From assembly GCA_021776915.1 (NCBI GenBank), contig JAIQZU010000054.1, forward strand, positions 1 through 64,000: DNA of 64,000 nt. The letters are read 5' to 3'. The notes below the pieces were generated by a model. It saw nothing but the letters and a program-made list of their open reading frames with translations. It was not told the DNA's origin and did not search any database. Positions 1 to 64,000 of this stretch are shown here, piece by piece. The stretch is from Candidatus Scalindua sp. (GTDB lineage Bacteria > Planctomycetota > Brocadiia > Brocadiales > Scalinduaceae). Each line of letters starts with the position of its first letter. Positions within the stretch are counted from its first letter, which is position 1. The position numbers were made by a program, and so were the translations under genes.

Positions 1-1
1 A

Positions 2-451
2 GGTAATCCATTACACAACTATGTATACTACAAGCGTTCATGTTCACTGGCCGATTTTGCCCCATTAGCAGATATTCCCGGGCTGGTCTTTTATAGCCTT
101 CAAAAGGGACCGGCATCAGGAGAGATCAACAACTCACCCAAAGGAATGAATATCATTAATCTGACAGATGAGTTAAATGACTTTACGGACACGGCAGCAA
201 TAATCGCCAACCTGGATCTGGTCATTTCGATAGATACTTCAGTCGTGCATTTAGCCGGGGCTATCGGTAAACCGGTATGGAACCTGTTATCTTTTGTACC
301 AGACTGGCGCTGGTTTCTGAATCGTGATGACAGCCCGTGGTATCCGGGCATGCGTCTGTTCAGACAAACACAACCCAATGACTGGGCAGGGGTATTCGAG
401 CAGGTGAAAAAAGCATTAATTAGTGAAATATCCGCAGCAAAGGTTTTGTAA
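2..451 (+). CDS. C-terminal part of a GT9-like glycosyltransferase (partial)
   Basis: The reading frame is open from the window edge, so the N-terminus is missing; the first internal Met (146) is not the start. The visible 149 residues resemble the second Rossmann half of ADP-heptose-type (GT9) transferases: a strand ending FYSLQKG, an acidic stretch LTDELNDFTDTA, then the nucleotide-sugar signature SIDTSVVHLAGAIGKPVW and a Trp-rich tail. In many environmental bacteria this domain is fused behind TPR repeats, which fits the TPR-glycosyltransferases downstream, but no TPR is visible here. The acceptor is unknown. It is followed by a methyltransferase after 33 bases on the same strand. Confidence 0.75.
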   Translation, partial: GNPLHNYVYYKRSCSLADFAPLADIPGLVFYSLQKGPASGEINNSPKGMNIINLTDELNDFTDTAAIIANLDLVISIDTSVVHLAGAIGKPVWNLLSFVPDWRWFLNRDDSPWYPGMRLFRQTQPNDWAGVFEQVKKALISEISAAKVL

Positions 452-484
452 TTCCAGGTTTATAAATATTAAGCAGAAAAACAA

Positions 485-1105
485 ATGATACTGAATCAAT
501 CGAAAACACAAAGATTTGAAAACCTTCTGGAAAGGGTAAGAAATGAGACTTATCCCGAACCACTAAGCGAATTACATACAGCCATAACAATAAAAATGAT
601 AGATGAATTTTTAAACAAACATCCCTTAGCTGAAGACAAGAAAATATTAGATGTAGGATGTGGACAAGGCGTAGCATTAGAATACTTCAAGAGTAAAGGA
701 TTTTCTCCAATAGGCATTACATTAAATAATGAAGATTTGTCTGTATGCAAACAAAAAGGTTATGAAGTATATGAAATGGATCAATCATTCTTAGATTTTA
801 ATGATGAAGAATTTGATCTCATCTGGTGTAGACATTGCCTGGAACATAGCATTTTCCCGTATCTTACATTAATAGAATTCTTTCGTGTGCTGAAACGGAA
901 AGGCTATCTGTACATTGAGGTGCCAGCCCCTGATACAAGCTGTAAACACCAGACTAATCAAAATCATTACAGTGTATTGAACAAAAGCATGTGGGAAGAA
1001 TTAATAAAGCGTACTGGATTTGATATATTAGTTGTCAATAATATCGAATTCAAGGTTGTCGCCGGCGCTGATATTTATTGGACATTTATTCAACAAAAAC
1101 CTTAG
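485..1105 (+). CDS. class I SAM-dependent methyltransferase
   Basis: This 206-residue protein has the class I methyltransferase fold. Motif I is ILDVGCGQGVALEYF (residues about 54-68). Acidic motif II lies in the following strand, EFDLIWCRHCLEH matches the Methyltransf_11 motif IV region, and FFRVLKRKGYLYIEVPAP corresponds to the post-motif strand. Residues 1-45 are helical and precede the core, as in many sugar or lipid O-methyltransferases of surface-polysaccharide loci. The substrate cannot be read from sequence. It sits between two glycosyltransferase genes on the same strand, so methylation of a glycan is the best inference. The start at 485 lacks a strong Shine-Dalgarno sequence. Confidence 0.8.
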   Translation: MILNQSKTQRFENLLERVRNETYPEPLSELHTAITIKMIDEFLNKHPLAEDKKILDVGCGQGVALEYFKSKGFSPIGITLNNEDLSVCKQKGYEVYEMDQSFLDFNDEEFDLIWCRHCLEHSIFPYLTLIEFFRVLKRKGYLYIEVPAPDTSCKHQTNQNHYSVLNKSMWEELIKRTGFDILVVNNIEFKVVAGADIYWTFIQQKP

Positions 1106-1109
1106 GTAA

Positions 1110-1255
1110 TTTATTAAGCCTAAACACCTTATTAATGAAAAGCAGCATACATATTTATCAAGAGCAAGTGCAGATGTACTGTATGAAGACATTGAAACTG
1201 TACGCGAACTGGAACGGTTTTTCGAAATGGCGGCAGAAAAAGTTCATAATTAATA
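1110..1255 (+). pseudogene. possible coding remnant between methyltransferase and glycosyltransferase
   Basis: A frame open from 1110 to the stop at 1253-1255 reads like a real amphipathic helix (VLYEDIETVRELERFFEMAA) but has no start codon at its beginning and no upstream continuation. The overlapping Met-initiated frame (1078-1260) looks less protein-like. It may be the C-terminal remnant of a lost gene; the family is not recognised. Confidence 0.25.
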
Positions 1256-1321
1256 TTTAGTAACTTACTAACGATTTGTGTGAATCCATAAACAGTTATA
1301 ATTAATTTGTTGTTTAATGAC

Positions 1322-4117
1322 ATGAAGAAATCACTGATTTTTCTGGCTAATTATGGAGTAGAGTTTAATCCTGAAACTATTTTAGAAAGAGGATTGGGTG
1401 GCAGTGTAACTGCAATCATCTATATGGCAGGAGAATTGGCTAAACTTGGCAATGATGTAGTTGTCTTTTGCAAATGTAACACCCCGGGAAATTACGATGG
1501 CGTTGTTTATAAGGATATCGGCGATTTTGGAAGTTATATTCCTGGAAAGAGTTTTGATGTTATGGTTGTCTCAAGGGCGTTGGACGTTTTTAAAAAGAAT
1601 CTTCCCTCAAGATTAAAGATTCTATGGACACAGGATGCATACGACCAGCCATTTACTCAAAATTTAAGTGATAAGAATATTCAAAATGGAATTGATAAAA
1701 TCTTTACCGTTGGAAAATGGCAAACAGAAACAATAATGAAACATTTTGGCATCTCCTCAGAGAAATTTTATACAAGCAGAAATGGCATAAACAGAGAATT
1801 CTATGAAAATAACGAATACAAAAGGAAGGTTGACAGACTTGTTTACACCAGTACCCCATTTAGAGGGCTTGATGTACTTCTTGACGTTTTCCCGGATATC
1901 AGAGCCAGAGTACCGGATGCAGAACTATTTATCTATAGCAGTATGACTGTATATGGAGTGTCAGAAGAAGATGATAAAAAAATGTATGAACACCTTTATA
2001 CCAAATGCAATCAACCAGGTGTTTACCTCAAAGGCGGCATTCCTCAAAATATATTAGCTGACGAATTAAAGAGATCTTATCTAATGGCATATCCTAACCA
2101 CTTTGCAGAGACTTCTTGCATAGCTGCAATAGAGGCACAAGCTGCCGGGCTTCCAGCAGTAACAAGTGAATTAGGTGAATTAAGCAAAACAGTCCTACAC
2201 AATGAAACCGGCATTTGTATTCCCGGAAACAGCAGATCCAAAGATTACCAGGATCGTTTCGTAAAAGAGGTCGTTCGTTTGATAAATAATAAAGAGGTGT
2301 GGAATGTAATGAGTTCGAATGCACATCACAGGGCCCTGGAAAAGTATTCATGGGATGTAATCGCAAGGGAATGGGACGAAGAATTTAATAGAGAACTAGA
2401 AATGATTTGTGAACCACCAGACATTGTTTGCGAAAACGACAATAGTAAGAACAAAGATATAGCCGTCACGCCAAATCGAGGTATAAAGGCGAATAGCCCC
2501 CCCACTTACCTTCCCTTTTCTAAAGAGGAAACCAGGGAAACTGTAATATCTTCTGTGAAAAATGACGAAAAAACTATTTCTTTATGCATGATAGTAAAGG
2601 ATGAAGAGAAATCTCTTACCAGGTGTTTAGACAGCGTTAAAGATTATGTGGATGAGATGATAATTGTTGATACCGGTTCAACAGACAGAACGGTTGAAAT
2701 AGCAAAGAGTTTCGGGGCAAAGATCTTTAATCATCCCTGGGAAGGGAGTTTCAGCAAGGCGAGAAACTATTCTCTGAAATATGCAACCTGTGATTGGATC
2801 CTGTATCTTGATGCCGATGAGGAATTGAGTAAGGAAGATGCTCCCAGACTTAAAGAAATAGTAAAGGACAATAACGCTACGGTTATATCTTTTGTTATTA
2901 AAAACAAGTTTAAGGATTCTACTCAGGAGTCTTATGCAAACATGATACGTCTCTTTAAAAATTTCATCGGTATATATTATGAGGGTATCGTACACAACAA
3001 CATAATTTACAGTGGTAAATGTCTCTATTCCCCCCTGAGCATTATACATCATGGCTACAACCTCACTGAAGATGAGATGAAAAAGAAGTTCCTGCGCACC
3101 ACTACATTATTAAAAAAGCAGGTGAAAACTGACCCGAATAACCCAATCCCACACCAATATCTTGCAGTCTCATACATTGGAGAGAAGATGTATGATGAGG
3201 CTATTACGGAAGGAAGAAGGGCAATTGATATCGCAGATAATGAAGGCAAGGGTTTAAACAATTTTCTGGTTTCATACTACGTTACCAGCGCTGCATATTT
3301 TGAAAAGAGTAAACTGGAAAAATCAGAAGCATATGCCTTGAAATCCGTGGAAATTGACGATAAGTTCCTTGACGGATATTGTCTCCTTTGCTTTGTTTAC
3401 TATAATCTGAAAAACTATGATTCTTTTCTGCATAATTCAGACAAATACCTGGCTCTATGGAATGACATCTCAGTAAACCCTGAAAGGGCCAATAACGCCC
3501 ACACAATAGGCCATAAATGGAAGATACGCCTCCTGCGGGGCTTCTATTATTTATTAAACAGTCAGGATGAAACTGGAAACAAAGAAATAGATTCTGCCAT
3601 AAATGAGTCAACTGAGATTGAAGAATGTCACAATCTGCTGGGCAACTTCTATCTGGAAAATAACTGTCTTGATAAAGCAGAAAAAACGTTCAGGAAACTT
3701 CTGGCTATTAATAGGAACAGAACAGATACCATGATCAAGATGGGCCGTATCAGGTTCCAGAAAGGAGACCTGAATGAAACCATTCATTTCTGGAAAAAGG
3801 CGGTTGACGCAGAGCCAACTTTGTTTGATATCAGGTTACTCGTATGCAAAATTAATATAGTTCAGGGTAATCTTGAAGAGGTTGTCACAGAATGCAATCA
3901 ATTACTACAAATATTGGACATAAATAGAAACATAGTCCTTGAAAGCCTGACTGACCTTGCAAGCCTCTTTAATCTGATAGGTGAAAAACTTGAAGAAAAA
4001 CACGATGTTCAAGCCGCTGAAACAGCCTTCAAGATATGCAAAGATTTGGAACAAATTAAATTGATGGATACCGAAAGAAATGCGGATTGCGGATTGCGGA
4101 TTGCGGATTGCGAATAG
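1322..4117 (+). CDS. GT4 + GT2 + TPR multidomain glycosyltransferase
   Basis: About 931 residues with three parts. Residues 1-350 resemble a GT-B (GT4/Glycos_transf_1) enzyme, with YTSTPFRGLDVLLDVFPDI and the donor-site region CIAAIEAQAAGLPAVTSELGE. From about residue 418 there is a GT2 (GT-A) domain: LCMIVKDEEKSLTRCLDSV, IIVDTGSTDRTVEIA and the metal-binding LYLDADEE. The rest is TPR helices (for example DKAEKTFRKLLAINR). Two transferases in one chain suggest consecutive sugar additions to one acceptor. I prefer ATG 1322 (MKKSLIFLANYG) over the in-frame Met at 1307; neither has a clear ribosome site. The last dozen codons are a GCGGATT tandem repeat (4081-4112) that has extended the C-terminus. 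Its GT2 and TPR parts are paralogous to the genes at 4511 and 8526. Confidence 0.85.
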   Translation: MKKSLIFLANYGVEFNPETILERGLGGSVTAIIYMAGELAKLGNDVVVFCKCNTPGNYDGVVYKDIGDFGSYIPGKSFDVMVVSRALDVFKKNLPSRLKILWTQDAYDQPFTQNLSDKNIQNGIDKIFTVGKWQTETIMKHFGISSEKFYTSRNGINREFYENNEYKRKVDRLVYTSTPFRGLDVLLDVFPDIRARVPDAELFIYSSMTVYGVSEEDDKKMYEHLYTKCNQPGVYLKGGIPQNILADELKRSYLMAYPNHFAETSCIAAIEAQAAGLPAVTSELGELSKTVLHNETGICIPGNSRSKDYQDRFVKEVVRLINNKEVWNVMSSNAHHRALEKYSWDVIAREWDEEFNRELEMICEPPDIVCENDNSKNKDIAVTPNRGIKANSPPTYLPFSKEETRETVISSVKNDEKTISLCMIVKDEEKSLTRCLDSVKDYVDEMIIVDTGSTDRTVEIAKSFGAKIFNHPWEGSFSKARNYSLKYATCDWILYLDADEELSKEDAPRLKEIVKDNNATVISFVIKNKFKDSTQESYANMIRLFKNFIGIYYEGIVHNNIIYSGKCLYSPLSIIHHGYNLTEDEMKKKFLRTTTLLKKQVKTDPNNPIPHQYLAVSYIGEKMYDEAITEGRRAIDIADNEGKGLNNFLVSYYVTSAAYFEKSKLEKSEAYALKSVEIDDKFLDGYCLLCFVYYNLKNYDSFLHNSDKYLALWNDISVNPERANNAHTIGHKWKIRLLRGFYYLLNSQDETGNKEIDSAINESTEIEECHNLLGNFYLENNCLDKAEKTFRKLLAINRNRTDTMIKMGRIRFQKGDLNETIHFWKKAVDAEPTLFDIRLLVCKINIVQGNLEEVVTECNQLLQILDINRNIVLESLTDLASLFNLIGEKLEEKHDVQAAETAFKICKDLEQIKLMDTERNADCGLRIADCE
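4081..4112 (+). repeat. GCGGATT short tandem repeat at a gene 3' end
   Basis: Four head-to-tail copies of GCGGATT (the 7-mer GCGGATT / AATCCGC) run into the stop codon of the preceding gene and are followed by a related inverted piece (aaatccgaaatccg, 4125-4138). The same AATCCG-type sequence recurs at 4579-4602, 10345-10381, 33617-33650, 35377-35473 and 54223-54246. Confidence 0.8.
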
Positions 4118-4510
4118 CTGAATAAAATCCGAAATCCGACAATGATTAGCTACAAGATGTCTCTGAACGGCAGAGCAGTAACTTAAACGATATACCCGTC
4201 AGACCAAGCCGTTCGCCAGCCCGACAAGGCTGTTCTGGCGGGGACAGAAAGTGCTTAAAGTTGTAAAAAACTAAAAATATATAGTAAAGTTGCTTTTGAA
4301 AAAAATGATAATAACTCAATCACTTGTAAAAACTAAATATACACATGACGAACCTTGCTTTCACAAGGAATCCAGTACTGGAATCTCCGCACAGTCGGAT
4401 CCCGACAGGAGCGGATCTTGAAGCTGCCCACAGGGTCGTCCTCAGGCGACTGCCTTTGGCACGACAACCAGGGCGGACGTGGACGCCTCTCTAAAGAGAG
4501 AAAAGATAAA
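4118..4510. other. intergenic stretch with GC-rich palindromic debris
   Basis: No convincing gene. It holds an AATCCG-type remnant (4125-4138), a GC-rich piece with the inverted pair GCCAGCCCGACAAGGC...TTCTGGCG (about 4213-4243) and a block at 4365-4500 that is much richer in G+C than the flanking genes. An upstream in-frame extension (Met at 4355) runs through this block but is low-complexity and repeat-derived, so I do not include it in the next gene. Confidence 0.6.
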
Positions 4511-6538
4511 ATGAAAACAAAAGAAACAAACCTGAAATTCCGAAAAAAGACGTTGTCTCCCCGTGACTTTACGTTTGAAATCCGCATTCCAAAATCCGAA
4601 ATCCCTGGCCCAGACCGCAGGGCGCCCGTCCGCCTCGGCGGAGATCGCACCCCGGCCAAGACCAAGTCTTCGCTTGGGCAGGCCAGGGCAGGCCAAAATC
4701 CTACTCTCTCCCTCTGTTTGATAGTAAAGGATGAAGAAGTATTTCTTCCCCGGTGTTTGGACAGCGTCAAAGATTATGTGGACGAGTTAATCATTGTCGA
4801 TACAGGGTCAACCGATAGTACGGTTGAGATAGCGAAAAGATATGGTGCAAAGGTTTATCATCATCCGTGGGAAAACAGTTTCAGCAAGGCTAGAAACTAT
4901 TCAATAAAATATGCAACTTGTGACTGGATTATGTGGCTTGATGCAGATGAGGAGATTGACAGAAATGACGCCCACAAGCTAAAGGAAGTCATCAAAGATA
5001 ACGACGTAAACGTAATCTGTTTGCCAAGATTCAGCAGATTTAGTGGAGGAAAGAGCCTGGCAGTTGCTAACGTAGCAAATATATTCAGGAATAATATAGG
5101 CATCCACTTTGAAGGAATAGTTCACAATACCCTGAATTACTCAGGCTCTTTCAAAAGTGTTAATATAAGGGCATATCACTATGGCTTCAATCAGGATGAG
5201 GAACAAATGGAAAGGAAGTTTATACGAACATCAAACCTTTTGAAGGAACAAATCAAAAACGACCCGGAAGACCCGAAGCCGCATCATTACCTGGTTTCTT
5301 CCTATCTCGAAAGGAAAAAATATGATGAAAGTATAAAATCAGCACATAAGGCAATTGAATTATACGAAAAGCACGACAAAACATCTCCTTTGCTGTTTTT
5401 CACATACTATAACGTAAGTTCCGCATATCATTTTAAGAAAGATTTAAAGAACGCTGAGAAGTACGCTCTCAAGGCAATAGAGTTAAACCCGGAATACCTG
5501 GACCCATATGATATGTTGTCTATAATATACTTCACGCAAAGAGACTATGGTAGGTTTTCCTACTACACACAAAGGTTCCTTGAACTATTAAGGAAAATTG
5601 ATAAAGATCCTACGATCGCCATGACGTTTCCATATAATACACTTAATAACGCCTTGCTGGCACATTCACGGATGGCCATTAATCATTACGAACATGGCAA
5701 TGAAAAGGAAGGACTACAGTCATTAATCAAAGCCGTTGACAGTGCAGAAGACCCATGGAAACCCTACCTCGCAATCGGAAGGCACTTCATGGAACATAAT
5801 AATCTCAAGATGGCTGAAAGATTTCTGTCTGACGGGCATAAAAAGTACCCGGAAAACAAAGAGATTCAATACTACCTTGCAGACGCGTATGAAAAATCCG
5901 GTGTTTCTGATAAAGCATTGGTCCTCTTCAGAAAGATACTGCAGAATCATGCTGATGAGATACTGGCACAATACCGTCTGGGGCTACTCCTTGCAAAGAA
6001 TAATCAGCATGAGGAGGCCATCAGTTCATTCAAATCAGTGATCAACAAAGAACCTCAGCACACAGAGGCATTGTTTAACCTTGCTATGGCATATGAAAGG
6101 ACGGGAGACATTGCTCAGGCAAAGGATACTTACAATGATATATTAAAAACAGAACCTGAATACCCGGAAGTACTCGTAAGGCTGGGAACACTGTATTTAA
6201 ATGAGCAAGATTATATCAAGGCAGAGGAATGTTTTTTAAACACAATAAAACTCGATAAATATTTGACAGAGGCCCATCTTGCCTTGAGTAGGATTTATTT
6301 ATTCATGAACGATCCGGAATCCTGTGTGATGAGTTGTGATGAATTGTTGAAATACCTTGATCTTCCCAGAGACATAACAATCAATAGTGTATCGGATTTA
6401 AGTAAGCTTTACATCAATATCGGAGAGACCTTGAAGGCACAGAGAAAAGAACTCCTCGCTAATGTCTCTTTTGAAATCGCTGCCATGATAGACACCAACT
6501 TAACAAGTCGGAAAAGTAAAGATTTTACTACTACCTAA
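4511..6538 (+). CDS. GT2 glycosyltransferase with C-terminal TPR array
   Basis: A 675-residue protein. A GT-A/GT2 domain starts near residue 62: LCLIVKDEEVFLPRCLDSV, IIVDTGSTDSTVEIA, MWLDADEE as the metal-binding DxD-type motif, then a conserved IVHN segment. From about residue 250 the chain is TPR repeats. ATG 4511 follows a purine-rich gagagaaaagataaa stretch. Residues 1-60 do not belong to the family: they are encoded by a dispersed intergenic repeat (4603-4699, shared with 24125-24226), so the original start was probably lost and replaced. The GT2 core and C-terminal TPRs are close to identical with the protein at 8526, which begins only about ten residues before its GT2 core. Sugar and acceptor are unknown. 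Confidence 0.85.
   Translation: MKTKETNLKFRKKTLSPRDFTFEIRIPKSEIPGPDRRAPVRLGGDRTPAKTKSSLGQARAGQNPTLSLCLIVKDEEVFLPRCLDSVKDYVDELIIVDTGSTDSTVEIAKRYGAKVYHHPWENSFSKARNYSIKYATCDWIMWLDADEEIDRNDAHKLKEVIKDNDVNVICLPRFSRFSGGKSLAVANVANIFRNNIGIHFEGIVHNTLNYSGSFKSVNIRAYHYGFNQDEEQMERKFIRTSNLLKEQIKNDPEDPKPHHYLVSSYLERKKYDESIKSAHKAIELYEKHDKTSPLLFFTYYNVSSAYHFKKDLKNAEKYALKAIELNPEYLDPYDMLSIIYFTQRDYGRFSYYTQRFLELLRKIDKDPTIAMTFPYNTLNNALLAHSRMAINHYEHGNEKEGLQSLIKAVDSAEDPWKPYLAIGRHFMEHNNLKMAERFLSDGHKKYPENKEIQYYLADAYEKSGVSDKALVLFRKILQNHADEILAQYRLGLLLAKNNQHEEAISSFKSVINKEPQHTEALFNLAMAYERTGDIAQAKDTYNDILKTEPEYPEVLVRLGTLYLNEQDYIKAEECFLNTIKLDKYLTEAHLALSRIYLFMNDPESCVMSCDELLKYLDLPRDITINSVSDLSKLYINIGETLKAQRKELLANVSFEIAAMIDTNLTSRKSKDFTTT
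4603..4699 (+). repeat. dispersed intergenic repeat, copy 1 (inside a CDS start)
   Basis: A GC-rich block begins atccctggcccagaccgc and ends caggccaaaa. The same ends bound a block at 24125-24226 in an intergenic space. Here it is translated as the N-terminal extension of the GT2-TPR gene. Confidence 0.6.
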
Positions 6539-6706
6539 ATTGAGCGATTTTGTAGCCGCAACCTCAAAGCTGAGCTTAGCTCTGTGAGGTTGCGTAACTT
6601 ACGTGAACCCATCAAATGGTGAAAAACGCAGGCTACCCGCCTGTACCTATTCGGGCAGGAAGTCTGCGGCTACAATGGCATGTAATATAAAATCGCTCAA
6701 TTTAGG
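6534..6706. mobile_element. MITE-like element, copy 1
   Basis: Perfect 18-base terminal inverted repeats CCTAAATTGAGCGATTTT (6534-6551) and its reverse complement (6689-6706), each flanked by TA as expected for Tc1/mariner- or IS630-type transposition. An internal hairpin GCAACCTCA...TGAGGTTGC lies near the left end. There is no coding capacity. A diverged copy lies at 18718-18866 in the opposite orientation. The left terminus supplies the stop codon (TAA 6536-6538) of the preceding glycosyltransferase gene. Confidence 0.8.
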
Positions 6707-6837
6707 TACTAATATGGTTTGAAAGGTTTTGACGATATTGCGTCTTTTTAAGTGTTACTAAAGACACCCTGATATTATTTACAATAAGATAGTACACTCC
6801 ATAAGTTATATTTGTAAAATTTAGAAAGGACAAACAT
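6707..6837. other. leader region of the carbamoyltransferase gene
   Basis: AT-rich intergenic sequence between the MITE and the next gene. A good ribosome site (agaaaggacaaacatATG) ends it. No sigma-28 or sigma-54 pattern is visible; a housekeeping promoter could lie in the AT-rich 6760-6820 stretch. Confidence 0.5.
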
Positions 6838-8529
6838 ATGAGTTATCGTATTCTTTCACTTTATTATGGCCATGACGCCAATATCTGTCTGCTTGAAGAT
6901 GGTAAGCCGGTACTGGTGCTGGAGAAAGAAAGGTATAGCAGGATAAAGCATGACCAGGGACATATGAATGACATTATACCCACAATCCTCAAAGAACACC
7001 ATTGGGCTCCGGAATCTATTGATATGGTAGTGATCAACCCATACTGCAGACCTACTTTAGACAGCAAGGAGTTCAATTGGGACTTGGAAGGCAAGACTTT
7101 CATAACAAACGGAGAATATTTAACGCCTGTCTGGCAGGGGTCTCCCGAAGAAAGGTATAGCCGACACAAGATCAGGCTCTCAGATAAAACATATGACTGT
7201 ATAGCCGTGGATCACCACCTCGCTCATATAGCCGGGGCATTCTTCACCAGCACGTTTACAGATGCCGGTATACTTACATCGGATGGAGGAGGAGATGAAA
7301 GGTTCAGTGCCATGGGATATGGACTGAATAATAAGATCGAATGGATCGAATATGACTGGGGTAAAGACAGAACCACGGATTACTCCATGCTGAATATTGG
7401 AAGCACATGGGCATCTATAGGTGAATATAATTTCGGTTATCAAAGGCTTGAAGGCGCCGGCAAACTAATGGGACTGTCATCATATACCAAGGCCCCTCCG
7501 CTTCTGGTCCAGCACATTCAGCGCCATGCACTTTATTACTGGCCATTTCCATTTCCAACGAATTTATTCTACCAACCGAAGATACTTGATCCACACAGCC
7601 AGTTTGCCAAGGAACTGGCGGCAGCATTGCAGGAGTATACACGTCTGATGTACCTCGCAGCTTCGAAGAGAATTAAGAATCTGAAAAATGTTGACAGATT
7701 GTGTATGACAGGTGGATGCGCTATGAATTGTCTTGCCAACACAGCCATTCACACCAGTGGGATATTCAAAGATACATATGTACCGGCTCAACCGCATGAT
7801 GGTGGATTGAGTCTGGGCCAGGCCCTTTTCGCCTGGCACCACGTCCTGGAAAACCCCAGAAAGCTGGAAACATGGTCTCCTTATTTAGGAACTGATATCC
7901 CCGGGGAAGTACCTTTGAAATATGTGGATGAGATTGTACAAGCTCTTTTGAACCAGAAAACCGTCGGGTTAGCTTTTGGCCGGGCAGAATCAGGACCTCG
8001 TGCCCTGGGTCACCGTTCCATAATAGCTGATCCGCGTAGAGCAGATATTAAGGACCACATTAACCAGAATGTCAAACAGAGGGAGTGGTTCAGGCCATAC
8101 GCCCCGGTAGTTCTGAAAGACGATTATTCAGAATGGTTTGTTGATGATGTCCCAGGTACGTACATGAGCTACATGTCAGGTGTTAAAGAGGACAAACAGG
8201 ACATAATTCCCGGCATAGTACACGTAGATGGTACCGCCAGGCCTCAAGTACTTGGCCCTGAAGGCGATCCGATTTACAGAGCAATACTTGAACGCTGGAA
8301 AGAGGCAACAGGGGTCCCCGTATTACTAAACACTTCTTTTAACCACCAGGAACCTCTGGTGAATACTGAACAGCAGGCTGAAAATACGTGGAAGAATACC
8401 GGACTGGACGTATTGGTAACGCACTCAGGAATTAATTATAAGAATAATATAAGCAAGATTTCAAGACGCGAAGAATGCCAATCCGTCACTCTCCCTCTGC
8501 AAGAGAGTAAAGTAGGAGAAATCCAATGA
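6838..8529 (+). CDS. carbamoyltransferase, NodU/CmcH family
   Basis: A 563-residue enzyme that transfers the carbamoyl group of carbamoyl phosphate to a hydroxyl, here presumably on a sugar. Family marks in order: N-terminal ASKHA-type start LSLYYGHDANICLLEDG, metal/adenylate region DHHLAHIAGAFF (about residue 125), SDGGGDERFS, GGCAMNCLAN (about 292), ESGPRALGHRSIIADPR in the C-terminal domain (about 384) and LNTSFNHQEPLV. All key motifs are present and length is normal, so it should be active. The last 25 or so residues after the family core look like read-through into former intergenic DNA. The stop overlaps the ATG of the following GT2-TPR gene (ATGA at 8526), so the two are translationally coupled and probably act on one glycan. 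Confidence 0.9.
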   Translation: MSYRILSLYYGHDANICLLEDGKPVLVLEKERYSRIKHDQGHMNDIIPTILKEHHWAPESIDMVVINPYCRPTLDSKEFNWDLEGKTFITNGEYLTPVWQGSPEERYSRHKIRLSDKTYDCIAVDHHLAHIAGAFFTSTFTDAGILTSDGGGDERFSAMGYGLNNKIEWIEYDWGKDRTTDYSMLNIGSTWASIGEYNFGYQRLEGAGKLMGLSSYTKAPPLLVQHIQRHALYYWPFPFPTNLFYQPKILDPHSQFAKELAAALQEYTRLMYLAASKRIKNLKNVDRLCMTGGCAMNCLANTAIHTSGIFKDTYVPAQPHDGGLSLGQALFAWHHVLENPRKLETWSPYLGTDIPGEVPLKYVDEIVQALLNQKTVGLAFGRAESGPRALGHRSIIADPRRADIKDHINQNVKQREWFRPYAPVVLKDDYSEWFVDDVPGTYMSYMSGVKEDKQDIIPGIVHVDGTARPQVLGPEGDPIYRAILERWKEATGVPVLLNTSFNHQEPLVNTEQQAENTWKNTGLDVLVTHSGINYKNNISKISRREECQSVTLPLQESKVGEIQ

Positions 8530-10400
8530 ATTTAAAATCTGACAATCAAAATCCAACTCTTTCCCTCTGTATGATAGTAAAGAATGAGGAAATATTTCTT
8601 CCCCAGTGTTTAGACAGCGTCAAAGATTATGTAGACGAGTTAATCATTGTAGACACAGGATCTACCGACAAAACAGTAGAGATTGCAGAAAGATATAATG
8701 CAAAGGTTTTTCATCATCCATGGGAAAACAGTTTTTCCAAAGCGAGAAACTATTCAATAAAGTATGCAACCTGTGATTGGATTTTGATACTTGACGCCGA
8801 TGAAGAAATAGAAAAAGAAGATGCCCGTAAATTAAGAGAAGTCATCAAAGATAATGACGTAAACGTAATCAATCTGCCAGTACTCTACGGGCGTAAGGGA
8901 AGCAAACACACATCAATCACCAATTCTGAAAGAATGTTTAGAAATCACCTTGGTATCCGCTATGAAGGAATAGTACACAACAGCCTGAAGCACCCCGGCC
9001 CGAACACAAACGCAAATATAAGGTTATATCATTACGGATATCATCAGGGTGAGGAGCAGATGGAGAAGAAGTACAAGCGAACGGCAACCCTTTTAAGAGA
9101 ACAGATTAAGGAAGACCCTGGGAACCCGGTACCACATCTTTATCTGGCAACATCATGCCTGGACAGACAAAGACTTGATGAATCCATACACGAAGCCCTT
9201 GAGGCAATCAGATTATTTGAAAAGCAAGATAGTAATACACATCAAAGTATCCAATCTTATTACGTTGCAAGCGTTGCCTTTTACAGAAAACATGATCTTG
9301 TTGATGCTGAAACTTACGCCCTTAAGGCGGTTGGCTTTCACCCCGGCTACGTAGATGCGCATTGTATCCTCTCTTCTATATACTTTCTGCGCAGGGAGTA
9401 CGACAAGTGCGCTGAGGCAACAGGGAACTATCTGAAGTCATTAGAATCTGTCAAATCAGATTTATCTACTGCCATGACAACACCCTACGATACCCTCCAG
9501 CACGCCTGGCTGGCACATTCACGGATGGCCATTAATCATTTTGAAAAGGATAATGAAAAGGAAGGACTTCAGTCATTAAAGAACGCCGTAAACTGTGCGG
9601 ATAACGCATGGGAACCATTCCTCGCAATCGGAAAACACTTCATGGAACATAACAATTCCAAACTGGCGGAAAGGTTCCTGAGGGATGGGCTTAAACACAA
9701 CCCAAAAAACAAGGAGATGCAATACTACCTTGCAGACGCGTATGAAAAATCCGGTACATCGGATAAGGCATTAGTCCTCTTCACAAAGATACTGCAGAAT
9801 CATGCCGGTGAGATACTGGCGCAATACCGTCTGGGACTACTCCTTGCAAAGAACAATCAGCATGAAAAGGCTATCAGTTCATTCAAATCTGTTATCCGTA
9901 TGGACAAAAAGCACACTGATGCATTATTTAGCCTTGCTGTTTCTTGCGAAATAGTGGGAGATATTACTCAGGCAAAGGATACTTATAATAATATATTGAA
10001 AATAAAACCGGAATATCCAGAAGTACTCGTAAGGCTGGGAGCGCTGTATTTGAATGAACTGGATTATATCAAGGCAGAGGAGTGCTTTTTAAATACAATA
10101 AAGCTCGACAAATATTTGATAGAAGCCCATCTTGCCCTGAGCAGGATTTACATATTCCTGAACGTTCCGGAATCGTGTGTGATGAGTTGTGATGAATTAT
10201 TGAAATGTCTTGATCTTCCCAGAAATGTAACTATCGACAGTGTATCGGATTTAAGCAAACTCTATGTCAGTATCGGAGAGACCTTGAAGGCACAGCAAAA
10301 GAAACTCCTCGCTAATGTCTCTTTTGAAATCGCTGCCCTCTTAAATGCGGATTGCGGAATGCGGAATAAAATCCGAAATCTGACAATGATTCACTACTGA
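8526..10400 (+). CDS. GT2 glycosyltransferase with C-terminal TPR array
   Basis: A 624-residue paralogue of the 4511-6538 gene. The GT2 domain starts near residue 10 (LCMIVKNEEIFLPQCLDSV, IIVDTGSTDKTVEIA, LILDADEE), followed by TPR helices to about residue 605 (for example ALVLFTKILQNHAGEILAQY). The first 90 GT2 residues and the last third of the TPR array are almost the same as in the paralogue, while the segment between (roughly 100-320) is clearly diverged, as expected from gene conversion or domain shuffling. The start overlaps the carbamoyltransferase stop (ATGA). The final residues NADCGMRNKIRN come from an AATCCG-type repeat at 10345-10381 that has grown into the gene. Confidence 0.87.
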   Translation: MNLKSDNQNPTLSLCMIVKNEEIFLPQCLDSVKDYVDELIIVDTGSTDKTVEIAERYNAKVFHHPWENSFSKARNYSIKYATCDWILILDADEEIEKEDARKLREVIKDNDVNVINLPVLYGRKGSKHTSITNSERMFRNHLGIRYEGIVHNSLKHPGPNTNANIRLYHYGYHQGEEQMEKKYKRTATLLREQIKEDPGNPVPHLYLATSCLDRQRLDESIHEALEAIRLFEKQDSNTHQSIQSYYVASVAFYRKHDLVDAETYALKAVGFHPGYVDAHCILSSIYFLRREYDKCAEATGNYLKSLESVKSDLSTAMTTPYDTLQHAWLAHSRMAINHFEKDNEKEGLQSLKNAVNCADNAWEPFLAIGKHFMEHNNSKLAERFLRDGLKHNPKNKEMQYYLADAYEKSGTSDKALVLFTKILQNHAGEILAQYRLGLLLAKNNQHEKAISSFKSVIRMDKKHTDALFSLAVSCEIVGDITQAKDTYNNILKIKPEYPEVLVRLGALYLNELDYIKAEECFLNTIKLDKYLIEAHLALSRIYIFLNVPESCVMSCDELLKCLDLPRNVTIDSVSDLSKLYVSIGETLKAQQKKLLANVSFEIAALLNADCGMRNKIRNLTMIHY

Positions 10401-10827
10401 AAAACATGTCTTAAAGGCATGGACAGGCAGGCATGACAGAAAGCAAAACCAGCAAGAATGTATCTTCTTGTATCACAAATACTTAAAATGAATATTCCTC
10501 ACACAGAGACACAGAGGCCACTAAGAAAACGAAATTTAAAAAAATAAAAGATAATAGTTTTTACCCTTTGTGTGATTATTGTTTTTTATTAAAATGCGAT
10601 ACTCTTTTACATTCACAAGAATAGAGCAGTTCTACTGCGGCATCGGAGAGTAGAACTACGGCATTTATGTGTTCGGCAGTATAACTGCCGAACAGTTGTG
10701 TCCTTAATCCACGTCATAATTCGTGCAATTCGTGTCTATCAGGCAGTCGGGCATATCTCTAATTTCTCGAAACAAACACATCTAAGTCTATATCATACAA
10801 CTCCTTAATATATTTAAATTTTTTTTC
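10401..10827. other. gene-free region upstream of flagellin
   Basis: No gene seen. It contains a common intergenic-type sequence (cacacagagacacagagg, about 10500-10517), an inverted pair agttctac/gtagaact (10628-10655) and a perfect 10-bp-stem palindrome GTTCGGCAGT-ATA-ACTGCCGAAC (10671-10693) with no T-tract, so it is a palindromic repeat and not a clear terminator. Confidence 0.6.
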
Positions 10828-10854
10828 TAAAGTCTTTCACCCCCTGACCGATAA
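10828..10854 (+). promoter_or_regulatory. sigma-28 (FliA) promoter of flagellin
   Basis: TAAAGTCT, exactly 11 bases, then ACCGATAA, against the consensus TAAAGTTT-N11-GCCGATAA. Position and match are excellent. Transcription would start near 10862, leaving a 5' leader of about 230 bases before the flagellin ATG. Confidence 0.9.
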
Positions 10855-10902
10855 TAATATCAGTGGAAATGCCCACATAGCCAATCTGGTAACTATTGTC
10901 AT

Positions 10903-10986
10903 ATAAGGAGGTGAGTTACTATAAGCGAAGAAAAGAGGTTTTTTTGGTAACGTCGTATCAGTTGTTTCTGTTTTTTGTTTCAGCGT
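10903..10986 (+). promoter_or_regulatory. flagellin leader with second Shine-Dalgarno and possible leader peptide
   Basis: Within the flagellin 5' leader, AAGGAGGTGA (10903-10912) is a perfect anti-16S match far from the flagellin start. A GTG-initiated frame of 25 codons (GTG 10909 to TAA at 10984-10986) follows, though the GTG overlaps the Shine-Dalgarno itself. It could be a leader peptide, a ribosome standby site or chance. Confidence 0.35.
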
Positions 10987-11092
10987 AATACTAATTTTGG
11001 CAGGGAAGCCGAGTTAGTGAAAACTTTTATAATTGGTCGTGTAGTTGGTGTTAAACAAACGCCATACACAAAAAATCAAGGAGGATTTAAAA

Positions 11093-12238
11093 ATGGGTTT
11101 AAGAATACAAAACAATATCGCAGCTTTAAATACACACAAAAATCTTGCAACGGCAGATAGAGGTCTTTCAAAATCTTTGGAAAGATTGTCTTCAGGTTAT
11201 AGAATTAACAAGGCGTCAGACGATTCTGCCGGTCTTGCTATATCTATGAGATTCAGGTCTCAGATAAGGGCTTTGACACAGGGCGCCAGTAACGCAAGCC
11301 AGGCACAATCCTTGTTACAGGTAGCAGAGGGTGCTGCAGACCAGGTAACAAACATCCTGCAGAGGATGAAGGAACTTGCAACGCAGGCTGCATCTGACAG
11401 TACTCCAGGTTCTGACCGTACAAAAATCAATAATGAAATTACCGACCTCGAGGCTGAAATCGACAGGATCGTTAATTCTACTAAATATGCTGGAAGCACA
11501 CTTGTCGATGGTAGTTTTGGTTCTACTGCCTTAAGTGCTGCTGGAAACTTGACTGCTGGTAGTTTACAGATAAATTCCGTTGATGTGTCAGGCGCTACTT
11601 CTGGTGGAGCTTATACTGTTACAATTACTTCTTCTGGTAGTGCAAAGAATATGACGATTATAGAAACAGGTGTAGCAACACAGACCATATCAGTCACTGA
11701 CGGTTCTATCGGCGCTAGCGATACCAAGGTACTGGATTTCTCAACTTTGGGTATTAAGGTAACGGTTGATGGAGGCTATGATGCTGCTGGTAACACTGCA
11801 GCCGCTGCTGCTACTACAACTACTACAGCTACCTCTGCAACTTTCCAGCTTGGAAATGAGAACAATGCTGACAACAGAATTGCCTTCAGCCTTACAGACT
11901 TAAACCTGGCAGTTCTGGCAAATGGTAGTACAGCAAATGTTGCAACAGATACTTTAGCCGGCGCACAATCTGCTTTAGCTACAATTGATACTGCTATTGA
12001 CACTGTAGCAACTGCCCGTGCAAGTATCGGTTCTGTACAAAACAGAATGGGATTTGCAGGTGCAAACATCTCTACAAGTCTTGAAAACTTGACTGCTGCT
12101 GAATCTGTAATTCGCGATGCTGATCTGGCATTCGAAACAGTAGGTTTCACCAAGAACCAGATATTGTTACAAGCTGGTACTGCAATGCTTGCCCAGGCTA
12201 ATGCTGCGCCACAGTCAGTATTAAGTCTTCTCGGATAA
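11093..12238 (+). CDS. fliC: flagellin
   Basis: The filament subunit, 381 residues. The conserved N-terminal D0/D1 region (MGLRIQNNIAALN, LSSGYRINKASDDSAGLAIS) and C-terminal D1/D0 region (GSVQNRMGFAGANI, ESVIRDADLAFE, QANAAPQSVLSLL) are complete; the Ser/Thr/Ala-rich centre (about 150-270) is the variable surface domain and could carry O-glycans. ATG 11093 is chosen because it follows a strong ribosome site (aaggaggattt) and gives the family N-terminus; an upstream in-frame start at 11045 would add 16 atypical residues. It is driven by the sigma-28 promoter at 10828 and followed by a terminator. The flanking glycosyltransferases are the obvious candidates to modify it (inference). Confidence 0.97.
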   Translation: MGLRIQNNIAALNTHKNLATADRGLSKSLERLSSGYRINKASDDSAGLAISMRFRSQIRALTQGASNASQAQSLLQVAEGAADQVTNILQRMKELATQAASDSTPGSDRTKINNEITDLEAEIDRIVNSTKYAGSTLVDGSFGSTALSAAGNLTAGSLQINSVDVSGATSGGAYTVTITSSGSAKNMTIIETGVATQTISVTDGSIGASDTKVLDFSTLGIKVTVDGGYDAAGNTAAAAATTTTTATSATFQLGNENNADNRIAFSLTDLNLAVLANGSTANVATDTLAGAQSALATIDTAIDTVATARASIGSVQNRMGFAGANISTSLENLTAAESVIRDADLAFETVGFTKNQILLQAGTAMLAQANAAPQSVLSLLG

Positions 12239-12281
12239 GTATAGAGCTGATTATACCAGTTAAGAAGCATTCATAAGAAAC

Positions 12282-12309
12282 TCGTTCCCACGCTCCAGCG
12301 TGGGAACGA
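12282..12309. repeat. short palindromic repeat downstream of flagellin
   Basis: CGTTCCCACGCTCCAGCGTGGGAACG is a perfect inverted repeat without a T-tract, of a type found scattered in many bacterial genomes. It lies between the flagellin stop and the true terminator. Confidence 0.75.
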
Positions 12310-12331
12310 TCTTGTGAAAAGTTTACTCGAA

Positions 12332-12367
12332 AAGGGGGAGGTGGATAATACCACTCCCCCTTTTTTA
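12332..12367 (+). terminator. intrinsic terminator of flagellin
   Basis: Stem gggggag-gtgg with ataata loop and ccac-tccccc on the right arm, followed directly by a run of T. One bulged G. Correct strand and place for the flagellin transcript. Confidence 0.85.
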
Positions 12368-12509
12368 TGTAAACACATCAAATCAATTGGTAATAAACAG
12401 TTCATAGTGTGCAAAATTTACCCTATGAGTTTTAAAATACATACCGGCCTGCATGCTATTAGTTGTTGATGTATTTATACTTAAAATATTATTGGTTTAT
12501 CAAATATTT

Positions 12510-12525
12510 TGGTACAAATATTGCA
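12510..12525 (+). promoter_or_regulatory. sigma-54 promoter of the first WYCxYAT gene
   Basis: TGGTAC-AAATA-TTGCA matches the sigma-54 consensus TGGCAC-N5-TTGC with the invariant GG and GC ten bases apart (12511-12512 and 12523-12524). It lies about 37 bases before the gene start. Confidence 0.88.
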
Positions 12526-12561
12526 AACTAATGAAGTGCTTAAAGAAAGGATAATATAGCT

Positions 12562-12786
12562 ATGGAAAACAATTTGAATAAAAGAAACTTTATAAATTGG
12601 TACTGCTGTTATGCTACTCCGGAAGAGATTGAAAAGGCAGAGCAAACTAACAAAGCGGCTATAAACAGATTAGTTAGTGAATATTCATATGAAATCGATA
12701 AGATAAAAACGACAAAATGTTTTTATGACTCTTTGCCATTGCCAAAAGGAGTATTGCCGGAGTTTCTTCCCCTTGATTGCTTTTGA
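12562..12786 (+). CDS. small WYCxYAT protein, paralogue A
   Basis: A 74-residue protein of unknown function. Residues 8-55 (NFINWYCCYATPEEIEKA, then AINRLVSEYSYEIDKI) align without gaps to the 60-residue protein at 17345, sharing F-x-x-W-Y-C-x-Y-A-T, an acidic turn, an N-A motif and RL-x-EYS-EI. It is predicted helical, with no signal peptide or membrane span. The two paralogues lie before fliD and before fliS respectively, and both have sigma-54 promoters with near-identical cores. A weak ribosome site (aaaggata) precedes the ATG. A role tied to filament cap or export timing is inference only; I do not recognise the family. Confidence 0.8.
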   Translation: MENNLNKRNFINWYCCYATPEEIEKAEQTNKAAINRLVSEYSYEIDKIKTTKCFYDSLPLPKGVLPEFLPLDCF

Positions 12787-13130
12787 AATTTTCAAGTTAG
12801 GTCGCTATCGCGACAAAATTCCTCGACTCCGCTCGGGATGACATCACACTGAGTGGAGTCGAAGTGTGATCAATATTATTGAAATTCCTGTGCATCAAGT
12901 TAAGTCGCTATCGCGACAAAAGACTATCCTTCGACTCCGCTCAGGATGACGTCACACTGAGCGGAGTCGAAGTGTTATCAACATTGAAATTCCTATGCAC
13001 TAAATTAGGCTGCCTAAAGGCAGCAACTCTTAAAGAGAATATCTAATAATGAATTCTAAATTCGATATTCGACGTTCAATATTCATTATTCAATTATTAT
13101 TGAAATTTCTATACATAAATTTAATTAAGG
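12787..13130. repeat. modular palindrome array, locus 1 (before fliD)
   Basis: Three modules in a row, each ending in the junction TTGAAATTCCTATGCAT-type followed by AAGTTAGG-type bases (12783-12802, 12880-12904, 12985-13011, and a degenerate one at 13097-13122). Modules 1 and 2 start with the hairpin gtcgctatcgcgac and contain the stem cttcgactccgctca/tgagcggagtcgaag. Module 3 starts with ctgcctaaaggcagc and contains gaataatgaa/ttcattattc-type arms. No gene. The fliD ribosome site lies just past it. Confidence 0.85.
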
Positions 13131-13137
13131 GTGTTAA

Positions 13138-16100
13138 ATGGCAGCTACAGGTTCCATAGGTGGTTTGGTTTCGGGTCTTGATACTGCCAGTTTAATAGAT
13201 CAGCTTATTTCAGTTAGCAGAAAGCGCATTGATGTTGTCGTTGCCAATCAGACTGAAAAAAGTGGTAAAATAGAGGCCTTTCAAGGCTTTAATTTACAGC
13301 TGACAGACCTTCAATCAAGTGCAAAGACACTCAAAGATAATGATACGTTCAATGTCTTTAAAATAGCAACTTCAACAGATTCAGCCACTTACTCGGCTGA
13401 CAATCTTGCCTCTATCACAACTACAGCCGATGCCAGTCCGGGCACACATAAAATAGAATTCACAGCAGGATCACAGTTAGCAAAGGCAAGACAAATATCA
13501 TCACAAAGCTATAGCGACTTCGACACAACCGCACTGAACCTCTCCGGCGAGATTCTTATAAACGGCAAGGTAATAAAAATCGTATCTACGGATAAGCTTG
13601 AAGATATCACAGTCAAGATTAACAATGCCAATTCCGGTACTAATGCAACCAAAGTAACCGCAACCATAATATCCGTATCAACCACTGATAATCGCCTGAT
13701 CCTGACAAGTAACGATACGGGTGAAGACAAATTTAACATACTTTCTGCCTCTGCCACTGACATACTGACATCATTAGGATTTACCAGTGGTGACACCATC
13801 AAGAATACAACAAGCGATGGTGCAGAATCTGATGAATTCTCCAATAGTCAAACTGCTGTTGGGTCACTGCTCGGCTTGACAAATCCTCAGAGTAATACGG
13901 TAACTATTGCGGGGCAAGCCCTTGCCATAGACCTTTCCACGCAATCTCTAACCACAATTGCCGGCAACATCAATGCTCTCACAAATGTAACTGCTGCTGT
14001 CGTGCCTACGACTACTAATGGTGTGACAACGTATAAGATCGACATCAGCGGCACCACCTCTTTTACAGATGCCGACAACATACTCGAGTCACTGGGGATA
14101 ATTGAAGGAGTTCAAAGTTCAGTTGCAGAATCACATACCACCTCATCAGCAAATAATAAAATAAGTGGAGGTGCAGGTGCAATCCTCAGCACAACAACTT
14201 TTGATGACATAGACACGGGCGGTGGCGCTAATAATGTTGCCGACACTGATCAAATAACTATATCAGGAACAGACCATGATGGGAATGCCGTCACCGGAAC
14301 CTATACTATTACTGACAGGACGACCGACACCATAGGTGATCTGCTTACAGAAATACAAAACGTATTTAAAAGCGTTGATCCCACAAACACGGTTACTGCA
14401 TCAGTAAATGGCAGTGGACAGATTGTAGTCACTGACGACTGGGGTGGAGACAGCCAAATCACTATTAACATAATAGCAAAAAATAATGCGAGCAATGGTA
14501 CCCTTGATTTTGGCACAGTTACGACAACTACAGAAGGCTACTCAATGGAAGTTACGGCCGGACAGGATGCAAAAGTAAAGATCGACGGTGTTAACGTCAT
14601 ACGAAGCAGTAATTCAATAGATGACGTCATAAGCGGGGCTACCTTAAATATAGCCAGGGTGGAAGCAGGCTCTACAGTAGACGTAAACATATCCAGAGAT
14701 ACAGACAGTATAAAAACCAGTGTAAATGGTTTTATAACTCAATATAACAGTATTATTGATTTTGTTAACAAGGAATTCAAATTTAATGAGGATCTGGAAA
14801 GCGCCGGTACTCTCTCAGGTGAAACCACCTTATCCTCAATTAAAACCAGTATACAGTCAATAATCACTGGAACCATACCTTTGCTTCCAGCAGGTGAAAA
14901 CGCCATTTCCCTGATTGGAATAACTTCTGATAGTGACGGTAAATTGTCACTGAAGGACAGCACCTTCCTGGCTGAAATCAATTCCGACTTCAATAAAGTG
15001 AAGAGGATGTTTATTGCTGAAGGTACTGCCACAAACAGTGAAGTCACGTACATAGGACATACAAAAAGGACATCAGCAGGAGATTACGACGTAAATATTA
15101 CTCAGGCGGCAGCCAAGGCCGGTGAGACGGGTGAACTTGACCTGAGCAGTGGACTGGGGGCAGGAAAACAGGAGACCATTAGAATTACGGACACTGCCAG
15201 CGGCAGGATAGCAACCATAACCCTTGACGGAGATGACACAACCGGCAACTCCATAGACAATATAGTAAGTACAATCAATTCAGAACTCGATACAGAAACC
15301 ACAGAGGCTCTTGCAGGAAGTGTGGCAAATACTGCAATCTCCACAGGTTTGGCAATTACATCAAGTATCAAATTTAATGATATTACCGGAGCCGGACTCT
15401 CAAACAACGACACAATCACTTATACCGGTACAACACGTCAGGGAATAGCCGTAAACGGCTCGTATCAAATCAGTGATGTTACTACAAATACTGTCCAGAA
15501 TTTCCTCTCTGCAATAGAAGATGATTATGGTAATGCCGTGTCAGCGACAATTAACAGCACCGGAAATATTGTTTTAACAGACAATACAATCGGAGACAGT
15601 CTGCTATCTATTACCATAACAGAGCCTGCCAGCCTGGACTTTGGCACAGTATTGGCAACAAATACCGGAGGTGTGTCGGGTAGATATGCGATGGAGATTA
15701 CTGCGTCTAAAAATGCAAGCAATCAACTTGTAATCACAAATGACAATTATGGAAGCGCTCAGGGTTTTACAATAGCCCAGGTAGCCGGCACCAACCCTGC
15801 GGCTGGTAATGAGGTATTAACAGGTAGTTTGGCAAATACATTGACAGCTGGGGGTAGTATTGTTGCTGGATCTACTTTTGGCGCTATCAATACAACGGGA
15901 GGCCCGGGAAACGATATAACCAATACAGCCGTCATAAGCTACTCCGGTAAGGATAACGGAGGCACTGCAAAATCAGGTAGCTACACAATTGCAGATAAGT
16001 CCACTAATACTGTACAAAATATGCTTACTCAGATAGAAACGGATTTCGGCCTCACCGGTGGAAGTTTAACTATTTCAGGCGGCAAGATTGTGGTCACCGA

Positions 16101-16995
16101 TGACACCACAGGAGTCAGCCAGTTGGGTATCACCTTTACCTTTGATAAAAATGCCGGAAGTCTAGGCTTTGGCACCTTTGCATCACAGTATACGGGAATA
16201 GCAAACGGAGTTGAAGCTGGTATAGACGTTGCGGGCACCATAAACGGTGAGGCGGCAACAGGCACAGGACAGCTCTTAAAAGGTGATAAACCAGGTACCG
16301 GAGAAACATCCAGTATCGAAGGACTGGCAATAAAGGTTACGTCCACAACTGAATCACTGATTGGCAGTGTGGCAAATACTACCGATGGAACTACCGCAAT
16401 CACCAGCGCTACCGCATTTTCAGGAATAAACGGCGCCAGTGTTGTGGTCAATGATACTATCACAATATCGGGAAAAAAGCATGATGGAACACCTGTAAAC
16501 TATATTTACACAATAAATCCTACCTCTACCACGGTAGACAACCTGTTAACCAGCATTGAATCTAATTTTGGATTGGGCGCAACCGGCGCTACAATAGATT
16601 CCAATGGAAAGATTTCGATAAGCGATACCTTTACCGGTGACAGCCAGCTGAGTATCACATTAACAGAGAATAACGAAGGCGCCGGTAGTCTTAATTTCGG
16701 CGCCATAACTCCCGGCGCCAAGGATACAACAAAACTGACAATGGGAGTTGCCGAGACAATGTATAATAAACTCCTTGGATTTACAGATTCAATTGACGGA
16801 CTGGTCACCATCAGAATAGATGGTCTCGGTGACACAGTCGAAAATCTGCAGGAAACAATAGACGGTATGAATGAAAGGCTGGCAATGGAATCATTACAGT
16901 TAAATAACAAATTTGTTCAACTGGAACTAAATCTGTCAAGACTGCAAAATGTAAGCAGCTTCCTGGCAGCACAACTCAGCCAGTTATCCAAATAA
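13138..16995 (+). CDS. fliD: flagellar filament cap protein FliD, enlarged
   Basis: The hook-associated protein 2 caps the growing filament and inserts flagellin. The N-terminal region (GGLVSGLDTASLIDQLISV, residues 8-26) and the C-terminal coiled region (ENLQETIDGMNERLAMESLQLNNKF, ending in LAAQLSQLSK) are canonical FliD_N and FliD_C. At 1285 residues it is about twice or more the usual 450-650. The excess is mainly four divergent copies of one domain of about 120 residues (nt 14110-14530, 15307-15665, 15811-16190, 16353-16710) with the shared pattern GSVANT, TITISG, TTNTVQNLLTxIE, DxxxGDSQLSIT and LxFGT. These should form the outward-facing domains of the cap. A modest ribosome site (aagggtgtta) precedes ATG 13138. 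Confidence 0.95.
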   Translation: MAATGSIGGLVSGLDTASLIDQLISVSRKRIDVVVANQTEKSGKIEAFQGFNLQLTDLQSSAKTLKDNDTFNVFKIATSTDSATYSADNLASITTTADASPGTHKIEFTAGSQLAKARQISSQSYSDFDTTALNLSGEILINGKVIKIVSTDKLEDITVKINNANSGTNATKVTATIISVSTTDNRLILTSNDTGEDKFNILSASATDILTSLGFTSGDTIKNTTSDGAESDEFSNSQTAVGSLLGLTNPQSNTVTIAGQALAIDLSTQSLTTIAGNINALTNVTAAVVPTTTNGVTTYKIDISGTTSFTDADNILESLGIIEGVQSSVAESHTTSSANNKISGGAGAILSTTTFDDIDTGGGANNVADTDQITISGTDHDGNAVTGTYTITDRTTDTIGDLLTEIQNVFKSVDPTNTVTASVNGSGQIVVTDDWGGDSQITINIIAKNNASNGTLDFGTVTTTTEGYSMEVTAGQDAKVKIDGVNVIRSSNSIDDVISGATLNIARVEAGSTVDVNISRDTDSIKTSVNGFITQYNSIIDFVNKEFKFNEDLESAGTLSGETTLSSIKTSIQSIITGTIPLLPAGENAISLIGITSDSDGKLSLKDSTFLAEINSDFNKVKRMFIAEGTATNSEVTYIGHTKRTSAGDYDVNITQAAAKAGETGELDLSSGLGAGKQETIRITDTASGRIATITLDGDDTTGNSIDNIVSTINSELDTETTEALAGSVANTAISTGLAITSSIKFNDITGAGLSNNDTITYTGTTRQGIAVNGSYQISDVTTNTVQNFLSAIEDDYGNAVSATINSTGNIVLTDNTIGDSLLSITITEPASLDFGTVLATNTGGVSGRYAMEITASKNASNQLVITNDNYGSAQGFTIAQVAGTNPAAGNEVLTGSLANTLTAGGSIVAGSTFGAINTTGGPGNDITNTAVISYSGKDNGGTAKSGSYTIADKSTNTVQNMLTQIETDFGLTGGSLTISGGKIVVTDDTTGVSQLGITFTFDKNAGSLGFGTFASQYTGIANGVEAGIDVAGTINGEAATGTGQLLKGDKPGTGETSSIEGLAIKVTSTTESLIGSVANTTDGTTAITSATAFSGINGASVVVNDTITISGKKHDGTPVNYIYTINPTSTTVDNLLTSIESNFGLGATGATIDSNGKISISDTFTGDSQLSITLTENNEGAGSLNFGAITPGAKDTTKLTMGVAETMYNKLLGFTDSIDGLVTIRIDGLGDTVENLQETIDGMNERLAMESLQLNNKFVQLELNLSRLQNVSSFLAAQLSQLSK
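14110..16710 (+). repeat. four divergent intragenic domain repeats in fliD
   Basis: Protein-level repeats at nt 14110-14530, 15307-15665, 15811-16190 and 16353-16710. Copies 2, 3 and 4 each open with GS(V/L)ANT, and all four share an ITISG-like strand, an L-x-x-I-E helix and a D-x-x-x-G-D/V-SQL strand. The first copy is separated from the others by FliD core sequence (about 14540-15060). Confidence 0.85.
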
Positions 16996-17264
16996 ACAGT
17001 ATAATTCCACTTTTCAGGTTTTTCACTATTTCAACGCCGAAACAAGTATATACCCGTTCCACATTCATTTTGTATTCTACAACCAAAATTTCAAGATTGA
17101 CCGGATGATTGCAGAAAAAAAATCAGTCATCCCAAAAAAGGAAAAAATAATCACTTTGTGTAAAAACTAACCACTGAATTTCCCGGGAATCAGACAAATA
17201 CTGGTTAATGTTTTATAACTGATTACAATACCACTACTTACCACAATTCCAAAATATATATTTT
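16996..17264. other. intergenic region after fliD
   Basis: AT-rich, no gene and no clear T-tailed terminator for fliD. The only recognisable signal is the sigma-54 promoter that follows at 17265. Confidence 0.5.
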
Positions 17265-17280
17265 TGGTACGATTATTGCG
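17265..17280 (+). promoter_or_regulatory. sigma-54 promoter of the second WYCxYAT gene and fliS
   Basis: TGGTAC-GATTA-TTGCG; GG (17266-17267) and GC (17278-17279) are ten bases apart. It shares the TTTTGGTAC context with the promoter at 12510. Start codon 65 bases downstream. Confidence 0.87.
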
Positions 17281-17344
17281 AATATATTGAGTGTTATAAA
17301 AATAGAAATAAAATTATGATCAATAAAAATGGGTACAAATCATT

Positions 17345-17530
17345 ATGTTGACCGATAAGGACATAGAAAAGCAGAATTTTCTCAGTTGGTACTGCATGTA
17401 TGCTACTTCAGATGACATTAGAATGGCAAAAACCAGTAACAACCCGGCAATGGGCAGACTAATTAACGAATATTCATTCGAAATCGAGAGGATTAATATG
17501 TCAAGAATCCTGCTTGAGGAAATTTTCTAG
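17345..17530 (+). CDS. small WYCxYAT protein, paralogue B
   Basis: A 61-residue protein homologous to the one at 12562: NFLSWYCMYATSDDIRMAKT, then AMGRLINEYSFEIERI. The last ten residues differ. The central Trp-Tyr-Cys and the EYS-EI segment are preserved, so the family constraint is on a short two-helix unit. It stands 22 bases before fliS and is probably co-transcribed with fliS and the FlgN-like gene from the sigma-54 promoter at 17265. The start ATG lacks an evident Shine-Dalgarno. Function unknown; not recognised. Confidence 0.78.
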   Translation: MLTDKDIEKQNFLSWYCMYATSDDIRMAKTSNNPAMGRLINEYSFEIERINMSRILLEEIF

Positions 17531-17552
17531 ATTTATAAACGGGGCACAATAA

Positions 17553-17978
17553 ATGAAACCACAAAATATTGATTCATACAAAAAGATGCAGATAGAAACT
17601 GCTGACCCGGCAACCTTGATCTTAATGCTATTTGACCGCGCAATTGTTTTATTAGATAAAGCAAAAAATGAGATCCTGGAAAAACAGTACGAGGAGAAAG
17701 GCTGTTCCCTGACAAAGGCGAACGAAATCATTGCTGAACTGGCAGCATCATTAGACATGGAAAAAGGCGGGGAAATAGCAACTTCCTTATCAAGATTATA
17801 CAACTTCGTAATACGTGAAATAATTGATGCAGATATAAACTTGAACACAAATGCAATAGATAATGCAAGAAGAATTGTGTCAGAGTTAAGAGAATCCTGG
17901 GTAAGCATAAAAGACTATCCAAACGTAGAACTACAAAACAGTGATACTGCCACTACAAAAGTGGATTTATCCGGTTAG
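17553..17978 (+). CDS. fliS: flagellin export chaperone FliS
   Basis: A 141-residue cytoplasmic chaperone that binds the flagellin C-terminus before export. Family features: an N-terminal Y-x-x-x-x-I-E-T-A-D segment (SYKKMQIETADPATLILMLFDRAI), the LSRLYNFVIREIIDADI helix and the IVSELRESW end. Length is normal. It follows the small WYCxYAT gene and precedes a FlgN-like gene, a typical filament-assembly grouping. The stop codon lies in the left arm of a hairpin at 17977. Confidence 0.93.
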   Translation: MKPQNIDSYKKMQIETADPATLILMLFDRAIVLLDKAKNEILEKQYEEKGCSLTKANEIIAELAASLDMEKGGEIATSLSRLYNFVIREIIDADINLNTNAIDNARRIVSELRESWVSIKDYPNVELQNSDTATTKVDLSG

Positions 17979-18056
17979 TCTCTAAGTCGACAATTTCCGG
18001 TCAAAAAAAGTATGAAATTGCCGACGTAGAGACTATTCTACCACACCTTCGGTGTG
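17977..18056. repeat. hairpins between fliS and the FlgN-like gene
   Basis: A 21-base inverted repeat, AGTCTCTAAGTCGACAATTTC (17977-17997) and its near-complement (18014-18034), overlaps the fliS stop. A small hairpin cacaccttcggtgtg (18042-18056) follows. No T-tract; it may limit read-through or stabilise the fliS 3' end. Confidence 0.65.
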
Positions 18057-18080
18057 TTTAAGGAAAACAACAAAGACTAC

Positions 18081-18557
18081 ATGGTATGTAAATCAAACAT
18101 TATGAAATATCAAAACTCACTCCATATTGAGGAAGTATTTTCTTATTTAATTCAAAAGAAGGAATATTACGAAGAGATCTTAAAACTAACAAAGAAACAA
18201 GCAGATATCATAAAATCAAGCAACACAAATGAACTGAATTCAATAATTACGGCAAAAGAAAAATATGTAAAAGACATCATACGTTTGGAAAAACTTAATA
18301 TTAAGATACAAGAAGAAATTATATCAAATCGGAAAACCCTTATATCAGATAAACGATTCAATTCATTACTAAAACAATTACAATCAGTAATTACTGAATT
18401 AATACATTACGATCAGGATAGCATTAGTTTATTGTCTTCTTCAATAGATAATACAAATACTAAAATTAATAACCTTAACAAAAGAAGAAGATCACAACAA
18501 TCAATGAGAGAATATGGTGGTAAGCGCCCACCCAGACTTGTAAACATCCTCCAGTAA
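18081..18557 (+). CDS. FlgN/FliT-like flagellar chaperone
   Basis: About 158 residues, almost entirely helical and highly charged. The pattern YEEILKLTKKQADIIKSSNTNELNSIITAKEKYV is typical of FlgN-family export chaperones for the hook-filament junction proteins FlgK and FlgL, which are not in this window. The C-terminal tail (RRRSQQSMREYGGKRPPRL) is basic and disordered. Several starts are possible (18054, 18081, 18099); 18081 is chosen as the Met after aaggaaaacaacaaagac, but this is not certain. Family assignment rests on pattern and on position after fliS. Confidence 0.65.
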   Translation: MVCKSNIMKYQNSLHIEEVFSYLIQKKEYYEEILKLTKKQADIIKSSNTNELNSIITAKEKYVKDIIRLEKLNIKIQEEIISNRKTLISDKRFNSLLKQLQSVITELIHYDQDSISLLSSSIDNTNTKINNLNKRRRSQQSMREYGGKRPPRLVNILQ

Positions 18558-18717
18558 GTGTATATGTTGATTATCCTTACAAACTGCACCAGCCAAAAAG
18601 ACTCAACCTGTAAATAGTGAAGCAAATCCACTTCTATTATCTACAACAAATTGGCAATACTGTCCATCAGAACTAGACAATTCACAATCAGAAAACTTTA
18701 GACTAATTCTACTTAAA

Positions 18718-18866
18718 CCTGAATTGAGTGATTTTATTTTACATGCCGTTGTAGCCGTCCGCCTGGGCGGACGTTTTACATCATCTGATGGATTTGTGTA
18801 AGTTACGCAACCTCACAGAGCTAAGCTCAGCTTTGAGGTTGCGGCGACGAAATCGCTCAATTTAGA
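18718..18866. mobile_element. MITE-like element, copy 2 (inverted relative to copy 1)
   Basis: Terminal sequences CCTGAATTGAGTGATTTT (left) and the reverse complement of CTAAATTGAGCGATTTC (right). Its reverse complement follows the same order of internal blocks as the 6534-6706 copy, including the gcaacctcaaagctgagc hairpin and the gtaacttac block, but is about 25 bases shorter. No coding capacity. Confidence 0.8.
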
Positions 18867-18884
18867 TTAAAGAAGATATTTAAC

Positions 18885-18911
18885 TCAAGTTATGACATAT
18901 AAAGACGATAA
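18885..18911 (+). promoter_or_regulatory. possible sigma-28 promoter upstream of a glycosyltransferase
   Basis: TCAAGTTA-N11-GACGATAA against TAAAGTTT-N11-GCCGATAA: 6 of 8 and 7 of 8 matches with exact spacing, 30 bases before the next start codon. Confidence 0.55.
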
Positions 18912-18940
18912 TATAAATATATATAGTATAGGAGATCAAT

Positions 18941-20125
18941 ATGATCAGGAAATGCAAAGAAATAGATATTGTTGTCGGCATACCGTCTTACAACGAAGCG
19001 GATAATATTGCTTTTGTTGCCAGTCAATTGTCATTGGGGTTAAGCAAGCATTTTCCCTCTCATTCTGCTGCAATTATTAATGTTGATAACAATTCTACAG
19101 ATGGAACAAGAGAAGCCTTCCTGGGGGCTGAAACAGGTAAAATACTCAAAAAATATATCAGTACGGAAAATGGCATTGTCGGCAAGGGCAACAACTTCAG
19201 GAATCTCTTTATAGAAGTTGAACGCCTCAAGGCAAAGGCCATAGTCGTAGTGGATGCTGATCTATTGAGTATTACACCTGAATGGGTAAAGATACTTGCC
19301 ACTCCTGTCCTGGAAGGACATGACTATGTAACCCCCCTATACTCCAGAAACGAATATGATGGCACTATAACCAACCACATAACTTATCCATTGTTATATT
19401 CAATCTTTAAGGCAGACATCAGACAGCCCATAGGCGGGGATTTTGCTTTCTCACCAAAGATGGCAAGATACTGGACAGGAATGGCATGGGAAAAGAATAC
19501 GAGACAATATGGAATAGATATATTTATGACCACTTCAGCCATTTTAAATGGATTCAAGGTTTGCCAGGTTGCATTGGGTTCGAAGGTTCACAAACCAAGC
19601 GCACCTAAGTTGGGGCCGATGTTTACACAGGTGATAAACACCCTCTTTGCAAATATTTCAAATTTTAAGAATATCTGGCTGAATGGAAATATTAAAAAAG
19701 ATTGTCCGGTCCATGGTCAATTTAATTATGAGGACCCACAGAGTCTGTCCGTTGACTACAAGAGCATAAAAAAGGAAAGTATTGAGGGTTTTTCCGGGAA
19801 AGACTTGATACTCTCCTCCATAATGCATCTGCCACACTACCATACCATCAAGAAAATGCACCTTTCGAGGAGTTGGAATATTGGCTCAGAATTGTGGGCA
19901 AAGATACTCTATGATTTCATCTTTGCATACGAGACATCAGAAGACAAGGAAGAGGTGGTAGAAGCCTTGAAACCCCTCTATTTTGCCAGGACAGCATCCT
20001 TTTACAGACAAACCCTGGATATGACTCACCGGGAATCTGAAGAAAAGATATTGGAACAGGCAAAACAGTTTCAAAAGTGCAGGGGATATCTCTTTAATAA
20101 ATTTGAATCTTATATGAGAAATTAA
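18941..20125 (+). CDS. GT2-type glycosyltransferase (glucosyl-phosphoglycerate/mannosylglycerate synthase-like)
   Basis: A 394-residue enzyme with a GT-A fold: IDIVVGIPSYNEADNIAFVA at the N-terminus, INVDNNSTDGTREAF, and AIVVVDADLLSI as the metal-binding DxD motif (about residue 105). PIGGDFAFSP and YGIDIFMTTSAI are the acceptor-site segments seen in GT81-like enzymes. The C-terminal 140 residues are helical. A good ribosome site (ataggagatcaat) precedes ATG 18941. It is followed one base after the stop by an HD-GYP gene, so the pair forms an operon. The possible sigma-28 promoter would place it in the late flagellar regulon. Donor and acceptor cannot be told from sequence. Confidence 0.82.
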   Translation: MIRKCKEIDIVVGIPSYNEADNIAFVASQLSLGLSKHFPSHSAAIINVDNNSTDGTREAFLGAETGKILKKYISTENGIVGKGNNFRNLFIEVERLKAKAIVVVDADLLSITPEWVKILATPVLEGHDYVTPLYSRNEYDGTITNHITYPLLYSIFKADIRQPIGGDFAFSPKMARYWTGMAWEKNTRQYGIDIFMTTSAILNGFKVCQVALGSKVHKPSAPKLGPMFTQVINTLFANISNFKNIWLNGNIKKDCPVHGQFNYEDPQSLSVDYKSIKKESIEGFSGKDLILSSIMHLPHYHTIKKMHLSRSWNIGSELWAKILYDFIFAYETSEDKEEVVEALKPLYFARTASFYRQTLDMTHRESEEKILEQAKQFQKCRGYLFNKFESYMRN

Positions 20126-20126
20126 C

Positions 20127-21398
20127 ATGATTATGAAAAAAACTAAATATTTCCCGGTAATGACGGATGATTTGAAAGTCAATACCATACTTGACTTCGA
20201 TATCTTTATGCAAACAAACAATAACATTGTCCTGTTTCGTAAAGGAAACCATCCATTTACTGAAGAAACACTAGATAATCTTGCTGAACATAAAGTAAGA
20301 ACAATATTTATTTCAGAAGATGAAAAAGAGAAGTTTGAAAAATATTACCGTACACTTCATGATAGCACCAATATCGGAGTATCAATGAAAGGGTGTGAAG
20401 CACCGTTTGATAATCCGGAAAATATAGAAAAATACTACAAGTCACATTTTAATTACTATCCTATTGAGAAATCAAACCTGCTGCCGGGTTCTAAAGTTGA
20501 TTTTAACGTTTACAAGAAATTAGATATTGACGTTGAACTTTACTTTAGCCCTCATAATGAAAACGACTTATCAGACATAGTACCGGAAGACGTACATAGT
20601 TCACCATTCCCTATTGTAATCCATAACGATGAAATACCCTTGTATAAGGAGTACATTAAGAATATCTCCGTAGAATACGCAAAAAAAGATGGGTATCCAC
20701 TGGAATCCCAATACAGTATCATTCGTGAAAATTCAAAATTCATTATAAAAGACATTCTCAATGATCCAAGAAGCGGAGAAGTAACTCAAAAGGCAAGTGA
20801 ACTGGTTGAAACATTAATTTCCTCAATACTGGACAATCAAACCAACTTTTACAGCCTGCTGAAAATCACTACTCATGATTACTACACGTACACACATTCA
20901 TTAAATGTCTGCAGTATGAGTATTGGATTAGGAACGCAATTGAAATTAAAAAGAGACCCTGACCTCATAGAACTGGGGCTGGGAGCGTTGCTACATGATG
21001 TCGGTAAGTGTTCGATAGAACCGCGTATCTTGAACAAACCCGGCAAGCTGACTGAGGATGAATACAAAAATGTACAGAATCACGTTCTTGCATCCAAAGA
21101 GTTGTTAGAAGACAGTAATATACAGATACCGCAAAAATCTACAATCACAATAATGCAACACCATGAAAAGTTATCTGGCAATGGTTATCCGAACAAACTA
21201 AGGGGAAATCAGGTACATCTTTATGGACGTATTGGGGCGATTGTAGATTTTTATGATGCCCTGACAACTGAACGGCCTTATAAAAAAGCCTATTCCCCAT
21301 TTGAAGCATTTCAACTACTATCTGAAGTAAAAGAAGACTATGATCAGCAATTAATCAAAAAATTTATAGTTATGTTGGGAACCCAAGGGAGTCGCTGA
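20127..21398 (+). CDS. HD-GYP domain protein (probable cyclic-di-GMP phosphodiesterase)
   Basis: A 423-residue protein. The HD-GYP domain (about 250-420) keeps YTHSLNV, LLHDVGKCSI, HVLAS, MQHHEKLSGNGYP and DFYDALTTERPY. The usual D of the DGxGYP motif is S, but the metal-ligand HD and HH are present. The N-terminal 75 residues (FPVMTDDLKVNTILDFDIFM, then IVLFRKGN) match the N-terminal domain of the HD-GYP proteins at 21875, 24245 and 25354. A second copy of that domain seems to follow (FNYYPIEKSNLLPGSKVDFNVYKK, about residues 110-180), unique to this protein. It hydrolyses cyclic-di-GMP if the family rule holds, which would favour motility. It follows a glycosyltransferase after one base. Confidence 0.88.
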   Translation: MIMKKTKYFPVMTDDLKVNTILDFDIFMQTNNNIVLFRKGNHPFTEETLDNLAEHKVRTIFISEDEKEKFEKYYRTLHDSTNIGVSMKGCEAPFDNPENIEKYYKSHFNYYPIEKSNLLPGSKVDFNVYKKLDIDVELYFSPHNENDLSDIVPEDVHSSPFPIVIHNDEIPLYKEYIKNISVEYAKKDGYPLESQYSIIRENSKFIIKDILNDPRSGEVTQKASELVETLISSILDNQTNFYSLLKITTHDYYTYTHSLNVCSMSIGLGTQLKLKRDPDLIELGLGALLHDVGKCSIEPRILNKPGKLTEDEYKNVQNHVLASKELLEDSNIQIPQKSTITIMQHHEKLSGNGYPNKLRGNQVHLYGRIGAIVDFYDALTTERPYKKAYSPFEAFQLLSEVKEDYDQQLIKKFIVMLGTQGSR

Positions 21399-21450
21399 CC
21401 ACCGGCATAGCCTTTTATTGTCATACCGGCAACAGACGGTGGTTTACCTT

Positions 21451-21700
21451 ACAAGTTGGGTCGCTATCACGACAAAATTCCTCGACTCCGCTCGGAATGA
21501 CGTCACACTGAGCGGAGTCGAAGTGTTATCAACATTGAATTTCCTGTGCATCAAGTTAGGCCTTCGGCGACTTTTTTGACACGGTAGGGTCCCGCCATGG
21601 CGGACGATCGCCAACGGGAGTTGGCTCCTACCAAAACATTGAAATTCCTCTATGCATTGAATCAGGCTCGCCAAGGCGAGCGACTTTTTACGCCGCTATG
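21451..21700. repeat. modular palindrome array, locus 2
   Basis: Modules joined by the same junction as locus 1 (21452-21470, 21531-21558, 21640-21672). They hold, in order, gtcgctatcacgac plus the ctcgactccgctc/gagcggagtcgag stem, a ccttcggc block with cgccatggcg, and ctcgccaaggcgag. The rest of 21399-21874 has no gene; transcripts from both sides converge here. Confidence 0.8.
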
Positions 21701-21874
21701 GAGTGCATTGACCGTGTCAATGCGTATATTAATACAGTGACATAGTCACTGTACTCCAAAAGAAATGAAATTAGATAGAAGAGAAACAGTTAGAAGAAGT
21801 GGTGACAGAATGCTGATGTGTAAACGCAAACCATGAAGAGTTACCTGTTTCTTCCGGGAAAGCGAAAATACAAA

Positions 21875-23482
21875 TCAGCCTCTTACCTGGCATGCTTCAT
21901 TTACAACTCTGACAGATTTCAGGAAATCTATAAAATTACCCAATATCTCGGAATCAAACAACCCTTTCATATTTTCTTCCATTATCTTACACGCATCATC
22001 AGAAGTTCTGGCACTTGCATATGGTCTGTCAGAAGTAAGGGCGTTATACACATCAACAATACGTGATATCCTGCCATAGTAATTAATATCGTTCCCTTTC
22101 AGGCCGTAAGGATAACCACTGCCATCATAGTTTTCATGATGGAGCAGGGCAAGTAAGCAAGACTCTGAAGACACCTTCCCTGTTTCCTGTAACATGTGAA
22201 ATCCTATCTCTGCGTGCTTTCTGATTATAGTAAATTCTTCATTATTCAATTTATCCGGTTTGTTAAATATTGAAGGGTCAACATTTCCCATGCCAATATC
22301 CTGGAGAAGCAGACCCAGGCCAAACTCACTCAGATCTTCTATATTCATACCCATATGATAAGCAAAGATCAGGCTGATCATTGTAGTATTTATGGAATGC
22401 CCATATAAATATTGATCGTTGCTCTTTGCATTAATTAAATCAACATAATCATTACGGTTACTATTAATGAGTCCCAATATATTATGTATCCATTGCTTAG
22501 ATCTTTCAACATTGCATACTTCTTCAGGTGTAGCGCTTAAATCACTAATTATATTTATGGCAACATCCCTGACTACATCATATTTTTCCTTTGGATTTGA
22601 ATCCTCGTCTTCTATAACTCTTTCCATGTTTGTTTCCATGAATCTCAGATATTGCTTCCTACCATTTTTTGGAACGTAGAGTCTATTAATATTCTTCCTT
22701 ATAAATTCTTCCCTTTTTTCATTAATAAATAATCTATCTCCACCATTCCAATACAATACATATTTCTTCTCGCCATCATTGTTATTTTCAATATACAATT
22801 CGCTCTTGTTAAAAGGGCCTAATTTCAGGCTTTTAAACGTAACCGGAAGATATTTACTGGTATTGTCGTAGTAATCTCTGTTAAGCTGCCTGGCAATAGT
22901 AAGCTTACTGGTTTTCTCAATCAGGGTGGCATTTCTGATAGCAATTGCAGAATACTTTGCGATGACCTTAAGGGTACTGAGATCACTTTCATTAAACAAT
23001 TCACCATTATTCTTGTCATTAACGTTTATAACACCTATAATCTTTTCACTGACGATTAAAGGAATAGATATGAAAGATTTACTTGAATATCTTTTACTGT
23101 TCTTTTTCAAAAATCTTGTACCGCTTTCTATATCCTTAATGAGTAGAGGCAATCCTTTCAAAGCTGCCCATCCAGATATTCCAACTCCCACTTTAACTCT
23201 GGTTTTCTTCATTATTTCTTCAGGAAGATGATTCGAATAGTGCAGGCGAAGAATATCCCCATCAATGAGCATTAAAGATGCATACTTCGATCTCAACATA
23301 TTAGATGTCAAGCTGATTATTATCTTAAAAAGCTTTTCATGGTTAAACACAGACGTTAATGCTATACCGATTGATTCCAGACTCGCCCTGTTGTTAAGAT
23401 GTGTATTATTGATTTCAACTTCACCCGGTTGCCTATTATTACCATCCTGTGTCATAGATCCATTTTGATGTGTTGCTAACAT
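21875..23482 (-). CDS. GAF + HD-GYP protein with degenerate HD motif
   Basis: About 535 residues. A GAF domain (about 30-185: ASLMLIDGDILRLHYS, VGVGISGWAALKGLPLLI, GVINVNDKNNGELFNESD) is followed by the shared N-terminal-type domain (LPVTFKSLKLGPFNKSELYI, KYVLYWNGGD) and an HD-GYP domain. The GYP part is intact (LLHHENYDGSGYPYGL), but the HD motif reads LLLQDIGMG: His is Gln and the usual Lys is Met (codons around 22289-22303). Loss of the metal-ligand His suggests an inactive or binding-only domain. ATG 23482 is chosen with aaaggtggg in front; a GTG at 23491 is also possible. The small gene upstream is 8 bases away. Confidence 0.85.
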   Translation of the reverse strand: MLATHQNGSMTQDGNNRQPGEVEINNTHLNNRASLESIGIALTSVFNHEKLFKIIISLTSNMLRSKYASLMLIDGDILRLHYSNHLPEEIMKKTRVKVGVGISGWAALKGLPLLIKDIESGTRFLKKNSKRYSSKSFISIPLIVSEKIIGVINVNDKNNGELFNESDLSTLKVIAKYSAIAIRNATLIEKTSKLTIARQLNRDYYDNTSKYLPVTFKSLKLGPFNKSELYIENNNDGEKKYVLYWNGGDRLFINEKREEFIRKNINRLYVPKNGRKQYLRFMETNMERVIEDEDSNPKEKYDVVRDVAINIISDLSATPEEVCNVERSKQWIHNILGLINSNRNDYVDLINAKSNDQYLYGHSINTTMISLIFAYHMGMNIEDLSEFGLGLLLQDIGMGNVDPSIFNKPDKLNNEEFTIIRKHAEIGFHMLQETGKVSSESCLLALLHHENYDGSGYPYGLKGNDINYYGRISRIVDVYNALTSDRPYASARTSDDACKIMEENMKGLFDSEILGNFIDFLKSVRVVNEACQVRG

Positions 23483-23499
23483 TTCGATCACCCACCTTT

Positions 23500-23751
23500 C
23501 TATAAAACTATTTTTATGTTATCAGTGTTTCTCTTTACATATTCTTGAAGTGATTTCAGAGCAATTAATCTTGCTATCTGTCTGTTTTTACAGATTTTAT
23601 AAGCCTCTTCAGTAAATATTGTAACTAAGTCTGCCAATGCCATGTTATTCTCATGACACTCTGCTGTAGTACTTATTTCATTATTCCCGCCACAGCGAGT
23701 ATGCCTTGTGTATGACCTGGCCAGATTTTTACTTTTCAACCGTCTCATCAT
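23500..23751 (-). CDS. small hypothetical protein
   Basis: 83 residues, basic N-terminus followed by a helical region (MALADLVTIFTEEAYKICKNRQIARLIALKSLQEYV). No recognised domain; the second half could be a small helical unit. It ends just before the GAF/HD-GYP start, consistent with a short operon. Weak ribosome site. It could be real, but the low complexity of its first 40 residues leaves doubt. Confidence 0.45.
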   Translation of the reverse strand: MMRRLKSKNLARSYTRHTRCGGNNEISTTAECHENNMALADLVTIFTEEAYKICKNRQIARLIALKSLQEYVKRNTDNIKIVL

Positions 23752-24244
23752 TTTAACCTGACTAAAAGCATTCTTCAGTTAAAGAAACAACTGGCACAAA
23801 TATAAGGTAATTCTGTTCAATCTGGTGTCTTCGTATTAAAAATGTTTCCTGGTTTCATGATGTGTATTTAGCAACACTTATGCCCAACACCATAATAAAT
23901 TATTTTATTCCTCTTGTATCGCATAAGATATTGAGTACGCACAACATATGATTAGGTAAAAATTGTCATAATATAAAGAGAATATCTTTCAGGAAAATGT
24001 TGTTGTTAAATAGTTCCATTTCTTTCCCACCTGTTGTTATTTTTTTCCTTTTATAATGAAACCGTATTTATCATACCCTGATCCTGGTTCAGGCCTGTCA
24101 CGCGTCTTAACAACTCATTCTAATATCCCTGGCCCAGACCGCCTCGAAGAGTGTACACCTCGTGGAACAAGTCGCACCAGGCCTGCCCAAGACAAGCTTG
24201 TTCTTGGCCGGGGGCAGGCCAAAACATGAAATATAAAACACAAA
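23752..24244. other. intergenic region with a copy of the dispersed repeat
   Basis: No gene. The right half (24125-24226) is copy 2 of the GC-rich dispersed repeat (ccctggcccagaccgcc ... caggccaaaac) also found in the coding start at 4603-4699. The left half is AT-rich and should hold the promoter of the gene pair to its left. Confidence 0.6.
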
Positions 24245-25198
24245 CTACCCACTATGCCCTCCCAGAAACTTTATGAAACTCTTAAGCATTGCATGATCAA
24301 CGGAGTTGTACATTTCAGTTTTTATCAATCTTAAAGAATCGAATGGTTTTTGAGGAGGTGAATATGACCTTCTTGTAGTTAAAGCGTCATATATATCGAT
24401 TATGTGCACTAACCTGGCAACATAATGTATATCATCTTTTTTAAGTCCGTATGGATAACCACTGCCATCACAGTTTTCATGATGTTGTAATATTACTGCA
24501 TATTCATCCTTAAAACTACTTCCGGACTCCCTCAATATCTTTGCACCCGTTTCAGGATGCATCTTTATCTTTCCAAATTCTTCATCAGTTAACGGCCCTT
24601 TTTTATTAAGGATGCTGGAACTGATTTTGGTCTTACCAAGGTCATGAAGCAGCATGCCTGTACAGAAGGATTTCATATCCTTCTCATTTAAACCAATGTT
24701 TCTTGCAAACAAGGACCCTATAGTTGCAACATTTACCGAATGCGTATACGTATAGTAATCGTGCGACGTTATCTTGAGCAGGTTATATGCAGCCCTGCCA
24801 TCCCTGAGAATATAGTCAATCATGTTGTAAGCAAACGCCTGAGACCTTACAATATTCCTGTGTACCGGCTCCTTGAATACATCATGGAGCATGGTTGTGC
24901 CTGTACCATAAACAATTTGAGCTTTTTCTTCAGGTTGGATTTTCTCGTCAGACAGGATATGTTGTAAGTTTGATTCCAGGTATTCAGAATATTTCTGTTT
25001 ATCATCCTTGCCGATAAACAGCCTATTAACATTCTTCCTTACCAGCAACTCCCTTTTTTCATTCTCAAATGCGGTATCACCTTTACAATACAATACATAC
25101 CTGCTCCTGCCGTTATCAGAAACAAGCAGGTATATATCACAACCAATTATTGTATCAGTTTTTAAACTACTCAACGTAACAGGGAAGAAAGTTTGCAT
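24245..25198 (-). CDS. HD-GYP domain protein (probable cyclic-di-GMP phosphodiesterase)
   Basis: 317 residues. The N-terminal domain of about 75 residues (FFPVTLSSLKTDTIIGCDIY, SRYVLYCKGD, LLVRKNVNRLFIG) is shared with its three paralogues. The HD-GYP domain has all key residues: YTHSVNV, MLLHDLGKTKI, HPETG, LQHHENCDGSGYP, DIYDALTTRRSY. It should be catalytically competent. It has no receiver, membrane or signal sequence, so it is cytoplasmic with an unknown input through the N-terminal domain. A ggag site precedes the ATG. It follows the paralogue at 25354 on the same strand after 155 bases of AT-rich repeat-like sequence. Confidence 0.88.
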   Translation of the reverse strand: MQTFFPVTLSSLKTDTIIGCDIYLLVSDNGRSRYVLYCKGDTAFENEKRELLVRKNVNRLFIGKDDKQKYSEYLESNLQHILSDEKIQPEEKAQIVYGTGTTMLHDVFKEPVHRNIVRSQAFAYNMIDYILRDGRAAYNLLKITSHDYYTYTHSVNVATIGSLFARNIGLNEKDMKSFCTGMLLHDLGKTKISSSILNKKGPLTDEEFGKIKMHPETGAKILRESGSSFKDEYAVILQHHENCDGSGYPYGLKKDDIHYVARLVHIIDIYDALTTRRSYSPPQKPFDSLRLIKTEMYNSVDHAMLKSFIKFLGGHSG

Positions 25199-25353
25199 TA
25201 CTTTACTCCGATTATTTATGATTTCATTAATACCTTTATGAAATTTTCTTGACCATTATCAGCAAAAATTTCAATTTACGATTTAGGAATTCAGGAATTC
25301 TTTAATTCCTCAATACTTCAATTCCTCAATATTATAATTCCGACTCGTTCGGG

Positions 25354-26352
25354 TTAGGTCTTTAAACATACTATTCCATCATCACCTTTAACTATCTGTG
25401 AACTCTTAGGCCCCAGGAAGCGGACAAATTCTTTAAATAACTCCATATCAAAACAATTAACCATACCCTCCCCCATCTCTTTTAAGGCAGTAAATGGATT
25501 CATTGCACCCGCATAACACCTCTTTGTTGTTATGGCATCGTATACATCAATTATTCGAGAAAGCCTTCCATACAAATCAATTTCATCCCCACCAATACCA
25601 TGGGGATACCCGGTACCGTCATAATTTTCATGATGTTGTATAACCGCTTTTAATGATTTCCCTTCTATATTCTCTTTATCCTTCAAGAGCTTGTAACCGG
25701 CTTCCGGATGTCTCTTTATAACATCAAACTCATCTTTAGTTAATTTACCCGGTTTGTTAAGGATTTCTAACGGGATTTCAACCTTACCTACATCATGCAA
25801 TAACATTCCTGTCCCAAAAGTATTTAAATTATCCGCATCTAAACTAAGATGTTTACCAAAGAGCAAACCAAATACTGATAAATTTATTGAGTGTGTATAC
25901 GTATAATAATCGTGCGAAGTCATGCTCAACAAACCGGAAAAAGCATTTTCATCATTAAGGATAAACCCGATGGTGTATTTAACCCAGTTTTTAGCCCTGT
26001 CTAAATCAACACCAGCCGTACAGATATCATTCAGGATTTCTTTGGTTAAACTTTTTGCAACATGATAAACTGCATGTGATTTTTCCCTGGAACTTAGATT
26101 GTCGTTTGCAAGGATATTTGGCAGGTTTTTCTCTTGATATTTGAAAAAGTTATTATAATCCTTTGAAATAATATAGAGTTTTTCTATATTTCTTTCTAAT
26201 AACACTCCTTTTCTATCGCTCCCAAATTGTTCATCTCCACGACAAAATAAAACATGTCTGGGCTCTCCATTAACGTAACTTCTCAAATACAGATCACATC
26301 CCACCTCTGTATCTTCCACTAACATATCTTTGGTTATAGCCACATAATGCAA
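25354..26352 (-). CDS. HD-GYP domain protein (probable cyclic-di-GMP phosphodiesterase)
   Basis: 332 residues with the same layout as the 24245 gene: N-terminal domain (VAITKDMLVEDTEVGCDLYL, RHVLFCRGDEQF), then HD-GYP with YTHSINLSV, MLLHDVGKVEI, HPEAG, IQHHENYDGTGYP and DVYDAITTKRCY. All ligand residues are present. The start is TTG 26352, read from agaggtg five bases before it and overlapping the end of the upstream small gene by context; no in-frame ATG gives the family N-terminus. It lies at the distal end of the flagellar fliO-fliA gene string, separated from fliA only by one small gene, so it may be co-expressed with the export apparatus. Confidence 0.88.
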   Translation of the reverse strand: MHYVAITKDMLVEDTEVGCDLYLRSYVNGEPRHVLFCRGDEQFGSDRKGVLLERNIEKLYIISKDYNNFFKYQEKNLPNILANDNLSSREKSHAVYHVAKSLTKEILNDICTAGVDLDRAKNWVKYTIGFILNDENAFSGLLSMTSHDYYTYTHSINLSVFGLLFGKHLSLDADNLNTFGTGMLLHDVGKVEIPLEILNKPGKLTKDEFDVIKRHPEAGYKLLKDKENIEGKSLKAVIQHHENYDGTGYPHGIGGDEIDLYGRLSRIIDVYDAITTKRCYAGAMNPFTALKEMGEGMVNCFDMELFKEFVRFLGPKSSQIVKGDDGIVCLKT

Positions 26353-26354
26353 TT

Positions 26355-26636
26355 CTACACCTCTGTATCTAAGATTATGCCACAGGTGCCTTCCAAATCA
26401 TTGCCCTTTTTTGTTTGCAAAGAGTTTTTGTCTTCTTGTTTTTGTTGCCCTGAATTTATATGTTGCTCATTCTCCTGGTTAATATCCTTGTCTTTCACGT
26501 CCTCATCATTAGACGACAGGTGATCTGAGAAATTCTGCGTACTCTCCTTATCACCTTTTTTATCGCCAGTCTTTCCTTTCTGATTAAGTCGATGTATTGG
26601 CGGAATATAACGAATAGATTGAATACTATCACTCAT
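26355..26636 (-). CDS. small hydrophilic protein between fliA and HD-GYP genes
   Basis: 93 residues: a short conserved-looking start (SIQSIRYIPPIHRL) followed by a Lys/Asp/Glu/Asn-rich disordered stretch. Not recognised. The IPPIHR-type N-terminus followed by disordered sequence is seen in small proteins of flagellar loci in other phyla, but I cannot name the family. It ends two bases before the TTG start of the HD-GYP gene, so the two are probably coupled. Confidence 0.55.
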   Translation of the reverse strand: MSDSIQSIRYIPPIHRLNQKGKTGDKKGDKESTQNFSDHLSSNDEDVKDKDINQENEQHINSGQQKQEDKNSLQTKKGNDLEGTCGIILDTEV

Positions 26637-26787
26637 GACGGTTTCCCAAATCTCTTAATGTTCTAAAACCTGAAATAAGAGTATATACTATCCCAAGACA
26701 ATTCAGAATTTGTCCGGGTGGTAAAACCAGTTTGCCTTATCGTCGGCGTTATTTGTAATCCGGCATGGTTTAATCTTTCAAACCTGG

Positions 26788-27558
26788 CTAGGATTTCACT
26801 TCTTGAGACACCGACTTATTTGCCTTTGCCCTGATTGACATCAATGCTCTATGGTGTAGTTGCGAAACTCTCGATTCTGATAGATTCATTATCTCCGCTA
26901 TTTCCCTTAGAAGCATATCCTCATAATAGTATAGAGTAATAACCAGCTTTTCTTTAGGATGAAGGTCTTTAATAGCACGTTCCAGCACCTCTTTTTCCTC
27001 CATCAATTCCAGGTCATTTAATGGTTCACTGGCTTTATTATCTTTGATGATCTCATTTGCATTTATTCTCGAATCACCATCTCTGCCACAGTTTATATCT
27101 TCAATGTATAACATGGAGCACATATTAATATCTGCCAGCATCTTATCCAGTTCACTACAACTTATACCCAACACTTCGGCAATCTCTTCTGGCCGAGGAG
27201 ACCTGTTAAGTTTCTGTTCAAGCGAATTATGTGTTTCTTTGATTAAATTATCTTTTTCTCTTACTGAGCGGGGTACCCAATCCTGCAATCGGAGATAATC
27301 CAGAACAGCACCCCTTATCCGGTGAAAGGCATATGTTTTGAATTTAACACCTTTATCCTCTTTGAATCTTTCCGCCGCTTCAATCAATCCCAGGATTCCA
27401 GACTCAATCAAATCTTCCTGATCAAGATGTGCGGGAAGATAAATCATAAACTTGCCCACTACATATTTAACAAGTGGCAGGTAGTCCATCACATATTTAT
27501 CCCGCTTTTCTTTGCTTACTACGCCATATTCACTTTGTTGCATCTTTATTTTCATCAT
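26788..27558 (-). CDS. fliA: flagellar sigma factor FliA (sigma-28)
   Basis: A 256-residue sigma-70-family factor for late flagellar genes. Region 2 is clear (YLPLVKYVVGKFMIYLPAHLDQEDLIESGILGLIEAAERF, and the core/-10-binding FKTYAFHRIRGAVLDYLR). Region 3 is SPRPEEIAEVLGIS, and region 4 has the helix-turn-helix LREIAEIMNLSESRVSQLHHRALMSIR. A -10 match to its known target is seen at 10828 and 62100. The start lies inside the end of the upstream small membrane-protein gene (29-base overlap), with aagga five bases before ATG 27558. Its likely antagonist is the FlgM-like protein at 60574. Confidence 0.96.
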   Translation of the reverse strand: MMKIKMQQSEYGVVSKEKRDKYVMDYLPLVKYVVGKFMIYLPAHLDQEDLIESGILGLIEAAERFKEDKGVKFKTYAFHRIRGAVLDYLRLQDWVPRSVREKDNLIKETHNSLEQKLNRSPRPEEIAEVLGISCSELDKMLADINMCSMLYIEDINCGRDGDSRINANEIIKDNKASEPLNDLELMEEKEVLERAIKDLHPKEKLVITLYYYEDMLLREIAEIMNLSESRVSQLHHRALMSIRAKANKSVSQEVKS

Positions 27559-27790
27559 TAATGTCCTTATTATTTTCTATACCAATATTTTCCGGAACAA
27601 ATTTCACCAGCATTTTTATCATAACAAAAGAGGTCAACCCAAACAAAATACCTGCTATTACTGCCTTTTGAATGAGCGTTTCAATAGCCAGTCTTGACGC
27701 ATATCCGAGAACACATGCAAGAAAGAAAACAAACATAGCAATATATATGCTGGACCTAAAACCGATCAACATCAGTTGGCGCCTTATCAT
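27530..27790 (-). CDS. small two-span membrane protein in place of FlhG
   Basis: 86 residues with two hydrophobic segments (about 10-30 SSIYIAMFVFFLACVLGYAS and 41-60 AVIAGILFGLTSFVMIKML) and a charged, Asn/Asp-rich C-terminus. Not recognised. It starts with ATGA overlapping the flhF stop and ends inside fliA, so it belongs to the operon. In many bacteria flhF is followed by flhG (a MinD-type ATPase); here that position holds this protein. Unusual gene in an otherwise conserved order. Confidence 0.75.
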   Translation of the reverse strand: MIRRQLMLIGFRSSIYIAMFVFFLACVLGYASRLAIETLIQKAVIAGILFGLTSFVMIKMLVKFVPENIGIENNKDINDENKDATK

Positions 27791-29382
27791 ATTTTCATAA
27801 CCATTTCTGCAACCATTTCTGCCGTTGCCGTCCTGATACCATCTTGAATTTCCTGTCCATCAGTAACGTAGGAAAGAGGCATCTGCGTCTCCTCAGCAAC
27901 ACTAAATAATGTGCCATACAAATCCGTCTCGTCAACCTTTGTGAAAAGTAATCTATGAACAGGAAAACCATTAAGTCTTTTGACGATGTTAATAATATCA
28001 ATGTATCTGGTTGATGCGCTTACAACCAGATGAGTTTCCAGATCTGGTATTTCATCAAGGTATTCCTTCAAACCTGATAATGCATCTTTGTCAAAATGGT
28101 TCACCCCCGGTGTATCTATGAGAACATGTGAGTTACTTCCGTATTCATCTATAATTTCTCCGAGATCCTGTGGGGTTGAAGCAGTCAATACAGTGGCCTC
28201 TATTAATCCTGACATTTTATTTAGTTTTCCGGCAAAGTCTCCCCTGATACTTATTAACAATATATCTTTACCAGAACGTTCTTTTATATCTGAGGCTAAC
28301 TTTAAAATAGTCGTAGTCTTTCCTGTTCCTGCGGCACCTATGAATGCCATTGTTTTACATTGCTCCTGACCATTTAAGCCTGGAGCAGGAATCTTAATTT
28401 TATTTATAATGCCTTCCCTGATCATCAGGCGCTGTACTTCCATTTTCCCGGAATCATCTCCGTTATGCCTGCTCAAAGCCTCATTAACCAGAATCATGGA
28501 ATGTTCCTTTTCTACCTGTTGAATACGAAGCTGTTTGTATAACTCCCTGCTGATCTCAGTCCAACCATCATTAAAGTCTCTATTTTCTTGATGAACGAAT
28601 GGCACTGATTTTTCCTCAAAGTTGAGACCTGCCATTTCTACCAGGTCCTCTGAGAGTAGAAAATCCGACAGAACATTACTGTCCTCATGGAGGTCAGTCA
28701 TATCCTTCCTGCCGTTTCCGTACAAGCATGGCTTCGAAAAACCCTGGTCTGTTTGAGACGAGTCTATCTGGTACCTTCCTGATAATTGTGAATTTAACTT
28801 GCTTTTATTACTTTGTATATTCAGACCGGGATGAGACAACGGCTTTCCATTACTGCCCGCACTTTCCGATATCTGCCCGACTCCATCCTCCTGTACCTGG
28901 CCTGACCGGCCATTACCATTCAGGTAGGATTGCCAGTCTGTCTTACTGGCAATTGTAGATATATCAGCCATTTCTACAAGATCCTCCGGACTTAAACGTT
29001 CTGCCAATGTTCTATTCCCGTTGCGGCTGCCAGATAGAGACGTCTGACCGTTTCGGTCCTGAAATAGTTCCGGAGTATGCCGGACTGGCTGTTGAACATC
29101 TGATTTATACCGGTCTGGTGTTTGTGGATTCAGATTATCATCTTCACTTTTCACCTTCTGACCGGGACTTTGCTTTATATTCTGGTCTGTTGTCTGATTA
29201 TCATCCCTGGCAAATACATTTTCAGCCGCGACAACCTCAACCAGTGTCTGCCCGGTCTTACTCTTTATATCTCCTTCCTCTATATTTCTCGTTTCCAGAA
29301 TTATGGAAGAGTCACCCATTTCTCTCTTTACACTTGCCAATGCCGCTTGTACTGTAGACGCAATAAATGATTTAATTCTCAT
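27787..29382 (-). CDS. flhF: flagellar SRP-type GTPase FlhF
   Basis: 531 residues. The C-terminal NG domain (about 320-530) carries the P-loop FIGAAGTGKTTTILKLA, DTPGVNHFD, LFTKVDETDLYGTLF and the closing LSYVTDGQEIQDGI. FlhF sets the place and number of flagella at the pole in many bacteria. The N-terminal B-domain (1-315) starts canonically (MRIKSFIASTVQAALASVKREMG) and is long, basic and Gln/Asn-rich, with a repeated EDLVEMA phrase. The P-loop reads GAAGTGKT where GPTGVGKT is usual, still compatible with GTP binding. The start overlaps the end of flhA by 11 bases. Confidence 0.95.
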   Translation of the reverse strand: MRIKSFIASTVQAALASVKREMGDSSIILETRNIEEGDIKSKTGQTLVEVVAAENVFARDDNQTTDQNIKQSPGQKVKSEDDNLNPQTPDRYKSDVQQPVRHTPELFQDRNGQTSLSGSRNGNRTLAERLSPEDLVEMADISTIASKTDWQSYLNGNGRSGQVQEDGVGQISESAGSNGKPLSHPGLNIQSNKSKLNSQLSGRYQIDSSQTDQGFSKPCLYGNGRKDMTDLHEDSNVLSDFLLSEDLVEMAGLNFEEKSVPFVHQENRDFNDGWTEISRELYKQLRIQQVEKEHSMILVNEALSRHNGDDSGKMEVQRLMIREGIINKIKIPAPGLNGQEQCKTMAFIGAAGTGKTTTILKLASDIKERSGKDILLISIRGDFAGKLNKMSGLIEATVLTASTPQDLGEIIDEYGSNSHVLIDTPGVNHFDKDALSGLKEYLDEIPDLETHLVVSASTRYIDIINIVKRLNGFPVHRLLFTKVDETDLYGTLFSVAEETQMPLSYVTDGQEIQDGIRTATAEMVAEMVMKI

Positions 29383-31465
29383 TTGTCAGACTCACAATCC
29401 CAAGTGATTCAATTTGAACCCCAGGTGCAATTTCTTTATAAGATAACACAGGTAAATAAGGTAACGCTGTTTCTGTAAGTTTCCTGATATGATTTCTTAA
29501 TACTGAAGATGTCAGAAGAACCGTACTGTTACTGGATGCGTATACTTTCCTGATGGTTTCCGTAACTGCCTCAACTATTTTCTGAGCATAATTAGGTTCT
29601 AATGCAAGTACAGATTTATTCCCCATTTCGTGAATAGACCTCATGATTTCCTGTTCCAGTTCAGGTTCAAATGAAATTGTACTGATCTTGTTAGATTCAC
29701 TCTGATATTGGCCGCATAATGTTCTGCATAATCTCTGCCTCACATACTCAGTCAGCGCTTCAGGGTCCTTAGTTACAGGAGCATAGTCAATAAGAGTCTC
29801 CAGTATTGTCACAAAATCTTTTACTGAAATCCGCTCTCTCAGTAGATTCCTTACCACCTCTTGAACTACACCCAGCGTAAGAACATTTGGAGTAAATTCA
29901 TTTACCAGGGTTGGTGAATCCTTTTTGGTTGTATCAACTAGTTTTTGAATATCTTCTCTGGTTATTATCTCATGAGCATAGGTTTTAATGGTTTCTGTTA
30001 AATGAGTAACCAGGACTGAAGTTGGATCAATTACTGTATAACCTGCAGCTTCCGCAGCTTCTTTCTTAGCTTCAGTTACCCACTTGCCAGGTAATCCATA
30101 AGCCGGATCTGTGGTCGCAATACCTTCAATAGGCTTTACCCCCTCTTCACCCAGGGCCAGATAACTATCAGGCATCAACTCACCTTTATCAACGGTCTGT
30201 CCCTTTATCTTTATACTATACCCGTTCGGGGTCAGCTGCAGGTTATCTCTTAAGCGTATTGGAGGAATAATTATGCCTATATCTCTGGCAAGCTGTTTTC
30301 TGAGGGAGTTAATCCTGCTTAATACCCCGCCTACCTTCTTTGGATCAACCATTGGAACCAGCTTATAGCCAACTTCAATCCCCATCCTGTCAACCTGTAA
30401 CAGGCTCTCATATTCATCTTCAGGTTCACTCAATTGTTTTGTTTTCTCTGCAATTTCTTCAGTCTTTTCTACGGAATCAACTCTGGTTAAGCTTTTTCTG
30501 GTCATAAGGAAAATAATGGTAAAGAATGCAGACATTAAGAAAAAAGGGATTTTAGGTAAGCCTGGTATAAGGCCGAAGACCAGCAATATTCCTGCGGCAA
30601 ATCCTAATGCTTTTGGAGCCGTAAATAGCTGCGATGACAAGTCCTGTGCCAGGCTGTTCTTAGATGATGCCTTTGTGATAAGCAGGGCTGCAGAGGTGGC
30701 ATTAATTAAAGAAGGGATTTGTGTTACTAACCCATCACCCACAGTCAAAATTGTATAAGTAGATAATGCATCAGTAATATTCATGCCCTGCATCATTCCG
30801 CCTATCACTATACCGCCGGCAATGTTTATTAATGTAATCACAATTCCGGCAATAGCATCACCACTTACAAATTTACTTGCGCCATCCATCGAACCATAGA
30901 ATTCGGCCTCTTGTGCTATCTCGGTACGCCTCCTCCTTGCCTCCGCTTCAGTTATTGCACCCGAGTTTAAATCAGCATCAATACTCATCTGCTTACCCGG
31001 CATGGCATCCAGAGTAAATCTGGCGGCTACTTCTGAAACTCTTGTAGCACCCTTTGTGATTACTATAAACTGAATAACCGTCAGGATTATGAATATAACC
31101 AATCCAATTACTACATTACCACCTACCACGAAATTACCAAAAGTTTCTATTACCTGTCCGGCATCAGCATGCATGAGGATTAGACGCGTTGATGCGACAT
31201 TCAGTGCAAGCCGGAAGAGTGTAAGGAATAGCAAGAGTGACGGATATGCAGAAATCTCCAGTGCACGTTTTACATGCAATGTAACCAGAAGCACCAGTAA
31301 TGACAACGAAATGTTAACTGTAATAAAGACGTCAATCAAAAATGTAGGCAAAGGCACTACAAGGACAACTAATATAACCAGAACTCCCGCCGCCAGAATA
31401 AATTCACTATGCCTGAACAGCGACTTCATCTGATCTCCATGTACATTCATTTCATTTTCTGCCAT
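29372..31465 (-). CDS. flhA: flagellar export apparatus protein FlhA
   Basis: 697 residues, the normal size. The N-terminal half has eight hydrophobic spans, with the FHIPEP-type cytoplasmic loop (ARFTLDAMPGKQMSIDADLNSG) between spans. The C-terminal cytoplasmic domain (about 360-697) is complete and ends with the LGIVSLTNEN region. FlhA forms the ring that receives substrate-chaperone complexes and uses the proton motive force. It overlaps flhF and starts 20 bases after flhB. No anomalies. Confidence 0.97.
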   Translation of the reverse strand: MAENEMNVHGDQMKSLFRHSEFILAAGVLVILVVLVVPLPTFLIDVFITVNISLSLLVLLVTLHVKRALEISAYPSLLLFLTLFRLALNVASTRLILMHADAGQVIETFGNFVVGGNVVIGLVIFIILTVIQFIVITKGATRVSEVAARFTLDAMPGKQMSIDADLNSGAITEAEARRRRTEIAQEAEFYGSMDGASKFVSGDAIAGIVITLINIAGGIVIGGMMQGMNITDALSTYTILTVGDGLVTQIPSLINATSAALLITKASSKNSLAQDLSSQLFTAPKALGFAAGILLVFGLIPGLPKIPFFLMSAFFTIIFLMTRKSLTRVDSVEKTEEIAEKTKQLSEPEDEYESLLQVDRMGIEVGYKLVPMVDPKKVGGVLSRINSLRKQLARDIGIIIPPIRLRDNLQLTPNGYSIKIKGQTVDKGELMPDSYLALGEEGVKPIEGIATTDPAYGLPGKWVTEAKKEAAEAAGYTVIDPTSVLVTHLTETIKTYAHEIITREDIQKLVDTTKKDSPTLVNEFTPNVLTLGVVQEVVRNLLRERISVKDFVTILETLIDYAPVTKDPEALTEYVRQRLCRTLCGQYQSESNKISTISFEPELEQEIMRSIHEMGNKSVLALEPNYAQKIVEAVTETIRKVYASSNSTVLLTSSVLRNHIRKLTETALPYLPVLSYKEIAPGVQIESLGIVSLTNEN

Positions 31466-31485
31466 TGTGTTTTTCCTGATATTGA

Positions 31486-32553
31486 TTACCTACCTGCAAC
31501 AACGCCACGCAATTGATAAACATATGAAAGTATCTTTGCAACTGCCTGATAAAGTTTAGGAGGCACTTCGCCGCCTAGCTCAATTGTACTATACAAAACA
31601 CGAGCGAGAACTCTATCCTCTACAATCGGAATATTATTATTTGTGGCTATCTCCCTTATCTTTAATGCAATCAGGTCTACTCCTTTTGCAACCACCTTAG
31701 GTGATTCCATTGTGGAAGCATCATACTTAAGTGCTACAGAGTAATGTGTAGGGTTTGTTACTACCACGTCTGCCCCTGGTACTTCCTGCATCATTCTTTT
31801 ATTTGACATCTCACGCTGCACAGCCTTGATCCTGGATTTTATTAATGGATCGCCTTCTGATTGTTTTGCCTCCTGCTTAACCTCATTCTTGGTCATCATC
31901 AGATCTTTCGAATGCTGCCATCTCTGATACAATAAATCTAGAAAAGACAGAATCAACATGATGATTGTAATCTTCAAGGTAATGGCAAAAATTAAACCGG
32001 AAGCGGAACTGAAGATTGCTTCCGTCCGCATACTTATTAATTCCAACAATGGCTCCAGGTCTTTTTTTATAGAAACATACGCCACTCCACTCATTATGCT
32101 CAATTTCACAAGAGACATTGCCGTCTTTACCAGCGACTTCCTGGATATAAGGTTCTTCATGCCCGTTATAGGGTTTAATCTCTTAAAATCCGGTATAAGA
32201 GCCTTATGGCTGAAAACGAGCCCTACCTGAGAGGTAGTTGCTATTAAGCCAACTATCATAAAACCTCCCATTAATGGAAGTACCACATTCATATTCTTAA
32301 AAGAAATATGCATCACTAAAGTTGTAAATGTTTCTGCATTGAAATCTTCATAGAAAAGATTCCTGCAAAGCATACCCATTGTATCCTTCATTTGTGCTAT
32401 TATTGCGCCTCCAAGAAATAAAGTAAGCAAAACTCCGGATAACAGTATCATGGCGGTATTAAAGTCTTCACTCTTTGCTACCTGCCCCTTGTCACGAGCT
32501 TCACGTTTCTGTTTGGGCGTTGCTTGTTCCGTTTTCTCTTCAGATGATTTCAT
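31486..32553 (-). CDS. flhB: flagellar export switch protein FlhB
   Basis: 355 residues: four membrane spans in the first 210 residues and a cytoplasmic domain with the self-cleavage site NPTH (VVVTNPTHYSVAL, about residue 270). Cleavage there changes export specificity from hook to filament type. The N-terminus EEKTEQATPKQKREARDKGQ is the family signature. Start is 3 bases after the fliR stop. Confidence 0.97.
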   Translation of the reverse strand: MKSSEEKTEQATPKQKREARDKGQVAKSEDFNTAMILLSGVLLTLFLGGAIIAQMKDTMGMLCRNLFYEDFNAETFTTLVMHISFKNMNVVLPLMGGFMIVGLIATTSQVGLVFSHKALIPDFKRLNPITGMKNLISRKSLVKTAMSLVKLSIMSGVAYVSIKKDLEPLLELISMRTEAIFSSASGLIFAITLKITIIMLILSFLDLLYQRWQHSKDLMMTKNEVKQEAKQSEGDPLIKSRIKAVQREMSNKRMMQEVPGADVVVTNPTHYSVALKYDASTMESPKVVAKGVDLIALKIREIATNNNIPIVEDRVLARVLYSTIELGGEVPPKLYQAVAKILSYVYQLRGVVAGR

Positions 32554-32556
32554 TGA

Positions 32557-33327
32557 TTACATTCCTCCTACCAGACTAAAAATATCTTTGCGAAGCAAAT
32601 TAAATAAATATTCCATTGAACGTGTGACAAAAGGGAATAACATGGCTAAAATCAAAAACCCGACAAGAATCTTCAAAGGAAATATAACTAAAAATATGTT
32701 CAACTGCGGCATCGACTTGGCAAGAAATCCTGAAACTACTACAATCAGGCCCATGATTATCATAACAGGAGCCGCTACCTTGATTGCAGATACAAACAAT
32801 CCGCCAAACATCTGTACCAACTTGCTTATCGTAAAGCCAGACTCAATGAATCCTGTTATAGGTACCGTTTTATAACTAAGAACAAGCGCATTTATCAGCC
32901 AGTGATGACCGTTTATTGATAAAAACAGAATAAACGCCATTAATTGAAATATTTGTGAGATCGGGTTCACACGATCTCCTAATAATGGATCCACCATCTC
33001 TGCCATGGACAATCCCATATCAGTGCTAATTAACTCTCCAGCCATAACAAATGCCCCAAATGCCATTGTTGCGACATAACCAATTAGAAATCCGATTGCT
33101 ATCTCCTTAAATATCAAAAGGATAAAAGATGTCAAATTATCAGGTAAAGTCTGCTGCGCATTGCTAATCGTTGGAAAAACGGCAAGCGAAAGCACAAGCG
33201 CCAATCCTATCTTAACAAGTAGTGGTATACTCGTCTGGTTATAGATCGGAGAAAAGAAAAGGACGCTGGCTGTCCTGAACAGCACAATAGTAAATAATGG
33301 AAGTAGATTAATAGTGTTTATTAACAT
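32557..33327 (-). CDS. fliR: flagellar export gate protein FliR
   Basis: 256 residues, six hydrophobic segments (for example LFTIVLFRTASVLFFSPIY, IGFLIGYVATMAFGAFVMAGE, VIMGLIVVVSGFLAK). It forms the export gate with FliP and FliQ. Length and order (fliQ-fliR-flhB) are normal. Confidence 0.95.
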   Translation of the reverse strand: MLINTINLLPLFTIVLFRTASVLFFSPIYNQTSIPLLVKIGLALVLSLAVFPTISNAQQTLPDNLTSFILLIFKEIAIGFLIGYVATMAFGAFVMAGELISTDMGLSMAEMVDPLLGDRVNPISQIFQLMAFILFLSINGHHWLINALVLSYKTVPITGFIESGFTISKLVQMFGGLFVSAIKVAAPVMIIMGLIVVVSGFLAKSMPQLNIFLVIFPLKILVGFLILAMLFPFVTRSMEYLFNLLRKDIFSLVGGM

Positions 33328-33331
33328 TTTT

Positions 33332-33601
33332 CTAAAAAGTGTAACTGGAAAGATTTCCTAACAATAGAGTGGTAAATGCCGACATTCTCTCCAACAGCCA
33401 GGGCAGGGCGAGTGCGAATACACCAAACACTGCCAGTAACTTTGGCAAAAAGGTAAGAGTTTGTTCCTGGATGCTTGTGACGGCCTGAAATATCCCTATT
33501 ATAAGACCTATCACTAACGCTGTTCCAATAAGCGGTGCAATTAAGATTAATGTTAGCGTTACTGTTTCTCTGCCAAGATTAGTTACAATATCATATCCCA
33601 T
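33332..33601 (-). CDS. fliQ: flagellar export gate protein FliQ
   Basis: 89 residues, two spans (LILIAPLIGTALVIGLIIGIF and LLAVFGVFALALPWLLERM) and the FQAVTSIQEQTLTFLPKLL loop, which is the family signature. Normal length. It is separated from fliP by 117 bases of repeat-like sequence, an unusual gap inside this operon. Confidence 0.95.
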   Translation of the reverse strand: MGYDIVTNLGRETVTLTLILIAPLIGTALVIGLIIGIFQAVTSIQEQTLTFLPKLLAVFGVFALALPWLLERMSAFTTLLLGNLSSYTF

Positions 33602-33616
33602 ATTCGCTCAATTCCA

Positions 33617-33718
33617 ATTTCGGATTTCGGATTGCGGATTTACAATCCGCAATTTCACAATCCCTCAATCAGGTAATTCAGGAATCCTTCAATCCCTCAA
33701 TCCTCCAATTCCTCAATC
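33617..33718. repeat. AATCCG/TCAATCC short-repeat insertion between fliP and fliQ
   Basis: An imperfect array of gattgcgg/aatccgc units followed by tcaatc-c-tc type repeats. No coding sense. It separates two genes that are normally nearly contiguous. Similar sequence lies at 25275-25345 and 35377-35473. Confidence 0.65.
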
Positions 33719-34495
33719 TTATCTGATACTTGAGACTAACGATTGAATAACCAGATGCCAGCCATCCACCAACACAAATAAAACAACCTTAAACGGAACG
33801 GATATCATCATAGGAGGAAGCATAAACATACCCATTGAAGTTAACACACTTGCAACAACCATATCTATTACTACAAAAGGCAGATAAACTACAAAACCCA
33901 TTTGAAAGGCGGTCTTTAACTCGCTCAGGACATATGCCGGTAATAGAATGTGAGCAGGAACATCATCCATTGACTCCGGCCTCTCAATCTTCGCAATATT
34001 ATAAAACAGCGCTATATCCTTCTCCCTTGTCTGCCTGGCCATAAATGTTTTTAATGAGCCCATGCCTCGGTCAAACGCCTCTCCCTGAGCAATTTCTTCA
34101 TCCATAAACGGCTGAATGGCATTTTCGTTGATTTGATTAAACACTGGAGCCATCACAAAAAAAGTTATTAAGAGAGCAAGGCCTATCAGGATTTGATTCG
34201 GCGGCATCTGCTGGAAAGACAGGGCTTTCCTTGCAAATGAAAGTACAATAATGATCCTCGTAAACGATGTCATAACCATCAATAAACCCGGTAAGAGTGT
34301 AAATGAGGTCATAACAAGGAGAATCTTTACAATACCAGCAACCTGCTTGGGCTCACTGAGGTTGCCCATATTTATATTCATATTCAAGGCATCACTAGCT
34401 GCTTCAGATGCTTCACCTGCCACTACTGTTTGTGTAAAGAGTAAAGCCGCTCCAAAAGGCAACAGGAGTACTGTTAATCCGGACAAATATTTCAT
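33719..34495 (-). CDS. fliP: flagellar export gate protein FliP
   Basis: 258 residues. A cleavable N-terminal signal-like segment (LTVLLLPFGAALLFTQTVVA), then spans around SFTLLPGLLMVMTSFTRIIIVLSFARKAL and VIDMVVASVLTSMGMFMLPPMMISVPFKVVLFVLVDGW, the classic FliP signatures. Normal length. It overlaps fliO by 4 bases. Confidence 0.96.
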   Translation of the reverse strand: MKYLSGLTVLLLPFGAALLFTQTVVAGEASEAASDALNMNINMGNLSEPKQVAGIVKILLVMTSFTLLPGLLMVMTSFTRIIIVLSFARKALSFQQMPPNQILIGLALLITFFVMAPVFNQINENAIQPFMDEEIAQGEAFDRGMGSLKTFMARQTREKDIALFYNIAKIERPESMDDVPAHILLPAYVLSELKTAFQMGFVVYLPFVVIDMVVASVLTSMGMFMLPPMMISVPFKVVLFVLVDGWHLVIQSLVSSIR

Positions 34496-35001
34496 CTTTG
34501 TTTCCGTTCTGCAATTGACTTCTTAACTAAATTCAGAAATTCCTTTTTGTTAACCGGCTCACTGCCATCATCAATATCCTCGTTTGCAATCTCAGTTATC
34601 AATTCAATTCTATCGTTTGACAAACCAAGCAATAAGTGTTTTCCAGGTACTTTAACCAGAGAAACTGTTTTTTTCACACCCATTGGAACCTGATCAACTA
34701 TCTGTATTAATCTTCTTTTCCCCTTAACATTTGTCATTACACCATACTTCTTTTTCAGTACATATACTGTTGCAATTATAAGTGCAATCACTACGAGCAG
34801 CGTACTGATAACTCTTGTATATTCATCATATCCATCAAAAGGCGAACCCTTAACTGAATCACCATTCAGTGTGCCGGTTTTTTTAGCACCTGCATAAACA
34901 TCCCCACGCAGTACTTCAAATGTCATCACAAAACACATTATGACAAGAGCAAATATCAGAATAGATTTAAGATACGGTTTTTTTGATATAGTTTTCAGCA
35001 T
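34492..35001 (-). CDS. fliO: flagellar biosynthesis protein FliO
   Basis: 169 residues with an N-terminal signal-like segment (SILIFALVIMCFVMTFEVL), a second span (RVISTLLVVIALIIATVYVL) and a cytoplasmic tail with the FliO pattern LIQIVDQVPMGVKKTVSLVKVPGKHLLLGLS. FliO stabilises the FliP ring. It is first in its operon, behind the sigma-54 promoter at 35066. Confidence 0.9.
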   Translation of the reverse strand: MLKTISKKPYLKSILIFALVIMCFVMTFEVLRGDVYAGAKKTGTLNGDSVKGSPFDGYDEYTRVISTLLVVIALIIATVYVLKKKYGVMTNVKGKRRLIQIVDQVPMGVKKTVSLVKVPGKHLLLGLSNDRIELITEIANEDIDDGSEPVNKKEFLNLVKKSIAERKQR

Positions 35002-35065
35002 GTTACAAATCCTTTTTTTCAGGATTGATATAATGAAAATGTATTTTTAACAACTAAACTCAATC

Positions 35066-35080
35066 GCAAATGATATACCA
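35066..35080 (-). promoter_or_regulatory. sigma-54 promoter of the fliO-fliA operon
   Basis: Reverse strand reads TGGTAT-ATCAT-TTGC with GG and GC ten bases apart, 65 bases before the fliO start. It could drive fliO through fliA and the genes beyond. Confidence 0.87.
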
Positions 35081-35480
35081 TTGTATTTTATTATATTTGA
35101 CACACGGCACGTAGTCATATCATATTGACACATCACAGCTTATACCCTACCTGGGATAATGATGCAAACTGCTGGATTTGAAGTGTTATTTGTGGGATAC
35201 TGTGACAGTTTTCTGCGTAGTCTTTTTAAACTAACCGTAGATTTCTTAGACAGACAAATCTTCGGATTGTGGACTCTTGCAGTGCATTGAAGTTGTTCAT
35301 GTTCAGGGAACTATGCTGGACAGGAAAACTTGTTGTGGAGGCTTGTATAGAGTGGTAACGCTGGGAGCAAGTAGTCAATTTCGGATTTTTGATTGTGGAA
35401 AGAAAATCCGAACACAGAAATTATATCGGTTCGCCTCTTTCATTCCGCAATCAAAAATCCGCATTCCGAAATTGATTCAC
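35081..35480. other. intergenic region between fliN and fliO
   Basis: No gene. 35377-35473 holds AATCCG-type repeats (caatcaaaaatccgcattccg). The rest is unremarkable AT-rich sequence. Its length shows fliO starts a separate transcription unit. Confidence 0.55.
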
Positions 35481-35864
35481 TCAGACTATATTCTTGATTC
35501 TATCCTGAGTATTTGGAATCTTCGTTATTTTTACACCAAAATTCTCGTCAACAACAACTACCTCACCGTAAGCAATGATTTTACCGCGGACTGTTATTTT
35601 AACCGGTTCTCCAGCCAGACTGTCCAACTCTATAATTGCCCCGGGAGCTAATGATAAGACATCGCGCATTACCATCTCTGTCTTTCCAAGTTCTACAAGT
35701 ACCGGAATACTAACATCCATCAGCATTTCCATATTATTCACATTTCCTTCTCCGGCAACGGTTTTTACCGGTTTCAGAGGTGAGAACTCAACAGATTTTA
35801 TGCTCTCTTCTTTATCTGTAACTTGAGTAGATACATCCTGATCTTCAGTTGCATTGTCTTCCAT
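35481..35864 (-). CDS. fliN: flagellar switch protein FliN
   Basis: 127 residues. Residues 48-125 form the SpoA (surface presentation) domain: MLMDVSIPVLVELGKTEMVMRDVLSLAPGAIIELDSLAGEPV, then GEVVVVDENFGVKITKI. The N-terminal 45 residues are acidic and flexible, with no extra CheC-like domain. It forms the lower C-ring and binds the export ATPase regulator FliH. It is separated from fliM by 314 bases of palindromic repeats. Confidence 0.95.
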   Translation of the reverse strand: MEDNATEDQDVSTQVTDKEESIKSVEFSPLKPVKTVAGEGNVNNMEMLMDVSIPVLVELGKTEMVMRDVLSLAPGAIIELDSLAGEPVKITVRGKIIAYGEVVVVDENFGVKITKIPNTQDRIKNIV

Positions 35865-35877
35865 ATAAACCCCCTTC

Positions 35878-36150
35878 GTAAATTAGGCTGCCTAAAGGCA
35901 GCAACTCTTAATGAGAATATCGAATAATGAACACCGAATAATGAATTCTAAATTCGAAATTCGACGTTCAATATTCATTATTCAACTATTATTGAAATTC
36001 CTATACATCAAGTCAGGCCGCTATCGCGACAAAAGACTATCCTTCGACTCCGCTCAGGATGACGTCACACTGAGCCTCTCAAAACAACGTCACACTGAGC
36101 GGAGTCGAAGTGTTATCAACATTGAAATTCCTATGCATTAAATTATATTT
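35878..36150. repeat. modular palindrome array, locus 3 (between fliM and fliN)
   Basis: Modules in the same order as parts of loci 1 and 4: ctgcctaaaggcagc, the gaataatgaa/ttcattattc module, junction at 35991-36014, ccgctatcgcgac with the cttcgactccgctca stem, and a final junction at 36121-36147. One module has an internal duplication (two cacactgagc pieces, 36065-36105). No gene. Confidence 0.85.
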
Positions 36151-36178
36151 AATTAAATCCTTTGTTCATTATGGTATT

Positions 36179-37177
36179 CTAAACAGACTCATCGTCTATT
36201 AATGAAGTAATTTGGATAGCTTTCTTTGAACCGAATAACCCCAGCTTCCCGGAAAATTTGTTTTTTCCCTCTACAGATACTTTTAGATGATTTGTGATTT
36301 TACTGTCCAGTCTTAAGACATCTCCCTCTTTAAGATTTACCACATCACTCACGGTAATATTGGTTTCATCTAAAACACCTGCTACAACAAGCTTCGTGTT
36401 CCTTACCAGCATTCTAAGCGCATCGGCGCTCTCCTTATCTTCTTTACGTGAATCTCCCGTTTTATCAATATTGAAAAAGTTCTCTAATGTTTCATCCATA
36501 CTCGAAACCGGAACACAGATTTTCAGTTCGCCAAAGCTGTATTCCAGATTAAATGTAAAGGAGAGTAACAGCACTACCTCGGTATCAGCGGCTATGTTAA
36601 GGTACCTGGGTTCCATTGTTGTATCAGAAACTCTCCATTCCATCTCAACAAATGGTTTCCACGAATCACCTAGTCTATCAATTATGATTGACACAATATT
36701 GCCGAGAATTGTAACCTCTGTATCTGTCAGCTTTCTTATTTCACGCTGTGATTTACCTGCACCTCCAAATGACTTCTCTATAATAGACAGACACAAACCC
36801 ATATCCATTGCAACGCATCCGAAACCCGGTAACGGCGACAATTTGACTGTGTTAAGAAACATTAGCTCAGGGCAAGTACTCTTAAATATTTCAAAGCTTA
36901 ATTCGTCTATGGAGTTCAAGCTGACCTTTGCGGTGGCTCTTAGAAAATTAGATATCTCCCTGCTAATCTGATAAGCAGTAGTCTCAAATAACTTATACAA
37001 CATACGTTTCTTCTCTCTCGAGATTGTGTTTGGTCTCTTAAAGTCATAATACTTTATTCTGCCATTTTCATCTTCAATTATGTCAACATGTGCTGTCTCA
37101 TCCTGCCCTTCATGAAATGATTCCAGTAATTGTTCAACCTCATCACTGGAGAGAATTGCGTTTTCTGTATTTTCCAT
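36179..37177 (-). CDS. fliM: flagellar switch protein FliM
   Basis: 332 residues. N-terminal CheY-P binding helix (LSSDEVEQLLESF), middle CheC-like domain with a GGAGKSQREIRKLTDTE segment, and a C-terminal SpoA domain (NITVSDVVNLKEGDVLRLDSKI). FliM links CheY signalling to motor direction; a cheY gene lies at 62212. It starts two bases after the fliL stop. Confidence 0.96.
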   Translation of the reverse strand: MENTENAILSSDEVEQLLESFHEGQDETAHVDIIEDENGRIKYYDFKRPNTISREKKRMLYKLFETTAYQISREISNFLRATAKVSLNSIDELSFEIFKSTCPELMFLNTVKLSPLPGFGCVAMDMGLCLSIIEKSFGGAGKSQREIRKLTDTEVTILGNIVSIIIDRLGDSWKPFVEMEWRVSDTTMEPRYLNIAADTEVVLLLSFTFNLEYSFGELKICVPVSSMDETLENFFNIDKTGDSRKEDKESADALRMLVRNTKLVVAGVLDETNITVSDVVNLKEGDVLRLDSKITNHLKVSVEGKNKFSGKLGLFGSKKAIQITSLIDDESV

Positions 37178-37179
37178 GG

Positions 37180-37836
37180 TTATTGTATTATAAAATCTGA
37201 AAAATAGACTTGCGAGATGGCATCATCAGATCCCAGTAGTTCGCTATTTAATAGATCCTTGATTTCTGTCCTCAACACTGACTGACTGGCTGAAGTTCCT
37301 ATTTCATCCGCATTTTTAGTTGAAAGAAATGACACGAGTTTATCTCTGAAAATAACTTTATTCTTCTTAATTGTATTTTCTGTTTCACTGCCACCTACTT
37401 CCAGACTGATAATAACCCTTAAGTATCTCTTGCTATCAACTTCCCCAAGATTTACGACAATACTATCCATTGGTACCAGTATTTTTCCCAGGATACCTTT
37501 GCTTTTGTTACTATTACCGGTATTATCCTTTTTCTCAGTATTCTTGTTTTTACTTTTACTACTTTCGCTTTCTGTCTTCCCAGCCACTTCTTTCTTCTCT
37601 GTATTTGTATCTACCTCTTCATCCGGCAGATTGCCGGTATCTGTCTCAGAGGCAACAGATACATTTGTTAAATCATAGACATCTTTAGAAGGATAAAACC
37701 TGGTAACAAATATAAATGAACATAGTACTGAGATGACAGCAACAGCGGTCATGACTATCGCACTCTTCAGATCAATCTTTGAAGTACTTTTAGTATCGCC
37801 TGAAACAGTTACATTTTCAGTTTCTTTGTCTTCCAT
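37180..37836 (-). CDS. fliL: flagellar basal-body-associated protein FliL
   Basis: 218 residues: one span near residues 28-46 (SAIVMTAVAVISVLCSFIFV), a long Lys/Ser/Asn/Glu-rich linker (about 55-115), then the FliL domain (LVPMDSIVVNLGEVDSKRYLRVIISLEV, ending SQVYFSDFIIQ). The linker makes it longer than the usual 150-180. It is a periplasmic stator-associated ring. Confidence 0.93.
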   Translation of the reverse strand: MEDKETENVTVSGDTKSTSKIDLKSAIVMTAVAVISVLCSFIFVTRFYPSKDVYDLTNVSVASETDTGNLPDEEVDTNTEKKEVAGKTESESSKSKNKNTEKKDNTGNSNKSKGILGKILVPMDSIVVNLGEVDSKRYLRVIISLEVGGSETENTIKKNKVIFRDKLVSFLSTKNADEIGTSASQSVLRTEIKDLLNSELLGSDDAISQVYFSDFIIQ

Positions 37837-37881
37837 TGCTTCTTCCTTTTTTTTTCTTCTTCTTAAAAATAGTAAACCTCC

Positions 37882-38622
37882 TCAATTATCAGAGATTATT
37901 ATGTTTATCCTGTTGTTTGTCCTGGTATTAAAAGATGACGCCTCTCCCAGTAACGGCTGATACCCACCATATCCAACCGCCGTCAACCTTTTATAATCAA
38001 TGTTACCTACATTATTAAAATACTTTGTAACAGCAGAAGCATACTCTGCAGATAGTTGCCAGCTTGTTGGATACCTGTCAGATGAAACGAAATCTTCACT
38101 TGTATAACCTCCAACCATCACTTTACAGTCTCTATCTTTTATCACATTTATTAAGTTATTGAGATACTGCTTGCTTTCCGATGATATATCCAGATCTTCA
38201 TTAATAAATTTTATTTCAGTAGGAAATACCAGTCGGTTCCCGGTTTGCAAATACTCAATATCTAAATTCTTGTCAATCGTGTTGGCAAATGTATTCTTAA
38301 CCGTTGACTTTTCCTTTTTGTATTTACCACCATATTTGTCCAGCTTGAAATTCAGGTTAGCAATAGAATCACTGCTTCCAAGAATAATCTTACTTACGCC
38401 ATAATTACCCAATGCCTCTTTAAAAGAATCAATCGCCTCTTTTGCCTGCTCTTCTTTAGCTGGCCCTACATTAGCCGATAACATAATAAAGAAAGCCAAC
38501 AGGATAGTCATAAGCGCGGCGAAGGCAACCATATCGACAAAGGCCCCGTCCTCAACCGGCTTCTTTTTCTTCTTTCTTGCTACCTGCACATTAACCGTAG
38601 CCGTATCTGATGAGTTAGACAT
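37882..38622 (-). CDS. second MotB-like stator protein
   Basis: 246 residues. One membrane span near 29-48 (VDMVAFAALMTILLAFFIML) with an Asp just before the hydrophobic run, at the place of the MotB proton-binding Asp, and a C-terminal OmpA-like domain (ISSESKQYLNNLINVIKDRD, ending RTNNRINIIISDN). Its peptidoglycan-binding consensus is weaker than in its neighbour: KVMVGGYTSEDF stands where I-x-GHTD is usual. It overlaps motB by 8 bases. Probably an extra stator partner or a regulatory version. Confidence 0.8.
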   Translation of the reverse strand: MSNSSDTATVNVQVARKKKKKPVEDGAFVDMVAFAALMTILLAFFIMLSANVGPAKEEQAKEAIDSFKEALGNYGVSKIILGSSDSIANLNFKLDKYGGKYKKEKSTVKNTFANTIDKNLDIEYLQTGNRLVFPTEIKFINEDLDISSESKQYLNNLINVIKDRDCKVMVGGYTSEDFVSSDRYPTSWQLSAEYASAVTKYFNNVGNIDYKRLTAVGYGGYQPLLGEASSFNTRTNNRINIIISDN

Positions 38623-39328
38623 CCCTTGTTATCTCCTTTATAATGATTTCCACTCTTCTATTCCTTGCCCGGTTACGTTCATTACTATTCGGACGCAAAG
38701 GTCTGTGCCTGCCAAATCCAGCCACCCCGAAGCGGGCAGTAGAGAGCATCTCTTCCGTAATAACATAGTCACAAACTCTGGAAGCTCTTGCAATAGACAA
38801 TTTGTTACCATCATCGTTTTCGCCAGCATATATATCATCGGTATGACCATCAATTCTTACATTATTTGGAATAACACTTAATAATTCGGCTATTTTGTCC
38901 AGCAAATATATGTATTCTACCTTCAGGGTTGTTTCTCCAGAATCAAAAAGAATGTCAGACCTTATCCTGACAGTGAATCCTTCTCTGGTTTTCAATAAGT
39001 CTATCACGTTAAACAGCTCATTTTCTGTCATAAACACAACCAAATCTTCTCTTATTAAGTCAAGGTCACTTATGGGAGGAGGAAGATCATCTGCATTAAC
39101 CAATATCTTTGCCTTGCTTTTGATTTTCTCTTCAAATATGCCGGACTCCTTGAGTACAGGAACAGCTAGATTATCACCAACGCCGTTGCGTTTCTTCATC
39201 ATTTCAACTTCATCAGTCTTAGGTGAACTCATTGCTATTATCAACACAAAGAATGTCATCAACAGGGTAATCATGTCGCCATAAGCCAATGCCCATTCGT
39301 TAGGATCTTTTTTCGGTTCTTCTTCCAT
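38615..39328 (-). CDS. motB: flagellar stator protein MotB
   Basis: 237 residues. The span carries the proton-pathway Asp (WALAYGDMITLLMTFFVLIIAM), followed by a plug/linker and the OmpA-like peptidoglycan-binding domain (DILFDSGETTLKVEYIYLLDKIAELL, VRIDGHTDDIYAG, LSIARASRVCDYV, RNRRVEIIIK). Fully canonical. It starts two bases after motA and overlaps the second motB-like gene. Confidence 0.94.
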   Translation of the reverse strand: MEEEPKKDPNEWALAYGDMITLLMTFFVLIIAMSSPKTDEVEMMKKRNGVGDNLAVPVLKESGIFEEKIKSKAKILVNADDLPPPISDLDLIREDLVVFMTENELFNVIDLLKTREGFTVRIRSDILFDSGETTLKVEYIYLLDKIAELLSVIPNNVRIDGHTDDIYAGENDDGNKLSIARASRVCDYVITEEMLSTARFGVAGFGRHRPLRPNSNERNRARNRRVEIIIKEITRDV

Positions 39329-39330
39329 TA

Positions 39331-40140
39331 CTACGCACCTGCACTTCTTATTTGATCTTTTAAAGCCTCCATCTTCTTTTGCTTCCTTTGAGATGGTGAA
39401 AGGAAACCCTTTAATTTCTCCTCTACTATACTTGGATTATCACCGGATTGTATTGCCACTACCCCCTCTACAACCAACTCTTTAAGCAGTAATTCCTCTT
39501 TTGACCTTATATCAAGTTTTCCGCTCATTGGCAAAAGGATCAGGTTTGCCACTATAACCCCGTATAATGTAGTTAAAAGTGCGGTGGCCATACCGACTCC
39601 GATCTTAGAAGGATCATCCAGTTCCCTGAGCATTAATACCAATCCTATTAACGTTCCCATCATGCCGAATGCGGGCGCTACTATCCCCATGGATTCAAGC
39701 ACCCCCTTGCCTTTGGTATGTCTGCCGCGCACATTATCAATCTCCTTCTCAAGTATTGAACGAAGGCCGTCAGCATCGGTCCCATCAACCAGCAACTGTA
39801 TGGACTTTGAAAGAAATGCATCCTTAATGTCGACCACCTTACTCTCCAACGCCAGCAACCCTTCCCTTCTGGCAAGCTTGGCATATTCTATCAATCTCTC
39901 CATCTCAAATTGAGGTGAAGATAATTTAACGAATATAGTTTTCATGCTTAAGGTGACCAACCCTGTAACTACCTGTAAAGGGTATCTGACAAGCGTTGCA
40001 CTGATCGTCCCCCCAATGACTATCATTATTGAAGGAATATTAATAAATCCTACTATCCCAGACACCCCTCCACCCAAAATAATAGATACTATGAGCAGAA
40101 GAGCTCCAATTAACATACCTGCCGGAGTTGCAATATCCAT
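39331..40140 (-). CDS. motA: flagellar stator protein MotA
   Basis: 269 residues, four spans: two in the first 50 residues, then the cytoplasmic domain with ARREGLLALESKV and the spans GIVAPAFGMMGTLIGLVLML and VGMATALLTTLYGVIVANLILLPM. The Pro residues of the family are kept. It forms the proton- or sodium-driven stator with MotB. Confidence 0.96.
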   Translation of the reverse strand: MDIATPAGMLIGALLLIVSIILGGGVSGIVGFINIPSIMIVIGGTISATLVRYPLQVVTGLVTLSMKTIFVKLSSPQFEMERLIEYAKLARREGLLALESKVVDIKDAFLSKSIQLLVDGTDADGLRSILEKEIDNVRGRHTKGKGVLESMGIVAPAFGMMGTLIGLVLMLRELDDPSKIGVGMATALLTTLYGVIVANLILLPMSGKLDIRSKEELLLKELVVEGVVAIQSGDNPSIVEEKLKGFLSPSQRKQKKMEALKDQIRSAGA

Positions 40141-40142
40141 AA

Positions 40143-41096
40143 TTAAGCTCCCTCTGTCTTTTTATCTTTTTTTTGAAATTCCCTTTTCATGATTTCCCTG
40201 ATTTCATTTGTTAATCTTGAGGCTTCATCAGTTTCCACCAGTTCCAGTATCCTGGCCAATTTCTTCTCGTTCATTTTCGAGAGGATACTGACGGCGGTTT
40301 CGTTATCCAGTTTATTTATAATTGACACTGCTTTTTCCGTATCCATTTTCTGATAAATTGCCGCAAGCTTCTTTATGTTTCTCCCCTTAAGCGATTCATC
40401 TGAAGCCTGATTCATTATTTGCAGATTTTTTATTTGTTCACAAATTACAGCTGCACCGGAAGGATCAAACTCGGAGAGAATATTTGCAGATTTTTTAGAT
40501 GGCATACCGGATAAAACCTTAGCGCTTGTATCAATATTCAGCTTGCTCAAGACATCTGCCGCCTTTAATGCATCCATCGAAGCATAAATATCTGCCAGTC
40601 GTTTCAGATTCTTACGCTCACTTTCTTTATATACAATAAGATCGCTATCAAGATCAATCCTCTCCGCACTTATAAACATCAACGCCTCATCCAGTTTCTC
40701 TCTCATGGATGTTATTTCGCTCTTACGACTTTCTACATCTGTTTTAAAGGCTTCTATTTCCTTTTCTTTCTTATCAAGCAGAGCAACCTTCTTCTCATAC
40801 AAATCTATTCTTTGACGAAGTTCCATCTGGTATTTCCTTATCTCGTCAGGAGAGAATTTCCTTAACATCCTGACAGCTTCTTTTTTCTCTTTTTCCTCAT
40901 TAACCGCCTTCTCACTACTTTCATCTCGACTATGCTCTTCCCTTATCTCTAACAACCTGGCGGAATAATACTTCTTCAACTTCTCTTCGGTCCCCTTCTT
41001 TAAGACTATCATTACTACTGATGACACAGAGAAGAAAACGATGAAGAATAAAATATAAGGAATATATTCTTTTATATTTAATTTGATTTTAATCAT
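40143..41096 (-). CDS. MotE-like protein with two MgtE-N-type repeats
   Basis: 317 residues: an N-terminal span (YILFFIVFFSVSSVVMIVL), a long coiled coil (about 45-175), then two copies of an MgtE N-terminal-type helical repeat (LADIYASMDALKAADVLSKL..., LAAIYQKMDTEKAVSIINKL...). Proteins of this layout between fliJ and the hook or stator genes are described as MotE or FlgY-type, binding the motor or stator. It is longer than typical MotE (about 180-200) because of the doubled repeat. Overlaps fliJ by 8 bases. Confidence 0.75.
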   Translation of the reverse strand: MIKIKLNIKEYIPYILFFIVFFSVSSVVMIVLKKGTEEKLKKYYSARLLEIREEHSRDESSEKAVNEEKEKKEAVRMLRKFSPDEIRKYQMELRQRIDLYEKKVALLDKKEKEIEAFKTDVESRKSEITSMREKLDEALMFISAERIDLDSDLIVYKESERKNLKRLADIYASMDALKAADVLSKLNIDTSAKVLSGMPSKKSANILSEFDPSGAAVICEQIKNLQIMNQASDESLKGRNIKKLAAIYQKMDTEKAVSIINKLDNETAVSILSKMNEKKLARILELVETDEASRLTNEIREIMKREFQKKDKKTEGA

Positions 41097-41547
41097 TTTT
41101 GACCACCAATTTATTAATGAATTTTGTCATGGCAATATCGTCCATTTCTTTGTTCGATAATGATACTAGATAATCTTTATACTCTTCTTCCCACCTGTCC
41201 CTGAGTTTTTCTAACGCCTTTCTCTTTTTTACTATTTTTGCTAATTCTTCCTGAACAATTCTCAATTCCTTTGTTATTTCCTGCATCCTGGTGTTACCGG
41301 TATTAATATCGCTGTCAAGTTTCAGAAAATATTCTTCATACGCCCTCAGTTCAACAGGGACAATATCATTTAGTTTCTTCAAACTCAGATTGTTCTGGCA
41401 TATTACCTTTTGATTCTTCAGGTTTCTTAATTTATCCTCTTCGCTCAGGAGCTTATCCTGTATGATCTTTAATCTTCCTATACATTCATTCTCATAAACA
41501 AGCTCTTTATTGAGCAGTGGCTGCAGTTTAAAATGGAATTTTTGCAC
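41089..41547 (-). CDS. fliJ: flagellar export protein FliJ
   Basis: 152 residues forming one antiparallel coiled coil, as in FliJ, the central stalk of the FliI ATPase. N-terminal FHFKLQPLLNKELVYENECIG and the ELRIVQEELAKIVKKRKALEKLRDR segment are typical. Weak primary conservation is normal for the family; placement after fliI decides the call. Confidence 0.85.
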   Translation of the reverse strand: MQKFHFKLQPLLNKELVYENECIGRLKIIQDKLLSEEDKLRNLKNQKVICQNNLSLKKLNDIVPVELRAYEEYFLKLDSDINTGNTRMQEITKELRIVQEELAKIVKKRKALEKLRDRWEEEYKDYLVSLSNKEMDDIAMTKFINKLVVKND

Positions 41548-41568
41548 TTTAGATCACATTACACTTTT

Positions 41569-41596
41569 GTAGAGGCGTATGGCAATACGCCTCTAC
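41569..41596. repeat. 12-bp-stem palindrome at the fliI stop
   Basis: GTAGAGGCGTAT-loop-ATACGCCTCTAC, perfect arms; the fliI stop codon lies in one arm. No T-tract. It sits between fliI and fliJ inside an operon. Confidence 0.8.
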
Positions 41597-42939
41597 ACAT
41601 TCTGGGCTTTTTCGCCATAATCCTTCATCATTTCCTCTAATTTACCTATATCCTCTTCATAGTTACTCTGTTCATCAGCATCTTGTCTGAGAAACTCTGT
41701 CACCCTATCATACATGCTTATCGCAAAGTCAATATTGTGATTCTTTCCTTCTGCGTAAGCGCCGACATTTATCATATCCTCTGCTTCCTTGTAAACCGCA
41801 TAAGCAGTTTTTAGCCTCTGGGCTGCCTGCATATGTCCGGGCGAGACAATATCAATCATACATCTGCTTACACTGTTAAGAATATCTATTGCCGGATAGT
41901 GATTCTGCGCCGCCAACTTTCTGGAGAGTATAATATGACCGTCCAGGATTCCCCTCACAGTATCTGAAACCGGTTCGTTAAGATCGTCGCCATCAACCAA
42001 TACGGTATACATTGCCGTAATACTGCCTTCAGGTGTTATACCGGTTCTCTCCAATAACTTTGGCAGTACAGAGAAGACTGACGGTGTATACCCCCTGGTA
42101 GTCGGAGGCTCCCCTATGGCAAGCCCCAACTCACGTTGTGCGTTGGCAAGCCTTGTAATTGAATCTACCAATAACATTACATTCAAACCCTGATCTCTTA
42201 AATATTCTGCTATTGTAGTCGCGACAAATGCCCCCTTCAACCTCACTACAACAGGCTTATCAGAAGTAACAACCACCACAACAGATTTCTTAATACCTTC
42301 ATCTCCCAGGTTATGCTCAATAAATTCCCGAACCTCTCTTCCACGCTCTCCTATCAATGCAATAACATTAACATCTGCCGTAGAAGATCTCGCAATCTTG
42401 CCCAGGATAGTACTCTTCCCAACTCCACTACCTGCAAAAATTCCCATCCTCTGACCTTTACCACATGTAAGGAGGCTGTCAATTGCCCTGATACCCGTAC
42501 TAACCGGGTCCGTTATCAGAGGTCTGTCCAGTGGTTCAGGCGCCTCATTATGTAAGGGCCTGATTTCGTCATAATTAACCGGTCCTTTCCTGTCAATAGG
42601 GTTGCCCAATCCGTCAAGTATTCTACCTTTCAAAGACATGCCAAGTTTAATATTAAGCGGCTTACCGGTTGCAACCACTTCACTCTTTGGACTAATTCCA
42701 TGCATATCAGCAATTGGCATTAATAACGTTTTCTTATCTTTGAAGCCAACTACCTCTGCTAAAACAGGTTTATCCCCGGATTGAGTAGTCAACCTGCATA
42801 ATTCCCCAACATGTACCTCAGGTCCTAAAGATTCTATCAGCATACTTGTAGCCCTTGAAACTGTCCCTATCAAGTTTGTGGTATTTATATTTGAAAGTCT
42901 CTGATGGTACTTCCCAAACATTTCTTCTACTTTTAACAT
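41593..42939 (-). CDS. fliI: flagellar export ATPase FliI
   Basis: 448 residues. Walker A GIFAGSGVGKSTILGKIAR, the export-type ALIGERGREVREFIE, Walker B NVMLLVDSITRLA and the catalytic-site loop TRGYTPSVFSVLPKLLERTG. Energises substrate unloading at the export gate. ATG 42939 (MLKVEEMFGKYH) is chosen: it overlaps the fliH stop and gives the family length, whereas the upstream in-frame Met at 42996 is inside fliH. Confidence 0.96.
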   Translation of the reverse strand: MLKVEEMFGKYHQRLSNINTTNLIGTVSRATSMLIESLGPEVHVGELCRLTTQSGDKPVLAEVVGFKDKKTLLMPIADMHGISPKSEVVATGKPLNIKLGMSLKGRILDGLGNPIDRKGPVNYDEIRPLHNEAPEPLDRPLITDPVSTGIRAIDSLLTCGKGQRMGIFAGSGVGKSTILGKIARSSTADVNVIALIGERGREVREFIEHNLGDEGIKKSVVVVVTSDKPVVVRLKGAFVATTIAEYLRDQGLNVMLLVDSITRLANAQRELGLAIGEPPTTRGYTPSVFSVLPKLLERTGITPEGSITAMYTVLVDGDDLNEPVSDTVRGILDGHIILSRKLAAQNHYPAIDILNSVSRCMIDIVSPGHMQAAQRLKTAYAVYKEAEDMINVGAYAEGKNHNIDFAISMYDRVTEFLRQDADEQSNYEEDIGKLEEMMKDYGEKAQNV

Positions 42940-43544
42940 TCCACGCCTTCCGTTTCTAAATTGTGTTCCCCAAATGCTGATACAATTTCTCCCCAACGCG
43001 TTTCCACCCTTGCATCAACACCACCACAATCTGTAACAACCCTGCAACCTCCTCTTGAAATATCAGCATCATTGATCATTTCATATTCCTTGCCATCGGT
43101 TGTCAGTACAGCAGCATTCATATCCTTTAACTTTTCAGCATCTTCCGGGTTTATATGCACTCTCAATATTTTGTTCCCCTTTACTTTGTTAAGCGCATCC
43201 CCGACAACACTCTCAATTATTTTACTGCTATTTTGAGAGATTTCTTCATTGACGGTCTTCTTTGCAATGGCAACAATGAGTTTGATAATTTCTTTCTCAC
43301 ATTTATCCCAGATATTATCCCGTTCATGTTTTAAATCCTCGATTGCCTTCTGCAAACTTTGACATAGAAGCTTAATATTTTCCTGGTTTTCCTTTAATGC
43401 GTCATCCCTGCCCTTTTGATACGATTCTTTACTAACACTCTCTACTAACTTCTCTTTTTCTTCCTCTTCAGACGAAGAACATTCAGATTCCAGAATAAAT
43501 GGTTTTCCGATAACAGGGAATTTATAGATACTTTTCTTACTCAT
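42933..43544 (-). CDS. fliH: flagellar assembly protein FliH
   Basis: 203 residues. Charged N-terminal half with coiled-coil character and a C-terminal FliH/V-ATPase E-type domain (IIKLIVAIAKKTVNEEI, LRVHINPEDAEKLKDM, ISRGGCRVVTDCGGVDARVETRW). Regulates FliI and docks it at FliN. Overlaps fliG by 4 bases and fliI by 7. Confidence 0.92.
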   Translation of the reverse strand: MSKKSIYKFPVIGKPFILESECSSSEEEEKEKLVESVSKESYQKGRDDALKENQENIKLLCQSLQKAIEDLKHERDNIWDKCEKEIIKLIVAIAKKTVNEEISQNSSKIIESVVGDALNKVKGNKILRVHINPEDAEKLKDMNAAVLTTDGKEYEMINDADISRGGCRVVTDCGGVDARVETRWGEIVSAFGEHNLETEGVEC

Positions 43545-44488
43545 ACCATTGGCCCTAATTCCTGACTCTTACTTCTTACCGTCTCACCTTGTGCCTCCAT
43601 CTTACTTAAAGCGTCAACTATCACTTTCTGTGCGGCTTCTACCTCTGCCAGCGGTTTCGGGCCTAATATCTGTTGTTCCTCAGTGACCATAGCACCCATA
43701 CGTTTTGACATATTCTTAAATATTTTATCGGCTACATCCTTGCTGGCCGTCTTTAAGCTCATGGCAATAGTTGCGGTCTCAGTCTCAGACAACATCTGCC
43801 TCAATGCTTTATCTTCTACTATCGCAAGGTCCTCAAAAACAAACATCAGTGTTTTTATTTCTTGTGCAATGTCAGGATTCTCCTCCTTTATACGCTGCAT
43901 AATTGTTTTTTCCGTCACAGAATCGCTTCGATTAAGTATTTCTGCAATAGCCCTGAATTTTCTTTCGTTTGGAGTATCCAACCTGTCTCCCAATGAGACC
44001 ACTTTTGCCTCTAAAAGTTCATCAATCTGTTTAATTATCTGAACAGGCGGTGGTACTGAAGTAGCCATCTTATTTAACACGTCTAGCCTTAATTCTTCAG
44101 GCAATGAACCTACTACATCTGCTGACTGTTGTGGTTCAAGATAGGACAATATCAGTGCAATTAACTGGTTATGCTCGCCAGAAAGTATTGACAAAATCTC
44201 TTCACTTATAAGATGCTTGAAATATCTGAACGGTATAATGCTGGGCCTGTGATCCTTGATTACATCTATTATTTCTTCACTTTGACGCCAGGACTGAAAT
44301 TCTCCCTTAAACTCATCAAGCACAGCCGTGGAAACTTCACTATTAACATTTCTCATCCTCCCGATAATATCGCTAATCTCCGCAATCTCGGATTCCCCAA
44401 AGTTTCCAAGGATATCAGCAGCCATCTCCGGACCTAGATTCAAAAGCAGTATTGCAACCTTTTCCTTACTCGTAAGCTGCTGGCTCAT
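43541..44488 (-). CDS. fliG: flagellar switch protein FliG
   Basis: 315 residues, with the N-terminal FliF-binding domain (KEKVAILLLNLGPEMAADIL), the middle ARM domain (LIALILSYLEPQQSADVVGSL) and the C-terminal torque domain (LMFVFEDLAIVEDKALRQML, MSKRMGAM). All three domains are present, about 15-20 residues shorter than typical. The start shares a base with the fliF stop (TAATG). Confidence 0.96.
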   Translation of the reverse strand: MSQQLTSKEKVAILLLNLGPEMAADILGNFGESEIAEISDIIGRMRNVNSEVSTAVLDEFKGEFQSWRQSEEIIDVIKDHRPSIIPFRYFKHLISEEILSILSGEHNQLIALILSYLEPQQSADVVGSLPEELRLDVLNKMATSVPPPVQIIKQIDELLEAKVVSLGDRLDTPNERKFRAIAEILNRSDSVTEKTIMQRIKEENPDIAQEIKTLMFVFEDLAIVEDKALRQMLSETETATIAMSLKTASKDVADKIFKNMSKRMGAMVTEEQQILGPKPLAEVEAAQKVIVDALSKMEAQGETVRSKSQELGPMV

Positions 44489-46047
44489 TATTCACTCTCC
44501 CTCAACCATTTCCTGACAAGATTACTTGTGGTTCTTGGATCACTCTTTGTGTTATCAATTATATCGTTCCTCATTGCTATACGTTTTTCATCTATTTTAC
44601 TCTGTCTTGCTGCTTGAATTTCATCAGCCTGTTCTTCAAGCTCAGAAGGTGCATCATATGTAGCATAACCTACCCCAACTTGTTGTGGTACCAGAATACG
44701 CTTTAATGCTCTTGTTGCAAACAAAAGGAATGCAAGGACAGCAATCACCAGAGAGCTGCTCCTGACAATTGACAGTATGAATTCTTTTCTGTCTAAACCC
44801 TCAACACTCTCCTCATCAACAAATACTGGAAGATGATGCTGGAATTTCACGCTCTGTATCTCAAACTTATCACTTCTTGGTGGTAACTCATCAAGCCCTA
44901 TTGCCTGTTTTACAATTGCTGCTATCTGCTTTAATTCTTCTTCCGTTCTAGGAACATATTTACTGTTCACTTTACCGTCTTCAGCTTCCTCTTCTTCATA
45001 ATTACCATCAACGAGAACGGCAACTGTTAATCTCTTAATACTTGCATCGTGTTCAGATACAACCCGTTCTACTTTGCTCAATGCATATTGTGTAGTTTCG
45101 GTTTCTTCTGATTCTTTAGACATTCCACCAGAATTATTGCCACCATTACTACCCTGAGGCGTTTCTGTTGATTGAGTCGCAATAACCTGGCTTATGGGCA
45201 CTCTTCCTTCCTTATCGTATTCTGTTTGTTTTTCATCGAGATGCTTAAAATCCAGATCAGCACTCACTTTAACAATCGCCTTACCGGGGCCAGTCATCTT
45301 TTCAATTATACTCATTGCTTTGGATGCATAATAATCTTCTATCTTTCTACTTAAATCAAATTGATTTGTAATTACTCCGGACAGCTTCGATTCTCCACTC
45401 CTTGATAACAAATTACCCCTGCTGTCTGTAATAGTAATGTCTTCGGTGCTTAATCCCTCTACGCTTGTACTAACAAGATGTGTAATGCCGGCTATTATTT
45501 CAGCCCTTAAGACATTTCTCTTTCTCATCTTTATTACAACGGAAGCTGTAGATGGTTTTTCTTCTTTAATAAATAATGAAGGTTCGGGTATTACTATCTG
45601 AACCTTTGCCCACTCTACTCCATCCAACTGTGCAATAGTTTTTGATAATTCACCCTGAAGCGCTCTTCTATAATTAATTTTTTGTGCCAGGTCGGACATG
45701 CCAAACTGAACTTTATCAAATAGTTCAAAACCAACTTCACCTCTTGGTAAACTGTTCTCCGCAAGGGCCATTCTTGCCTCATATATTTTGTTTGCAGGCA
45801 CCAATACTGTAGAACCATTATCCTTTACTTTGTATACTATATTATTATCTCTCAGGTACGTTACAACCTCCGAAGCTTCCTTCTGGCTCAAGTCACTATA
45901 CAAGAGTCCGAAATCAGGCGTCCTTACCCATAATGTGACTGCAAGCAAACCGGCTATAAAGCCCAGTATCACTATAACAAAGGTAAGCCTCTGTCCGAAA
46001 CTTGTCCCGTTCCATATATTCCCAAATTGCTCTACTATCTGACTCAA
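44488..46047 (-). CDS. fliF: MS-ring protein FliF
   Basis: 519 residues: first span LTFVIVILGFIAGLLAVTLWV, the ring-building motifs (DFGLLYSDLSQKEASEVVTYL, LDGVEWAKVQIVIPEPSLF) and a second span near 435-455. The C-terminal FliG-binding tail (TTSNLVRKWLRE) is intact. TTG 46047 is the start: aaggag lies eight bases in front and no in-frame ATG is suitably placed. It is first in its operon, behind the sigma-54 promoter at 46119. Confidence 0.95.
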   Translation of the reverse strand: MSQIVEQFGNIWNGTSFGQRLTFVIVILGFIAGLLAVTLWVRTPDFGLLYSDLSQKEASEVVTYLRDNNIVYKVKDNGSTVLVPANKIYEARMALAENSLPRGEVGFELFDKVQFGMSDLAQKINYRRALQGELSKTIAQLDGVEWAKVQIVIPEPSLFIKEEKPSTASVVIKMRKRNVLRAEIIAGITHLVSTSVEGLSTEDITITDSRGNLLSRSGESKLSGVITNQFDLSRKIEDYYASKAMSIIEKMTGPGKAIVKVSADLDFKHLDEKQTEYDKEGRVPISQVIATQSTETPQGSNGGNNSGGMSKESEETETTQYALSKVERVVSEHDASIKRLTVAVLVDGNYEEEEAEDGKVNSKYVPRTEEELKQIAAIVKQAIGLDELPPRSDKFEIQSVKFQHHLPVFVDEESVEGLDRKEFILSIVRSSSLVIAVLAFLLFATRALKRILVPQQVGVGYATYDAPSELEEQADEIQAARQSKIDEKRIAMRNDIIDNTKSDPRTTSNLVRKWLRESE

Positions 46048-46118
46048 TTAAATGTCTCCTTGTAACAACGATTTTATTCAGGTTTAGCTTTGGACTTGAA
46101 AGCTGTTTTTGTAAATTC
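46048..46118 (-). promoter_or_regulatory. fliF leader
   Basis: A short leader between the sigma-54 promoter and the TTG start, with the ribosome site aaggagac. No hairpin of note. Confidence 0.4.
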
Positions 46119-46133
46119 GCAAATAAGATACCA
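46119..46133 (-). promoter_or_regulatory. sigma-54 promoter of the fliF operon
   Basis: Reverse strand reads TGGTAT-CTTAT-TTGC with GG and GC ten bases apart, 72 bases before the fliF start. Confidence 0.87.
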
Positions 46134-46629
46134 TAAGATAAAATTCCACATTTAAAGATTATCTAATCCATATAATGATCTAAGACATGTTAAAATAAGC
46201 AATTCCCGTCTTATCTATATTAGCAGCTTATGGTACAAAATATTTTACGAGTCTTAATATAGTTATAAACGTAGCATTTCTGAACCAATCGTAGTTTTAT
46301 TAAACAAGACTCCCATAATAACAATTGTGAAATTCATGTTGCGGGTTGGCAGGTTTTCTGGTTGCTGATGTGAAAGAAATAATACTAATTCCGAAGTTAA
46401 TGAGTTGGAGGGTGGATAAAGATGGATTCGATTTGTCCTCGTCCAAATGACTCGGCCGCCAGCCCACGTCCTACCTAGTTGTCCTGACGGAAGCTGGCAC
46501 CTACCCTACTGGTAGCTGCAGGTTTCCTGATTAAGGGCTACGGGCTTTCTGATTGAATATTCTGATATTCGGGTTACTGAAAATAGCTACATTCCGCAAC
46601 TCGAAATCCACGGTTGCAAGACCTGTACC
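46134..46629. other. intergenic region between fliE and fliF
   Basis: No gene. AT-rich on the fliF side, with GC-rich debris at 46430-46560 (cctcgtccaaatgactcggc, ctgacggaagctggc). Enhancer sites for the NtrC-type activator would be expected here but I cannot define one by eye. Confidence 0.5.
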
Positions 46630-46929
46630 TTACACTTGCATACGCATTATTTCTTTATATGCATCAATAAGTTTGTTGCGGGTCTCCATCATGAACTTAA
46701 AACTTACTTCTGCTTTAGACATTGCAATCATCACTTCATGAACATTTTCAACTTTGCCTGTTGCAAAGTTTTCTACTGATTCACCTGCCTTAACCTGCAG
46801 GTCGTTTACTTCATTAACAAAATTACTGACTGTTTCCTTAAAACCAACTCCGCTTTGCTTTTCGGCTTTGTCAAATTTCAGATCAACCTTATTATCGTTC
46901 TTTATCGGACCAATTGGGAGAATGTCCAT
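46630..46929 (-). CDS. fliE: hook-basal body protein FliE
   Basis: 99 residues, the MS-ring/rod junction protein. Typical C-terminal half: GVGFKETVSNFVNEVNDLQVKAGE, EVMIAMSKAEVSFKFMMETRNKLIDAYKEIMRMQV. A strong ribosome site (aaggaggtaaagtgag) precedes the ATG. Follows flgC after six bases. Confidence 0.95.
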   Translation of the reverse strand: MDILPIGPIKNDNKVDLKFDKAEKQSGVGFKETVSNFVNEVNDLQVKAGESVENFATGKVENVHEVMIAMSKAEVSFKFMMETRNKLIDAYKEIMRMQV

Positions 46930-46935
46930 CTCACT

Positions 46936-47379
46936 TTACCTCCTTATAATGTTAAGCGCCTTCTCACCCATCTTTCTAAATGCAGAAATAACAGATGTGT
47001 TGGCTTCATATGATCTTGATGCGGCAATCATATCTACCATTTCCTTTGCAATACTCACATTTGGCATATTTACAAATCCTTCCTTATTTGCCTGTGGATG
47101 CCCGGGAATATAAACCATATTAGGCGGCAGTTTGGATTCTGTTACCCCCTTTATTTTTACACCGCTGAGCATTTTGTTATTTGACTTACTTCCACTTATG
47201 GATTTATTTAAAACACTGGAAAATTCCACCTCTTTTCTTTTATATGGACCTCCATCTGATGTTTCTGTAACTTGAGCATTTGCTATATTACTCGCTATAA
47301 CGCCCATCCTTGCTCTCTCCGCTGTAAGGCCGGAGGCACTAATGTCTAAAACAGAAAATGGCTTATCAAATATAGGCAT
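46936..47379 (-). CDS. flgC: flagellar proximal rod protein FlgC
   Basis: 147 residues with N-terminal LDISASGLTAERARMGVIASNIANAQ and C-terminal GFVNMPNVSIAKEMVDMIAASRSYEANTSVI, both rod/hook family signatures. Good ribosome site (aaaggagagtag). Separated from flgB by about 400 bases of palindromic repeats, which is unusual for this pair. Confidence 0.96.
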   Translation of the reverse strand: MPIFDKPFSVLDISASGLTAERARMGVIASNIANAQVTETSDGGPYKRKEVEFSSVLNKSISGSKSNNKMLSGVKIKGVTESKLPPNMVYIPGHPQANKEGFVNMPNVSIAKEMVDMIAASRSYEANTSVISAFRKMGEKALNIIRR

Positions 47380-47424
47380 GTTTACTACTCTCCTTTCTGA
47401 CTATTTTACCATATTGTTTTTTTC

Positions 47425-47745
47425 AATTTAGGGGCTGCCTAAAGGCAACAACTCTTAAAGAGAATATCGAATAATGAACACCGAATAATGAATTCTAAAT
47501 TCGATATTCGATATTCGATATTCGACGTTCAATATTCATTATTCAATTATTATTGAAATTTCCTATACATCAAGTTAGGTCGCTATCGCGACAAAAGACT
47601 ATCCTTCGACTCCGCTCAGGATGACGTCACACTGAGCGGAGTCGAAGTGCTATCAACATTGAAATTCCTATGCACTAAATTAGGCCTTCGGCAGCTTTAA
47701 TTTCTATGCGGTAGGAGCCCGCCAAGGCGGGCGATCGCAAAGCTG
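47425..47745. repeat. modular palindrome array, locus 4 (between flgB and flgC)
   Basis: Modules: ctgcctaaaggca, the gaataatgaa/ttcattattc module with a small internal tandem (gatattcgatattcgatattc), junction at 47557-47580, gtcgctatcgcgac with the cttcgactccgctca stem, junction at 47659-47685, then ccttcggc with a cgccaaggcgg hairpin and a gcaaagctgagcttagctc piece that also occurs in the MITE. No gene. Confidence 0.85.
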
Positions 47746-47777
47746 AGCTTAGCTCCGATATCCGAAATCACAAAAAT

Positions 47778-48137
47778 CTATTTTCCCTCTATCGCAGCGA
47801 CCATACCTTTAAATTTCTTAGATAGGATTTCCAGGTATACATTGTGCCTGTCAGACATCTGATAAAAAGATACCAGCTCCTTATCCAAATCTACGTTGTT
47901 ACCGTCTTTCCTGGTACTTTTATCACCTGACAAAGTTATCTTTTCCTGTATATCCTTAATTTTGCTGATATTCTTGCTTTCAACAGCCTTTACCAATTCA
48001 TTTTGAAACGAAACATCATATTTCTTGAATCCAGGTGTATTAGCATTAGCGATATTATTGGCACTTACTTTATTCTTCGTAGTGGTTAAATCCAGTAACT
48101 TTGATAACAGTACGACACCCTTATCTGAAAAGTCCAT
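47778..48137 (-). CDS. flgB: flagellar proximal rod protein FlgB
   Basis: 119 residues with the N-terminal rod signature (LLDLTTTKNKVSANNIANANTPGFKKYDVSF) and the C-terminal SFYQMSDRHNVYLEILSKKFKGM. ATG 48137 is chosen: ggaggtg lies seven bases in front, and a TTG two codons upstream is less likely. First gene of flgB-flgC-fliE, behind a sigma-54 promoter. Confidence 0.95.
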   Translation of the reverse strand: MDFSDKGVVLLSKLLDLTTTKNKVSANNIANANTPGFKKYDVSFQNELVKAVESKNISKIKDIQEKITLSGDKSTRKDGNNVDLDKELVSFYQMSDRHNVYLEILSKKFKGMVAAIEGK

Positions 48138-48191
48138 TCTCAATCACCTCCAATAATATTTCACATTTGCACTACGCCCAAAGTAAAATTA

Positions 48192-48206
48192 GCAAAACTT
48201 ATACCA
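48192..48206 (-). promoter_or_regulatory. sigma-54 promoter of flgB-flgC-fliE
   Basis: Reverse strand reads TGGTAT-AAGTT-TTGC with GG and GC ten bases apart, 55 bases before the flgB start. The NtrC-type regulator gene ends about 130 bases upstream. Confidence 0.88.
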
Positions 48207-48337
48207 CAGCAAATTATAGTTCTCAGTTTCAGGAACTATCACTTATTCTGCCTGTTTTACACAAAATAGCCGTTTTTAAAACGAGTTGAGACTTAGACGT
48301 CAAATGTTATCTGTTCCGGAAGGGAAATAATTGACTA

Positions 48338-49762
48338 CTATACGGAAAAACTTTCCTCCTCAACCCTGCTTTCTTCATCAATTTCAGTATCAGCATTTAA
48401 ATCATAACCTGATTCTAAACTCTTATACCGGCTCAGCTTGTTTCTCAATGTGCGGGGAGTAACGTCAAGTATCTCAGCAGCCCTGGTCTTGTTGCCACCC
48501 GTATTTTCAAGTGTCTTGTATATAAGCTCCCTTTCCACATCCTCTATAGTCTGCCCGACAGATAATCCGTCACTCTTTCCAGGCTTATTAACATTTAACA
48601 TATGTTCAAAATGCTCCGGCAGCAGCACTTCTGAATCAATCATAACCGTACATCTGTGTACCAAATTCTTCATTTCCCTGACATTGCCTCGCCAGTCATA
48701 TTGCACCAGAACGTCCATAGCTTCCTTACTTATACTTTTCAATGGGATATCTGTCCCGGATTTGTATTTGTTTAAAAAATATTCTGCCAAGACAGGGATA
48801 TCATCCCTTCTCTCTCTTAAAGGAGGCAGGGTTACGGGTATTACGTTAAGCCTGAAATACAGATCCTGCCTGAAGTTGTTCTTTTCAATTTCCTGCAGTA
48901 TATTTCTGTTTGTAGTGGCAATAATCCTTACATCTACCTTAAGCGTCTTGGAGCCTCCTACCCTTTCAAATTCCTCCTGTTCAAGGACTCTCAACAATTT
49001 TGCCTGAATCTTTGGAGATATTTCACTTATTTCATCTAACAGCAGAGTACCGCCGTTTGCCAATTCAAAACGTCCTGTCCTCTTTGAATCTGCACCAGTG
49101 AATGCCCCTCTCTCATGTCCAAACAATTCGCTTTCCAACAAACTTTCCGAAAGTGCAGCACAGTTAACCTTGATAAACGGCTTTGCTTTCCTCTGACTGT
49201 TTAAATATATAGAATGTGCAATAAGCTCCTTACCTGTCCCACTTTCACCCTGGATCAGTACACTGGCCTTGCTTTGAGCAATTCTTTTTACATCATTAAG
49301 CACCTCAAACATTTTTGAACGCTTGTCAATAACAAGGTCATATTCCCCGTTATTATCTAATCTTGACCTCCAATATTTATTTTCATCAATCAGGCTCTGA
49401 CGTTCCTGGATCCTTTTTAAAAGCAGTTCTATGTTATCAAGTGAAAACGGTTTTATGATATAATCGTATGCGCCTTTCTGCATTGCTTCAACTGCAGATT
49501 CAATACTGCCATATGCCGTCATAATCACAACTGTGGTATCCTTTGTAGTTTTCTTTACTCTCTCCAGTACCTGTAACCCACCCATCCTTGGCATCCTCAT
49601 GTCGAGGAATACCAGGTCATAATTCTGTTTATCAGCCATACTGACTGCTTCCTGCCCATCGCAGGCATTATCCACTGAGTAACCGTTTCTTTGTAGTGCC
49701 TCACTTAAATAACTTCTGCTGAGTTCATCATCATCTACTACCAATATTCTTTCGATACTCAA
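48338..49762 (-). CDS. NtrC-family sigma-54 activator (FlgR-like)
   Basis: 474 residues: receiver domain with phospho-acceptor Asp54 (VFLDMRMP) and Lys104, AAA+ domain with Walker A GESGTGKE (172-179), the sigma-54-contact loop GAFTGA, LLLDEISEIS, and a Fis-type helix-turn-helix (KTRAAEILDVTPRTLRNKLSRY). It lies 13 bases after the kinase gene and next to flgB, so it is the likely activator of the sigma-54 flagellar promoters seen here, like FlgR or FleR elsewhere. Confidence 0.93.
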   Translation of the reverse strand: MSIERILVVDDDELSRSYLSEALQRNGYSVDNACDGQEAVSMADKQNYDLVFLDMRMPRMGGLQVLERVKKTTKDTTVVIMTAYGSIESAVEAMQKGAYDYIIKPFSLDNIELLLKRIQERQSLIDENKYWRSRLDNNGEYDLVIDKRSKMFEVLNDVKRIAQSKASVLIQGESGTGKELIAHSIYLNSQRKAKPFIKVNCAALSESLLESELFGHERGAFTGADSKRTGRFELANGGTLLLDEISEISPKIQAKLLRVLEQEEFERVGGSKTLKVDVRIIATTNRNILQEIEKNNFRQDLYFRLNVIPVTLPPLRERRDDIPVLAEYFLNKYKSGTDIPLKSISKEAMDVLVQYDWRGNVREMKNLVHRCTVMIDSEVLLPEHFEHMLNVNKPGKSDGLSVGQTIEDVERELIYKTLENTGGNKTRAAEILDVTPRTLRNKLSRYKSLESGYDLNADTEIDEESRVEEESFSV

Positions 49763-49775
49763 TTTTCCCCTCCAT

Positions 49776-51086
49776 TCAGACCATTACATGACTCAAATGA
49801 CTTGTTTCATTTGACGCGTTTAGTGTAGCATATTGACTGGTTGGTAAATTCACTAAAATTGTTGTTCCCTTTTCGTGTTCACTAACAATGTTTATCCGCC
49901 CCTCATGAAGTTCAATAATTTTGCGAACTATCGCCAGCCCCAACCCTGTCCCATCATCTTTTGTAGTAAAAAACGGCTCAAAAATCTTTTCAATAGTACT
50001 GTCATTGATACCATTGCCAGTATCAACAAAACCAATTTGTATTTTTGGTATATCATTAGTGTCTGATTTTCGTGTAAATATTTTAATCTGACCACCTTCA
50101 GGCATGGATTGGATAGCATTAAGCATAATGTTTAAGAAAGCCTGCTGCAATCGATCAGGATCACATAAAACAAAATCATCACAGCAATCATAATCTTTTT
50201 CGATCTGAATACCCCTACTGCCTTTCTGGTCCAATTCCTGATAAGCAAAGAGAAGAGCTTTATCAATAATCTTTGATAATTCGTATTTCATCAGGTTGAG
50301 TTTGATCGGACGTGCCAGAAACAATAAATCTGTAACTATCTTATTTATGTTCTTCGTTCCCTTGATAATATGCTTAACAAGCCTGAGGCTGTCACCCTCA
50401 AGTTCACGCTCCAGCAGACATGCAAATCCTTCAATGCCATTCAAAGGATTCCTTATCTCATGGGCAATACTTGCAGCCATGGTTCCAACAGTAACAAGAT
50501 CGTTTGCGCTATTCAAACGACCTTTTAATTCACATATTTCTGATAAGTCTTGAAAAATCTCGACTACTCCTGTGATTGTACCACTTTCATCCTTCAGCAC
50601 AGATATACAGCTCTCAATGCGTCTGATCTTTCCATCATCTGCTTCAATCATTCTTTTTACATTATCAATATTTTCTCTTTTTGACATTGACTCTAACAAC
50701 AAGTCAACAAAACCACCAATATGACCCAGGGCGCTTCTAATGTCTTTTCCTAACACATCCCCGGCAGCAACATTTAATGTTTCTTCAGCAACGTTGTTAA
50801 ATGTAACAATCTTGCCACCAGTATCCACAGCAACCACACTACTATGCATACTTCCCAGTATACTATTTAGAAACCGAGTTAGATTGTCCAGCTCCTGCAC
50901 CTTTTTGTTAAGACATTCATTTGTATAAGCCATTTCCCGATCTATCTCTTTAACTCTGCATTGTAACTGCTGATAAGAACTTTCAAGCTTCTGTGCATAA
51001 TTATTAAAACTGTCAAATATAGTTAACAATTCTTTGACATTGTTAAATTGTTTTATTTTCGCTTTGTATGAATTTGAGTTTCTCAT
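49776..51086 (-). CDS. PAS sensor histidine kinase (FlgS-like)
   Basis: 436 residues without membrane spans: coiled coil (about 15-70), PAS domain (ILGSMHSSVVAVDTGGKIVTFNNVAEETL), HisKA with the phospho-acceptor His (ASIAHEIRNPLNGIEGFACLL), and HATPase (NIMLNAIQSMPEGG, GFVDTGNGI, FFTTKDDGTGLGLAI). A soluble kinase fits the FlgS/FleS type, which reads export-gate assembly. ATG 51086 is chosen because it overlaps the upstream stop (ATGA). Confidence 0.92.
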   Translation of the reverse strand: MRNSNSYKAKIKQFNNVKELLTIFDSFNNYAQKLESSYQQLQCRVKEIDREMAYTNECLNKKVQELDNLTRFLNSILGSMHSSVVAVDTGGKIVTFNNVAEETLNVAAGDVLGKDIRSALGHIGGFVDLLLESMSKRENIDNVKRMIEADDGKIRRIESCISVLKDESGTITGVVEIFQDLSEICELKGRLNSANDLVTVGTMAASIAHEIRNPLNGIEGFACLLERELEGDSLRLVKHIIKGTKNINKIVTDLLFLARPIKLNLMKYELSKIIDKALLFAYQELDQKGSRGIQIEKDYDCCDDFVLCDPDRLQQAFLNIMLNAIQSMPEGGQIKIFTRKSDTNDIPKIQIGFVDTGNGINDSTIEKIFEPFFTTKDDGTGLGLAIVRKIIELHEGRINIVSEHEKGTTILVNLPTSQYATLNASNETSHLSHVMV

Positions 51087-51916
51087 TTTTTTATAGCCTT
51101 TACTATTTTTTCTTCTGCCCTGGCACGCCACTCGATATCCTGAATATACCATTGTGCCTGCTTGGCCCAATAAGTACCCTCATATCCATCCCGTAGCTCT
51201 CTATACACCTTTACTGCATCGTCATATAACTCCTGCTTCCTGTAGCAATTTGCAATTTGATATAATACCCATATTTTCTTCTCATTCTCTATCTTGTTTT
51301 CATCAATCAAATCATAAATTTCACATGCTAATTTATATTCACCCAATTTATATAAGTTTTCTGCAATCTCAAAGGGATGTACTATTTCCTCTCCATTTCT
51401 AATAACATCCTCTACTTCGCGCACTTTTTCATCTTCACTATTAAGGGTAATTACCTCCTCTCCCTCATTCTCTTCTTCAGGGAATACAAGGGTATCTTGT
51501 TCGTCTAAAGGTTTCTCGCTATTTTCTTCATTTTCTTTTATATAATTTGTTAATGCCACTTTACTCTCATTCTTTTCAACGTCTTCCTTCTTGCCTTTTT
51601 TCTCCATTTCTATTTTATTTTCTGCTAACTTCTTATCATCTTTAAACTTTGATTTTAGTTTCTCCAACTCCGCTTTCTCTCTCTTTAATACTTCAAGCAT
51701 GTCTACCATTTCAACCACATCTTTCATTTCGCTGTCAAGTTGATTATCAGTTGGCATAACCTCTGATATTTCTATGGCTTCGTCCCCAGGCATTAATCCA
51801 CCCATCTCAACACCTCCATTAACTACATTCTTCTCCTCGCTCACAACGGTACCAGAAATACACAAACTAACTATGCCGAATACAACTAATATCAATATTT
51901 GTTTATAATTAATCAT
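51083..51916 (-). CDS. secreted or periplasmic TPR protein at the head of the kinase-regulator operon
   Basis: 277 residues: a signal peptide (INYKQILILVVFGIVSLCISGTVVS), a Glu/Lys-rich coiled middle and three or so TPR units at the C-terminus (AENLYKLGEYKLACEIYDLI, WVLYQIANCYRKQELYDDAVKVYREL). ATG 51916 is chosen since gaggggggt stands in front and it begins the signal peptide; an in-frame Met at 51991 lies upstream of the sigma-54 promoter. The role is unknown; a link to envelope assembly sensing by the coupled kinase is inference. Confidence 0.75.
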   Translation of the reverse strand: MINYKQILILVVFGIVSLCISGTVVSEEKNVVNGGVEMGGLMPGDEAIEISEVMPTDNQLDSEMKDVVEMVDMLEVLKREKAELEKLKSKFKDDKKLAENKIEMEKKGKKEDVEKNESKVALTNYIKENEENSEKPLDEQDTLVFPEEENEGEEVITLNSEDEKVREVEDVIRNGEEIVHPFEIAENLYKLGEYKLACEIYDLIDENKIENEKKIWVLYQIANCYRKQELYDDAVKVYRELRDGYEGTYWAKQAQWYIQDIEWRARAEEKIVKAIKK

Positions 51917-51961
51917 CAAATAATCTACCCCCCTCATTTTATTAAACATTTTTGGAATAAC

Positions 51962-51976
51962 GCAAATGAAATGCCA
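51962..51976 (-). promoter_or_regulatory. sigma-54 promoter of the TPR-kinase-regulator operon
   Basis: Reverse strand reads TGGCAT-TTCAT-TTGC with GG and GC ten bases apart, about 46 bases before ATG 51916. It implies autoregulation of the NtrC-type activator. Confidence 0.85.
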
Positions 51977-52412
51977 TGACTGGCCAAACATTCATGATAC
52001 AAAGAATTCAAGCATAGCCTTAATATCAACATGCCTTAAGATATTTCCAGATAATGCTTTATAATAGCCGGAAATGACAGGGTGTAAATGTAGGTTGGAA
52101 ATTAAAAGATAATTCGAGAGAATAATCAGGATTGTAAATACTGATTCTAGGTACTGCGTGGATTTTCTGTTTGTTTCTTGTACCTTTTGTATATTTTTAA
52201 AACAATGTCTTTTTCACACCACAGAGATTACACAACGTATTAAATTTACTACACTTAGTTAAATAACAAGACATACTTCTTCCTGGAATGATGAGATGAC
52301 AGTGTTGTCGCCGTACCGACGGCCAGGCAGACAAGGCCTGTTCATCTCTTATGCATGATATAGTGGCAACAGTAAGCTTGCCTGAGATTTACAGATTTGA
52401 AAGTCCGCCCCC
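51977..52412. other. intergenic region
   Basis: No gene seen. A GC-rich inverted pair (ccgtaccgacgg and related, 52313-52350) lies within otherwise AT-rich sequence. Confidence 0.5.
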
Positions 52413-54260
52413 CTACTGTAAAGGTACTCCCATTACTATCTTGTTTTTAATATCCTGCTGATACGCCTTGACTGCCTCAGTAAGTAAACCAAGTTCGCTG
52501 TAGGAATCACCAATTAATCCGGAAATCCAATCCCTTTGCTTCTCTGTCACTTCTCCGTCAAGAACCTCCAGGTAACTTTCTATTGCCTTTTCAAACTGTT
52601 TGTCCCGTGCCAAACTAACACCTGCAAAAATCTTAGCTTTAACGGCCAGATTCTTATCTTTCTTTCTTTCGGCAATTTTTATAAAGATATCAAAAGCCCT
52701 TTTGTAATTCTCATCATCAAGATAACATAATCCGATTTCATACTTTATACTTTCTGCATATATACTATCGTAATGTTCACTTAAACCTTTATTCAGCATT
52801 CCTACAGCGCTATCTAACATCTTCATCAGGCGTAATGATTTTCCACTATACAGAAAACCATGTGACGATAAGCTGCTTTCGGGATACTCTGCTAATGCAC
52901 CTGTATATAATTGAAATGCTGTCAGAAAATCCTCTGTCTTAAAAAAGCAATCTGCCAGTTTGAAGTAAGCTTTATCCATTACGTCATTGTTCTTCTCATA
53001 AAAAACAAAATTCTTTAGTATACTTATGGCTTCATTGTATTCACCCAATAAATAGTAGCAGTTACCAAGCTGATATTCTAATTCATAACGGATCTTATCA
53101 GGCAAGACTATACGGTCAGATGTGAGAATAGTATCTCCTGACCGATATGCCTGCATATCAGTCTCAGACTGAAACTTCTCCTTCATGTCCAGGAATGTCT
53201 GTAACGCCAGAGAATAATCACCTGCATCAAGGTAGGCCTTTCCCAGCCGCATATGAGCAAATATTACTGAATTACTGTCATGGTACTCTTTAATCACATA
53301 ATTATAATTTTCAATAGCCTTCTCATAGTTATCTTGTTTTTTCCATAAATCACCTATAATAAGATACGTGTCATCCACATTAGATTCATTGGGATATCTC
53401 TGCACGTAATCTGAAAAACTTACTCTCGCCTTTTCTGGATCATCCAACATTACATAACACCTTCCTTCATTAAACCTGGATTCTTTTGCCAGTGGATGAC
53501 CTGGATAACCTGCCGTTATGGTTTTGAATTCCTGCAACGCTATTGATGGAAAGTTCGAAGCAAGGTAAAAGTTTCCCAGTTCGTAGTATGCTCGTGCTAT
53601 CCCCTCATAATCCGGATATCTGATCATAGCCTTTTGATATGCCTGTATTGCTTTTTCCTGATAATAACCATATGATGACACCACATTCAGCTTTGCAGGC
53701 AACGTTATAAATATTAAGTTTTCACTTATAATTGGTTCAAGACCTTTTGCACCAAGAATAACATCTACTATGTCAACCAAAGGAGTATTTTCCAGATAAA
53801 TAGAAATAATCGAAGATACTTTCTCTTTATCAATATCCTCATCTATAATAATCTTCTTCCCGCTTGCAGAAGCTAACGCTTGCAGGATATCCTCCATAGA
53901 TAATAAATCAGCCTTTATTGAGTATAAAACAATACCGTAATTACCTTTTTTCTTGCTTATAGACAAATCTTCACTTTCGGCAACTAATTCTGTAGTCATG
54001 TCCTCATCCTGCAAGGCTCGACGCTGCTTTAATTCCAACAATTTTTTTAAACCCTCTAATACCGTTCTCTCATTAGTCAGCATATACTTATATTCACCAA
54101 CCGACATATTCAATAATCCGGTACCTGCACCATTTCGTTCATCTGCTCTAATGTATCCCGTTGTACCAACCAATAGAAGGAACATCGTTAATAAATTTAC
54201 AAGAATTGTATTTCTAAATTTCTGATCCCGGATTTCGGATTTCGGTTTTTCAGTATTCAT
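52413..54260 (-). CDS. STN-like domain plus TPR protein, exported
   Basis: 615 residues. A hydrophobic export signal (TILVNLLTMFLLLVGTTGYI) is followed by a secretin/TonB short N-terminal-like domain (DILQALASASGKKIIIDEDID, IYLENTPLVDIVDVILGAKGL, ENLIFITLPAK; about residues 100-195), then TPR/BamD-like repeats to the end (YYELGNFYLAS, AKAYLDAGDYSLALQTFLDM, YEIGLCYLDDENYKRAFDIF). STN folds occur in secretins and TonB transporters; here the partner is a TPR rod, so it may be an envelope scaffold. The first 15 residues come from AATCCG-type repeats (54223-54246) and the real start may be further in (Met at residue 26). Confidence 0.75.
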   Translation of the reverse strand: MNTEKPKSEIRDQKFRNTILVNLLTMFLLLVGTTGYIRADERNGAGTGLLNMSVGEYKYMLTNERTVLEGLKKLLELKQRRALQDEDMTTELVAESEDLSISKKKGNYGIVLYSIKADLLSMEDILQALASASGKKIIIDEDIDKEKVSSIISIYLENTPLVDIVDVILGAKGLEPIISENLIFITLPAKLNVVSSYGYYQEKAIQAYQKAMIRYPDYEGIARAYYELGNFYLASNFPSIALQEFKTITAGYPGHPLAKESRFNEGRCYVMLDDPEKARVSFSDYVQRYPNESNVDDTYLIIGDLWKKQDNYEKAIENYNYVIKEYHDSNSVIFAHMRLGKAYLDAGDYSLALQTFLDMKEKFQSETDMQAYRSGDTILTSDRIVLPDKIRYELEYQLGNCYYLLGEYNEAISILKNFVFYEKNNDVMDKAYFKLADCFFKTEDFLTAFQLYTGALAEYPESSLSSHGFLYSGKSLRLMKMLDSAVGMLNKGLSEHYDSIYAESIKYEIGLCYLDDENYKRAFDIFIKIAERKKDKNLAVKAKIFAGVSLARDKQFEKAIESYLEVLDGEVTEKQRDWISGLIGDSYSELGLLTEAVKAYQQDIKNKIVMGVPLQ

Positions 54261-54294
54261 AATTCATTATTCAAGTTTTACAATGATTCGTCAT

Positions 54295-55053
54295 TTAGCG
54301 AGCTACGACTGTCTTTTTCTGTATTTCTTCTTCCTTCAGGTATTGCTTTGCCTGCTCAATGTAACTATCAGCAATTTTATAATATGCTTTTATCACCATT
54401 TGCTTGTCATCATCTTCTGTATATTTTGCCTCTTCGCCGGCGATTGAGTACAATACCCTTCTGGCCTCACCATAATCACCAGTTAATATCAAACACTCAC
54501 CAAGACCCAATTGAGCACCCAATCTATAAGGACTGTTTAAATAATCATTAGCCACTTTTCTATATACACCTATTGCATTATCATATTTTCCCAATTTATA
54601 ATAACTCTCTGCTAAACGGCTGGATATTCTGTCACGCTCATCAATAGCAATCTTTGAATTTATCAGCTTTTCATATACATCTGCAGCCTTTTTGTGCTGA
54701 TTATAATCAAAATACATGTCAGCTTCCTTTATAACATTTTTAATGTTTGCTTTATTTACACTCCCACCATTCGCAAAATTATTAGAAAGACCAGCACTCT
54801 TTTTCTTTTCTCTGGGAGGGGTTACAGGTTTTTTTGGAACTTTATGAGTATTAGTCTTTAAAGCTATTTTACCTTTTTTCTGCTTTTCTATCATGGTTTT
54901 AAGCTCGTTCTTTTCCTTGGAGATCCAATTACTCTGTAAATACATAAGTCCTGCAACCAACACGACGATAATCAGGTTTATAATTATGACCCCAATATAT
55001 CCACTGGCGCTGCCGATTAATGTATTCAGTTTTTGTTTTACCTTTTTTATCAT
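54295..55053 (-). CDS. membrane-anchored TPR protein
   Basis: 252 residues: one N-terminal span (IGVIIINLIIVVLVAGLMYL), a basic coiled linker (about 45-100, rich in Lys and Pro) and TPR units (ADMYFDYNQHKKAADVYEKLI, AESYYKLGKYDNAIGVYRKVA, LGECLILTGDYGEARRVLYSI). Family not more narrowly recognised. It lies between two TPR/regulatory genes of the same strand; the periplasmic TPR part could scaffold an envelope complex. Confidence 0.7.
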   Translation of the reverse strand: MIKKVKQKLNTLIGSASGYIGVIIINLIIVVLVAGLMYLQSNWISKEKNELKTMIEKQKKGKIALKTNTHKVPKKPVTPPREKKKSAGLSNNFANGGSVNKANIKNVIKEADMYFDYNQHKKAADVYEKLINSKIAIDERDRISSRLAESYYKLGKYDNAIGVYRKVANDYLNSPYRLGAQLGLGECLILTGDYGEARRVLYSIAGEEAKYTEDDDKQMVIKAYYKIADSYIEQAKQYLKEEEIQKKTVVAR

Positions 55054-55117
55054 ATTTTATTTCCTGTAAATAATAACAACTAACATTAAGAACTCGACAT
55101 TAACACAGACGTTGCAA

Positions 55118-56287
55118 TCATTTTTCTAATCTACGTCTTTCACTGTTCGGTGAGTGTTCTGTATCATTTCTATCAAGGCTTATTAATAACACTGTTTCAT
55201 CATCAATACTAGCATCCTTATCGTTTACCAATGGAGCATGTAAGTCAACCCCTTTAGACTGTTTTTCTTGTGAACCTTGGATATTCTGTAAGGCATTCTC
55301 AATTTTCTGCCTTATCAATGCCCCTTCTTCTACAATTCTTGACATAGTATTGCTTCTTGACAACATCAACCTGTTTTCATAAGAATATGGCATTGTTCCT
55401 TCAACCAAATCAATTCTCGGTAAAATACCTAACGGAAAAGGATTGGTATCCATTATCTCTGTCTCTCCGTTTGCCCCAATCATCGAGCATACCAGATCAT
55501 TCCCGCTGTTTATATATCGAATAACTCTCTTTTTATTATCTATAAGTACACACAGCATCGACACTTTGCTATGAGGCAAGATATTTTTATATAAGAACTT
55601 ATTTATATTATCGATTACTTTCTTTGGTGTACTTCCTACTCTTGATCTAAATAATGTCTTTATCATTATTCCTATCTGCTTGTTTTCCCACCATTCCCTA
55701 TGATGCTCATCTTGATCATTGATATTCCCAAATATCAACATAGACCTGTTATTGCTAATGGCAAAAGAATCAAAGATAACAGTGCTTTTAGGCTGACATG
55801 CCGGACCATCAAAATAATAAGGCATACCATCAGGTTTCAAAAGGTCATCAGTTTCTGATAATTGTTTGTTGTCATTTGTCTGTAGTTGGCGGGTGCTTCC
55901 ATTATTAGTGGCTTTTGGGATACTGGAATTATTGAACACCCTTTCTATAACGTCTTTTATTTCCTGTATCTTAAAAGGCTTACTAATCATCTCAACTACA
56001 CCCAATTTAGCTGCTTCTTTGACCGTTTCAAGGGAACCATATGCTGTGATAATAACTATTTGTAAATCAGAACCATCCTTCTTTATCTCACGTATTAGCT
56101 GGATACCATCCATACCCCGCATCTTAATGTCGGTTATTATTAAGTCATATGGTGCCACCTTAAAACGCTCCATGGCCTCAAAGGCATTCCCGGCAACGTC
56201 TACCTTATAACCTTCGCTGGTCAATGCCTCTCTCAGGACATATCTAATTGTCTCCTCATCATCTACCAATAAAATCCTGTTATTCAA
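55118..56287 (-). CDS. receiver domain plus degenerate SpoIIE/PP2C-like domain
   Basis: 389 residues. Receiver: LLVDDEETIRYVLREAL, phospho-acceptor Asp53 (ITDIKM), Lys104. C-terminal SpoIIE-type domain (about 165-375): AISNNRSMLIFGNIND where GDVSGHG is expected, IRYINSGND, and DDETVLLISL near the end. The first metal-ligand Asp of the phosphatase appears as Asn, while the last pair is kept, so activity may be lost. TTG 56287 is the start (ggagtggttat in front). Proteins of this layout control partner-switch anti-sigma systems; no such partner is in the window. Confidence 0.78.
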   Translation of the reverse strand: MNNRILLVDDEETIRYVLREALTSEGYKVDVAGNAFEAMERFKVAPYDLIITDIKMRGMDGIQLIREIKKDGSDLQIVIITAYGSLETVKEAAKLGVVEMISKPFKIQEIKDVIERVFNNSSIPKATNNGSTRQLQTNDNKQLSETDDLLKPDGMPYYFDGPACQPKSTVIFDSFAISNNRSMLIFGNINDQDEHHREWWENKQIGIMIKTLFRSRVGSTPKKVIDNINKFLYKNILPHSKVSMLCVLIDNKKRVIRYINSGNDLVCSMIGANGETEIMDTNPFPLGILPRIDLVEGTMPYSYENRLMLSRSNTMSRIVEEGALIRQKIENALQNIQGSQEKQSKGVDLHAPLVNDKDASIDDETVLLISLDRNDTEHSPNSERRRLEK

Positions 56288-56414
56288 ATAACCACTCCTC
56301 TTTCAGGTGTTCTATACCTACACAAGCATTGACAGTTTGATAGCTTCTCAATAAGTTGATTAAATATATTTGCTCCTATACTATAAGATTATTTAACTCA
56401 GATCACTCCGAAAG

Positions 56415-56921
56415 TTACTGTTTATTAGAAAATGTTTGATAAAATTCCTTCACTATACTGTCCAGACGATCAATCTCCTTAAAGATCATCTTAAATAACC
56501 TTTCATTTGAATCATCTTTCTCCGTTCTCTCTCTGAGGACCTCTACCGCAGCAGAAATACCAGCCAGAGGATTGCGTACTTTGTGAGTAACAATACCCAT
56601 CAACTCATTTAGATCATCAAAGTATTGAGTCTCCTTATACTTGTCTACTATCACCTTTATTCCTTCATTATCACTTAAATCAGTACAGGATTTCGCTCCA
56701 CTCCCTGAAGACTCAATTTGTTTGTCCAAAGCAGTAGACAATTCTTCATTAGTGATTAAATTCATCTTGATAAGGATCACACCCAGGAGTTGATATTCAG
56801 GATTGTCTTTTTGCAATCTTAATGCCTTTTGGATATCGGATTTCTTAACCTTACCATCTTTAACCAAAACCTCTCCGAGTTTCTTCTGACATGAATCAGT
56901 ATCTTTTTCCATATTAATCAC
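56415..56921 (-). CDS. orphan DHp (histidine phospho-acceptor) protein with N-terminal MshEN-like domain
   Basis: 168 residues. Residues 10-75 (KKLGEVLVKDGKVKKSDIQKALRLQ, LGVILIKMNLITNEELSTALDKQ) resemble the N-terminal domain of GspE/MshE ATPases, a known cyclic-di-GMP binding fold in some members. Residues 105-165 form a HisKA dimer helix pair with the phospho-acceptor His (MGIVTHKVRNPLAGISAAVEVL). There is no HATPase domain, so it cannot self-phosphorylate; it could be a phosphotransfer module for neighbouring receivers. GTG 56921 or ATG 56912 are both possible starts. In the same strand group as receivers at 55118 and 57018. Confidence 0.75.
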   Translation of the reverse strand: MINMEKDTDSCQKKLGEVLVKDGKVKKSDIQKALRLQKDNPEYQLLGVILIKMNLITNEELSTALDKQIESSGSGAKSCTDLSDNEGIKVIVDKYKETQYFDDLNELMGIVTHKVRNPLAGISAAVEVLRERTEKDDSNERLFKMIFKEIDRLDSIVKEFYQTFSNKQ

Positions 56922-56987
56922 TTTATATAATTTTTCCTTTTCTGATTGTACATATTGTTAATCGAAATAAGAAAATACAGGTCCAGA

Positions 56988-57027
56988 TAAACAGTAAGGG
57001 CGAACGGCCGTTCGCCCCTACTGTTTA
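56988..57027. repeat. 40-base palindrome at the stop of the NtrC-type gene
   Basis: AAACAGTA-GGGCGAACGG and its complement form a near-perfect palindrome; the stop codon of the 57018 gene lies in the right arm. No T-tract on the relevant strand. Confidence 0.8.
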
Positions 57028-58415
57028 ATACCATAATGCTTTATCTTGTTGTATAAAGTGGTACGGTTTATGCCAAGTATCTTCGATGCCTTGGTCATTC
57101 GCCATGAAGTTTCCTTAAGAATTTCTGTTATATGTTGTTTCTCAATTGTTGAAATAGATTGATCTACCTCTTCTTCCTGCCCATTGCCTTTCATTTCCGT
57201 CTCAGACCCCAGTAACAGATGCTCGGCAGAAAGAGTAGAATTATTTGAAAGAAGAACAGCTCTTTCAATAACATTTTTCAGTTCTCTCACATTTCCAGGC
57301 CATTCATATTTTTTCAGAACAGATTTTATTTCCGGAGTCAGGCCATTGACCTCCTTGTTGAATTCTTTATTAAATTTTTCAATATAGTGTTTTGCAAGCG
57401 GGATGATGTCGTCCTTCCTCCCCCTCAACGCACACAAATATACCGGTAAGACTTTCAGGCGATAAAAAAGATCTTTTCTGAAGTTTCCTTTCTTTACTTC
57501 ATCTTCCAAATTCCGGTTTGTTGAAGCAACTATCCTTACGTCTACATTTATATCATCCACCCCGCCGACCCTCTTGAACTTCCTTTCCTGAAGCACTCTC
57601 AGCAGTTTTGCCTGTAATGGCAGACTCATCTCCCCAATCTCATCAAGAAACATGGTGCCTCTCTGGGTGGCTTCGAACAGACCGGCCTTTCCTGTAGTAG
57701 AAGCTCCTGTGAAAGAACCCTTTTCATAACCAAATAACTCGGCTTCAAGCAGGTTCTCTGTCAAGGCGGCACAATTAATCTCCATAAACCTGTACTTATT
57801 CCTCGCACTCATCATATGTATATAGTTTGCAATCAACTCCTTACCTGTTCCACTCTCTCCCTGTATAAGCACCGTACTTGAAGGACTCTGTGCAATTATC
57901 TTTACATGTTCAAAAATCTTTTTCATTTCTTTACTAACGGCAATAATATTAGCATTGCCTGTAACATCTGTTTTTTCCCTTAACCATGCGTTCTCCCTCA
58001 TCAGGGATTGAGTACTCAATGCCTTTTCAACCACAACTTTTACGTGTTCCATCTTAAATGGTTTCTCAAGATAATCAAAAGCCCCGGCTTTCATTGCGCT
58101 TACTGCAGTGTCTACAGAACCATGACCTGTTAAAAGAATTACGAGTATGTTCGAATCATGCAATTTTACTTCCCTTAATAAATCCAGGCCATTCATTCCG
58201 GGCATCTTTAAGTCCAATATAACCAGGTCAGGAACCACCTTCTTTACTAAGCTTAAAGCCTTTTCCCCATCCTCCTCCGTGTCTACTTCGTGCCCCTCAG
58301 ACTCCAATGCCTCTTTTAAACAAAACCTGATTGTTTCCTCGTCATCCACAACTAAGATTACGGGCTTTACGCTATTCTGGCTTTCCGCATTTTTAACCGA
58401 TTTTGTTTCACTCAT
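57018..58415 (-). CDS. NtrC-family sigma-54 activator
   Basis: 465 residues: receiver with phospho-acceptor Asp68 (LVILDLKMPG), AAA+ domain with GESGTGKE, GSFTGA as the sigma-54 contact loop, FLDEIGEMS, and a Fis-type DNA-binding end (MTKASKILGINRTTLYNKI). A second activator beside that at 48338; GSFTGA is a tolerated variant of GAFTGA. No kinase is adjacent except the orphan phospho-acceptor protein at 56415, which might feed it. Good ribosome site (gagggttaa). Confidence 0.92.
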   Translation of the reverse strand: MSETKSVKNAESQNSVKPVILVVDDEETIRFCLKEALESEGHEVDTEEDGEKALSLVKKVVPDLVILDLKMPGMNGLDLLREVKLHDSNILVILLTGHGSVDTAVSAMKAGAFDYLEKPFKMEHVKVVVEKALSTQSLMRENAWLREKTDVTGNANIIAVSKEMKKIFEHVKIIAQSPSSTVLIQGESGTGKELIANYIHMMSARNKYRFMEINCAALTENLLEAELFGYEKGSFTGASTTGKAGLFEATQRGTMFLDEIGEMSLPLQAKLLRVLQERKFKRVGGVDDINVDVRIVASTNRNLEDEVKKGNFRKDLFYRLKVLPVYLCALRGRKDDIIPLAKHYIEKFNKEFNKEVNGLTPEIKSVLKKYEWPGNVRELKNVIERAVLLSNNSTLSAEHLLLGSETEMKGNGQEEEVDQSISTIEKQHITEILKETSWRMTKASKILGINRTTLYNKIKHYGIKQ

Positions 58416-58564
58416 TTAACCCTCTATTCTAAAATAAATTTTCTTTCCTGTTTGGCAACTTACAATTACCGCAAATTAATGATCATATCTTATACATAAT
58501 GTTGAATAAGTATACAATATTTTTGTATTATCCAATATCTCACAAATGGTCTTATTTCTTTGGA

Positions 58565-59770
58565 TCAGGGATTAAGCCCATCAAGCTTTCCCTTTGCCGC
58601 CTTAATCTCCTCTATGTTGCGTGCATATCTAACGCATTCCTCAAGATGCTTTCTGACTTTATCCGGCCGGTTTCTCTTCTCAAACATAGAAACCAGAATA
58701 AGATTTATCTCGTAGTTGCCCTTATGCGTATCTAGTGATTTCTCAAAGGCCTGTATCGCTTCATCTTCTGCTCCACTATTTAAGTATAACAGCCCCAGTT
58801 CTTTATAACGACCGGCAATATTCATGGGATAGACACTTATTGTCTTTTTATATATTTCAATGGCTTTTTCGTGATCACCTCTTTTGGAATAAATCTTTGC
58901 CATCTCATCGAATGGGTCAAAACCAGAAGTCAAAAACACCCCAAGAACCTCCTCCTCGAAATTCTGGTCTAAATGCCTTAGGACCATCACACCTTCATCC
59001 AGAATCTTATCTTCTAATAATGGATTCTCCTCTTTGCGGGTTCTGGATAGATAAAGCACCATCAAAGAGGCACGTATGCCAACCGCATCATCGGTGATCA
59101 AAAGTATTTCCCTAAGCTTCTTTTCAGATACATCAAAAGTGTATTGGCCTTGATTGTATGACCCTATAATGCTTAATGCATCATCATATGCATTTAGATT
59201 TCTACAAAAGCTTGTTATTTTAACAGATAACTCCTTCAGGATGCCGGATGACAACTCTTCAGGATTGCCCTCTACGGTAATAAAACCCAATGTTTTTTTC
59301 TCCTTAACACCTACTATTTCAGTATCTATTCTCAAGGTGCTTCCTATTAAAGATATGTTACCTTTCAGAACATAGTCTGCCTTCAACTGTCTGCCAAATT
59401 TCTTGACTATTTTCGTATCCAACTTCGACATCAAATCCACCTGATCTGCTGTCCATGCTCCATCGACATTCGTTATATTGTCGATTTTTATATCTTCACC
59501 TGGTGTCACCGTAGTAACCTTCTCATAAATAATTTCCCTGTCTATCGGCTCAAAATACCCTGTTTGTGTAAACATGCTCTTTAATGCATCCGGGACCATT
59601 TCTTCCATATTCATCCGGGTATAATCCTTGAACGGCAGGACAACAATCTTGTAACTCCTTTTAGCATCGCAGACTTGGTTAACAAAAGCTACAAATATGA
59701 AAACAATTATCGCCGTTTTAATACTAATCGTCTTTCTTAATAATCCAGTTATTTTGTATGAAATAATCAT
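58565..59770 (-). CDS. TolB-N/CsgG-like plus TPR lipoprotein-type or exported protein
   Basis: 401 residues. A hydrophobic N-terminus (IKTAIIVFIFVAFVNQVCDA) suggests export; a Cys in VNQVCDA may be chance. Residues 35-175 look like the CsgG/TolB-N/FlgT fold: YKIVVLPFKDYTRMNMEEMVPDALKSMF, then GNISLIGSTLRIDTEIV. TPR units follow (AKIYSKRGDHEKAIEIYKKTI, LGLLYLNSGAEDEAIQAFEKS). FlgT-like proteins help outer-ring assembly in some flagella; this is one possible role. Strong ribosome site (aaaggagcaata). Confidence 0.72.
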   Translation of the reverse strand: MIISYKITGLLRKTISIKTAIIVFIFVAFVNQVCDAKRSYKIVVLPFKDYTRMNMEEMVPDALKSMFTQTGYFEPIDREIIYEKVTTVTPGEDIKIDNITNVDGAWTADQVDLMSKLDTKIVKKFGRQLKADYVLKGNISLIGSTLRIDTEIVGVKEKKTLGFITVEGNPEELSSGILKELSVKITSFCRNLNAYDDALSIIGSYNQGQYTFDVSEKKLREILLITDDAVGIRASLMVLYLSRTRKEENPLLEDKILDEGVMVLRHLDQNFEEEVLGVFLTSGFDPFDEMAKIYSKRGDHEKAIEIYKKTISVYPMNIAGRYKELGLLYLNSGAEDEAIQAFEKSLDTHKGNYEINLILVSMFEKRNRPDKVRKHLEECVRYARNIEEIKAAKGKLDGLNP

Positions 59771-59890
59771 TATTGCTCCTTTAAATTACTTTTATTCGGG
59801 GATTATACGCATATTTTGTGCCTTTTCTTATAATATAGTACTGAAAGTACATTTTAACCTGGCATCAAGCGATGACGCCCAAGGTATAGT

Positions 59891-60019
59891 CTTTATAGAA
59901 GCTTACAAACAGGGAAAATGTCTCTTTCCCATGAAGTATCAGACTTTCTAAGTGACTGGTTAAACAAACACATTAAGGAAATGGAGCAACAATACAGAAG
60001 CTTTATGAACGGAGTGTAA
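59891..60019 (+). pseudogene. 3' fragment of a bacteriohemerythrin gene
   Basis: A frame too short to be called on its own (ATG 59918 to TAA 60017-60019) encodes TGKMSLSHEVSDFLSDWLNKH, then IKEMEQQYRSFM, which is the C-terminal quarter of bacteriohemerythrins (xGKxxLSxExxxFLxDWLxxHI). The terminal iron-ligand His of HIxxxDxxY is present but Asp is Glu. Upstream the frame has no hemerythrin sequence and stops at 59873-59875, so this is a 5'-deleted remnant. Confidence 0.7.
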
Positions 60020-60184
60020 ACAATAAGTAAAGACATAGACTCAGGTGTTACAGCCTCCGGCTTTATTAGCACCTTTATAAAAATATTTTGGTCAATTTTG
60101 GCAAGAAAATTAAGAGGTGAGATTTTAGAATTACGATTTAAATCCAAAATCCTGTTCCGGCTTGTTCAGGTTTGAACAGAAGCT

Positions 60185-60250
60185 AAAGAAAAAGGGACAA
60201 CACATCCCATTTGATCTTCTCTAAATTCAGGATATGTTGTCCCTTTTTCT
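60185..60250. terminator. bidirectional terminator-like hairpin
   Basis: Arms aagaaaaagggacaacacat (60184-60203) and atgttgtccctttttctt (60231-60248) flank a 27-base loop; T-rich ends on both strands. It terminates the small gene at 60253 on the minus strand and could act on + strand transcripts too. Confidence 0.7.
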
Positions 60251-60252
60251 TT

Positions 60253-60465
60253 TCAAGATGCAACAAAGAACCGGTTACTCACACCGCCGCTACCAACCCT
60301 GACAGTAAGACTGCGAAGGCATCTGGGACATTTCCCTTCATATTGTTTCCCTGAGTAGTTATAGATACGTCCATATATATTGCAACATGCAAAATGAATC
60401 CCCAGATACTTCCTCTTTTTTTGCCTGTTAGCTGCTACTGTTAATCCGGCCTCCATTATACACAT
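60253..60465 (-). CDS. small Cys-rich protein, zinc-ribbon-like
   Basis: 70 residues: basic start, then KKRKYLGIHFACCNIYGRIY, a GKCPRCLRSL knuckle and a GSGGVSNRFF end. CC plus C-x-x-C could bind a metal. I associate this layout with a small conserved protein of planctomycetes, but cannot confirm without a search. Starts at 60465 or 60456 are possible. It precedes the hairpin at 60185 and is followed upstream by flgM on the same strand. Confidence 0.65.
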   Translation of the reverse strand: MCIMEAGLTVAANRQKKRKYLGIHFACCNIYGRIYNYSGKQYEGKCPRCLRSLTVRVGSGGVSNRFFVAS

Positions 60466-60573
60466 ATTTCCTCATAAATGTAAGGGCGTATTGCCATCCC
60501 CGGACAGACTGCGCCGAGGACTTTACACCTCCTACTTTGTGGTGATTTTGAAATTCTTATATAATTTTATTAT

Positions 60574-60909
60574 CTACAGCAAACCGGAGTTCTTAATTGA
60601 CCTGGCAACTTCCTTAGTAACCGCATCACGGTCGTAAACACCAGCTTCTATACGGGCCTTAACATCCTTTATCTTTTCCTCCCTGATATCAGGCACCTTC
60701 TTAATTTCCGCCTTTAAGATCGACAGTCTTCTTTGTAACTCTTTGGCCTCAGTGGAAATTTCAACTTTATCTCCTTCTTTTGACACTTGCACTTCACTGG
60801 ACGCACCGGATGCCGCTTTTTTAACATCCCCGGGCTTTCCAAGATTTTGATTACCAAAAACCTTCCCAACCTGATTATTAGTAATTCCAGCTGTTTTATC
60901 TACAGACAT
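60574..60909 (-). CDS. flgM: anti-sigma-28 factor FlgM-like
   Basis: 111 residues. The C-terminal half has the FlgM pattern: DKVEISTEAKELQRRLSILKAEIKKV, PDIREEKIKDVKARIEAGVY, VTKEVARSI. The N-terminal half is disordered, as in FlgM, which is unfolded for export through the hook. ATG 60909 is chosen with ggagg seven bases in front; a TTG two codons earlier is less likely. It should hold FliA inactive until the hook is finished. A GCCGAT sequence 30-45 bases upstream resembles a sigma-28 -10 but lacks a good -35. Confidence 0.85.
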   Translation of the reverse strand: MSVDKTAGITNNQVGKVFGNQNLGKPGDVKKAASGASSEVQVSKEGDKVEISTEAKELQRRLSILKAEIKKVPDIREEKIKDVKARIEAGVYDRDAVTKEVARSIKNSGLL

Positions 60910-61121
60910 TTTCAAACCTCCAATCTAAACCTGAAATCGGCAATTTACTAAAGAAAAAGTATAATTCTGACACATATTCCTTCAAGCAAACATTGATTTG
61001 CGACAGTATTTATTATTAATATACAACCCTTTTGACTTCAACTTCAATACAAACTTCTAATGATAAACCTTTTATATCCTTTTCATAAAACTCTCCTGCG
61101 CTCACCCCTGTCAGGCAAGTG

Positions 61122-61298
61122 TTAAAATCGCGCATCCCATAGCCTTTTAGTATTACAATGACAACTTAATAGCTTGTGCCACAGGCACTCTATACACCAA
61201 CAAAAGTTTAAAGAAGCATTTCTAAACATTGATGATTTCTTCTTCAAACTTGATGGATAAATGTCATCATAATAATACTCATACTCAAATCGTTTCAT
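61122..61298 (-). CDS. small hypothetical protein
   Basis: 58 residues beginning MKRFEYEYYYDDIYPSSLKKK, with an excellent ribosome site (gggaggttgaaa) before the ATG. The second half has several Cys (CWCIECLWHK, CHC). Not recognised. The good start context is the main support. Confidence 0.4.
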   Translation of the reverse strand: MKRFEYEYYYDDIYPSSLKKKSSMFRNASLNFCWCIECLWHKLLSCHCNTKRLWDARF

Positions 61299-61304
61299 TT
61301 TCAA

Positions 61305-62099
61305 CCTCCCGCTAAGATACCTTGTACATTTATATTATCGTCAGACCTGCAATACTCTTTAGCAAAAATATATTTTATTTTTCAAGCAATAATTATGCCG
61401 CAACTGATTATAAGTTCCTACTCACCTTCCAGTCAGTTCTGACAGGAAGTGTAAAGTGAAATAGAATGACTAAAGTCAGGTAAAAGGTGAATATCATTAA
61501 TTTTTGAATAATATGATGTATTCATTTTTTTTTAACTTTAGGCACTTTGCACTTTAGACACTTCAAACCTCGTTTTGTCTAATAAACGTCTAAATAATCT
61601 ACATTATGCTCAAAATACCAACTGCAACGGAAATTATTTCCTCCTGAACAATAGTTATTAAGTTCCGTCATTCTCATAACTAAAGGAAAAAATAATAATT
61701 GAAATCTTCTACTAAATCCTTGTTTTATATATATTACCTGAGACCAAGAGCCTGTATGAGGAGAGTTAAAAGAGGACAACTCCGTGTTATTAGCAGGAAT
61801 GGCAACTATTTTGCGATACAGAGCGAACACATAGGAGCATATAAATACAATTGTAACGGTGCAAGCAAAGTGTAAAAACATACAGGGCGCAAAGAAATAA
61901 GCTTTCTAACGTAATTATAACAACTTTGCGAGCTTTTGATGGGCGTGGTGAAGTATTGTACTTTTTTTATTACATTCCCGTCTCAATCTTGCAGATCGAC
62001 CCGAAACGTTTAGATATATATTGATTCTGAATCAACTTCAGAATGACACTTTGGGTATTATAACTTTCAGTAACAGATACTAATAAAAAATATTGTGAC
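61305..62099. other. long region without a convincing gene
   Basis: AT-rich. A 100-codon minus frame (61579-61881) has composition unlike its neighbours and no ribosome site. A 39-codon plus frame starting at ATG 61757 (MRRVKRGQLRVISRNGNYF) is more protein-like but unsupported. No RNA gene recognised. Confidence 0.5.
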
Positions 62100-62126
62100 T
62101 AATCTTTATGCAACTTGTCCCGATAA
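62100..62126 (+). promoter_or_regulatory. sigma-28 promoter of the cheY operon
   Basis: TAATCTTT-N11-CCCGATAA against TAAAGTTT-N11-GCCGATAA, exact spacing, about 85 bases before cheY. Confidence 0.7.
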
Positions 62127-62211
62127 TATACGACAGTTCATTATATATTATTTAGATTTCAAAATCCTAAACAGCAATCTTTATATTTACAAGAAAGGAA
62201 TGGTGGTTTAA

Positions 62212-62592
62212 ATGACAAAAGTTCTATTAGTTGATGATTCTGCCGTAATGAGAAAGATAATCCAGAGAAACATAAAGGAAACGGGTATGATAGTGGATGA
62301 ATTCGTTGAAGCGGGAGACGGCAAACAGGCATTAGACAAGGTAAATGATAACGGTAATCTGGATTTAATATTGCTTGATTGGAATATGCCAAACATGTCA
62401 GGTATAGAATTTGTCAAGACATTGAGGTCCTTAAATCTTCCGAACAGGATACCTGTCGTAATGGTAACGACCGAGGGCTCTGATGCCAAAATAAGCGAGG
62501 CAAAGAATAGTGGTGCAGACGGCTATCTTACAAAGCCATTTACAGCAGACCAGCTGCGTGACACACTCGGAAGCTATCTTTTAATAAAATAA
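62212..62592 (+). CDS. cheY: chemotaxis response regulator CheY
   Basis: 126-residue single receiver domain: acidic pair Asp8-Asp9 (VLLVDDSAVMRK), phospho-acceptor Asp56 (LLDWNMP), switch Thr86/Thr87 region and Lys108 (YLTKPF). It signals to FliM (36179). Downstream cheX encodes its phosphatase. A single-domain protein next to motility genes and behind a sigma-28-type promoter. Confidence 0.93.
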   Translation: MTKVLLVDDSAVMRKIIQRNIKETGMIVDEFVEAGDGKQALDKVNDNGNLDLILLDWNMPNMSGIEFVKTLRSLNLPNRIPVVMVTTEGSDAKISEAKNSGADGYLTKPFTADQLRDTLGSYLLIK

Positions 62593-62628
62593 TCCAGCTA
62601 ATCAACCATATTATTTAGGAGAATAATA

Positions 62629-63165
62629 ATGACAACCACAACTTACGATGACGTCATAGAAGAAATTGTGAGTAGCACCAATGAAGTATTCTCAACAATG
62701 ATACCAATGGAAATCTCGACTGACGGCTCATTCTATCAAAAGGAAGATATGATATCTACTGACGTAATATCTCTCGTCAGCTTCACTGGAGAACATTCCG
62801 GCATACTTGCTATATTTTGTTGCAAGGATATTGCGCTTAAAATTACGTCTAACATGCTGGGTATTGAAGCTACCGAAGTAGATCAGGACACAAAAGATGC
62901 TATGGGGGAGGTGGCAAACATGATTGGTGGTACATTAAAGAACAAGATTTTTGAGAAATTCGGAGCAATGCATCTCTCTGTCCCTATAGTCATAGCAGGT
63001 GAGAGTCTTTCAATACGCTCTGCAACAGATAATGGTAAAGGTTCACAAAACGTCCATGTTTCAACAGGTGTAACATGTAACAGCCAGAACTCCTGGTTGA
63101 TGACGCCATTTTCTTCAAATGGAAGTACCTTTAACGTTGGATTCGTCGTTAAAAAGAATGATTAA
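62629..63165 (+). CDS. cheX: CheY-P phosphatase CheX
   Basis: 178 residues of the CheC/CheX/FliY fold with one E-x-x-N active-site motif (Glu94, Asn97 in AMGEVANMIGGTLKNKI). CheX removes phosphate from CheY-P. Strong ribosome site (ttaggagaataata), 36 bases after cheY, so an operon. The N-terminal region (DVIEEIVSSTNEVFSTMIPME) is typical. Confidence 0.9.
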   Translation: MTTTTYDDVIEEIVSSTNEVFSTMIPMEISTDGSFYQKEDMISTDVISLVSFTGEHSGILAIFCCKDIALKITSNMLGIEATEVDQDTKDAMGEVANMIGGTLKNKIFEKFGAMHLSVPIVIAGESLSIRSATDNGKGSQNVHVSTGVTCNSQNSWLMTPFSSNGSTFNVGFVVKKND

Positions 63166-63362
63166 GAAACTACATGTGTGGGCATAGCCGCTTGCCCGAC
63201 GAGTTTTTGGAGGGCATACTATCAGCATGACAGGCAACCAAGCTGAAAGCGCCCTATGTTAGAAGAAAATATCACTTTAAACATTTCAAGCAACTAAAAG
63301 AACTTGCAGGGAATGAAGTTTTTACAGAGTAATACTATAAACCCTAATACATAACAATAACA

Positions 63363-64000
63363 ATGGTAGAAACCTTAGAAACATCTATCTGTCCGCCAAA
63401 GCTCAAAGGATTAATAGACAGCACAATAAATAAGCTGAATGAGGATTGTACCAGTCTCCTGGGCAGAAACTTTGGCATATCAAAACCTAATAGCGAAATA
63501 GTGAGCCTTGGCGAATTTATAGATAATAAGGACGGTAATTACTATTTAATAAACTCAGAGCTCGGAGAATCCTACCAGGGCAGTATATGCACTATATTAA
63601 AGCTGAGTGATGCAATTAAGATCGGGAGTGTTCTTCTTGGTTCTGAAGATAAAGATATAAAGGAAAAGGTAGAGAAGGGAGAGCTTGATACCGACTGTAC
63701 TGATGGGATTATGGAATTCAGCAGACAGTATTCAGCTATAATTGAATCCGTACTCAGAAGCAAATTACCAAAGCCGGTACATGTAAAGCTATCAACATGC
63801 ACATCCATAAATAAAGACAATGCAGGTGACGTCTTAAAAGATATGCTTTCTAATGAGTATATAAGCCTTACGTCTTTTCTTTTAATTAAAGGATTTGATA
63901 CAGAACAATTCAACATATTATTTCCCATTGAATCAGCAGATGATTTTTTTGGAGAAATGATTCACGAAAAAAGTACAAACGTTCTTGTTACGGATGACTC
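63363..64000 (+). CDS. chemotaxis-type protein with N-terminal CheC-like region and a receiver domain (partial)
   Basis: The frame is open from ATG 63363 to the window end (212 codons), with no Shine-Dalgarno visible. Residues 1-200 are a globular domain; parts (SICTILKLSDAIKIGSVLLG, FNILFPIESADDFFGEM) suggest a CheC/FliN-like fold, but not firmly. The last residues (NVLVTDDS) open a receiver domain with its acidic pair. The gene follows cheY-cheX on the same strand. Rest of the protein is outside the window. Confidence 0.65.
   Translation, partial: MVETLETSICPPKLKGLIDSTINKLNEDCTSLLGRNFGISKPNSEIVSLGEFIDNKDGNYYLINSELGESYQGSICTILKLSDAIKIGSVLLGSEDKDIKEKVEKGELDTDCTDGIMEFSRQYSAIIESVLRSKLPKPVHVKLSTCTSINKDNAGDVLKDMLSNEYISLTSFLLIKGFDTEQFNILFPIESADDFFGEMIHEKSTNVLVTDD

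Follow-up and report, generated by a model that had tools for sequence, protein, structure and literature searches.

The two small genes analysed here lie in a 64,000-nt stretch of a Candidatus Scalindua genome (the window, in what follows, means this whole stretch), where each of them heads a unit of flagellar genes (Table 1). Hydrazine synthase is encoded in the same genome, which is therefore that of an anammox bacterium. Both open reading frames, described in the initial annotation as a pair of small proteins with shared motifs, are real, and BLASTP aligned their products with 37% identity and 72% positives over 57 aa (E 3e-18); they are referred to as the fliD-type and fliS-type members after the gene that each precedes. 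The first common motif, FxxWYCxYAT, was confirmed as proposed, but the second, originally written RL-x-EYS-EI, correctly reads RLxxEYSxEI, with two variable positions in its first half. The assignment of the neighbours as fliD, fliS and a FlgN-like gene agreed with Pfam in all three cases, and a gene located separately at 60574-60915 presumably encodes a FlgM-like protein, as judged by eye.

Table 1. Features of the two flagellar units and related elements; positions refer to the window unless a locus identifier is given.
Feature	Position	Strand	Remarks
Flagellin gene, upstream context	11093..12238	+	flagellin matches also 5' of the fliD-type gene in relatives
Sigma-54 (-24/-12) promoter TTTTGGTACAAATATTGC	12507..12524	+	5' of fliD-type gene; site in 11/14 orthologues (strict pattern)
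fliD-type family member, 74 aa	12562..12786	+	FINWYCCYAT...RLVSEYSYEI, plus C-terminal tail
Non-coding spacer, full of palindromic repeats	12787..13137	+	widens the distance from fliD-type gene to fliD
fliD, long form, 1285 aa	13138..16995	+	Pfam FliD_N and FliD_C
Sigma-54 promoter TTTTGGTACGATTATTGC	17262..17279	+	5' of fliS-type gene; site in 8/8 orthologues (strict pattern)
fliS-type family member, 61 aa	17345..17530	+	FLSWYCMYAT...RLINEYSFEI
fliS	17553..17978	+	Pfam FliS E 5e-35; 22 nt 3' of fliS-type small gene
FlgN-like export chaperone gene	18054..18557	+	Pfam FlgN E 1.3e-10
dcw leader element, 125 nt	L039:7603-7727 (G000:C78:19602-19726)		one locus per genome; 15 further orthologous sites
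Phage-borne family copies	L051:7234-7407, L089:677-985, L096, L097		

The order flagellin - [small] - fliD - [small] - fliS - flgN was found to be kept in other Scalindua genomes, and a small gene precedes fliD in 13 genomes and fliS in 8. In most relatives the fliD-type gene lies 19-61 nt from fliD, while in this genome the two are parted by two copies of a palindromic repeat element with a CACTGAGYGGAGTCGAAGTG core, which occurs in the window at 12818-12985, 21506, 36093 and 47630. Comparison with the G001 orthologues gave dN/dS values of 0.20 for the fliD-type and 0.14 for the fliS-type gene, and the range across the flagellar copies was 0.07-0.33, indicative of purifying selection and therefore of real proteins.

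That each small gene stands first in a sigma-54 unit, one before fliD and the other before fliS, was upheld, and the promoters are kept in relatives. Within the window, the pattern TTTTGGTAC-N4-ATTGC was matched with at most 2 mismatches only at the two promoter positions, and the looser TGGYAY-N5-TTGC occurred 7 times against 0.5 expected; across all 3.8 Mb of the genome, TTGGYAYN4ATTGC had 10 occurrences, against 0 on one strand and 1 on the other for a reversed-pattern control. Some orthologues missed by the strict pattern carry degenerate -24/-12 sites recognisable by eye. The extended promoter core said to be common to the pair is indeed matched by both window sites, but relatives do not share its four-T extension. 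Additional sigma-54-like sites were observed elsewhere in this genome, namely one 5' of a flgI-like gene (C32) and three identical copies of TTGGTATCACGATTGC (G000:C16:12404, G000:C16:17728 and G000:C21:48437), which stand 5' of cytochrome c-like, transporter-like and large oxidoreductase-like ORFs.

The proteins were also claimed to be unrecognised, and this held: searches of Pfam, NCBIfam and PHROG returned no fitting family, only scattered weak matches of which none but VIN3_C was common to many members, and the core had no significant match to the characterised families searched. Profile-profile comparison revealed no kinship with FliS, FlgN, flagellin, FliD, FtsL, GvpJ or GvpK, and no description of the family was retrieved by a literature search whose reach extended to few subscription papers. 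AlphaFold models of 79 sequences, with block-mean pLDDT of 85-97 for residues 1-50 and a low-confidence tail, placed helices at residues 2-17, 20-29, 31-40 and 42-57; the fliD-type model had a pLDDT of 83, and the copy found in the dcw cluster (see below) displayed a similar predicted pattern with a longer last helix. The family is predicted to consist of small, soluble, all-helical proteins. Foldseek returned no solved fold of weight (best E 9.2 and 3.8), nor did the VIA search. Across the family, the conserved core is NFxxWYxxYAT and LxxEYxxEI; the cysteine of WYC typifies flagellar and lone copies rather than all members. Mean net charge ranges by group from -3.5 to +3.6, several groups being acidic or neutral, a spread that suggests surfaces adapted to different protein partners rather than to nucleic acids.

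The one recurrent database resemblance concerns the VEL domain of the plant proteins VIN3, VRN5 and VEL1 (VIN3_C, PF23380), which polymerises head to tail (PMC7614096). If the FxxWYxxxAT helix were homologous to it, the copies could form dynamic assemblies that concentrate the products of their operons, a reading that we consider very unlikely. VEL domains were recovered from the PDB by a profile search (E 0.003-0.08), in which RQKFLTWYSLRATSQEIRVVKD was aligned with KrNFlnWYclYAtekeiekAkt and, in a shorter version, RQKFLTWYSLRATSQEIR with KrNFlnWYclYAtekeie; 8 of 28 members had a weak Pfam match to VIN3_C, more than to any other family, and the best VIN3_C match across 62 genomes was a family member. 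Both are small helical domains with FLxWYxLxATxxEI at a helix end. However, that best match reached 17.8 bits against a curated cut-off of 27 bits, the alignment spans only about 22 residues, and a keratin coiled coil scored equally well (E 0.0017), so the resemblance is taken as a lead only: the motif is suggestive, but the statistics are at noise level and homology was not accepted. The VEL fold is a four-helix up-down-up-down arrangement with the motif in its second helix; the helix preceding the motif appears to be absent from our family, which seems one helix shorter and has no other plant-type domains. Moreover, the position equivalent to the key VEL tail residue I575 is non-hydrophobic in the copies checked by eye, and VEL structures were not in the Foldseek result lists, although this does not exclude the fold.

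The two proteins are paralogues in a family that extends well beyond the flagellum. The window's genome has two members besides this pair, which brings the total to four: one lies in the dcw cluster, flanked by ftsI and murE, and the other directly 3' of dnaA, where it is not the first gene of its unit. Of 62 genomes from the anammox order, 50 carry members; these fall in family f1 (Scalindua) and family f5 (Brocadia, Jettenia, Kuenenia and Loosdrechtia), with one weak f4 match in addition. In a phylum sample, 33 of 392 genomes matched, 31 of them in f1 and f5 and 1 weakly in f4; the remaining match was weak and lay inside a 1402-residue open frame, so that this sample yielded no convincing match outside the anammox order. 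A scan of 84,980 species for the conserved pattern returned planctomycete records only. Nearly all f1 and f5 carriers, many of them without detectable fliD, have the dcw copy flanked by ftsI and murE, and no other seat of the family is as widespread. In the f2 genomes, several of which are anammox by hydrazine synthase, ftsI is directly followed by murE where inspected. Two f4 genomes have a short ORF after ftsI that ends in VQxYDVTLxIS, as do the dcw copies; the connection of f4 with dcw depends on position and on a weak match, whose E was 9.9e-5 when the genomes were searched and 0.03 with a profile made for this study. Given its range over f1 and f5, its nearly constant place between ftsI and murE and the f4 short ORF, the dcw copy is probably the family ancestor. 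Further copies stand between gvpJ-like and gvpK-like gas-vesicle genes in G034 and G040; others, judging gene names by eye, neighbour a GemA-like gene in Mu-like prophages of f5 hosts or viral contigs of anammox hosts. Lone fliS-clade copies in the Kuenenia-type genomes G026, G036 and G038 (L044, L073, L078) retain the sigma-54 site TGGCAYTATTATTGC; they lie between rarA and a sensor-like gene, with no client gene apparent. Copies are mostly closely spaced with same-strand neighbours, the distance to the next gene being -4 to 22 nt for fliS, 46-47 nt for gvpK and 1-40 nt for most murE.

In a tree of the 79 members, many forks stay open because the alignment has few columns. One clade (98/87) joins the fliD-type, fliS-type, lone sigma-54 and phage copies; a second (95/83) joins the f1 dcw and dnaA copies; and the gas-vesicle copies fall among the f5 dcw copies. 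On these sequence data, the flagellar pair is placed as one younger clade, and duplicates have probably moved from the dcw cluster to flagellar, replication and gas-vesicle genes. All groups tested are under purifying selection (dN/dS 0.07-0.42).

These distributions bear on the suggestion that the two proteins are dedicated to the flagellum, perhaps as an assembly-checkpoint or regulatory peptide. An association with fliD and fliS is confirmed for the flagellar subclade, which is kept with these genes in relatives. No fliD match was obtained in five Scalindua genomes (G002, G003, G005, G011 and G012); both flagellar copies are missing there, and the dcw copy is kept. Among the 36 genomes with FliD above the cut-off, the small gene lies upstream in all 13 whose FliD exceeds 1000 aa, including G039, which belongs to f5 and thus represents a second lineage. 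The conserved -24/-12 promoter is limited to the flagellar and lone copies, no such site being found upstream of the dcw, dnaA, gas-vesicle or phage copies tested. Only the flagellar small genes adjoin genes of export substrates. A checkpoint pair that evolved for cap and filament assembly, with all other copies derived from it, would account for the single flagellar clade and its conserved promoters. Nevertheless, the 23 genomes with FliD below 1000 aa (in every case <800 aa) lack a small gene ahead of fliD, and the dcw copy, the most probable ancestor, is far more widespread, occurring in genomes with no detectable fliD and in both anammox families; we therefore regard a checkpoint origin as unlikely. 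Hits scattered without a flagellar link were found for the whole family, though not for the flagellar subclade, and the ftsI-murE, dnaA, gas-vesicle and Mu-like prophage copies rule out a flagellum-specific family. A flagellar checkpoint is accordingly already refuted for the family as a whole, while the flagellar pair itself may still have a checkpoint or regulatory role.

A different explanation would be that the small proteins are autoregulators which bind the mRNA leader or operator of their own operon and tune the genes downstream. The small gene is often the first after a regulatory signal, either the sigma-54 promoter or, for the f1 dcw copy, a conserved structured leader. This leader, a hairpin element, has a column identity that averages 88% across 16 genomes; in the window's genome it folds with a z of -3.8, and three pairs show double changes. 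It lies between ftsI and the small gene, follows a strong Shine-Dalgarno-like stretch and ATG, and had no Rfam match near thresholds. The murE sub-operon may be regulated in cis by this candidate new leader. A leader peptide in it, MVKNAGR, was considered and discarded since a stop interrupts it in two genomes. An RNA leader common to all copies was discarded as well. The Scalindua dcw protein could bind the two hairpins that precede its gene; however, the element was found at no other copy, including those of the window, several groups are acidic or neutral, Pfam, NCBIfam and PHROG searches gave no helix-turn-helix or RNA-binding match, and the dnaA copy does not head its unit. Autoregulation of this kind thus appears unlikely.

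The mobility of some copies raises the further question of whether these are hitch-hiking or selfish genes, spread by phage or duplication and with little function specific to each operon. Besides the Mu-like prophage copies, G041 harbors a recent extra dcw-type copy at an unrelated locus (L165:8208-8513) with no obvious client gene, and G004 (L057, G004:C43) carries a tandem second fliD-type gene followed by a broken fliD start, from which it seems that [small gene + fliD] duplicates as a unit. Conversely, purifying selection acts in every tested group and orthologous positions are kept across genera and families; the phage copies, moreover, nest on long branches inside the flagellar clade and were therefore probably acquired from hosts. 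We consider mere hitch-hiking very improbable indeed. A phage origin of the family was also rejected, host-to-phage transfer being likelier: viral-contig scans gave two loci only, both matching Mu-like prophages of two genomes already in the set, and the phages collection gave no real family match.

The reading that we favour, albeit tentatively and with somewhat less than even confidence, is that of an operon-embedded adaptor, or assembly or timing regulator, which binds the product of its own operon. Each copy would act at the protein level on its own operon, being made just before or together with the operon's product. A common core combined with a diverged surface and tail suggests one interaction common to all copies and another specific to each operon: the core would bind itself or a single shared partner, and the surface and tail would bind the operon product, or its chaperone or assembly factor. 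In the flagellum, the pair could serve as a sigma-54-timed helper for FliD and for the export of flagellin by FliS/FlgN. As counterpoints to the adaptor reading, the dnaA copy follows dnaA, and the rarA-side and extra G041 copies have no evident client gene; position in an operon does not prove physical interaction.

Among known systems, the chaperones FliS, FlgN and FliT are likewise small, helical and encoded beside fliD and flagellin, and the family, predicted to be cytosolic too, might by analogy resemble them in role as a helper of FliD or FliS; however, it is about half their length, its domain also occurs at wall, replication and vesicle genes, and hhalign gave a probability of 0.1 against FliS/FlgN, with no such Pfam match in 28 members at E up to 1. 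The anti-sigma factor and checkpoint protein FlgM is also a small protein of the flagellar cluster, and these proteins too could time late assembly, but our family has no sequence match to it, forms a sigma-54-controlled pair and has relatives outside the flagellum. Small accessory ORFs of the dcw cluster (mraZ-rsmH-ftsL-ftsI-murE-murF-mraY-ftsW-murG), such as FtsL, share the genomic setting of the dcw copy, which differs in being hydrophilic (GRAVY -0.8), in its place between ftsI and murE and in having no FtsL similarity.

Going beyond the adaptor reading, all copies might share one partner or co-polymerise, perhaps by a VEL-like interface, with the paralogues competing for it. We regard such a hub as quite unlikely; were it true, anammox bacteria would couple replication, wall synthesis, motility and buoyancy, and the copy in Mu-like phages would be a decoy. 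Taken together, our results correct the notion of the pair as a flagellar specialty and describe a new, unannotated family. It is close to universal in two of the anammox families, has its anchor among the wall genes and has been put to further use at the flagellum, dnaA and gas vesicles; it offers a concrete way into the question of how wall growth, replication and motility are coordinated in bacteria whose cell plan is unusual.
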